DNA of 24,322 nt from a virus: the IMG/VR virus record IMGVR_UViG_3300020214_000120, positions 1-24,322 of that record; one strand, written 5' to 3'. The position numbers were made by a program, and so were the translations under genes. The notes beneath the pieces are model-generated. The model ran no database searches. It saw only the letters and a program-made list of their open reading frames with translations, and had not been told where the DNA came from. The number at the start of each line of letters is the position of its first letter. Within the stretch, counting starts at the first letter, position 1. Of this stretch, positions 1 to 24,322 are shown piece by piece.

Positions 1-324
1 GTCCGCTGTTGCGGCGGTTAGGTCGTTGAAATGCGCGGCGGTTAGCAAGCCCGCGCTGTCCGCATCGGCAAGATTGAGCGTGATGGTAATCGTGCCGTTT
101 TCTTCGTTGAGTGTTATCGCATCTGTGTGCGCGCCACCCTTGACGACATTGTGGAGCATCTTTCTCCACGCGGAACCCGAATAGACCTTGATGGTGTCTT
201 CGGTTGAGTTGTAGATGAGGCGACCCTCAAAGCCGTCACCAGGGTCAGACCCAACGACCTCAAACGTGGCATTGATCAGTTGGTTCTGATTAAGGTTTAG
301 ATTCGTCAAGAATTTCTGGGCCAT
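1..324 (-). CDS. Tail fibre-like structural protein, N-terminal part (runs off the window)
   Basis: The reading frame opens with ATG at 324, after GAGG five bases upstream, and stays open to the left edge, so 108 residues are visible and the C-terminus is missing. The start MAQKFLTNLNLNQNQLINA, then RLIYNSTEDTIKVYSGSAW, is the pattern common at the start of phage fibre and appendage proteins, where a short beta unit ends in 'Y-N/D-x-x-x-x-x-x-V-Y-x-G-x-x-W'. Around residues 66-108 the text (HTDAITLNEENGTITITL) looks like the start of a repetitive beta-rich shaft. It is the last gene visible after the baseplate and holin genes, where receptor-binding fibres are usually placed. The fibre role is inferred from these motifs and position; host specificity cannot be judged because the distal part is absent. 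Confidence 0.72.
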   Translation of the reverse strand, partial: MAQKFLTNLNLNQNQLINATFEVVGSDPGDGFEGRLIYNSTEDTIKVYSGSAWRKMLHNVVKGGAHTDAITLNEENGTITITLNLADADSAGLLTAAHFNDLTAATAD

Positions 325-332
325 TGTTTACC

Positions 333-608
333 TCACGTCAAGTAGGCGTAACCAGAGAAGGGGGCCGTGAATGTCACGACCACCTGCAGGTCACTGCTAT
401 ATTGTACTTCACCCACGACGACAGTATTTGCAGAGTCGACGATGGTTACGGAGGGTTTTCCCCCGAGGGTGTGGTTGATCGTCCAGGTGTCTGAGACCGC
501 TGCCTGGGCGTGGACGTGCCTCCTTGTGTTTGCGGCGGCCTGCCCAGTCCGGATGACCACCAGATTCGGCTGATCCTCGCTTACGATTACGTTGTTCTGG
601 AAGCTCAC
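333..608 (-). CDS. Small beta-rich tail/appendage protein (91 aa)
   Basis: The start is GTG at 608 and overlaps the stop of the preceding gene as GTGA, so translation is probably coupled. From residue 41 the protein reads TWTINHTLGGKPSVTIVDS, then VGEVQYSSDLQVVVTF and FSGYAYLT. This W-x-I-x-H-x-L-G ... P-x-V-x-I-x-D ... G-x-x-x-Y ... V-x-V-x-F ... S-G-x-A-Y-L pattern is a small beta domain seen repeatedly in phage tail and fibre-tip proteins, often at a C-terminus. Here it makes up the second half of a free-standing protein. The first 40 residues are polar and unassigned. A role in the distal tail or appendage is inferred from the motif and from its place between baseplate genes and a fibre-like gene; I cannot say whether it binds receptor or only joins parts. 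Confidence 0.78.
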   Translation of the reverse strand: MSFQNNVIVSEDQPNLVVIRTGQAAANTRRHVHAQAAVSDTWTINHTLGGKPSVTIVDSANTVVVGEVQYSSDLQVVVTFTAPFSGYAYLT

Positions 609-991
609 CTCGTCACCTCCGGTATGACCGTGAAATCGCCCTGGAGCACCCGCGATACCTCGCCACTAGAGTTTTCTATCTCTAGGTCGTACACGCCGCT
701 CGTGTTCAAAGCGGCCGTGGCCTCGTCGGATATGTATATCCGTATGGCATTGGAGTCCCCCGCCGGCCTCATTTCAACCTGGCTACCGTTCACCACGGTA
801 CCCGACAGGTTGAGCATCGTTGTCGAGCTCTCCATCGTCCTGCGGACCTGCATCCTGCCCGTGTAGCCCGTGAGGTCGAAGGGCAGGAAGGTCTCGCCGG
901 TCGGGTCGCCCGGGTCGGGGTACTCGATCGCGAGCATCCTGACGAAGGTCGCCCCTTGCTCGCAGATCATGTTGTAGACACCAGCCTTCAT
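605..991 (-). CDS. Conserved-type phage protein near tail appendages, function unknown (128 aa)
   Basis: ATG at 991 follows a good ribosome site (GAGAGG, about six bases upstream). The 128-residue protein begins MKAGVYNMICEQGATFVRML and continues FLPFDLTGYTGRMQVRRTME. The pattern 'E-Q-G-x-x-F ... P-x-D-L-T-G-Y-x-G-R-M-Q-V-R' is a beta-sandwich-like opening familiar from small phage proteins encoded beside tail fibres. The rest alternates short beta strands and turns, ending GVYDLEIENSSGEVSRVLQG. No enzymatic motif, signal peptide or membrane segment is visible. It is coupled to the downstream 91-aa gene by a GTGA overlap, so the two may act together as appendage or adaptor components. That role is inference from context. 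Confidence 0.75.
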   Translation of the reverse strand: MKAGVYNMICEQGATFVRMLAIEYPDPGDPTGETFLPFDLTGYTGRMQVRRTMESSTTMLNLSGTVVNGSQVEMRPAGDSNAIRIYISDEATAALNTSGVYDLEIENSSGEVSRVLQGDFTVIPEVTR

Positions 992-1056
992 CCGAGACCT
1001 CTCTAGAAACTCCTAGATGAGATTGTAGATTAAGACGGCGTTTTTTGCGGCAGGAA

Positions 1057-1269
1057 TCAGACGACGCTCGGGGAATTCTTGTCTGGGCCCACCTTCTTGA
1101 GGCCGAAGCTCATGGCCAGCGAGGCCACGACGGCCACCGCGGCCACCTTCAGGTTGTCCTGGTTGGTGATGGCGTCGAAGTCCGACCCCGCCACGACCCA
1201 GGCTCCCAGCCAGGCCTGCACGAATGTCTTGACCGCTCTTTCTGCGGATTGCTTGAGGTGATTTGTCAT
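1057..1269 (-). CDS. Holin, r1t-type
   Basis: This is a 70-residue protein with ATG at 1269 and a strong GGGGAGG about ten bases upstream. The N-terminus (ERAVKTFVQAWLGAWVVAG) is an amphipathic-to-hydrophobic helix, followed by a loop (SDFDAITNQDN) and a second hydrophobic helix (LKVAAVAVVASLAMSFGLKK), then a short polar tail ending PDKNSPSVV. Two membrane segments, the starting 'ERAxKTFxQA' and the C-terminal 'GPDxxSPSxV' match the phage r1t holin family. Such holins build up in the inner membrane and open it at a set time, giving the endolysin access to the wall or triggering lysis. No endolysin gene adjoins it. The family call is by pattern recognition. The position between baseplate and fibre genes is ordinary for phages of Gram-positive hosts. 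Confidence 0.8.
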   Translation of the reverse strand: MTNHLKQSAERAVKTFVQAWLGAWVVAGSDFDAITNQDNLKVAAVAVVASLAMSFGLKKVGPDKNSPSVV

Positions 1270-1274
1270 AGGGT

Positions 1275-1535
1275 TTATACCTCCCCTTCGTCACCATTAT
1301 CCCGGATTTGCCACTTCCCGCGGGTAATCATGCCCGTCGCGGCGCGCAGGAGCCCGTCCGCCAACCACGGCGTCATTCCGTCCGAGAAGGATATGGCTAT
1401 GTCGGAGGATTTTCCGTCGACGACCTCGGCGACCACGACGAAGTTGGTGACTATCGCGCTTTCGCCGACGCTGCGCGTCATCTCCTCGAACGACCTGCGC
1501 ACGAAGGCGTCGAACTCCTCGTTCATCCCGGTCAA
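1275..1535 (-). CDS. Small protein of unknown function between tail protein I and holin (86 aa)
   Basis: I do not recognise this protein. It is acidic and well mixed in composition, beginning MNEEFDAFVRRSFEEMTRSV, a likely amphipathic helix, then a probable beta section (AIVTNFVVVAEVVDGKSSDI) and a C-terminus rich in charged residues (DNGDEGEV). No cysteine pairs, signal peptide or membrane segment are visible. Two starts are possible: TTG at 1535, which overlaps the upstream stop as TTGA like several other junctions here, or ATG at 1526; neither has a strong ribosome site. It ends six bases before the holin start, so it is co-transcribed with the baseplate genes and the lysis gene. A role in baseplate completion or lysis timing is possible but unsupported. 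Confidence 0.65.
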   Translation of the reverse strand: MTGMNEEFDAFVRRSFEEMTRSVGESAIVTNFVVVAEVVDGKSSDIAISFSDGMTPWLADGLLRAATGMITRGKWQIRDNGDEGEV

Positions 1536-2752
1536 GTCAGCTCGTGCGTTATCTTCACGCCGATCGGTCTTGCTCTATGTATTGCCTCCAGCACGACGGG
1601 GGAGGCCTCCCCGATGTCGTCCTCGCTCGCTCCGTACGTCTGCTCCCACGGCGTCTGGACGAGGACCGTGAAGGGACCTTCGTGCTGAATGTCGATCGTG
1701 ACCTCCTTCGGTTCCATCATCACGCGCTTTACGGACTCGCGCACGGCGGCGAGGCTGCCCGCGTTCATCCCGTAGTAGCCGTACTCGGCCTGCCACCTCA
1801 GGAAGTCCCTCGTCACCTCCAGCGTTCCCAGCGGCGGATCGTTGACGCCCGTGGTGGAGAATCTCAGGGTGTCCGTCCCGTTGAGGACGCTTGCGTCCAG
1901 GACGAACGGATTGGAGGGATCGAGCGTGGAACTCAGCTTGGCCACCGGTTCGGTCCCCGTGAATTGGGTCAGCCACTTGGCCTCGTTCAGCCCCGCGTCG
2001 CTGGGCCACACGAGGTTGCTGAGGGTGGACGGGAGCGATTCGTCGCGCCCGTCTACCACGGTGAAAAACCTGTAGTCGCGGTAGGCCTTCATCGCCTGGT
2101 CCATGCCGCTGAAGGCCACATCGATGAATCGCATCACCGCGGCCGGCGGGTTTTCCGTTCCGTTCCCCTGCGTGAAGTGGTCGGGGATTACCTGGTTCAT
2201 CTGTCTGGCCGCCTCGGAGTAGTAGGCCTGGTCGAGCGTTCCGGACAGCACCGGGTTTGCGAAATAGACGACGTCCGAGGCCTCGTTGGGGACCATGGTC
2301 ACCGTTACGTCTACTCTCGGAGCCGACAGCGACTGTTTGTTCACGAATATCGGTTCCGTCCTGTACACGCCCCACGACAGATCGTTGAGTGCGGTGGAGC
2401 CAGCCGACTCCGGTTGCGGCGTGACCACGAACGTGGATGTCTCGGATGCCCCAGAAACGGAAGACGTGTCCGAGAGGACCACCTCGATCTGCCCGCCCGA
2501 CTGCATCTTCGCCGCGAAAACGAATTCGATCGGGTCCAGATGGTCCTCCGCCTCGAGGATCACCGAGGAAATGGTGAGTTCCACCTGTCCGACGAAGGAG
2601 ACCTGCATGTAGGAGGCGTCGTCGGGCCAGAACTCGGATGCCTCGATCTCGTAGTTGTCGTTGTCGGAGAACCAGGAACCCGTCTCGTCCAGCACGGTGA
2701 GTTTTTGGGCGGATGCGGGGAGTCTGTTCCTCACCGCCCTCCCTGTCGTCAC
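1532..2752 (-). CDS. Baseplate/tail protein I-like protein with extra N-terminal beta domain
   Basis: The protein has 406 residues, with GTG at 2752 overlapping the stop of the J gene (GTGA). The C-terminal half (about residues 175-406) resembles the tail protein I family: RFIDVAFSGMDQAMKAYRDY, then the end-region pattern AEYGYYGMNAGSLAAVRESV and the closing EAIHRARPIGVKITHELT, where gpI proteins typically end in 'R.P.gv...v'. gpI links the baseplate wedge to the fibre attachment site. Residues about 20-170 are not part of a usual gpI: they alternate beta strands, including FWPDDASYMQVSFVGQVELT and VDVTVTMVPNEASDVVYFAN, and look like a jelly-roll, carbohydrate-binding type fold. The order J then I matches P2-like baseplates. 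The gpI assignment is fairly secure from order plus motifs; the extra domain's fold is inference. Confidence 0.72.
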   Translation of the reverse strand: MTTGRAVRNRLPASAQKLTVLDETGSWFSDNDNYEIEASEFWPDDASYMQVSFVGQVELTISSVILEAEDHLDPIEFVFAAKMQSGGQIEVVLSDTSSVSGASETSTFVVTPQPESAGSTALNDLSWGVYRTEPIFVNKQSLSAPRVDVTVTMVPNEASDVVYFANPVLSGTLDQAYYSEAARQMNQVIPDHFTQGNGTENPPAAVMRFIDVAFSGMDQAMKAYRDYRFFTVVDGRDESLPSTLSNLVWPSDAGLNEAKWLTQFTGTEPVAKLSSTLDPSNPFVLDASVLNGTDTLRFSTTGVNDPPLGTLEVTRDFLRWQAEYGYYGMNAGSLAAVRESVKRVMMEPKEVTIDIQHEGPFTVLVQTPWEQTYGASEDDIGEASPVVLEAIHRARPIGVKITHELT

Positions 2753-4479
2753 AGCGTCACCACCTCTACGCTCGCCCTAGGCAGGAGCCCGGCGTATTTC
2801 GCCTGATACCCCGTCACCTGTGCTCCGGCCGTCAGCTCCTCGACCAGTTTCTCGTTCCCCTTGTCGCTGTTCGGGTACTCGGGGATATCCGCCTCGAAGG
2901 ACGACACGAAGTCAACGCCCATCACGTTGGACGCCGCGGCGACTATCTCGTAGACCCTCACGATGCTCCCGAAATTCGGCCATTCGTTCGGCGAGACCAG
3001 CTTCTCGACGGCGTCCTTGACCGACTGGGCGACCGATGTGGCGCTGAATCCGGGGGAGACGCCTACGGTCAGCTGCACGCCGAGATCGTATGTCCAGGCG
3101 TCCAGGATCTTGAAGTCGAGACCGGCGGGAACCCTCTCGGCCACGTCCGCCTCTATCGACTCCCTCACGCTCCTGCCGACTGGGGCTCCGTCCTCGCCGC
3201 AGACGAAGACGGCGAAATACCCCGGCTCCTCGTTGTTCTCCATGTAGGAGAGAAGTAGCGAATCCAGCATCACGATGTCGACGAGGGGGCCGGTCGTGTC
3301 CGTGTCGGATACGACGTCGGTGTACGTGACGACCCCGGAGGCGCTCACGGCCAGCGAGTCGTCCGTGGCGTCGAAGGTCCCCGACGGGAAGTCCTCGGCG
3401 AACCCGCTCTCCCCGTAGAAGTCCGGCGTGACGACCCTGTAGATCGTCCCCGGGTAGTCGTCCACTTGGTCCTCGAACGACGACGAAGTTATCACCGTGG
3501 CGGCGGTCCCGGCGTGCGACGAGTTGCCCACGAGCGAAACGGTCCCCGCGACGGTCTGCGCGCCGCTGGTCGCGTTGGCGTAGCTGAGCTGCGTCGAGGA
3601 CGGAACCGCAGTCACTGCGTGCGTGCCGTTGTAGCCCGACGGCGTCACCCCCGCGACCGTCACGACATGCCCGACCTGCAACCCGTGGGCCGAGGTGGTC
3701 GTGATCGTCGCCGTCGTCCCGTCGCCTGTCGCCGCCGTCGTCGCCCCGCCGACCTGACCGGACTGGGCCCTGTGCTCGACGGCCTTGGCGAGGTCGTAGG
3801 CCTTCACCCTCTTGACTTGTGAGAATTTCCCGAGAATGTAGTTCTCCACCTGCGTGGCGGTGTTCAGCGTGGCGCTCAGAGACTGAAGGTGGGTGGCGGC
3901 CCTGTTTAGGAACTCCGCCTCCGTCTCGGGGTTCTGTCCCTGGACCACATCGTCCGTGGTGTCGCAGGAGAACACCACCGCGCTCGGGGAGTTGGCCACC
4001 AGTTGCGTGCCGACCGAGAAGCTGGGGATCTGGCCGAGCACCAGCGACTTGAGCGTTGCGCTCACGGTCGTGGAGCCCGTGGGGGCCGTGACCGGCTGGT
4101 CGAGAAGGAACGGATACTGAATCGTTTCCACCCCGTTGAAGTAGTCGAATGCGTACACGGTGTCCTCGGGGACCGTGTCCCCCGCCACGAACAGCGTGAA
4201 GTCGACGTCCACGGTGGACTGCGTCGCCTCAGATCTCTCCACGCCCATGACCCTGAGGATCCCCTCCATCAGCGAGTCGGGCATCCTGTTGATGGCGCCC
4301 ATGGTGCTCGCCCCTATCACCGATCCGGCTTGCAGGATGGCATCCTCGAGGGTTCCCGGTCTCGGGTTGAACTCGGGCAGGGCGGTCCTTGCGTATTGGA
4401 CGGCCTGGAGGTACAGGTCCGGCGGCTGGAGGTCGTAGTCGGTGAGGTCGACGTACTCGCTGAAATCGGGCGACGGCAT
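2749..4479 (-). CDS. Baseplate J-like wedge protein
   Basis: The protein has 576 residues, with ATG at 4479 overlapping the gp25-like stop as ATGA. The opening (FNPRPGTLEDAILQAGSVIG) is a characteristic baseplate J start, and RAATHLQSLSATLNTATQVE around residues 193-212 matches the central J helix that in relatives reads 'L-R-x-R-x-x-x-x-L'. The C-terminal part contains VKRVKAYDL-type interface strands, DLGVQLTVGVSPGFSATSVA and NVMGVDFVSSF, the usual J C-terminal domain. J forms the wedge arms that surround the hub and trigger sheath contraction. Residues about 243-318 interrupt the family pattern with a threonine- and valine-rich beta module described as its own feature. Place (gp25, J, I) and motifs agree, so the assignment is confident. 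Confidence 0.88.
   Translation of the reverse strand: MPSPDFSEYVDLTDYDLQPPDLYLQAVQYARTALPEFNPRPGTLEDAILQAGSVIGASTMGAINRMPDSLMEGILRVMGVERSEATQSTVDVDFTLFVAGDTVPEDTVYAFDYFNGVETIQYPFLLDQPVTAPTGSTTVSATLKSLVLGQIPSFSVGTQLVANSPSAVVFSCDTTDDVVQGQNPETEAEFLNRAATHLQSLSATLNTATQVENYILGKFSQVKRVKAYDLAKAVEHRAQSGQVGGATTAATGDGTTATITTTSAHGLQVGHVVTVAGVTPSGYNGTHAVTAVPSSTQLSYANATSGAQTVAGTVSLVGNSSHAGTAATVITSSSFEDQVDDYPGTIYRVVTPDFYGESGFAEDFPSGTFDATDDSLAVSASGVVTYTDVVSDTDTTGPLVDIVMLDSLLLSYMENNEEPGYFAVFVCGEDGAPVGRSVRESIEADVAERVPAGLDFKILDAWTYDLGVQLTVGVSPGFSATSVAQSVKDAVEKLVSPNEWPNFGSIVRVYEIVAAASNVMGVDFVSSFEADIPEYPNSDKGNEKLVEELTAGAQVTGYQAKYAGLLPRASVEVVTL
3526..3753 (-). other. Inserted beta module in baseplate J
   Basis: Residues about 243-318 of the J protein form a compact unit. 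It carries ATITTTSAHGLQVGHVVTVA, then GVTPSGYNGTHAVTAVPSST and a final QTVAGTVSLVG. 'T-x-A-H-G-L-x-V-G-x-x-V-x-[VI]-x-G-V-x-P-x-x-Y-N-G-x-x-x-V-x-x-V-x-x-x-T-x-x-x-Y' is a small beta unit often seen in phage and environmental structural proteins. A diverged copy of the same pattern sits in the head-tail connector at 17744-17965. It is probably a surface-exposed decoration; no ligand can be named. Confidence 0.7.
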
Positions 4480-4781
4480 CAGAGCACCCCGTAGTCGACG
4501 GACAGCGCAGAAATCCCGGACTGATCCGGACTAGCCAGCGAGATGTTTTTGATGATTATCTCCGGCCAGTAGGCGGCGACGGTGGACCTCAGTCCGGACG
4601 GTTCGCCCTTCGTGAAGGTCGGGTCGGCGGTTCCGAACGCCGGATCGAGTGGCAGTTCGCCCGGCTCGATCTTGACGATCGCGCCGATCAGCTGGTCGTA
4701 GAACTCGCGGGAATCCTCACCCAGCTTCAGGGACGAGCCACCCTTCCTTGCGAAAGTCATGGGCAGCCTGAATGTCGACAC
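4479..4781 (-). CDS. gp25-like baseplate wedge protein
   Basis: This is a 100-residue protein placed directly before J, as gp25/gpW-type proteins are. It contains DQLIGAIVKIEPGELPLDPA followed by FGTADPTF. The central 'P-x-F-G-T' with a preceding glutamate-rich strand, and the later YWPEIIIKNISL, match the gp25 lysozyme-like wedge family, which lacks lysozyme activity and anchors the first sheath ring to the baseplate. The start chosen is GTG at 4781, because the FRLPM N-terminus resembles family members; ATG at 4760 is an alternative with AGG six bases upstream. The usual 'EPR' core motif is weakened here to EPG, so the assignment depends partly on gene order. The stop overlaps the J start (ATGA). 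Confidence 0.78.
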   Translation of the reverse strand: MSTFRLPMTFARKGGSSLKLGEDSREFYDQLIGAIVKIEPGELPLDPAFGTADPTFTKGEPSGLRSTVAAYWPEIIIKNISLASPDQSGISALSVDYGVL

Positions 4782-4799
4782 GGTACGATTATCCCACGG

Positions 4800-5240
4800 T
4801 CAGTGCGTGTGGGCGGAACTGGCGTAGGAACCAGGTGCTTGGTAGGGGAGGACGTGGCCGGGTGATTTGGCAATGAGTTCCTGGAGCAGTTCGGCCACCT
4901 TGTCGTCCACGTACTTCTTGGTCGCGGCGTCGTCGTCCTCGACCGGGGGGTCCAGGTTGACCAGCTTGAAGTTCTTGTTTTCCGAGCCCAGCACGACCAT
5001 CTTCTGCCGTATCCCCTCGGAGAAGCCGACGATCACCGTCCGCCCGCTCCTTGGTTTTTGTCCGAAGACCTGGCAGGGCCCGAAGATTTTGTTGGTCGCC
5101 AGGTTTGGGACGTTGACGTACACCCCGGTCTCGTCCGACCGGACCACCGTGCCGACGTAGACCGCGTTCGAGTCCACCCGAACGAAGGAGGCTTTCGACT
5201 GGTTGGTGACCTCGAAGTTGGGTCTGGTCTTGAAGCTCAT
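4800..5240 (-). CDS. Baseplate spike protein, short gpV/gp5 OB-fold type
   Basis: This is a 146-residue protein with ATG at 5240 preceded by AGGAGG. Residues about 26-85 (VYVGTVVRSDETGVYVNVPN to TVIVGFSEGIRQKMVVLG) show the five-strand OB-fold pattern of spike N-terminal domains: a strand, a variable loop, 'V-x-V-P', then 'G-x-x-V-x-V-G-F' and a final 'V-L-G'. A linker with DDDAATKKYVDDKVAELLQE, a motif common in fibre and spike necks, leads to a short tail ending YASSAHTH. The terminal His-Thr-His could hold a metal ion at the trimer tip, as HxH does in P2 and phi92 spikes. There is no lysozyme domain and little beta-helix, so the needle would be very short. It lies between hub and gp25, the expected place. 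Confidence 0.75.
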   Translation of the reverse strand: MSFKTRPNFEVTNQSKASFVRVDSNAVYVGTVVRSDETGVYVNVPNLATNKIFGPCQVFGQKPRSGRTVIVGFSEGIRQKMVVLGSENKNFKLVNLDPPVEDDDAATKKYVDDKVAELLQELIAKSPGHVLPYQAPGSYASSAHTH

Positions 5241-6802
5241 GCGTCCTCCTTGGGCGGTTTGTCCTGATTCTTGGGTTTTTGCACCATCACCAGGTTGACG
5301 TCGACGGGATCGCTGGTGAACTCCGAGAAATTCACGTCTTGGACGAGGTACCCGGCGACGAACCTGTCGGGCACGCTCGTCAGGTATATGGTGTGGCCCG
5401 GTCTAATTATTCTACCAATCGGGGAAAGAACGGCGCAGGAACCCGTCCCCTCGAGCCCGTCGTTCTCGCTGACCCTCACCGTCGGCCACGTCGCCAGCTC
5501 GAATATCCCGTTGTCCTCCCGCCAGGTGACCGATCCGTCGTAGGTTATGCTCCCGTCGTCCGCGATGCCTATCGGCCTGCCGCTGAGGACGAGGACGGAC
5601 TTGGCCCCGCTGTTCGTCTCGCTCGGGTTGTAGCGGAGGTTGAGGTACCGTTGCTTCTTTCCCTTCTTGTTCTCCTTCTCGGCGAGCCCGAATTTCCACA
5701 TCAGCCACTGCCCGGAACCGAAGACGAGGGTGTTGTCGACCTCGAACACGAAGAACTGGCCGTCCGCCCCGCTCTGCGTCAGGACCGTCCAGACGGATTC
5801 GTCGGCGTTCTGGTTCTTTCCCTTGAACACGGTTTGTTGCTTGTTGTTTTTTTCACCCACGAAGTTCATCCCGCATCTCGCCGCCGCCCGCCGCGCGTAC
5901 TCGTACCCGTTCACGGCCGTTATGGATTCCGGTCGCTTGTCCCTCCTCAGCTCCTGCACGCACTTCGGGGCGAACTGGACGCTCGCCTGCGGGTAACCAG
6001 CCGAGCCCGCGCTCGACTCGCAGGAGACGACCTCGAACAGCAAGCCACGGTACCTGTACTCCCTCCTGGGGTCGAAGTACCCGCCCTGGGTCAACTTGTA
6101 GTCCCTGTCGTCGTAGATGGCGGTCAGCTCGGTCGTCATGCTCATCGAGTAGCTGACGCTGAGACTGAGGAGCCTCCCGGAGAGCATGTCCTGGTCCTCC
6201 AGCTCGAGGCCGGCCAAGGTGAACACCTCCGTGACGAACCGGGAATCCTTGGGTTGCACCAGCGATGGTTGGTTCGAGTAGTTCTTGGTTTCCCACGGCT
6301 TCAGGGTCGGGTCCTCGACGAGGAATTTCGCGAGTCTCTCCTCCTCGAGGAGGTGCAGGGCGAACGCGTAGGCGTCCGCAAGGTACCTGACCTTCGTCTT
6401 GCCGTTGGGGAGTTTGAGCGCCACGGTCTTGCTGTCGAAAATCCCTAGGTGCAGGCCGTCCTTGAGGAACTTTTCCGTCGCCTGCTTTTCCGTGAGCACG
6501 AGCTGCTTCTCTATGTCCAGCGACGGCAGGACCACCATGACCTTCTGGCCCTCGAATCTGTCCTTCAGGGTCATCGGTCCGACGGTCACGGAGAGCACCG
6601 TCCCGTACTCGAAATCCTCCCCTCTTTTCTTCGCCAGGGGGACGATGCGTTTCCCGTCGAGGCTCAGTTTGACGGGCCTCCTGCCGCCGAGGTTTATCGT
6701 TCCGTACTCCAGCGGCTCCGGGATGTTGATCTCAATGCCACTGTCCTCCTCGACGATCGTCTGGGGCGGGGTCGGGTAACCGGCGAATATCGGGGTGGGC
6801 AT
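5237..6802 (-). CDS. Baseplate hub protein (gp27/gpD/XkdQ-like)
   Basis: The protein has 521 residues, with ATG at 6802, and its stop overlaps the spike start as ATGA. Two features are typical of hub proteins of the XkdQ/gpD type: a beta-rich early section ending YRGLLFEVVSCESSAG, and the domain SITAVNGYEYARRAAARCGM followed by ESVWTVLTQSGADGQFFVFE and DNTLVFGSGQWLMWKFG. 'A-x-x-x-G ... E-S-x-W-x-x-x-x-x-x-A-x-x-x-x-x-x-x-F-x-x-x-x-x-L-x-F' is shared by many such hubs. It forms the trimeric ring under the tube to which the spike binds. A swivel-like C-terminal domain follows (residues about 400-505), then a charged tail. The neighbours (CIS-tube/XkdP-like, spike) agree. No peptidase or lysozyme motif is seen. 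Confidence 0.8.
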   Translation of the reverse strand: MPTPIFAGYPTPPQTIVEEDSGIEINIPEPLEYGTINLGGRRPVKLSLDGKRIVPLAKKRGEDFEYGTVLSVTVGPMTLKDRFEGQKVMVVLPSLDIEKQLVLTEKQATEKFLKDGLHLGIFDSKTVALKLPNGKTKVRYLADAYAFALHLLEEERLAKFLVEDPTLKPWETKNYSNQPSLVQPKDSRFVTEVFTLAGLELEDQDMLSGRLLSLSVSYSMSMTTELTAIYDDRDYKLTQGGYFDPRREYRYRGLLFEVVSCESSAGSAGYPQASVQFAPKCVQELRRDKRPESITAVNGYEYARRAAARCGMNFVGEKNNKQQTVFKGKNQNADESVWTVLTQSGADGQFFVFEVDNTLVFGSGQWLMWKFGLAEKENKKGKKQRYLNLRYNPSETNSGAKSVLVLSGRPIGIADDGSITYDGSVTWREDNGIFELATWPTVRVSENDGLEGTGSCAVLSPIGRIIRPGHTIYLTSVPDRFVAGYLVQDVNFSEFTSDPVDVNLVMVQKPKNQDKPPKEDA

Positions 6803-6811
6803 CTGGGTCGC

Positions 6812-7669
6812 CTATTTCTTTTCGACCGCTTTATAGTCTTTTTGGTCTTTCAAATCTCTGACCAGCGCGTTGAATAGACTCGAGGCTGTCCACGTGGCCT
6901 TGTTCCCAGCTGTTTTGAGGAGGATGTCCCGCACATTGCTTTCCCCGCCGTATTGGGCGGAGAGCCTGTTCAGACTTGCTATGTACTCGCCCACAGATTC
7001 ACCCTCTTCAAGTGCGAATCCATTCTTGAGGGACTTGAAGAATTTTTCTATCACCCTGTGTGCGTTGCCTGGCCCCTGCGGCTCCCCCGGCTTGCCGGTT
7101 ACCCCTTGTTTCTTGTCCCTGTAAGTGAACTTTGGCAGGGTGAGGAACCTCTCGAGCGTGTCGCTCGACTCCGTGCACGACATGCTCACCTGGGCGGAGA
7201 CCGTCTGCCCGAGCTCGTTGACCCGGGTCACCTGGACGGACATCGACTGTATCTTCCACGAGGCGACGGACCCGCCCATCATCTGGTGGACGTTGATGAA
7301 TATGACCGAGTTGTCCTCGGCCGCGAAGTTCTGGAGGTTGGCCAGTTCGTCATCGACGGGGTTGCGCACGCCGTCGAGGTGCTTGGCCACGAGGAAGTCG
7401 AACGACACCTTCTGCAGCGAGCCGGCCGTCGGCTGCAGGATCGGCAGCTGCAGTGGTCGCGCGAGCTCGTCAAATTGCACCGCACCCACGTCGTGCGAGA
7501 AGTTGTTGAGGCCGAACGGGAACTCAAACTCCAGGTCGCCGGCCACCTGCACCATCCTCGGGAGGTTGGCGACGCCACTGTTCGGCGACGTCGTGGGCGG
7601 GATGGCGTTCCTCTCCACGACGACCTTCGTCGTCGCCGTGAATCTTTCCTTACGTCCTATGAGCGCCAT
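6812..7669 (-). CDS. Contractile-injection-system tube/XkdP-like tail protein
   Basis: This is a 285-residue protein whose ATG at 7669 directly follows the tape measure stop (TAAATG), so the two are coupled. Residues about 1-175 resemble the CIS-tube domain found in XkdP-like and afp-type proteins: LEFEFPFGLNNFSHDVGAVQ, then RPLQLPILQPTAGSLQKVSF and NSVIFINVHQMM and VQVTRVNELGQTVSAQVSMS. In relatives a LysM domain follows and helps bind the baseplate or cell wall. Here the C-terminal 100 residues are helical (VIEKFFKSLKNGFALEEGES, LNRLSAQYGGE) and carry no LysM pattern. Its place between tape measure and hub fits a tube initiator that joins the hub to the first tube ring. The assignment is moderately confident. 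Confidence 0.7.
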   Translation of the reverse strand: MALIGRKERFTATTKVVVERNAIPPTTSPNSGVANLPRMVQVAGDLEFEFPFGLNNFSHDVGAVQFDELARPLQLPILQPTAGSLQKVSFDFLVAKHLDGVRNPVDDELANLQNFAAEDNSVIFINVHQMMGGSVASWKIQSMSVQVTRVNELGQTVSAQVSMSCTESSDTLERFLTLPKFTYRDKKQGVTGKPGEPQGPGNAHRVIEKFFKSLKNGFALEEGESVGEYIASLNRLSAQYGGESNVRDILLKTAGNKATWTASSLFNALVRDLKDQKDYKAVEKK

Positions 7670-10600
7670 TTAGGTTCTCTCCCTGTAGGCGCGTTGCTGC
7701 TGCTCGAGCGCGGCCACGACCTGACGGGCGATGGCGGTCTCCGACTGGCCCGGTGCCCCGTAGACGTTCAGGGTGACGTTCTGGTTCATGGTCCCGGCCG
7801 TCCCGGCGACGAGGCTTGACCGCGGGGTTCTGGTGTTGCCGATCGGCGGGACGACGTGCAGGTGCCTGCTGCCGGCCCAGCCGTGGAACTCGGCGAAGCC
7901 CCCGGCGTTCGAGATCATCTTCTGGTACTGGCCGAGGTTGTCCCCGGTCAGGTCGTAGGCCCTCCCGGCGGCGTGGTCGGAGCTCATGGACCAGAGGTTG
8001 TCGAAGCGGAGCGCACTGGTGACGGTCCGCTTCCCCGTCAGCAAAGAGTTGAACTTTGCGTGGGCCGCCATCGTCCCCCTGAGCGCCCTGGAAGTCGGGG
8101 TGTCCCCGACCCGACCCCTGCGAGGGGATCTGGTGTCGCCCTCCACCAGTTTCAGCGTGTTTCCCGTTGCCTGCCACGTGTAGTTCTTCATGTCGCCCCA
8201 CCACTTCGGGGCTTCGCCCTCCCAGATTTCTGGCTTGTTGTCGAAGGCCGTCGTGATCGCGTTGCCTATTTCCTCGGCAAATTTCTTCGCATTTTGGTTC
8301 CACACGAGTCCGACGTCTCCCGCTACCTCGTAGACCTTGGAGGTCTCCGTGGCGAAAATCCCTTCGTCCAGCCGATCGGCACCAACACCAAGACCGGTCG
8401 GCTTCATAATTGCGGCTACCAGCGCCTTTCCGGCTGGGCCGACCTTCGACAGCTTGTCCAGATTGAGATTTCCGCCCTTGTCCAGTAATTGGCCCGTGCT
8501 GATGAAATTGAGGAGGTTCGTCTTCTCCTGGTCGCCAAATTTTTCGTCCCCGAAGATTTGGGTGATGATGCCCTTGAGCCTGTCGGCCGCTCCGAGGTTC
8601 TTGAACACGAACCCTTGCTCGGCCATGCCCCCCAAAATCTGTTGCATGCCGAGGCCCGAGATTTGCGATAGTTGCGTTTCGTACGCCGTTTGGGCCTCTG
8701 CCTGACCCTCGTTGGCGAACGAACCGAGCAGACCCGCGTCCATCTTTCCGAAAGCTCCCAGATTTCCCTGAGCGAAATCTCTGGTCGCCGAGAGAACGGC
8801 GAACAGGTTGTCGGGGTTGTCCGCCTGCGTGCTGGAGACGAGCAGCCTGGCGTAATCCCTGAAGTCGTCCATCGTGGCCGTTCCGCCCAGGCCCATCAGC
8901 CTCTCCTTGCTGGCAGTGAACGCCTGAACTTCCGCTCGCCTCTTGATCGATTCGTCGAACACGTTCAGCGACGCCGTGCCGATGTCCCTGATCGCCACTT
9001 TCATCTCGTCGACGGTCTTGCGAGTGACGAGGCCCAGCGCCCCGATCTGCTCGGTGAGCGATTTCGTCGGGTCGCCCAGGTCCACGTCCATCTTGGACCC
9101 GAGCGCCATGATCTCCTGCTCGGTCTTCCCGGTCATCTTGGCAAGGTGCCGGACCACGAAATTGCCGCGCTTCATCATGATGTCTGCGACCTCAAACCTG
9201 CCGAGACCCTCCTCGGGGAGGAACAGCTCGCCCCTTGCGCTTTTGCCCCTCGTCCCGCCCTCCGTGCCGCGCGCAAAGAAGTCCTCGGCCCTTCGTATCC
9301 TGGTGTTGGCGACTCTTTCGCCCGCTTCGTTGATCCTGAATCCGAGATTTTCTTCCTGGAACCCCGCCACCATGGCGTCAAAACTTTTCATCGCCTTGGT
9401 GTCGCCACCTTCCGCCTGCTTGAGGTACTCCTTCATCTTTTTGTATTCCGACTTCTTCATCACGCCGGTGTTCCTCATTCCCTTGAGGATCGTGGATCTG
9501 CTGGCGTTGAGGGCCATGTCCATTGCGAGAAGTTCGGAAGGCAGCGTTGACGTCGGCATATTCGCAATTTCTCGGTTGCCCGCGACTAGGGTTCCAATGC
9601 CCATTTCGGAGATCATCTTCTGCTGCTTGTCGATCTGGCTGATCCCTCTCTGGAAGCTGCTCCCCCCCGTGGCCTGGACCAACCTGCCCGTTTTCGGGTC
9701 GACCCTCGCGCCGACCATGGCCGCGACGATCTGACCGCTCATTCTTTCGCCGATGCCGGCACCGATCTTTTTGGCCTCCCTCTCGCGGTTGCCCTGCGCC
9801 CTGAAGTAGCCGACGATGCCGCCGATCAGCGCCGAGCCCCCGATGATCGCGGCCTTGGCGACCGGACCAGAAAGTCCAAAGACGGGGCCGAGCGTGTCGG
9901 AGATCGTCTTTCCGACGGCGGCGCCGGCGAGCGCCCCGCCCATCATGGACTTGCCCGTGCTTGTCGATTTCATCAGCGTCAGACCGGCGGCGATTCCCAT
10001 TCCTCGGGCCCCGAACATCGCCCCGATTCCGAGGGCGTTGTTGGCGGCCGACCGCATGTCCTTGTCGCCGATCTTTTCCGTCACCCCCGTGGAAAGGAGC
10101 ATGCCGCCCATCAACCCCATCATCGGGTTGAACGTTTTGCGCATGCTCGCCTGGGCGCTCTCGCCCAAGCCCTTGAACATGGCGCCGGTGCGACCCTTGA
10201 ACTGCTGCCTCGCGAACGCCCGTTCCGCCGCCCTCTTGGATTTGCCGCCGTCGTCCCTAATTTTGCCAGTTTCCTTGTCGACCCACTTTCCCGCGCCCTG
10301 CCTGTCCTTCTCCAACATCTCGTTGAACGCCGTCAACCTCGCCGTCTGCAGCGCGGTGGCTTGAAAGGGAGCCAAATCTCCCAACCCCATCCCAGCGGCG
10401 CCAGCGGCTAGTCGCGCCTGTTCCAAATCGGCCCCCATCCTCTTGCCGCTGAGGGTCTTGAAAATGCTCTCCCTCGTGACGGGACCCGTGCTCACGCCGT
10501 CGAAGGACCCCTGTATGGTGCCGCCACGCAAGAACTCCCTGAGGGTGCCCTTCCCGTACATGAGGTCCCTCTGGGCGTTCCGCATTTTCATGTGCTGCTC

Positions 10601-12877
10601 GACGACGGGGGCCTGTGCCGCCGCAATCAACTTGGCTTGCTTGTCCGCGGGGAGCATCATGAACGCCGCCGGACCGGCGGCGCCACCACGGCCGACGTAG
10701 GTGTTTCTGACATTTTGTTCGGCTGCTGCCAAATTGTTCCTCAGATTCACCGAGTTGAGGTCGCCACGATCTATAGCGTTGAATGCCTTATCGCCTAACA
10801 TGTAGGCTCGGTACGCCCCCAGGTCGGCGAAACCGGTCCTCTCAAAGCCGTTGCTCGCGAACGCCCGCACGTTTTTCCCGAGACCCATCATCTCCGCACC
10901 CTTGACCAAGGTTCTGTCGTAAACGAAAGTACCCGGGTCGTGGTACGACCTTCCCGCATCCTTCATGTTCTGGACATAGGCCACGTTGGCCGCGACCTCG
11001 GCTGGGGTCAGCCTCATGGTGGCGGCGTTACCCGTGTACCTTGACCTCGAGAACATAGCCGGGATGCCGCCGAACATGCTCCGGGGGGAATTACGCGCCC
11101 CGTAGACCGATGCCTGGTTCGTCAGGTCCTTGACCGTTCCGCCGCCGCCGCCCCTGCGCATCCTGTAGGCCGTCCTGCTTCCCTTGAACCCGCCGAACAT
11201 CAGGCCGAGGGTGAAGAGCGTGCCGATGCCCGGTCCGAGACCGCCTCCGACCGTTCCGCTGGGTCCGCCTCCGGATCCGCCCATGCCGAGGAACCCCCCA
11301 CCGCCCCCCAGTTTGAACGTTCCGATCCCCCTCACGAGTGACGCCATCCCGTTGATCAGTTTGGTGAGGATGTTCACGATCGAGGTGAGCACGGGCAGGG
11401 CCTCGGTGAAGGCGACCTTGAGCGCGGCGAACCAGTCGCCTATGGCGAAGATCAGCCTCTCGAGGGCGCTCCCCCAGGCCTTGAACTGCTCCTCGTTGTC
11501 CTCGGCGAGGTAGCCGAGCTGCTCGGCGTTCCTGCCGAAGATCCTGAATATGGCGAGCAGCGGACCCTTGAATGTCTCGGTGATTATCCGCGACCCCTCG
11601 CGGAACTTCTCAAGGGAGTTCTTGAACTGGTTGAACGACTTCATGAACGAGGCCGACGTCCTCTTGAACCACTGCGACGCTCCGAACAGCATCGGCAGGT
11701 ACTTCCTGACGAGGGTGACGGAGAATTTCTCGAGCGCGTTGCCTATCGTCGTGATCGCCGGGAACAGCTTGTTCTTCCCGAAGAAGGTGAACTCCGGCGC
11801 CAGTCTCGCGAACATGTTGCGCACGTTCTTGAACAGCCCGTCCAGCACCCTTCGCGCGTCGTTGAGGAACTGTTCTCCGAAGTCGGCCATGTCCGTCGCG
11901 AGGGCGACGGTTATCTGCTTGAACTGCGCGACGAGTGTCCCCTTCATCGACCCGAACTCGCCGCTGACGCCCGCCTGCTGGGCGAGCTTGCCGCTCGCCA
12001 TGGACGCCATGATGCTCGCCGCGTCCTTGCCCTTCGACTTCTTTATCGCCTCCGCGAACTCCTTGCTGACCCCCGACGCGGCCGTGCTCGCCTTGCCGGT
12101 GACCTTGCCCTCCTTCTGCAGTATCGCGACGAAGTTCGCCATCGCCTGGAACGACTTGGCCTGGTCCTGCGACCTGGCGGTGAAGTCCATGGCGCCGGAC
12201 AGCGCCTTGGTCTGCGCCCCGGTGACCCTGCCCTGCTGGGACATCGCCTTGTACGCCTGCGTCAGGTTCATGACGCCCATCGTCGCGAGGTTGGTGTCGG
12301 TGTACAGCCCCCTCATCGCGGCCGCCGCCGCCCCGGTCGCCGAGCCGTAGACGTTGGCGCCCTTGTACTGCCATGCCGAAGCCGCGGCGTTGAACTCCCT
12401 GAACGCCGCCACCGCAGTCGTCGCGGCCACGGCCACCGTGGCCAGCGCGGCTCCGACGGCTCCGAGGGCGAGGTTGTACCCCTTGGCCACTATCTTGCCG
12501 GCCTTGAACAACAGGTTGACCGACGCGAGCGTCGCCGCCGTTATCACGAACTCGGCGGCGAGGGCGATCAATTGGAAGAAGAGCAGTCTCGCCGCCTTCT
12601 TGAAAAAACCCATCACCCTCGCGCCCGCGGTAAGGTTCTTCTGGAGTCTCTTGCCGGAGTTGTCCAGCGCCGAGAATCTCTTCCTCATCGCGGCCATCGG
12701 CTCGTCGGCTTCCCTGGCCGTCCTCGACATCCGCCTCGTCGATTCCCTGAACCTGTCGCCGGATTCGCTCGCGCGATCGGCCGCCTCGGAGAACGCCTGT
12801 ATCTCGGCGAGGACCTGCGCCATGTCGCGGCGGTTCGCCTCGAAATCTATGCGTATTGTGACTATTTCGTCGGGCAA
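7670..12877 (-). CDS. Tail tape measure protein with C-terminal peptidase-like domain
   Basis: This is the largest gene, 1735 residues. The start is TTG at 12877 with GGGAG six to seven bases upstream. The protein has a coiled N-terminus (VLAEIQAFSEAADRASESGD), hydrophobic stretches around residues 95-160 and a glycine-rich block near 515-560. A glycine-zipper membrane-type segment lies near 960-1040 (AAIIGGSALIGGIVGYF), and long helices fill the rest. Length, alanine/glycine content and position between chaperone and baseplate genes identify the tape measure, which sets tail length and enters the envelope at infection. Near the end, residues 1633-1642 (SDHAAGRAYD) and 1671-1674 (RHLH) give the His/Asp and His-x-His pattern of M15/ARB_07466-like peptidoglycan peptidases. 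A usual tape measure tail (NVTLNVYGAPGQSETAIARQ) follows. The peptidase activity is inferred. Confidence 0.9.
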   Translation of the reverse strand: MPDEIVTIRIDFEANRRDMAQVLAEIQAFSEAADRASESGDRFRESTRRMSRTAREADEPMAAMRKRFSALDNSGKRLQKNLTAGARVMGFFKKAARLLFFQLIALAAEFVITAATLASVNLLFKAGKIVAKGYNLALGAVGAALATVAVAATTAVAAFREFNAAASAWQYKGANVYGSATGAAAAAMRGLYTDTNLATMGVMNLTQAYKAMSQQGRVTGAQTKALSGAMDFTARSQDQAKSFQAMANFVAILQKEGKVTGKASTAASGVSKEFAEAIKKSKGKDAASIMASMASGKLAQQAGVSGEFGSMKGTLVAQFKQITVALATDMADFGEQFLNDARRVLDGLFKNVRNMFARLAPEFTFFGKNKLFPAITTIGNALEKFSVTLVRKYLPMLFGASQWFKRTSASFMKSFNQFKNSLEKFREGSRIITETFKGPLLAIFRIFGRNAEQLGYLAEDNEEQFKAWGSALERLIFAIGDWFAALKVAFTEALPVLTSIVNILTKLINGMASLVRGIGTFKLGGGGGFLGMGGSGGGPSGTVGGGLGPGIGTLFTLGLMFGGFKGSRTAYRMRRGGGGGTVKDLTNQASVYGARNSPRSMFGGIPAMFSRSRYTGNAATMRLTPAEVAANVAYVQNMKDAGRSYHDPGTFVYDRTLVKGAEMMGLGKNVRAFASNGFERTGFADLGAYRAYMLGDKAFNAIDRGDLNSVNLRNNLAAAEQNVRNTYVGRGGAAGPAAFMMLPADKQAKLIAAAQAPVVEQHMKMRNAQRDLMYGKGTLREFLRGGTIQGSFDGVSTGPVTRESIFKTLSGKRMGADLEQARLAAGAAGMGLGDLAPFQATALQTARLTAFNEMLEKDRQGAGKWVDKETGKIRDDGGKSKRAAERAFARQQFKGRTGAMFKGLGESAQASMRKTFNPMMGLMGGMLLSTGVTEKIGDKDMRSAANNALGIGAMFGARGMGIAAGLTLMKSTSTGKSMMGGALAGAAVGKTISDTLGPVFGLSGPVAKAAIIGGSALIGGIVGYFRAQGNREREAKKIGAGIGERMSGQIVAAMVGARVDPKTGRLVQATGGSSFQRGISQIDKQQKMISEMGIGTLVAGNREIANMPTSTLPSELLAMDMALNASRSTILKGMRNTGVMKKSEYKKMKEYLKQAEGGDTKAMKSFDAMVAGFQEENLGFRINEAGERVANTRIRRAEDFFARGTEGGTRGKSARGELFLPEEGLGRFEVADIMMKRGNFVVRHLAKMTGKTEQEIMALGSKMDVDLGDPTKSLTEQIGALGLVTRKTVDEMKVAIRDIGTASLNVFDESIKRRAEVQAFTASKERLMGLGGTATMDDFRDYARLLVSSTQADNPDNLFAVLSATRDFAQGNLGAFGKMDAGLLGSFANEGQAEAQTAYETQLSQISGLGMQQILGGMAEQGFVFKNLGAADRLKGIITQIFGDEKFGDQEKTNLLNFISTGQLLDKGGNLNLDKLSKVGPAGKALVAAIMKPTGLGVGADRLDEGIFATETSKVYEVAGDVGLVWNQNAKKFAEEIGNAITTAFDNKPEIWEGEAPKWWGDMKNYTWQATGNTLKLVEGDTRSPRRGRVGDTPTSRALRGTMAAHAKFNSLLTGKRTVTSALRFDNLWSMSSDHAAGRAYDLTGDNLGQYQKMISNAGGFAEFHGWAGSRHLHVVPPIGNTRTPRSSLVAGTAGTMNQNVTLNVYGAPGQSETAIARQVVAALEQQQRAYRERT
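7800..8080 (-). other. M15/ARB_07466-like peptidase domain in the tape measure
   Basis: Approximate domain limits are residues 1600-1692 of the tape measure protein. Visible candidate zinc ligands are H1635 and D1642 in SDHAAGRAYD, and H1672/H1674 in SRHLHVVPP; E1663 in GGFAEFHGW is a candidate catalytic acid. The spacing 'S-x-H-x-x-G-x-A-x-D ... H-x-H' is the family signature. Such domains in tape measures are thought to open the peptidoglycan locally during DNA entry. The limits are by eye. Confidence 0.72.
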
Positions 12878-12907
12878 GATCGGCTCCCAGCAATCGGGCT
12901 TCCCGGA

Positions 12908-13584
12908 CTAGCCAGAGTTATCCGCTTCTTTTCGTTCCCTCTCGCGGTCCGCAGATATAACTTTAGCACAGGCGTATCTGACCAGCCACTCGTGCAGCGA
13001 GGAGTCAAGCAACCTGACGGGGTCCGTACCCCATAGCTCCCCTAATCGAGCGGCGGCTACGACGCGGTTGTCTTCCGACAACTCCTCGATTAGTTCTTCG
13101 TAGGGTTTTCCGTTGACTCAGCCTGGATCGTGTCGCCGAAACCGCAGGCGTCGATTATCGCCAGCGCGGCGGCCTCGACGTGCGCGTCGATGCCGAAGAA
13201 TTTCTGCACGCAGTCCGGGATCGCCTTGTCGGTGCCCGTCATCTCCAGGATCGGCTTGGATGCGAACCCGACCGGCCACGAGTCGTCGAGGACCTCCTCG
13301 CCCTGCAGGAAGACGCCCTTGGTCGAGTGGGCGACGACGGTGCAGGCGAACTTGGTCGCGTCGAGACCCTTCTGTGTCTCGCTGCCGCACTGCTTCTGCC
13401 AGTTGCGGATCTGGGCTTGCGTGAGGTTCGGGCTGACGAGCAGCTTGACGCCGGGTCGCTCGGGGACCTCGATGTACACCCTCGGTCTCTCCACCTTCTT
13501 GGCAATGACGGCCTTCAGCTGGTCGAGCAGGGTTGGTTCTTGAGCGTTTGTTGGTTGCATGTTTGCTGGTGTGATTTCGTCCAT
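12908..13584 (-). CDS. Tail assembly chaperone, long frameshifted form (gpGT-like, 225 aa)
   Basis: This is the product expected when ribosomes slip back one base at AAACCCT (13102-13108). The first 161 residues are shared with the short chaperone, and the last 64 come from the -1 frame. They begin YEELIEELSEDNRVVAAARL, continue GELWGTDPVRLLDSSLHEWL and VRYACAKVISADRERE, and end at TAG (12908-12910). The -1 frame is closed upstream by a TGA about 20 bases before the slip site and has no start codon of its own with a ribosome site, so it can only be read by slipping. In lambda and most long-tailed phages the equivalent gpG/gpGT pair guides tube polymerisation around the tape measure. The coding character of the extension (helical, charged, GC-rich third positions) supports its reality. 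Confidence 0.78.
13090..13584 (-). CDS. Tail assembly chaperone, short form (gpG-like, 164 aa)
   Basis: ATG at 13584 gives a 164-residue protein ending with TAA at 13090. It contains VYIEVPERPGVKLLVSPNLT, then QIRNWQKQCGSETQKGLDAT and a long middle with EMTGTDKAIPDCVQKFFGI, ending in a polar tail (QAESTENPTKN). A small alpha/beta protein between tube and tape measure, with a slippery sequence just before its stop, is the standard setting for the tail assembly chaperone. It is not expected in the finished particle. The ribosome site is weak (AGG about nine to ten bases upstream), so the amount made may be kept below that of the tube. The identification comes mostly from position, the frameshift signal and general composition. 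Confidence 0.82.
   Translation of the reverse strand: MDEITPANMQPTNAQEPTLLDQLKAVIAKKVERPRVYIEVPERPGVKLLVSPNLTQAQIRNWQKQCGSETQKGLDATKFACTVVAHSTKGVFLQGEEVLDDSWPVGFASKPILEMTGTDKAIPDCVQKFFGIDAHVEAAALAIIDACGFGDTIQAESTENPTKN
13102..13108 (-). other. Programmed -1 frameshift site AAACCCT
   Basis: On the minus strand the frame-0 codons are GAA-AAC-CCT, so the heptamer reads A-AAC-CCT, the exact X-XXY-YYZ form. After a one-base slip the two tRNAs would sit on AAA and CCC. The frame-0 stop (TAA) follows three codons later, and the last -1 frame stop (TGA) lies a few codons before, leaving a window of about nine codons in which the slip must happen; AAACCCT is the only heptamer of this form in it. Confidence 0.8.
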
Positions 13585-13624
13585 GTTGGAAACCTAGCAC
13601 ATCGGATCCGTTGGCGGCGCAACC

Positions 13625-13642
13625 CCCCGACGATTTACGGGG
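13625..13642 (-). other. Small stem-loop between tail tube and chaperone
   Basis: CCCCG and CGGGG form a five-base-pair stem with an eight-base loop in the 95-base gap between the tube stop and the chaperone start. No T-run follows, so it is not a standard intrinsic terminator. It could slow or process the transcript between the abundant tube and the scarce chaperone/tape measure messages; this is inference. Confidence 0.4.
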
Positions 13643-13651
13643 CTGCTTTAT
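13643..13651 (-). promoter_or_regulatory. ATAAAGCAG element upstream of the chaperone gene
   Basis: The nine bases ATAAAGCAG (minus strand) end 58 bases before the chaperone ATG. The same nine bases end 52 bases before the sheath ATG. The local context GATAATAAAGCAG is AT-rich against a GC-rich background and could be a -10 element of a late promoter. The role is unproven. Confidence 0.35.
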
Positions 13652-13679
13652 TATCTAGGGTAATTGGACTGCGGAACGC

Positions 13680-14126
13680 CTACGCCTGGATGTTCAGCGG
13701 AACGGGTCCGCCCTGGATGGAGAAGGTCATGGCGTAGGTGGCCGGTGCCCCCGACGACGCGTCGCCGTCCGGCTCGGTGAGCCCGACGAGAAGGGCGTTG
13801 TTGTACTGCCTGTCGGCCTTCTGATCCTCGATGTCGCAGTTGACCTTGTGGATGTAGATGTTGTAGAAGATCCTGCCTATGTGCTGGCGGGCGACGTTCA
13901 GGTGCACCCTGTCCGCGTCGTCGTAGTGCCTGGTCAGCGTGATGTCCCCGACCTCGGATGGGGCGCAGAGGAGTTCCGGGAACTTGCCCCCGCCCACGTA
14001 GATCTTCTCCACGGCGGCCGTGATCTCCCCGCCGGACACCTGGGCAAAGAAGTTCTGGAAGGCGGGGGCGATCGCTCCGACCGGCTCAAGCTTCGCCAGT
14101 ATCTGTCGCTGCGTGTATTTTGCCAT
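13680..14126 (-). CDS. Tail tube protein
   Basis: This is a 148-residue protein with ATG at 14126 and an ideal GGAGG eight bases upstream. It opens FQNFFAQVSGGEITAAVEKI, with YVGGGKFPELLCAPSEVGDI then TLTRHYDDADRVHLNVARQH, a pattern ('G-G-x-F-P-E-x-x-x-x-x-x-x-x-D-I-T-L-x-R') found in gp19/T4-type tube proteins. The middle and end are beta-rich (ATYAMTFSIQGGPVPLNIQA). Hexamers of this protein stack into the inner tube through which DNA and tape measure pass. It follows the sheath gene after 15 bases, the usual sheath-tube pair. The tube proteins of contractile tails are about this size. The strong ribosome site fits a protein made in many copies. Confidence 0.88.
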   Translation of the reverse strand: MAKYTQRQILAKLEPVGAIAPAFQNFFAQVSGGEITAAVEKIYVGGGKFPELLCAPSEVGDITLTRHYDDADRVHLNVARQHIGRIFYNIYIHKVNCDIEDQKADRQYNNALLVGLTEPDGDASSGAPATYAMTFSIQGGPVPLNIQA

Positions 14127-14141
14127 GGTTTAGTCCTCCGA

Positions 14142-15602
14142 CTAGGCTAGTGATGACGTGATGTTGGACTTGGAAATCTCGACCTCGATCGTCTCACCGA
14201 TGGACGAGATCCTGACTCCGACCCTCGCCTTGACCGTCCCGGTGGCGAGTTGAGTGACTGGGTTCAGCTGCGCGTTGACCGTGACCTTGTAGCCCGGGTC
14301 CAGCTGCTTGCCTGAGGCCAGGAACTTGGGGAACAGCGCGCCCGCCGTCGCCAGCGGGTCGAGGATGCCGTAGAGCACCGATTCCACCTCGGCGAACAAC
14401 GATCCGCGGCCGTCGATGACGTTGAACACGAGTCGCTCCAGTCTCTCCTCGGCCTGCGAGGTGATGTAGTTCAGTATCTCCCTGGCCGTGATGAACCTGA
14501 AGTTTTCCGTGTCCGAGGATGCAGACCTCGCTCCGTAGATCCTGACGTCTCCGTTGATGACCCTGATCGGGTTCACGAAACCGTCGTTGAGCGTGTTGGA
14601 TTCCGCCCCGGTGACCGTGTGGTACGTCCCGAGGGCGAAGGATGAGTTGGTCAGCGATCCGGCGTACGCCGTCCACGGGCCGAGCTCGTTGTGCAGCTTC
14701 GCCCTCTTCGCGGCGACGAAACCCTCGCACGGGACGGAGAGGACGAGGCCGTTCCTCGTGATCTTGACCCACGGGTAGTACCAGGCGGCGTACTCGGCGC
14801 CCTCGTACTCGCTGTGATCGGCCGCTTCCTGCACCGATTCCGCAACGGTGTTCTCCCTGTCGAATCCGAGCAGGGCGACCCTGTGGGTGTCCACGGCGTG
14901 GTCGGTTAGCCCCTCCCAGATGGTCGTGCCATACAGACCGGGCAGGCAGACCGATCCGGTGCCGAGCGTGTTGGTGAATGCACCGAGCGCCGTCACGTAT
15001 TGCGCCGAGGTTGGCGCACTACCCGCGGCACCGCCCGAGAACGACACGCCGGCCGCCACGGCTGGAATTCCCGCCCCAGCGCCGACAGTCGCCGTCACGT
15101 AAAGCGAGGCCACAGCGCTGTTGTTGATCTCCTCGACCGCGTCTTCCTTGTTTGTCAGCACGGGGGTCGAATAGACGACCACGTCGTCAAGCAGGATCCT
15201 GACCCTGAAAGTCTGGCTGGCTGTCGGTTGCGTCACCTCGGCCTCGAGCTGGGTGTTGGCCCAGGTTCCCTCGCCCGATGCGGTGAGGGTAAGGACGGTT
15301 GCGGGCGTTGCGGCGGAGTTGTTCAAACTTGCCGTCGCGGCTGTCGCGCCTGTCCCGATTGCCCTAGAGACGTAGGCCCTTGAGCCACCCTCCTCGAAGA
15401 AGGTCTGGAGCGTCTGGTGGACGTATCCACTAGATGTGTAGCCCCCGTAGATGTCCTCAAATTGATCGAGGCTCTGAACCAAGAACGCGGATCCCTCTGG
15501 TCCGCGGGTTGTCACACCGGCGACGAAGAGCGTTGAAGTTGGCGAGACTGTCAGCGTTGACGGACCACTGACTACCGATGTCGTTAGGATTACTCCAGGC
15601 AT
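14142..15602 (-). CDS. Tail sheath protein
   Basis: The protein has 486 residues, with ATG at 15602 after GGAGG seven bases upstream. The N-terminus (MPGVILTTSVVSGPSTLTVS) and the following TLFVAGVTTRGPEGSAFLVQ, then VHQTLQTFFEEGGSRAYVSR, are classic sheath: 'F-V-x-G-x-x-x-R-G-P' and 'F-F-x-x-G-G-x-x-x-x-x-x-R'. The C-terminal domain has RIYGARSASSDTENFRFITA, then LVFNVIDGRGSLFAEVESVL and PLATAGALFPKFLASGKQ. Sheath C-terminal domains carry the conserved interlocking strands that let rings contract. It is coupled with the tube gene downstream and preceded by a 79-base AT-rich gap with promoter-like sequence. Together with the tube it proves a contractile tail. Confidence 0.94.
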   Translation of the reverse strand: MPGVILTTSVVSGPSTLTVSPTSTLFVAGVTTRGPEGSAFLVQSLDQFEDIYGGYTSSGYVHQTLQTFFEEGGSRAYVSRAIGTGATAATASLNNSAATPATVLTLTASGEGTWANTQLEAEVTQPTASQTFRVRILLDDVVVYSTPVLTNKEDAVEEINNSAVASLYVTATVGAGAGIPAVAAGVSFSGGAAGSAPTSAQYVTALGAFTNTLGTGSVCLPGLYGTTIWEGLTDHAVDTHRVALLGFDRENTVAESVQEAADHSEYEGAEYAAWYYPWVKITRNGLVLSVPCEGFVAAKRAKLHNELGPWTAYAGSLTNSSFALGTYHTVTGAESNTLNDGFVNPIRVINGDVRIYGARSASSDTENFRFITAREILNYITSQAEERLERLVFNVIDGRGSLFAEVESVLYGILDPLATAGALFPKFLASGKQLDPGYKVTVNAQLNPVTQLATGTVKARVGVRISSIGETIEVEISKSNITSSLA

Positions 15603-15639
15603 TTACGGTCCTCCGATGCGGGGGTTTTGTTCACTACGA

Positions 15640-15663
15640 ATAATAGCATTCAGACTGCTTTAT
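15640..15663 (-). promoter_or_regulatory. Candidate late promoter upstream of the tail sheath gene
   Basis: The 79-base gap before the sheath is markedly AT-rich. On the minus strand it contains ATAAAGCAG (15655-15663) and, further on, TGCTATTAT (15640-15648), a good extended -10 (TGn-TATTAT). No convincing TTGACA-like -35 is seen 16-18 bases upstream. ATAAAGCAG also occurs before the chaperone at a similar distance from its start codon. A start here would let the very abundant sheath and tube be made separately from the neck genes. Confidence 0.4.
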
Positions 15664-15681
15664 AGGTTACACGTTTTGAAA

Positions 15682-16131
15682 TTAGCCATTTTTGTCGTCG
15701 CTGGACGCCGCTGGCCGAATCGCATCCGACGGGGAACCGGTGCCGATGTCTGAAGAGGTTGATTTATCCGGTGCCTCGCTGGCTGCGTCTGCCTCCCGCG
15801 GCCACCCCACTGCTGGCCGCTCGTCAGAAACGACGGGGGCAGCAGGGGCCTCTTCCGAGGGCTTGGATTTTGGGGCAGCCTTCTTCTTGGGCGTCTTGTC
15901 TCCGCCCTCGCCCGCTTGTGCGCCGTTCAATTCCAGGAGGGAACCCCTAGAGATGGCCTTTTTGACCGAGCGACACGATCCGACGACGTATGCCCTATCC
16001 CCGGGCAACAGCCAGTCGCCATCGTCGCTGGCGAGCACCGCCGTGGAGGTGCAGTTGCTCACCAGCACGTGGCCTGGTTCGGCGAGGGGGTTGTCCCCGC
16101 TCGCATCGTTCAGCAAGATGAATTTTTTCAT
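15682..16131 (-). CDS. Unknown protein between tail terminator and sheath, with low-complexity C-terminus (149 aa)
   Basis: I do not recognise a family with certainty. ATG at 16131 has GGAGG five bases upstream. Residues 1-70 are a compact, beta-rich unit (MKKFILLNDASGDNPLAEPG, then DWLLPGDRAYVVGSCRSVKK and AISRGSLLELNG), similar in style to short phage proteins that present a 'L-x-P-G-x-x-x-x-V ... S-x-x-x-x-x-I-x-x-G-x-L' motif. Residues 75-149 are low complexity, rich in Ala, Pro, Ser, Lys, Asp and Glu (KTPKKKAAPKSKPSEEAPAA), probably disordered. It lies between neck and sheath genes, so it is likely a minor neck or tail-assembly component. No membrane segment or enzyme motif is visible. 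Confidence 0.7.
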   Translation of the reverse strand: MKKFILLNDASGDNPLAEPGHVLVSNCTSTAVLASDDGDWLLPGDRAYVVGSCRSVKKAISRGSLLELNGAQAGEGGDKTPKKKAAPKSKPSEEAPAAPVVSDERPAVGWPREADAASEAPDKSTSSDIGTGSPSDAIRPAASSDDKNG

Positions 16132-16752
16132 TTAGTCCTCCGGGTCTGGGATTCCGTCCTCTAATTTTACACTGTCAACACCCAAGTCAAACTGTTCGAA
16201 GTCTGCGATCTTCTCCCGGACTATTGGCTCCTCTATTTTCAGCTCGTAACCGACATAGGCTCCGGCAAGGTAACGGTCACCCTTCAACAGCGTCAGTTCT
16301 GAGTACTCCTCGCTGATCGTCGACTCGTCTATCATCGCCTGCCTCTCCGGATTCCTCCTTTTCAGGCACGGGTAATCCATCAGCGCCGATCTGACGACGA
16401 CTATCAGCCTGTCCCTCATCGTCGTCACGGATTTCTCCCCCTCCGTGCGCGCCCACACGTAGGTCCTCATGTTGTAGGACACCTCGTACTCCGGGTCTCC
16501 GTGTCTCATGTGACCGACCCTCGTGAATCCGCGGCCGGACAACGAGACGGTGATTATCGTCGGCCAGGCGTCCATCGTCGCTGGTTCGTAGTCCAGGTAC
16601 TCGGCTGGGTCTGGCATCTCGTCGTTGGAGGCCGCCCAGTAGTTCCTGTACTTGATGAGTCTCCTCGGAATATCCAGTTTCAGGTAGTCGTTGACGAACT
16701 GTTTTGCGAACTGTGGTCCGTACATCGCCTCGAAAGCGAGTGCCTCCGTCAT
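16132..16752 (-). CDS. Tail terminator/tail completion-like protein
   Basis: The protein has 206 residues, with ATG at 16752 overlapping the upstream stop as ATGA. It begins MTEALAFEAMYGPQFAKQFV, followed by PRRLIKYRNYWAASNDEMP and DAWPTIITVSLSGRGFTRVG, then YEVSYNMRTYVWARTEGEKS, TTMRDRLIVVVRSALMDYP and LAGAYVGYELKIEEPI. A helix, a central strand 'P-x-I-x-V', 'Y-x-V-x-Y-x-x-R-x-x-V-W-x-x' and 'R-D-x-L-x-x-x-V-R-x-x-L' is the plan of tail terminator and completion proteins, which cap the tube and sheath so the tail can join the head. The position just before the sheath module supports it. I cannot tell tube terminator from sheath terminator. The last 25 residues are acidic (VDSVKLEDGIPDPED). 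Confidence 0.65.
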   Translation of the reverse strand: MTEALAFEAMYGPQFAKQFVNDYLKLDIPRRLIKYRNYWAASNDEMPDPAEYLDYEPATMDAWPTIITVSLSGRGFTRVGHMRHGDPEYEVSYNMRTYVWARTEGEKSVTTMRDRLIVVVRSALMDYPCLKRRNPERQAMIDESTISEEYSELTLLKGDRYLAGAYVGYELKIEEPIVREKIADFEQFDLGVDSVKLEDGIPDPED

Positions 16753-17465
16753 CTCAGCTCCAGCCCGCTCACGCCGTGATTGGCGGCGTACTTGGCGAAC
16801 ACGCTTCCGACCGCCTTCGCGAAGCCGGGCCGCTCAAAGACCAGCCTTCGCATCGGCATCTTCGTCGTTCCGTACTGGTGCCACGTGGAATATCTGACCT
16901 TGTTGCCGAACTCGACGGAGTCGTCCGTTATCTTGTCCGTGCTCAGCCCTATCGTCAGGCTCTCGAAGAGCTGACCCGTCGCCTGCATTGTGGGCTTGCC
17001 TGGGTATCTCAGCACCTTCCACGCACCGTAGGCCGGGCTCAGTGGCGCCCAGCCACCAGAGGGGAGACCGTTGCTCAGGAAGTTCTCGGCGAACATCAGC
17101 GCCACCTGCGGCTTTATGATCGTGATCGTGGGCGGAACGCACACCTGCGCGCGCCCGTACATCTTGGCCATCATGGTGTAGACGCCTACGAAGTGCGTGA
17201 GCGTCGGGTTGGAGCTGTTGGTGCGATCGTCGCCCATCTTGTGGATTCTCTTCTCGAGGGTCCTTATTGACCTGACCGTCCTCGCATAGCTCTTGTGATT
17301 CACCTTGACGTCTATGCCGAGGCTGACCCCCCTGCCCCTGACCCCGGAGGTCCGGACGAAGTCGCGGCCAGTCGTGTCGATCGGGGCGGCCTCCCTCACC
17401 TTGTCCCCGGTGCTCTTGCGAGTCCTCTTTATTTGCTTCCTCCGCGGAAACAATTCGTCGACCAT
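16749..17465 (-). CDS. Phage virion morphogenesis/neck protein (gpS / Mu gpG type)
   Basis: The protein has 238 residues; ATG at 17465 overlaps the previous stop by one base (TAATG). The C-terminal two thirds hold the typical virion-morphogenesis pattern: SNGLPSGGWAPLSPAYGAWK, then PGKPTMQATGQLFESLTIGL, VEFGNKVRYSTWHQYGTTKM and PMRRLVFERPGFAKAV. The elements 'W-x-P-L-S-x-x-Y', 'P-x-x-x-x-T-G-x-L-x-x-S-L', 'Y-x-x-x-H-Q-x-G' and 'P-x-R' are shared with P2 gpS, Mu gpG and HK97 gp10-like neck proteins, which complete the head-tail joint. The N-terminal 80 residues are very basic (RRKQIKRTRKSTGD) and longer than in relatives; perhaps they touch DNA or the connector. Gene order (connector, then this, then terminator) supports the call. 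Confidence 0.78.
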   Translation of the reverse strand: MVDELFPRRKQIKRTRKSTGDKVREAAPIDTTGRDFVRTSGVRGRGVSLGIDVKVNHKSYARTVRSIRTLEKRIHKMGDDRTNSSNPTLTHFVGVYTMMAKMYGRAQVCVPPTITIIKPQVALMFAENFLSNGLPSGGWAPLSPAYGAWKVLRYPGKPTMQATGQLFESLTIGLSTDKITDDSVEFGNKVRYSTWHQYGTTKMPMRRLVFERPGFAKAVGSVFAKYAANHGVSGLELR

Positions 17466-18328
17466 TACTTGGCGATCCTCCTGCGCCTGAAGATCTTGAG
17501 CGCCAGCAGTTCCTTCTCGAGGAATCCGGTCTCAAGGGTTGACACCCCGCGCGTCGTCAGGTCCTTCACGCCCACGGTGTCGTCGTGCATGTTCTGCATC
17601 TCCCTCGTCGCCGCCCTCAGGATCATGAGCTTCAGGACCTTGAGCTGCGACCCGTCGAGACCGCCCGAGTACTCGACCGTGAGCACGTCGTTCGGGAAGG
17701 CGGCGTACACCTCGAGACCCCACGGTAGGACCTTGTAGTCGGAGCCGGTCGCCTCGACCGACCCGCCGCTGGCGTAGGTCTGCCCGGCGACGTCGTGCTC
17801 GACGGTGAACGTCGTGTCGGTGACGGAGAGTATCTGCTTGTTCTGCAGGTTGAAATTGCTCGGGCTCGCCCCGTAAATCCTGAGGTACTGGCCGACCACG
17901 AAGTCGTTGTCCGCAGTGTAGACGACGTTCGCCCCGCTGACCGATGCACCGGTGACCGTTGCGTCCCTGCGCATCGCCTCGGCCAGGTTCCTGGGTGGCA
18001 TCGACGAGCTGCGGATGCTGACGCGCGTCACCGCGGCGACGGGGGAGTTGCGGAGGGCGATCATTATCGGACCCCTGATCACGTGACGGATCGGATCGTT
18101 CGTCGTGTCAAGACTCCTGTCGTACATGTACCCGGACTCGCTCGGAACGCCGAACTCGTACGACGAGGTGACGTGGTCCTCCACGAATTCGTCCACGGAC
18201 ACAGGGCGACCTAGGTATGCCTCAAGCTCGCCCTGCAGGCCCTCGAGGATCATCTCCGCGGCGTCCGTCTGCCTGTTCGTCAGGCTGATGTCCATGAAGG
18301 TTTTCAATTCGGCGACCGTTACGATCAT
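17465..18328 (-). CDS. Head-tail connector/adaptor protein with inserted beta module
   Basis: The protein has 287 residues with ATG at 18328. Residues 1-50 (VTVAELKTFMDISLTNRQTD, EMILEGLQGELEAYLGRPV) give the helical start of gp6/gp15-type connector proteins, which bind the portal. The final part (LKLMILRAATREMQNMHDDT, then TTRGVSTLETGFLEKELLAL and FRRRRIAK) is the connector C-terminal helix and basic tail. 'Y-x-x-G' strands and 'A-A-T-R-E-M' are typical. Residues about 122-194 are an insertion not found in small connectors (normally about 100-180 aa), which explains the extra length. It is followed by the neck gene with one-base overlap. Unusually, the genes before it are DNA-metabolism genes, not portal or capsid genes. 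Confidence 0.75.
   Translation of the reverse strand: MIVTVAELKTFMDISLTNRQTDAAEMILEGLQGELEAYLGRPVSVDEFVEDHVTSSYEFGVPSESGYMYDRSLDTTNDPIRHVIRGPIMIALRNSPVAAVTRVSIRSSSMPPRNLAEAMRRDATVTGASVSGANVVYTADNDFVVGQYLRIYGASPSNFNLQNKQILSVTDTTFTVEHDVAGQTYASGGSVEATGSDYKVLPWGLEVYAAFPNDVLTVEYSGGLDGSQLKVLKLMILRAATREMQNMHDDTVGVKDLTTRGVSTLETGFLEKELLALKIFRRRRIAK
17744..17965 (-). other. Inserted beta module in the head-tail connector
   Basis: Residues about 122-194 contain NVVYTADNDFVVGQYLRIYG, then ASPSNFNLQNKQILSVTDTT and FTVEHDVAGQTYASGGSVEA. The pattern aligns by eye with the module in baseplate J (3526-3753): 'V-G-x-x-[VL]-x-[VI]-x-G', then 'P-S-x-[YF]-N', then a 'V-T/S-x-x-x-T-x-[FL]-[TS]-x' strand, then 'A-G-[QT]-x ... 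V-x-x-x-G'. Likely a common beta unit placed on the outside of two different structural proteins. Confidence 0.65.
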
Positions 18329-18337
18329 GTCCGTTTT

Positions 18338-18694
18338 TTACTCCCTGGCGTCGCCGCCCCGTCTCCTTCGGTTCCTGAAACCGGCGTTGCGCAATGCTTC
18401 GGCGAGTCTGTTCGTGACGGCCCTGATCGCCCTTCGTATCAGTCCAGGGCGGGCGGTTTGTTCAGCCGGGGTCGTCGCCGGCGGGATCGAAGCCTCCACC
18501 GCCCTGTTGATTGCCGAGGTCGTCGTTTCGTTTTCCCTGATTGGGGGCAACGCTACCGGTGGAAGCGTGGACGGAAGAATGGCTCCCTGCTCCCGCAGCG
18601 TGGCCAGCACTCGCCTTAGCTCCGCCGCGAGCTTCGCTTGAGCCATCGGTGACGAAGGGCTGAGCTCGACAGCCATGGTTTTCTTAGGGGGCAT
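18338..18694 (-). CDS. Basic protein of unknown function upstream of the connector (118 aa)
   Basis: I do not recognise a family. ATG at 18694 has GGAGA six bases upstream. The N-terminal third is helical (MAQAKLAAELRRVLATLREQ), the middle is proline-rich (LPSTLPPVALPPIRENETT), and the C-terminus is a strongly basic helix (RPGLIRRAIRAVTNRLAEAL then RNAGFRNRRRRGGDARE). Such a tail could bind DNA or an acidic surface. It lies between ParB-like and connector genes, the junction between the DNA-metabolism and structural blocks, with a 63-base gap on its upstream side. It could be a small virion or DNA-packaging accessory protein; nothing in the sequence decides this. Confidence 0.6.
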   Translation of the reverse strand: MPPKKTMAVELSPSSPMAQAKLAAELRRVLATLREQGAILPSTLPPVALPPIRENETTTSAINRAVEASIPPATTPAEQTARPGLIRRAIRAVTNRLAEALRNAGFRNRRRRGGDARE

Positions 18695-18706
18695 TGCGCT
18701 CTCCAG

Positions 18707-18734
18707 TTGTTGGGTTACGCAAATTTTACAACAA
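18707..18734 (-). other. Inverted repeat in the gap upstream of the 118-aa gene
   Basis: TTGTTG and CAACAA form a six-base-pair stem with a 16-base AT-rich loop (18713-18728). It is 13 bases upstream of the start codon of the 118-aa gene and could hold an operator, a weak promoter region or nothing. No T-run follows, so not a terminator. It is the only gap in this stretch of the DNA-metabolism/structural junction. Confidence 0.3.
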
Positions 18735-18757
18735 GAAAGACCTCTCGGTCGGAACGG

Positions 18758-19318
18758 CTACCTGTCGGGGTTCGGTGGCCTCTCGAACTGGGGCCTCTCG
18801 TCGTGACTCGCCTCTATTGGGATCCACGCCTTGGAGTACGAGTGCTCGGCGACCTTCCTCATTTTGACCAGCGACCCGTCCAGCAGGACCTGGAACTCGT
18901 CGGTGGTCATACCGAGGGTCAGCATCAGGGATTCCCTGCTGTGGGCGCCCGACTTGATTATGGTCCTGACCACGTGCGAGAGTCTTGCGTTCATGACCTG
19001 GCCCCTCGCCCTGTTCAGGGTGACGTGCATGATCATTGCCTCGGTCTCGGACAGGTTCGGGAAAACGACGACGGGGACGAAGCGACCCTCGATCATGAGT
19101 TGCGGCGTCGCACTTGCGAGCGCGAGCCTCTCGTGACCGTCGACCACCAGAAGCCCCCCGTCCTCGGCCTTGCCGCATGCGACAATCGGGAAGATCCACC
19201 CGTACCTGTGCAGCGAAGTGGCCAGCAGGCTCAAATCGGGTTTGACTATGTAGGTGGCGCGCCACGGGGCGCTCCTCAGGACGCTCGGTTCCAGCTTCTC
19301 GTACCGACCCTCACTCAT
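18758..19318 (-). CDS. ParB-like domain protein, short (186 aa), IbrB-like partner of PAPS-reductase-like protein
   Basis: The protein has 186 residues, with ATG at 19318 overlapping the stop of the PAPS-reductase-like gene by eight bases. Residues about 20-100 form a ParB-type domain: KPDLSLLATSLHRYGWIFPI, then LLVVDGHERLALASA and VPVVVFPNLSETEAMIMHVT. The motif DGHER (residues 60-64) corresponds to the GERR-like nucleotide-binding box of ParB/Srx folds. The C-terminal half is helical (LSHVVRTIIKSGAHSRESLM) and may bind DNA. Such proteins are encoded with PP-loop ATPase partners (IbrA/IbrB type) in bacteria and phages; a biochemical role for the pair is not settled. There is no ParA, centromere-like repeat or helix-turn-helix, so plasmid-type partition is unlikely. 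Confidence 0.8.
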   Translation of the reverse strand: MSEGRYEKLEPSVLRSAPWRATYIVKPDLSLLATSLHRYGWIFPIVACGKAEDGGLLVVDGHERLALASATPQLMIEGRFVPVVVFPNLSETEAMIMHVTLNRARGQVMNARLSHVVRTIIKSGAHSRESLMLTLGMTTDEFQVLLDGSLVKMRKVAEHSYSKAWIPIEASHDERPQFERPPNPDR

Positions 19319-20441
19319 CGCTTTCCTCTGCGTTCTCCCTCTTCGCTATTCCGAAGGCTTTCGTGCCCGGTCCCATCGGCGTCGGGGAGGCGGCGGTGAA
19401 CTCGTTCAGCAACAAGGTCCGAATCAACCAGTGGATCGGGTAGCTCTTCGGGTCGTTTCGCATCTTCATCCTGAACTTCGCGCAGAACGCCTTTGCGTAG
19501 TGACGGTCCGACTCGCTCATCATGTGATCGTCTATGCACGCCTTCACCCCGTCCCAACCGTAGCGGGCGTAGCCCATGATCAGCTTCTCGACGTCGTAGT
19601 CGGCCCACAGCCTCCGCTGGGCGTCGATCATCGGCCAAACCCTCTGCAGCTGGTCGAAGAAGAACGGTTCGGTGACCATGAGATCGCCCATCCTCCTCGC
19701 CGCCACGCAGTACAGGGGTATGCCGACCCTCGTGTTCGATCCGGTCATCGCGGCGACGTCGTAGTACTCGCAGTACTCCGCGCCGTGCTCCTCGGCGACG
19801 AACCTGAGCACGTCGTCGCTCGTCCAGTCGTAGATTATCTTCGCAAACCTCAGCGGGAGGTTCCTGGGCGCCTTGTACGGTGCGACGATGTAGTTCTCGT
19901 GAAGCTTCTGGACGAGGGACCTGTACCTGACCATGGATTCGTTCGCCCTCACGCCCGTCAGGAAGGCCGTCCTCCCCTTCTTGCCCTGCATGGTCCAATA
20001 GTCGGTGTCCCCCATATCCTTGTCCCTGCTTAGCCCGAACGATTCCGCGTTTATGGCGAATTTCGGCATCGGCCTGACGAGACGACCCTCCTTCTCCCTC
20101 AATCCGGACCAGGTCATCTCGGTCGTTCTCTTGCCCATTGACCACACCTCAACCCCGACGGAGAGGCAGTACCACTCCATCTCTACCCAGTCATAGTTCC
20201 TGACCTTCTCCACGAAATCTATGACCATCGGACTGACCATCTCCTCGTCCCTGAATATCGCCCTGACGGGACCGAGACCGCGCTCCTCGTGCAACTCCTT
20301 GGCGAGGTGGAGCACGGCCGTCGAGTCCTTGCCCCCGGAGAACTGCACGCAGACCGTGTCGAACGTGTCGTAGACGTGCCTGATCCTCTTTCTCGCCGCG
20401 TCCACGCATGTCATGTCAAGGTAGAGGCGCTTGCGCGGCAT
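19311..20441 (-). CDS. PAPS-reductase-like PP-loop protein (IbrA/DndC-like)
   Basis: The start at ATG 20441 (MPRKRLYLDM) is chosen because GGAG lies five to six bases upstream and the codon overlaps the preceding stop as TGATG; a longer frame starting at 20543 overlaps the upstream gene and lacks this support. The 376-residue protein has the PP-loop FSGGKDSTAVLHLA (SGGKDS at residues 35-40), the following HLAKELHEERGLGPVRAIF, and further on TAFLTGVRANESMVRYRSL, where 'G-V-R-A-x-E-S-x-x-R' is the second PAPS-reductase signature. This family uses ATP pyrophosphatase chemistry, adenylating a substrate. A sulfur role (PAPS reduction, DndC phosphorothioation) is known only for some relatives; no Fe-S cysteine motif stands out here. 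It is sandwiched between two ParB-like genes with 1- and 8-nt overlaps. Confidence 0.85.
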   Translation of the reverse strand: MPRKRLYLDMTCVDAARKRIRHVYDTFDTVCVQFSGGKDSTAVLHLAKELHEERGLGPVRAIFRDEEMVSPMVIDFVEKVRNYDWVEMEWYCLSVGVEVWSMGKRTTEMTWSGLREKEGRLVRPMPKFAINAESFGLSRDKDMGDTDYWTMQGKKGRTAFLTGVRANESMVRYRSLVQKLHENYIVAPYKAPRNLPLRFAKIIYDWTSDDVLRFVAEEHGAEYCEYYDVAAMTGSNTRVGIPLYCVAARRMGDLMVTEPFFFDQLQRVWPMIDAQRRLWADYDVEKLIMGYARYGWDGVKACIDDHMMSESDRHYAKAFCAKFRMKMRNDPKSYPIHWLIRTLLLNEFTAASPTPMGPGTKAFGIAKRENAEESDE

Positions 20442-21238
20442 CAGAACTCCGCGTTCGTGCTTATGAAGTCGATCAGCTTGGATGCCGTGGTCTCGCCGAC
20501 GTATGCGGGGTCGTTCCTCAGGTACCTGATGAAGTCGTACCATCTCTTTTGTTGCACGGCGTCGTCGAACACGAGCGTGTACTGCACTATCGCCCTCTCC
20601 CCGCCCCTGACGCCGACCGCCGTGCTTCCCCTCGTGATCGCCTCCTCCTTGTCAACCGAGTCCGTCGCGATGTAGTCGATTTCGTCATTTTCGTTTTTCG
20701 TCTCGACGATCCGTTCGTCGTCTGCGGTCTGGAACGGGTTGACTATCACCGCCGGCGTGTACCCGCCCCGGTTGTCGTTCCTTTCGTTGGTGATGATGTC
20801 CATGTTTATGGAGGCGACCTCGAACTCGTCCCAGCCGAGACCGAGAAGCAGGTCCGGATAGTCCGAGGAGATCTCCGATATGAGGTCGAGCACGACCTGC
20901 TGGTCGGTGTTTCCCAACTCCGTCGTCCTGTTGTCGGCGAGGGCGAACGCATGACCGCGACTTTCGTCGACGTCGTAAACGATCGCCGCCATTTTTTTCC
21001 ATCCCAGCTTCTTGGCGGCGATCAGCTGGTGATTGCCGGCTATCACCGAGTACTTTCCGTCCCCGGCGGGCATGACGACTATCGGCTTTATTTGTCCGAA
21101 CTCCTTGTAGGAGGCGACGATTGACTCGATGTTGCCGATGCGTGGGTTCTTCTCCATCGGCCTGAGCAGGTCGATGCTGACGGCGAGCCCAGCGAGGGAG
21201 GGGTGGATGTTCCCGTCGTCGTTGTTTTCGTCGTTCAC
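20441..21238 (-). CDS. ParB-like domain protein, long (265 aa)
   Basis: The protein has 265 residues; GTG at 21238 overlaps the previous stop (GTGA). Residues about 18-130 form the ParB-like domain of the type also found before DNA methyltransferases: VSIDLLRPMEKNPRIGNIES, then IVASYKEFGQIKPIVVMPAG, KYSVIAGNHQLIAAKKLGW and AFALADNRTTELGNTDQQV. The box normally ending in arginine (GNHR) reads GNHQ here, with Q71 in place of the expected residue. Residues 130-265 are unassigned: acidic middle (VETKNENDEIDYIATDSVD) and end (FDDAVQQKRWYDFIRYLRND). Together with the PAPS-reductase-like protein and the 186-aa ParB-like protein it forms a three-gene cassette. No helix-turn-helix is evident. Confidence 0.8.
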   Translation of the reverse strand: MNDENNDDGNIHPSLAGLAVSIDLLRPMEKNPRIGNIESIVASYKEFGQIKPIVVMPAGDGKYSVIAGNHQLIAAKKLGWKKMAAIVYDVDESRGHAFALADNRTTELGNTDQQVVLDLISEISSDYPDLLLGLGWDEFEVASINMDIITNERNDNRGGYTPAVIVNPFQTADDERIVETKNENDEIDYIATDSVDKEEAITRGSTAVGVRGGERAIVQYTLVFDDAVQQKRWYDFIRYLRNDPAYVGETTASKLIDFISTNAEF

Positions 21239-21573
21239 ACTTGTGCCCTGACGTTTGCGTTCAGCGTCCTGAGCGCGTCGATTGAGGTTCTCAGCGACAG
21301 CAGCTTCTCCCTCTTCGCCTTGACGAGGGCCTCGGAGATCTTGTAGTCGTAGTTCTCGTCGTTCATCTGGTAGTCGGCCCAGGCCTCGCGCTCCTTGATG
21401 GAACCCTTGGCGGCGAGGTACGACTTCGCCCAGTTCGCCTTGTACTTGGCCTCCTTCTTTGCGGAGTCCATGGAGAGCGTCTCAAAGGCCTCGGTCTCGC
21501 CCTCGAGGAGTTCCATCAGACGAAGGAGTTCCTCCTCAACTTCAACCTGGCTAATCGGAGTACTGCGAGTCAC
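21235..21573 (-). CDS. Small coiled-coil protein of unknown function (112 aa)
   Basis: GTG at 21573 is preferred because AAGGAAGG lies four to five bases upstream; a TTG at 21597 is possible but has no ribosome site. The protein is almost all helical and charged: QVEVEEELLRLMELLEGETE, then KKEAKYKANWAKSYLAAKGS, IKEREAWADYQMND and ALVKAKREKLLSLRTSIDAL. The heptad-like pattern suggests a coiled coil. Small helical proteins of this style are common next to recombination genes of phages, but I cannot assign a function. It starts inside the end of the RuvC-like gene (23 nt overlap) and its stop overlaps the ParB-like start (GTGA), so it is translated with both. Confidence 0.72.
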   Translation of the reverse strand: MTRSTPISQVEVEEELLRLMELLEGETEAFETLSMDSAKKEAKYKANWAKSYLAAKGSIKEREAWADYQMNDENYDYKISEALVKAKREKLLSLRTSIDALRTLNANVRAQV

Positions 21574-22111
21574 TGCACCTTCCTTCGTAGTTGTCAACGG
21601 GCGACCAGTCGACCCCGTCGGCGACGGCTCGGCTTGCCTCGGGCCAATCGTACCTTGCTTCGCCGTGCCTAATCAATGCCATTTCCTCCAGTATCCATGC
21701 GTCGCACATGTCGTCGGCGCCGGGACCGGCCCACGCAATCCCCGTCCTGGCTGAGACGGCGGAAACGACCTCGCTCTTTGAGGAGTTGCCCTTTCCCGTG
21801 GCGAATTTGGCCCTCGTCGTCGGCGCCACCTCAACGAAAGGTATGTTGGCGGAGCAGAGGACGTACCTCACTACCCCGCCGAGCTCGCCGATTGAGAACG
21901 CCTGGCCCGAACGGGCGGCGAACGCGTAGCCTTCCAGGACGACGGCGGTCACGCGGTGAAAGCGGACGAGCTCCATCACGGTGGTTGATATGTCGATGAG
22001 CCTCTGCGTGCCTCTGCTCTTCGGGATTATTGCGCCCCGGGAATCTCGCACCGACCACCCCGTGGACGAGAGGGACAAATCCAGCCCCATGAACATTTTT
22101 TCTTTTGCCAC
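21551..22111 (-). CDS. RuvC-like Holliday junction resolvase
   Basis: The protein has 186 residues. GTG at 22111 gives MAKEKMFMGLDLSLSSTGWS; ATG at 22096 or 22090 are alternatives and none has a strong ribosome site. The RNase H-type fold is clear: first acidic residue D11 in GLDLSLSSTGW, E60 in VVLEGYAFAARSGQAFS, helix IGELGGVVRYVL, then PTTRAKFATGKGNSSKSEVV and the C-terminal pair in GADDMCDAWIL (D134 and D137). These are the four catalytic positions of RuvC. It would resolve branched DNA during recombination or before packaging. It stands downstream of an annealing protein, a RecB-like nuclease and an HNH nuclease. The last 40 residues beyond the nuclease core are acidic and specific to this protein. 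Confidence 0.88.
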   Translation of the reverse strand: MAKEKMFMGLDLSLSSTGWSVRDSRGAIIPKSRGTQRLIDISTTVMELVRFHRVTAVVLEGYAFAARSGQAFSIGELGGVVRYVLCSANIPFVEVAPTTRAKFATGKGNSSKSEVVSAVSARTGIAWAGPGADDMCDAWILEEMALIRHGEARYDWPEASRAVADGVDWSPVDNYEGRCSDSQYSD

Positions 22112-22120
22112 GAACGAAAA

Positions 22121-22246
22121 CTACCGCGCTTGGCGGGCTGCCCCCGGGGCCTTCCCCAGGGGCACGGCGCCCGATGGGGGCCTAACCCGTCGCGGATTTA
22201 ACCGCCAGAACGGATCACCCCCTCCCCTTGTCGAGTTACCTGCCAC
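22121..22246 (-). CDS. Possible small ORF (41 aa), low confidence
   Basis: A GTG at 22246 lies eight bases after GAGG (22255-22258), and the frame runs to TAG at 22121, nine bases before the RuvC GTG. The peptide is Gly/Pro/Arg-rich: MAGNSTRGGGDPFWRLNPRR then VRPPSGAVPLGKAPGAARQA. Codon third positions are less GC-biased than in the neighbours. The strong hairpin at 22140-22163 lies within it, so a structured RNA is an equally good or better explanation. Confidence 0.25.
   Translation of the reverse strand: MAGNSTRGGGDPFWRLNPRRVRPPSGAVPLGKAPGAARQAR
22140..22163 (-). other. Very strong GC-rich hairpin upstream of the RuvC-like gene
   Basis: GCCCCTGGGG and CCCCGGGGGC (minus strand) pair over ten positions, nine Watson-Crick and one G-T, closing a four-base loop AAGG. 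The stem is far more stable than any other I noticed. It is not followed by a T-run on the minus strand, and further short complements (GGGC...GCCC) flank it. It sits in the 181-base gap between the HNH and RuvC-like genes, about 29 bases before the RuvC start. Confidence 0.75.
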
Positions 22247-22247
22247 G

Positions 22248-22275
22248 ATTGTATCCTCATGGCTAATACTGAAAA
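22248..22275 (-). promoter_or_regulatory. Candidate promoter between the HNH and RuvC-like genes
   Basis: On the minus strand TTTTCA (22270-22275) and TACAAT (22248-22253) are separated by 16 bases. They match the sigma-70 -35 and -10 boxes at four and five of six positions. The region is AT-rich within a GC-rich genome. A start near 22240 would produce a leader of about 130 bases holding the strong hairpin before the RuvC-like gene. It overlaps the ribosome site of the possible 41-aa ORF, so both cannot be used from the same transcript. Confidence 0.4.
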
Positions 22276-22292
22276 GGGTAATAGTTATACGA

Positions 22293-22697
22293 TTACGTTT
22301 TTTTCCAGCCCTCAACGGAAAGACCCAATTCAAAGGCTTTTTGCGGATATTTTCCGATTCTTTCATGACACGGCCTGCACACGGCCATGAGATTTTTCTC
22401 TTCGAGTATCGAGCCGCCCTGCGATCTGCGCACGAGCTCGTGGACGTCCTGCGCTGGTTTGCGGATGTACGTGACCCTGCCGTCATCCTTGGCGAACAAG
22501 GGGCACGCCTCGCACCATTTCCTCTCCGTCAGAATCCTTCGGACGACGGCCCGTCGCTCGACGTAAATCGACTCAGTTTTTTTGGAGCGACTCCTGAGTT
22601 TTGTTCTCTTCTTCGGGGGCGCCGAGTCTTTCGAACGCCCAGACTCCGTTGAGCGCTTTGTAGAGTGCTTCATCGGCTGGCGTCGTCTCAATGTCAT
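22293..22697 (-). CDS. HNH endonuclease
   Basis: The protein has up to 134 residues (ATG at 22697; ATG at 22673 is an alternative, and neither has a well-spaced ribosome site). The N-terminal 50 residues are very basic (KRSTESGRSKDSAPPKKRTK), probably for DNA contact. The HNH core has Cys62-x-x-Cys65 (WCEACPLF), the catalytic DVHELVRRSQGG (H86), N102 in EEKNLMAV, and Cys107-x-x-Cys110-His111 in CRPCHERI. Two CxxC pairs form the zinc site usual in phage HNH proteins. It may take part in packaging or recombination, or be a free-standing nuclease. Its start lies inside the end of the upstream gene: 125 bases overlap with the ATG at 22697, or 101 with that at 22673. Confidence 0.85.
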   Translation of the reverse strand: MTLRRRQPMKHSTKRSTESGRSKDSAPPKKRTKLRSRSKKTESIYVERRAVVRRILTERKWCEACPLFAKDDGRVTYIRKPAQDVHELVRRSQGGSILEEKNLMAVCRPCHERIGKYPQKAFELGLSVEGWKKT

Positions 22698-23121
22698 ACC
22701 TCAAAAGATACATCCTGTGGGCCTCTATGGCGTCACGGCACATCTCGTAGAGATTCTCCCGGTCGGCGCCGGTCGCCTTTTGCAGCGAGATCATGCCGGC
22801 GACGTCGGAGACGCGCTTGACGACGTAGAACTTGAAGCGATCGGCCTTGGCGATTTTGCTCTCGTAGTACATCTTCGCTTCCACCCCCAGCCTCACGCCG
22901 TCCTCGCCGAGACTCAGGTACCTCTTGTCGTCGGCGATCATGTCCTGCGTCAGGCCCTCGATCTGCCGGTTCAAATTATCCAGCAGGGCGTTGAGTGCCC
23001 TCATCCACCTGTCCAGGTTGTGCGACTGGCAAAGGAACTGCTTGTGCTCGTCCGACGCCTTGTTCTTGACTTCCTGCGCCACCATGTGCGCAAAGGCGTC
23101 GTCGCTTATGTAGTGGTTCAT
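22573..23121 (-). CDS. Helical protein of unknown function in the recombination operon (182 aa)
   Basis: ATG at 23121 overlaps the stop of the Cas4-like gene (ATGA); a much longer frame beginning at 23475 lies over that gene and is rejected. The 182-residue protein (MNHYISDDAFAHMVAQEVKN) is nearly all helical, with DRWMRALNALLDNLNRQIEG, then GVRLGVEAKMYYESKIAKAD, RFKFYVVKRVSDVAGMISLQ and an acidic end (APEEENKTQESLQKN). I do not recognise a family. Position between an exonuclease and an HNH nuclease suggests a role in DNA processing. The last 42 codons or so overlap the HNH coding frame. Confidence 0.72.
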   Translation of the reverse strand: MNHYISDDAFAHMVAQEVKNKASDEHKQFLCQSHNLDRWMRALNALLDNLNRQIEGLTQDMIADDKRYLSLGEDGVRLGVEAKMYYESKIAKADRFKFYVVKRVSDVAGMISLQKATGADRENLYEMCRDAIEAHRMYLLRYDIETTPADEALYKALNGVWAFERLGAPEEENKTQESLQKN

Positions 23122-23906
23122 TTTTTTTCCTTCTTCCAATACTCGCATATCGTATCCTTGAAGAAGCACCAATTGCAAAGCTTCGTCGGTTTCGCCGGCC
23201 AGTTGTTGTCGTTGAACGACGCGACGATGGCGTCGTACGTCTCGGTTATGAGCCTGTGCACCTCGTCCAGTTTCGATTGGTCCACGAGCCTGATGAACCG
23301 CTTGCCGTCCCTGAGGTACAGGAGCTCCACCGAGCCGATCGGGCGCTCGGACACCCCCGAGAGGAGCGTCGCGTAGATCATCAGCTGTATGAACTTGTCG
23401 TCGACGTACGGCTCGCGCGGTGTCTTGCCGGTCTTGTAGTCGGATATGCGAACCATCCCATCGTCGACGAACCACCTGTCGATGAAGCCCTTCACCCTGA
23501 CGCCACCCACCCTGCCGTCAAGCTCCGTTTCCACGCCGCCGACGGTTACGGCCGATGGTTGCTCGACCCTGAATATGTTCTCCAGGCACCACCACGCCGA
23601 CCACCTGAATTTTTGCGCTTCCTTCTCGGGCACGACACCCCTTATCCGGTCCGCCCACTTTCCGTCGGACCACACGGACGTGCTGAGCGACCTCAACGAT
23701 GTCGCGGTCCTCTGATCGGGGTCCAGCGACCCGTAGAACGACTCGAGGACGTCGTGGACGAAGTTCCCCAGCAGGGTCGCCTGCGTCGGGGGTTCCTGTA
23801 TCTGGTTGACGCGGGAGTACTTGTACTTCAGCGGGCACTGCGAGTACGTCGCCAGCGAGGATGGCGAGACATACTCGGGTAGCTCGTATGGGAGCGGGTC
23901 CGACAT
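23118..23906 (-). CDS. Cas4/RecB-type PD-(D/E)XK nuclease with Fe-S cysteines
   Basis: The protein has 262 residues, with ATG at 23906. Motifs in order: the PSSLATYSQCPLKYKY start with Cys24; GNFVHDVLESFYG with His51; VKGFIDRWFVDDG (Asp143); RISDYKTGKTPRE (Asp156-x-Lys158); the QLMIYA helix (Gln174). Near the end, Cys244-x-x-Cys247 and Cys254 occur in LCNWCFFKDTIC. Cys24 with the C-terminal three is the Fe-S layout of the Cas4/AddB group. Active-site residues are intact, so it is probably an active exonuclease or end-resecting enzyme. It follows an annealing protein with a six-base gap and is likely its partner, as exonuclease/annealing pairs are in phages. It is not near any CRISPR component. 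Confidence 0.88.
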   Translation of the reverse strand: MSDPLPYELPEYVSPSSLATYSQCPLKYKYSRVNQIQEPPTQATLLGNFVHDVLESFYGSLDPDQRTATSLRSLSTSVWSDGKWADRIRGVVPEKEAQKFRWSAWWCLENIFRVEQPSAVTVGGVETELDGRVGGVRVKGFIDRWFVDDGMVRISDYKTGKTPREPYVDDKFIQLMIYATLLSGVSERPIGSVELLYLRDGKRFIRLVDQSKLDEVHRLITETYDAIVASFNDNNWPAKPTKLCNWCFFKDTICEYWKKEKK

Positions 23907-23912
23907 GGGGCC

Positions 23913-24322
23913 CTACTCGGACTTGATGCGATTCACCTCGGCGATGATGAACTCAAGGTCCTCCACCGACACCGAGTCGATCGATTTCGGCACGGGCTCC
24001 CCCTTCGTCCGCTCGTTCCAACGCTCACGCATCTTGTTCTTTTGGTCCGGCTCGAGACCCTTGGCCAGCGACACGAACGTGTTCCACAGCGAGACCTTGC
24101 CGTCCTGGACCGACTCGGCCTCGAGGTGTTGCTCGATCTCTATGGCGTCGTCGCTTCGGGCCAGGTACAGCCCGACGCCGAGAGTCTGTGCCGCCTTCTT
24201 CAGGGCGTCCGATATGGCGCCCTTGAACTCGTCACCGAGGTCGAGTATCTGGCCCTGCTTGGTTCGCTTGATCTTCTGCCCGCCGAAACCGTCGCGGGCG
24301 ATCGGCTGGAAGTCCGTGACGA
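23913..24322 (-). CDS. Rad52-like single-strand annealing protein, C-terminal part (start outside window)
   Basis: The visible 135 residues end with TAG at 23913. The N-terminal end lies beyond the right edge. Visible sequence: DFQPIARDGFGGQKIKRTKQ, then GDEFKGAISDALKKAAQTLG and VGLYLARSDDAIEIEQHLE. The stretch 'K-x-A-x-x-D-A-L-K-x-A-x-x-x-x-G-x-x-x-Y-L' is the characteristic helix of Rad52/Sak-like annealing proteins. The remaining residues are a charged C-terminal tail (LAKGLEPDQKNKMRERWNER). Such proteins anneal complementary single strands during phage recombination and replication. A Cas4-like nuclease follows after six bases. Other annealing families (ERF, RecT) are less consistent with this helix. 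Confidence 0.65.
   Translation of the reverse strand, partial: VTDFQPIARDGFGGQKIKRTKQGQILDLGDEFKGAISDALKKAAQTLGVGLYLARSDDAIEIEQHLEAESVQDGKVSLWNTFVSLAKGLEPDQKNKMRERWNERTKGEPVPKSIDSVSVEDLEFIIAEVNRIKSE

Follow-up and report, generated by a model that had tools for sequence, protein, structure and literature searches.

The tail gene cluster and its overlapping frames

The window, by which we mean the whole stretch of DNA analysed here, is a 24,322-base virus record whose recognisable genes all lie on the minus strand. As both a sheath and a tube gene are present, the phage, which is uncultured, is contractile-tailed, a morphology that is not lambda-like. The genes that bear on the locus and its surroundings are as follows:

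14142..15602, minus strand: tail sheath protein (profile match, phrog_23, E=3.4e-37)
13680..14126, minus strand: tail tube protein (profile match, phrog_5102, E=3e-18)
13090..13584, minus strand: frame-0 tail assembly chaperone (G-like), 164 aa, C-terminus ...ENPTKN and stop (open reading frame; phrog_5088, E=3.2e-8)
7670..12877, minus strand: tape measure protein candidate, 1735 aa, next gene 3' of the chaperone (from length and position)
18758-19318, minus strand: ParB-like gene (phrog_2159)
19311-20543, minus strand: phosphoadenosine phosphosulfate reductase-like gene (phrog_2302, E=3e-71)
23118-23906, minus strand: exonuclease gene (phrog_69)

The frame-0 product belongs to the tail assembly chaperone family, both by its phrog_5088 match and by tblastn to annotated Gordonia phage chaperones (E down to 2e-12), which are the closest annotated chaperones at 22-30% identity. 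Its gene sits between the tail tube gene and the 1735-aa frame, for which a profile search gave no confident match and which stands where Gordonia phages have their annotated tape measure genes. The reductase-like, ParB-like and exonuclease genes adjoin the neck and tail module; an AAAAAAC heptamer is also found near the end of a 300-aa open reading frame (22573-23475, minus strand) that overlaps the exonuclease gene and may be spurious.

The 3' end of the chaperone gene reads, on the minus strand, GAG TCA ACG GAA AAC CCT ACG AAG AAC TAA, and contains the elements of a candidate -1 frameshift:

13120..13118, minus strand: TGA stop in the -1 frame, 5' of the slip site (sequence)
13108..13102, minus strand: slippery heptamer A-AAC-CCT, read as AAA CCC in the -1 frame (sequence; conservation in relatives)
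12908..13102, minus strand: -1 frame extension (T-like), 64 codons at 13102..12911 and TAG at 12910..12908 (sequence; homologous extensions)

The heptamer AAACCCT fits the canonical X_XXY_YYZ pattern (XXX YYY) in register with frame 0 of the chaperone frame at 13584..13090, and is followed by three sense codons (ACG AAG AAC) and then TAA. As the -1 frame is closed by the TGA at 13120..13118, a shift is confined to an interval of about 10 codons; from 13117 this frame is open to the TAG at 12910..12908. The extension that would be read after slippage, YEELIEELSEDNRVVAAARLGELWGTDPVRLLDSSLHEWLVRYACAKVISADRERERKEADNSG, is 64 aa long, with RERERKEADNSG near its C-terminus, and joining it after ...ENP gives a predicted fusion product of 225 aa. 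CCT, the Pro codon of the heptamer, accounts for 7.4% of the window's proline codons. An earlier note, made from the sequence, had placed the heptamer in register three codons before the frame-0 stop, and had described a -1 frame open from just before the slip site to 12908 with a 64-aa extension that simple ORF calling misses; the coordinates of both features proved exact, and the ORF list indeed holds no frame of at least 60 aa in the -1 frame of the extension.

Taken by itself, the window sequence makes a weak case for frameshifting: of the 7162 codon pairs in its genes, 33 (0.46%) form an in-register X_XXY_YYZ heptamer, which corresponds to a chance of about 4-5% in the interval of some 10 codons between the two stops, and at a -1 frame stop rate of 1.2% per codon a 64-codon open frame is expected by chance with a probability of about 0.47. 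Neither the length of the open frame nor the mere occurrence of a heptamer was accepted as evidence, and it is the comparative evidence, namely the conservation of slip site and extension, that lifts the frameshift above chance.

Conservation of the slip site and the extension

Conservation in relatives and comparison with known chaperone families had both been named in the earlier note as checks. A search with the chaperone as query recovered 21 closest IMG/VR relatives, all of which (21/21) carry the identical slip site GAAAACCCT and an open extension that is strongly conserved as protein and, unless truncated at the edge of a contig, 61-65 aa long. A search with the extension only returned 80 loci and then 80 more; adding the window and two genome contigs gives 163 loci and 90 distinct sequences. 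All 90 carry the -1 extension, which measures 62-75 codons with the Pro codon as its start, and the donor frame, at 159-206 codons, is long and is -1 throughout. Heterozygosity at the three codon positions of the extension, read in the -1 frame, is.306/.165/.606 across the 90 sequences, a pattern of variation that shows the extension to be coding in that frame.

The slip site itself is A-AAC-CCT in 33 of the 90 distinct sequences, G-GAC-CCT in 56 and T-GAC-CCC in one, the 56 G-GAC-CCT relatives thus not having strict X_XXY_YYZ sites. In 89/90 the codon before the slip pair ends in the first base of the next codon, while the amino acid it encodes is variable: the base before AAC is A in 33/33, in a codon for E, V or I, and the base before GAC in the GAC-CCT cases is G in 56/56, in a codon for V, S, E, A, L or T. 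All 89 R-RAC sequences have C as the third base of the Asn/Asp codon and CCT as the Pro codon (89/89), and the third bases at codons -3 to -8 are variable among the 90 sequences, unlike that of codon -2. The sole relative without R-RAC-CCT, L183 (L183:1490-1525), reads T-GAC-CCC-ACG; its -1 frame meets a TGA immediately ahead of CCC, so that a perfect slip of a single tRNA on C-CCC is the only one left. On a quick maximum-likelihood tree, the A/G state of the slip site needs 3 switches, 1 of them forced by strongly supported branches, and so few changes of state mean that the 90 sequences cannot count as that many independent tests.

More distant homologues extend the comparison to annotated phages. 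The Gordonia phages (Bendigovirus and kin: GMA6, Schomber, UBSmoodge and DalanDe) have the same gene order as the window, several of their records carry joined chaperone CDSs, and the GMA6 record notes the chaperone as the product of a conserved programmed translational frameshift. The window's extension taken alone matched no PHROG or Pfam family in a profile search; the window-family extension profile aligns to the Gordonia/Cantare extension with an hhalign probability of 98%. The Gordonia phages have C-CCT-TTG as slip site, which lies a codon to the 3' side of the window's; Brevibacterium phage Cantare and Arthrobacter phage Abba each have a homologous -1 extension after a Pro codon CCT, at C-CCT-TTA and C-GAC-CCT-ACC, respectively. 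The CCT proline codon at the shift is therefore common to the window family, the Gordonia phages, Cantare and Abba.

Predicted RNA structure downstream of the slip site

Folding of the window places a putative stimulatory stem beyond the heptamer:

13042..13093, minus strand: putative stimulatory stem with 9-bp arms, 13093..13085 CUAAUCGAG and 13050..13042 CUCGAUUAG (folding; arm-codon conservation)

The predicted stem starts 8 nt 3' of the heptamer and encloses an inner 6-bp hairpin (13082..13077/13072..13067). Among 8 sequences of the clade, the codons of its arms, CTA ATC GAG and GCT CGA TTA, show no synonymous change, while nearby codons do change. The 9-bp stem is confined to the window's own clade, and the downstream RNA of the window is not unusually stable, with a folding z of only -1.2 to -1.3.

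Across the family, a downstream RNA structure is nevertheless indicated by predicted folding. Among 40 loci taken as representative, mean folding z is -2.3 for the 45 nt immediately 3' of the slip, with 21/40 loci below -2, whereas at ten further offsets within these loci it averages +0.03 to -0.64 (Mann-Whitney p=2e-10, a value that is inexact as the loci are related), and averaged pair probabilities over the family suggest a hairpin that begins about 5-9 nt after the slip. This putative hairpin was followed in an alignment of 37 relatives, comprising 34 G-GAC sequences, the T-GAC sequence L183 and 2 A-AAC sequences (L109 and L168) and excluding the window's clade. Its positions pair in 73% of cells, as against 28-41% when the hairpin is slid along the alignment, and double-change cells number 40, as against 18 +/- 3.3 in shuffles, counts to be read with the fact that the hairpin was chosen partly from the same sequences later used for pair counting. 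The predicted downstream hairpin is thus supported by covariation in these 37 mainly G-GAC relatives. Testing lent no support to a further small stem (columns 33-44), RNAalifold on the pooled A-AAC or the pooled G-GAC set gave no common structure, and in the Gordonia phages a search for unusual downstream RNA structure found none.

Probable slippage mechanism and relation to known systems

Judged from these sequence comparisons, a programmed -1 ribosomal frameshift very probably produces two forms of the tail assembly chaperone from one gene, a confidence that comes from a slip site kept in about 90 distinct relatives. The chaperone, the -1 frameshift and the 64-aa extension proposed in the earlier note all find support in the family match, the gene order, the conservation of slip site and extension, and the joined genes in homologues. 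Most likely, the tRNA-Asn on AAC and the tRNA-Pro on CCU would slip back together by one base onto AAA and CCC, aided by an RNA hairpin a few bases 3' of the slip site, and translation would continue in the -1 frame; the identity of the slipping tRNAs, like the frameshift efficiency, is inferred. One gene would in this way yield a 164-aa chaperone in abundance and, in minor amount, a 225-aa version with a 64-aa C-terminal domain. A fixed base before AAC or GAC fits such two-tRNA slippage, since a slipped tRNA must re-pair at the first position.

A serious alternative, which we consider possible though distinctly less probable, is that the proline tRNA slips alone (C-CCU to CCC-U), with the preceding Asn or Asp codon as a mere helper and A-AAC and G-GAC as two contexts of one proline-centred site. 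It would account for the CCT codon shared with the Gordonia phages, Cantare and Abba, and for L183, where tRNA-Pro can re-pair perfectly and GAC would slip onto TGA; it also avoids the middle-position G-U pair that a slipped Asp tRNA would need at G-GAC. What it leaves without a role is the identity of the base before AAC or GAC with the first base of that codon in 89/90 sequences, which a proline-only slip does not need, and it is this regularity that leads us to favour tandem slippage.

The remaining explanations dispense with a ribosomal frameshift. That the -1 frame is open fortuitously after the chaperone stop would be unremarkable given the chance figures for the window, in which neither the open frame nor an in-register heptamer is rare, but is very improbable once the protein-like conservation of the extension, the near-invariant slip site across 90 sequences and the homologous joined genes of the Gordonia phages are considered. 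We give equally little credence to a separate small protein translated beyond the chaperone stop, whether by re-initiation or by coupling: the GenBank records of Cantare (L027:3091-3198) and Abba (L028:3058-3198) do annotate a short separate hypothetical protein, and no joined gene, where the extension lies, yet the homologous region reaches back to the Pro codon, 5' of the frame-0 stop, the window's clade has no conserved ATG early in the -1 frame, and the conserved heptamer would be left unexplained. Transcriptional slippage, for which a short run of four A at the slip site might speak, can be set aside almost entirely, as the runs that provoke it are normally much longer homopolymers and the G-GAC-CCT relatives have no A run.

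Frameshifting in tail chaperones is textbook as a phenomenon, the lambda gpG/gpGT type having reportedly been described by Xu, Hendrix and Duda in 2004. The window shares with lambda a chaperone before the tape measure gene, the -1 direction, a slip few codons before the frame-0 stop, a short C-terminal extension and, as predicted here, a two-form output, and its assignment to the lambda G/GT class appears well supported, the likeness being one of layout. It differs in its contractile tail, its candidate downstream hairpin and its slip site, AAACCCT, that of lambda being G/A-rich. By analogy with the lambda products, as reviewed in PMC5009743, the short form would coat the tape measure protein, as gpG does, and the extra domain of the long form would recruit tail tube subunits, as gpGT does.

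The earlier note's further suggestion, that AAA-CCC adds to the heptamers in use, holds only in part. For the three-three motifs of frameshifts annotated in actinophages, PRFect (PMC10885494) already reports every one of the four bases at each position, and AAACCC by itself is thus no new class. The literature searched, which covered few subscription papers and so does not prove absence, contained no report that names AAACCCT or GGACCCT as the slip site of a tail gene. Less expected is the proline-centred motif seen throughout the family, with its non-canonical G-GAC-CCU, the majority form among the relatives. On balance we think it rather more probable than not that a large clade of uncultured phages uses proline-centred R-RAC-CCU with a nearby hairpin, the base before the Asn/Asp codon being kept equal to its first base, and that G-GAC-CCU is a further natural -1 slip motif. 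If true, this motif, lying outside strict X_XXY_YYZ, would be missed by strict-heptamer predictors. The frameshift itself supplies the full-length product of a chaperone gene that ordinary gene calling truncates, and does so for a clade whose distinct members number in the dozens. Two interchangeable slip sites, a C-CCC single-slip variant and hairpins form a natural test set, and the comparison bears on how strictly tandem -1 slippage needs first- and second-position re-pairing. One low-GC relative, L110 (PBNR01000003.1), keeps GAAAACCCTACGAA in a MAG labelled Gammaproteobacteria, a label that may be a binning error, as the annotated relatives infect Actinobacteria.

Follow-up and report, generated by a model that had tools for sequence, protein, structure and literature searches.

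Three coupled genes on the minus strand of a 24,322-bp virus fragment (IMG/VR record IMGVR_UViG_3300020214_000120; the whole stretch is referred to below as the window) are, on balance, probably a phage DNA-modification cassette, in which a ParB-like protein (ParB1) would serve an enzyme made up of a PP-loop protein and a second ParB-like protein (ParB2) by way of a C-terminal tail. The retention of the trio across unrelated phages, together with its position, in one well-studied phage group, in a slot for DNA-modification genes, suggests that it most likely marks the phage's own DNA. The PP-loop protein, of the IbrA/YbdN family, would adenylate a substrate using ATP, with ParB2, of the IbrB/YbdM family, as its obligate nucleotide-binding partner. 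ParB1, a ParB-type NTPase, would carry this enzyme pair to DNA through its dedicated tail, and in some phages a helicase would give access to DNA instead of ParB1. DNA modified in this way would be guarded from host nucleases, at or before packaging.

Gene order and retention of the cassette

The cassette lies in a minus-strand run of genes for a PD-(D/E)XK exonuclease, an HNH protein, a RuvC-like resolvase (21551-22111; PF02075, E=1e-6), a 120-aa ORF (21235-21597, likely start GTG at 21573; PHROG 1389), ParB1, the PP-loop protein and ParB2. On the same strand, 3' of ParB2, follow a 118-aa ORF, a head-tail adaptor (17465-18328; PHROG 442) that serves as an anchor for the locus, and the tail genes. 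ParB1 (20441-21238) is a ParB_N-domain protein of 265 aa with a GTG start (PF02195, E=3e-11; the NCBIfam parB_part match was below cut-off), the PP-loop ATP pyrophosphatase-like protein (19311-20441) has 376 aa (PF01507, E=7e-9; PHROG 2302, E=3e-71) and ParB2 (18758-19318) has 186 aa. The start codon of the PP-loop gene is inside TGATG and shares 1 nt with the stop codon of ParB1 (20441), its true start being 20441 and not the mechanical 20543, while the ParB2 ATG is within ATGAGTGA, the 8-nt overlap with the PP-loop gene (19311-19318), and is preceded by the Shine-Dalgarno-like AGAGGAAAG. An earlier note had described three coupled genes with exactly these two overlaps, and a PP-loop protein between two ParB-like proteins; both descriptions are confirmed, the latter by Pfam, PHROG and profile-to-profile alignment. 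The 120-aa ORF and ParB1 in turn overlap by 4 nt (21235-21238), so that the coupling reaches upstream and is not peculiar to the trio.

Contigs of the window's lineage were gathered via the RuvC-like resolvase, which is conserved, and the head-tail adaptor, independently of the cassette genes. Dozens of related viral contigs have the order RuvC, 120-aa ORF, ParB1, PP-loop, ParB2 and adaptor, the 120-aa neighbour accompanying ParB1 lineage-wide, and in a second layout within the lineage ParB2 stands alone at that position. Relatives of the PP-loop protein could be confirmed for 210 of 211 pattern matches in viral contigs and were also present in 213 phage records. Of 29 records with a length of 60 kb or more, 28 have the PP-loop protein, all 29 have ParB2 and 27 have ParB1; in the subset of 24 that were picked by RuvC or adaptor, these numbers were 23, 24 and 23, respectively. 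In three records (G020, G021 and G023) the PP-loop and ParB2 genes are separated by about 60-70 kb, and in two others (G027 and G029) a distance of about 45-50 kb separates ParB1 from the pair, so the trio is retained without synteny. However, related phages share core genes, and the trio may simply be core. The only record without both the PP-loop protein and ParB1 (G008) has a Tet_JBP match, which was considered as a replacement of the cassette and rejected, because the several hydroxylase-like ORFs of the region, next to a long repetitive one, appear by eye to be generic 2OG oxygenases.

Cassettes made up of these three families in this order, with a tailed ParB1, also occur in unrelated isolates: Arthrobacter phage Salgado (gp5-7), Mycobacterium phage Phlyer (ParB1 as gp1; PP-loop and ParB2 as gp4-5, annotated IbrA/IbrB), M. 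abscessus prophage prophi79-1, Rhizobium phage L338C and Bacillus phage 031MP004, the last with a methyltransferase inside the cassette. The PP-loop proteins of these isolates share 22-36% identity with that of the window, and small genes or a methyltransferase are interposed in some of the cassettes. The isolate cassettes are on the terminase side (adjoining terminase in Salgado and Phlyer, near it in prophi79-1), whereas that of the window is by the head-tail adaptor. A search for the same gene order in other phages, proposed in the earlier note, was therefore positive, and the same recurrence, in lineage contigs as well as unrelated isolates, led us to reject the view that the double-ParB arrangement is unique. 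The window itself has no methyltransferase, as had been noted, but it is only a 24-kb fragment and some relatives have one.

The PP-loop/ParB2 pair is also found with other partners. In Streptococcus, Lactobacillus, Flavobacterium and Pseudomonas phages it comes with an SNF2 or SF2-type helicase in place of ParB1; the neighbour called 'DNA helicase' in PY/CHPC phages is an SNF2-type partner. In bacterial genomes, ParB2 is adjacent to the PP-loop gene at 71 of 76 loci, with a helicase in addition at 10 of these and a ParB1-like gene at 4, and in many bacterial chromosomes the pair stands alone with modification genes not nearby. In a maximum-likelihood tree, a branch with support 93/92 sets the PP-loop proteins that accompany ParB1 apart from the others, and 11 phage members, including that of the window, are united in one group (100/100). 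Two viral rows of this group (L011 and L042) carry the ParB1 label by lineage because ParB1 is not adjacent there.

In E. coli K-12 the pair is ybdN-ybdM. YbdN matches the profile of the window and isolate PP-loop proteins over its full length (E=2.8e-97, positions 1-374), YbdM matches the ParB2 (A5) profile (E=6e-55), and IbrA/IbrB (YbdN/YbdM) have the identical order with overlapping reading frames. On these matches the core of the cassette is the named, uncharacterised IbrA-IbrB/YbdN-YbdM family, which bears out the earlier remark that such pairs are known. The phage type differs from it in adding ParB1 with a specific tail and in its own well-supported PP-loop lineage.

The ParB1 tail and the modification slot

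The N-terminal NTPase-like domain of ParB1 (aa 11-119; 20882-21208), with its FGQ and AGNHQ motifs, was delimited by hmmsearch against isolates and by invariant residues. In an AlphaFold model this domain resembles those of the CTPases Noc and ParB, and the ParB_N/Srx domain and fold search together place ParB1 in the ParB CTPase fold, with nucleotide binding predicted. ParB2 has no Pfam match, and its assignment to this fold comes only from its match to ParB-like PHROG 2159 (E=1.3e-24) and from profile-to-profile comparison with ParB1 (101 columns aligned, probability 94.9%). It belongs to a different ParB subgroup with the signature D-G-F-H-R, represented in the window by a putative nucleotide-binding motif, DGHER (aa 60-64; 19127-19141), of which D60, G61 and R64 are invariant. 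A role in ParABS partition is disfavoured, since a ParA-type ATPase (PF13614) passed the cut-off in one record out of 37.

The C-terminal tail of ParB1 (aa ~211-260; 20459-20608) comprises ~50 residues. It was detected by profile in ParB1 of Salgado, Phlyer, prophi79-1 (both copies) and 031MP004 and weakly in L338C, and was absent by the same profile from the gene-1 ParB proteins of the Bclasvirinae phages Hedgerow, Quesadilla, Reprobate, Bane2, ChrisnMich, LilMcDreamy, Rich and AlanGrant, which are in this respect unlike the window's ParB1. These 8 proteins come without a PP-loop partner, and several of them accompany TGT/TET genes. When two different tails were compared by tblastn with 50,697 phage records, matches were obtained in 52 Mycobacterium, 12 Arthrobacter and 6 Bacillus phages; the PP-loop protein is present in 55, 12 and 6 phage records of these genera, respectively. 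Three weak matches in Paenibacillus phages were judged to be due to chance. Among these records the tail is confined to genera with the PP-loop protein, the two lists having been matched by genus and visible accessions, not record by record. ParB_N matches occur in 356 phage records, as against 213 for the PP-loop protein, and we considered whether ParB1 could be an unrelated neighbour; the tail analysis led us to reject this.

The left genome end of Bclasvirinae is organized as ParB1, variable genes, terminase, RuvC and portal, a resolvase gene thus lying beside this slot as it does beside the window's cassette. In the 9 genomes sampled, the slot is occupied by DNA-modification genes in 8 and by two small ORFs, the PP-loop gene and ParB2 in the ninth (Phlyer). 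Hedgerow and Quesadilla have TGT, QueC, QueD, QueE and GTP cyclohydrolase (FolE) in the slot, and Reprobate has TGT; Rosebush, the type member of Hedgerow's genus, carries dPreQ0 at ~28% of G (PMC6884629). A Pfam scan of the unnamed slot genes, in which the TET-like oxygenase matches were below the curated cut-off, found a TET-like oxygenase with an ADDT amino-acid:DNA transferase in LilMcDreamy and Bane2, a TET-like oxygenase alone, ahead of the gene at the TerS position, in ChrisnMich, and a TET-like oxygenase with a TAGT (TET-associated) glycosyltransferase and PIG-L in Rich. In AlanGrant, ParB1 carries a fused DNA-methylase-like domain (below cut-off) and a PLP enzyme is in the slot. This exchange is the strongest argument for DNA modification by PP-loop/ParB2, and it comes from a single phage subfamily, of which nine genomes were sampled. 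When the same test was applied to the lineage of the window itself, the extra ORFs were mostly small unknowns and gave no support for a modification slot. Of the options in the earlier note (modification of DNA or nucleotides, a signal of the adenylation type, or host take-over), DNA modification gains from the exchange with TGT/TET and is now the best supported. The SNF2-type helicase of other members, being another DNA-acting partner, also counts in its favour.

ParB-headed modification operons (Rosebush dPreQ0, TET/ADDT, Tonitrus and CmoX/CmoY) resemble the cassette in having a ParB_N protein beside base-modifying enzymes, but the catalytic genes in them have no relation to the pair of the window. 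The exception is CmoY, an ATP-dependent, asparagine-synthetase-like enzyme that we count as a likeness to the pair and that shares with the PP-loop protein the broad ATP-pyrophosphatase class. Two of these systems serve as precedents. The thymine-hypermodification operon of Tonitrus begins with ParB (PMC11955845). CmoY, which is homologous to asparagine synthetase and is presumed to work by way of an adenylate, amidates the phage base 5-carboxymethylcytosine, and contigs with CmoY often have ParBc proteins (PMC12783734). The C-terminus of ParB1 may be exchangeable, with a methyltransferase fusion in some phages, no tail in those with TGT/TET, and a tail in those with IbrA-IbrB.

A broader proposal, which we regard as tentative, is that ParB1 acts as a loader for phage DNA-modifying enzymes in general and has such an exchangeable C-terminus, the tail recruiting an IbrA-IbrB pair that would install an undescribed modification. 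The main counterpoint to DNA modification in either form is E. coli YbdN-YbdM: no extra DNA mark is known in E. coli K-12, and its pair has no ParB1 partner. It may be that the pair does not mark DNA by itself, or that it is silent in this strain or needs ParB1 or a helicase. The standalone bacterial pairs away from modification genes count against DNA modification as well, as does the naming of IbrA/IbrB for the activation of prophage gene expression.

The PP-loop protein and competing explanations

The PP-loop motif SGGKDS (aa 35-40; 20322-20339) is nearly invariant, and S35, G37, K38, D39 and S40 are invariant across 16 diverse members. One PP-loop gene (L248) has an intein within the conserved EWYC motif, and inteins usually occupy conserved sites in important proteins; the unusual length of this ORF is due to the intein insertion, and we rejected its reading as a Rosetta-stone fusion. 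A search with the predicted structure (pLDDT 81, pTM 0.72) returned CysH first and also FAD synthase (FMN adenylyltransferase), TilS and CysD, all with probability 1.0 and low TM-scores, the matches covering the N-terminal part only, beyond which is a helical C-terminal part. The common denominator of these folds is an attack on the alpha-phosphate of ATP. A PDB sequence search with the PP-loop protein found no informative relative.

The conserved catalytic motif and the intein bear on the possibility that IbrA/IbrB co-activate gene expression or serve host take-over, with ParB1 as the DNA-binding component. Isolates are annotated as 'co-activator of prophage gene expression', pairs in Streptococcus and Lactobacillus phages have cro-like and antirepressor genes a few genes away, and ParB-fold proteins may serve as regulators. 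Such a role nevertheless leaves unexplained both the invariant motif with the intein in a conserved site and the exchange with TGT/TET operons, and we consider it unlikely.

The ECG motif of PAPS reductases is absent from all aligned PP-loop members (0 of 33 in one alignment, A1, and 0 of 16 in another, A2) and from YbdN; the family alignment has no CxxC and no invariant cysteine, and the Hendrix protein has zero cysteines. Judged by these motifs, the PP-loop protein is not a PAPS reductase, and it is likely an adenylating, non-PAPS-reducing enzyme and the catalyst of the modification. The lack of conserved cysteines also weighs against a DndC/SspD-like sulfurtransferase that would take sulfur from host IscS to make a phosphorothioate or a thiolated base. 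Dnd/Ssp systems (DndB/DndC) do combine a PP-loop PAPS_reduct protein with a ParB-fold NTPase, weak DndC profile matches were obtained (TIGR03183, E=1e-5; PADLOC DndC, 3e-6), and Dedrick et al. proposed a DndC link for a PAPS-reductase-like gene of an M. abscessus prophage (PMC8092301). In addition, the ybdNM operon is repressed by CitR, and citR deletion, which derepresses it, raises several cys genes by 2.0-2.8 log2 (PMC9068703), which may hint at a sulfur drain. This induction may have other causes. On the other hand, the DndC score is 24.4 bits against a cut-off of 290.4, DndA and cysteine motifs are missing from the window's system, and the earlier observation that Dnd partners are lacking holds, as no DndD/E was seen in the window. 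Cysteine desulfurase (PF00266) was found in 0 of 36 phage records, for which host IscS could substitute. Taken together, sulfur transfer seems improbable. A paper on BREX offered parallels only in BrxP/DpdB.

Less probable still is a modification of nucleotides, RNA or protein, or a small-molecule signal, in place of DNA modification: the PP-loop fold is common to TilS and other tRNA-modifying enzymes, ParB/Srx relatives include the serine kinase SerK, and there are standalone chromosomal pairs, but the partners that act on DNA (ParB1, the SNF2-type helicase and the neighbours in the slot) favour DNA. That the gene is a viral cysH, an auxiliary metabolic PAPS reductase boosting host sulfate assimilation, is very improbable, since beyond the name used by RefSeq and PHROGs and the top CysH fold match it has neither the catalytic motif nor a conserved cysteine, is coupled to ParB proteins, matches FAD synthase and CysD equally in fold, and falls in a Pfam family (PF01507) that includes ATP sulfurylase-type enzymes.

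Implications for viral cysH genes and the IbrA/IbrB family

The earlier note's suggestion of an undescribed system has to be narrowed: the gene order is already in deposited phage genomes and the core is IbrA/IbrB. As far as the literature searched shows, the placement in the modification slot and the ParB1 tail are new, as no description of either was found there. Carrier phages of M. smegmatis exist in culture.

Viral 'cysH' is reported to be among the commonest sulfur-cycle auxiliary genes, being present at 65% of Baltic sediment stations, and is listed as globally conserved alongside dcm, folE and queC/D/E (PMC9301287). With IbrA-type 'cysH' genes that are without the catalytic cysteine and lie beside ParB and DNA-modification genes, such ecological readings may need revision; if ParB1 is indeed a loader of modifying enzymes, many viral 'cysH' genes would be DNA-modification genes. 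The recurrence of ParB-like proteins beside phage DNA-modification genes, which has been called unexplained (PMC12783734), would find an explanation if our reading of the cassette is correct, and the long-functionless IbrA/IbrB, YbdN/YbdM pair would gain a testable role.

Partners and insertions of the IbrA/IbrB-type pair

In many phages and bacteria, ParB1 is replaced by an SNF2-type helicase of about 400 amino acids encoded upstream of the IbrA/IbrB pair, as at loci L311, L325, L327, L336, L100, L098 and L094. A helicase of this type is also encoded at L015:9772-11733, a locus of the dispersed layout, close to a solitary PP-loop gene. Separately, the PP-loop gene of one relative (L248:4746-6857) is split by a LAGLIDADG intein, whose insertion site is the cysteine in EWYC, a conserved motif.

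Genes around the cassette

Between ParB2 and the head-tail adaptor of the window lies a 118-aa ORF (18338-18694). It is the lead sequence of a 59-member cluster, larger than any other formed by the slot ORFs of this lineage. On the other side, between RuvC and ParB1, is a conserved 120-aa ORF (21235-21597; PHROG 1389), whose translation probably starts at a GTG at 21573, preceded by AAGGAAGG, giving a 112-aa product. Within the slot of some relatives, we noted by eye candidate genes for a dCMP deaminase and a ThyX-type thymidylate synthase (L138:10094-10561, L190:10986-11753). Elsewhere in the window, the C-terminus of the 1735-aa tape-measure-like protein (7670-12877; DHAAGRAYDLTG...HLHV) reads like an M15-type peptidase, and a Pfam search of this protein returned no match.

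Plasmid and chromosomal relatives

PP-loop relatives, usually annotated as PAPS reductase, occur in 561 plasmid records, the majority from Klebsiella (317) and Escherichia (170), with Salmonella also represented. On the E. coli K-12 chromosome the IbrA/IbrB-type pair is ybdN-ybdM (L349; NC_000913.3:634747-636569), and in a citR deletion mutant the expression of ybdNM increases along with that of several cys genes (PMC9068703).
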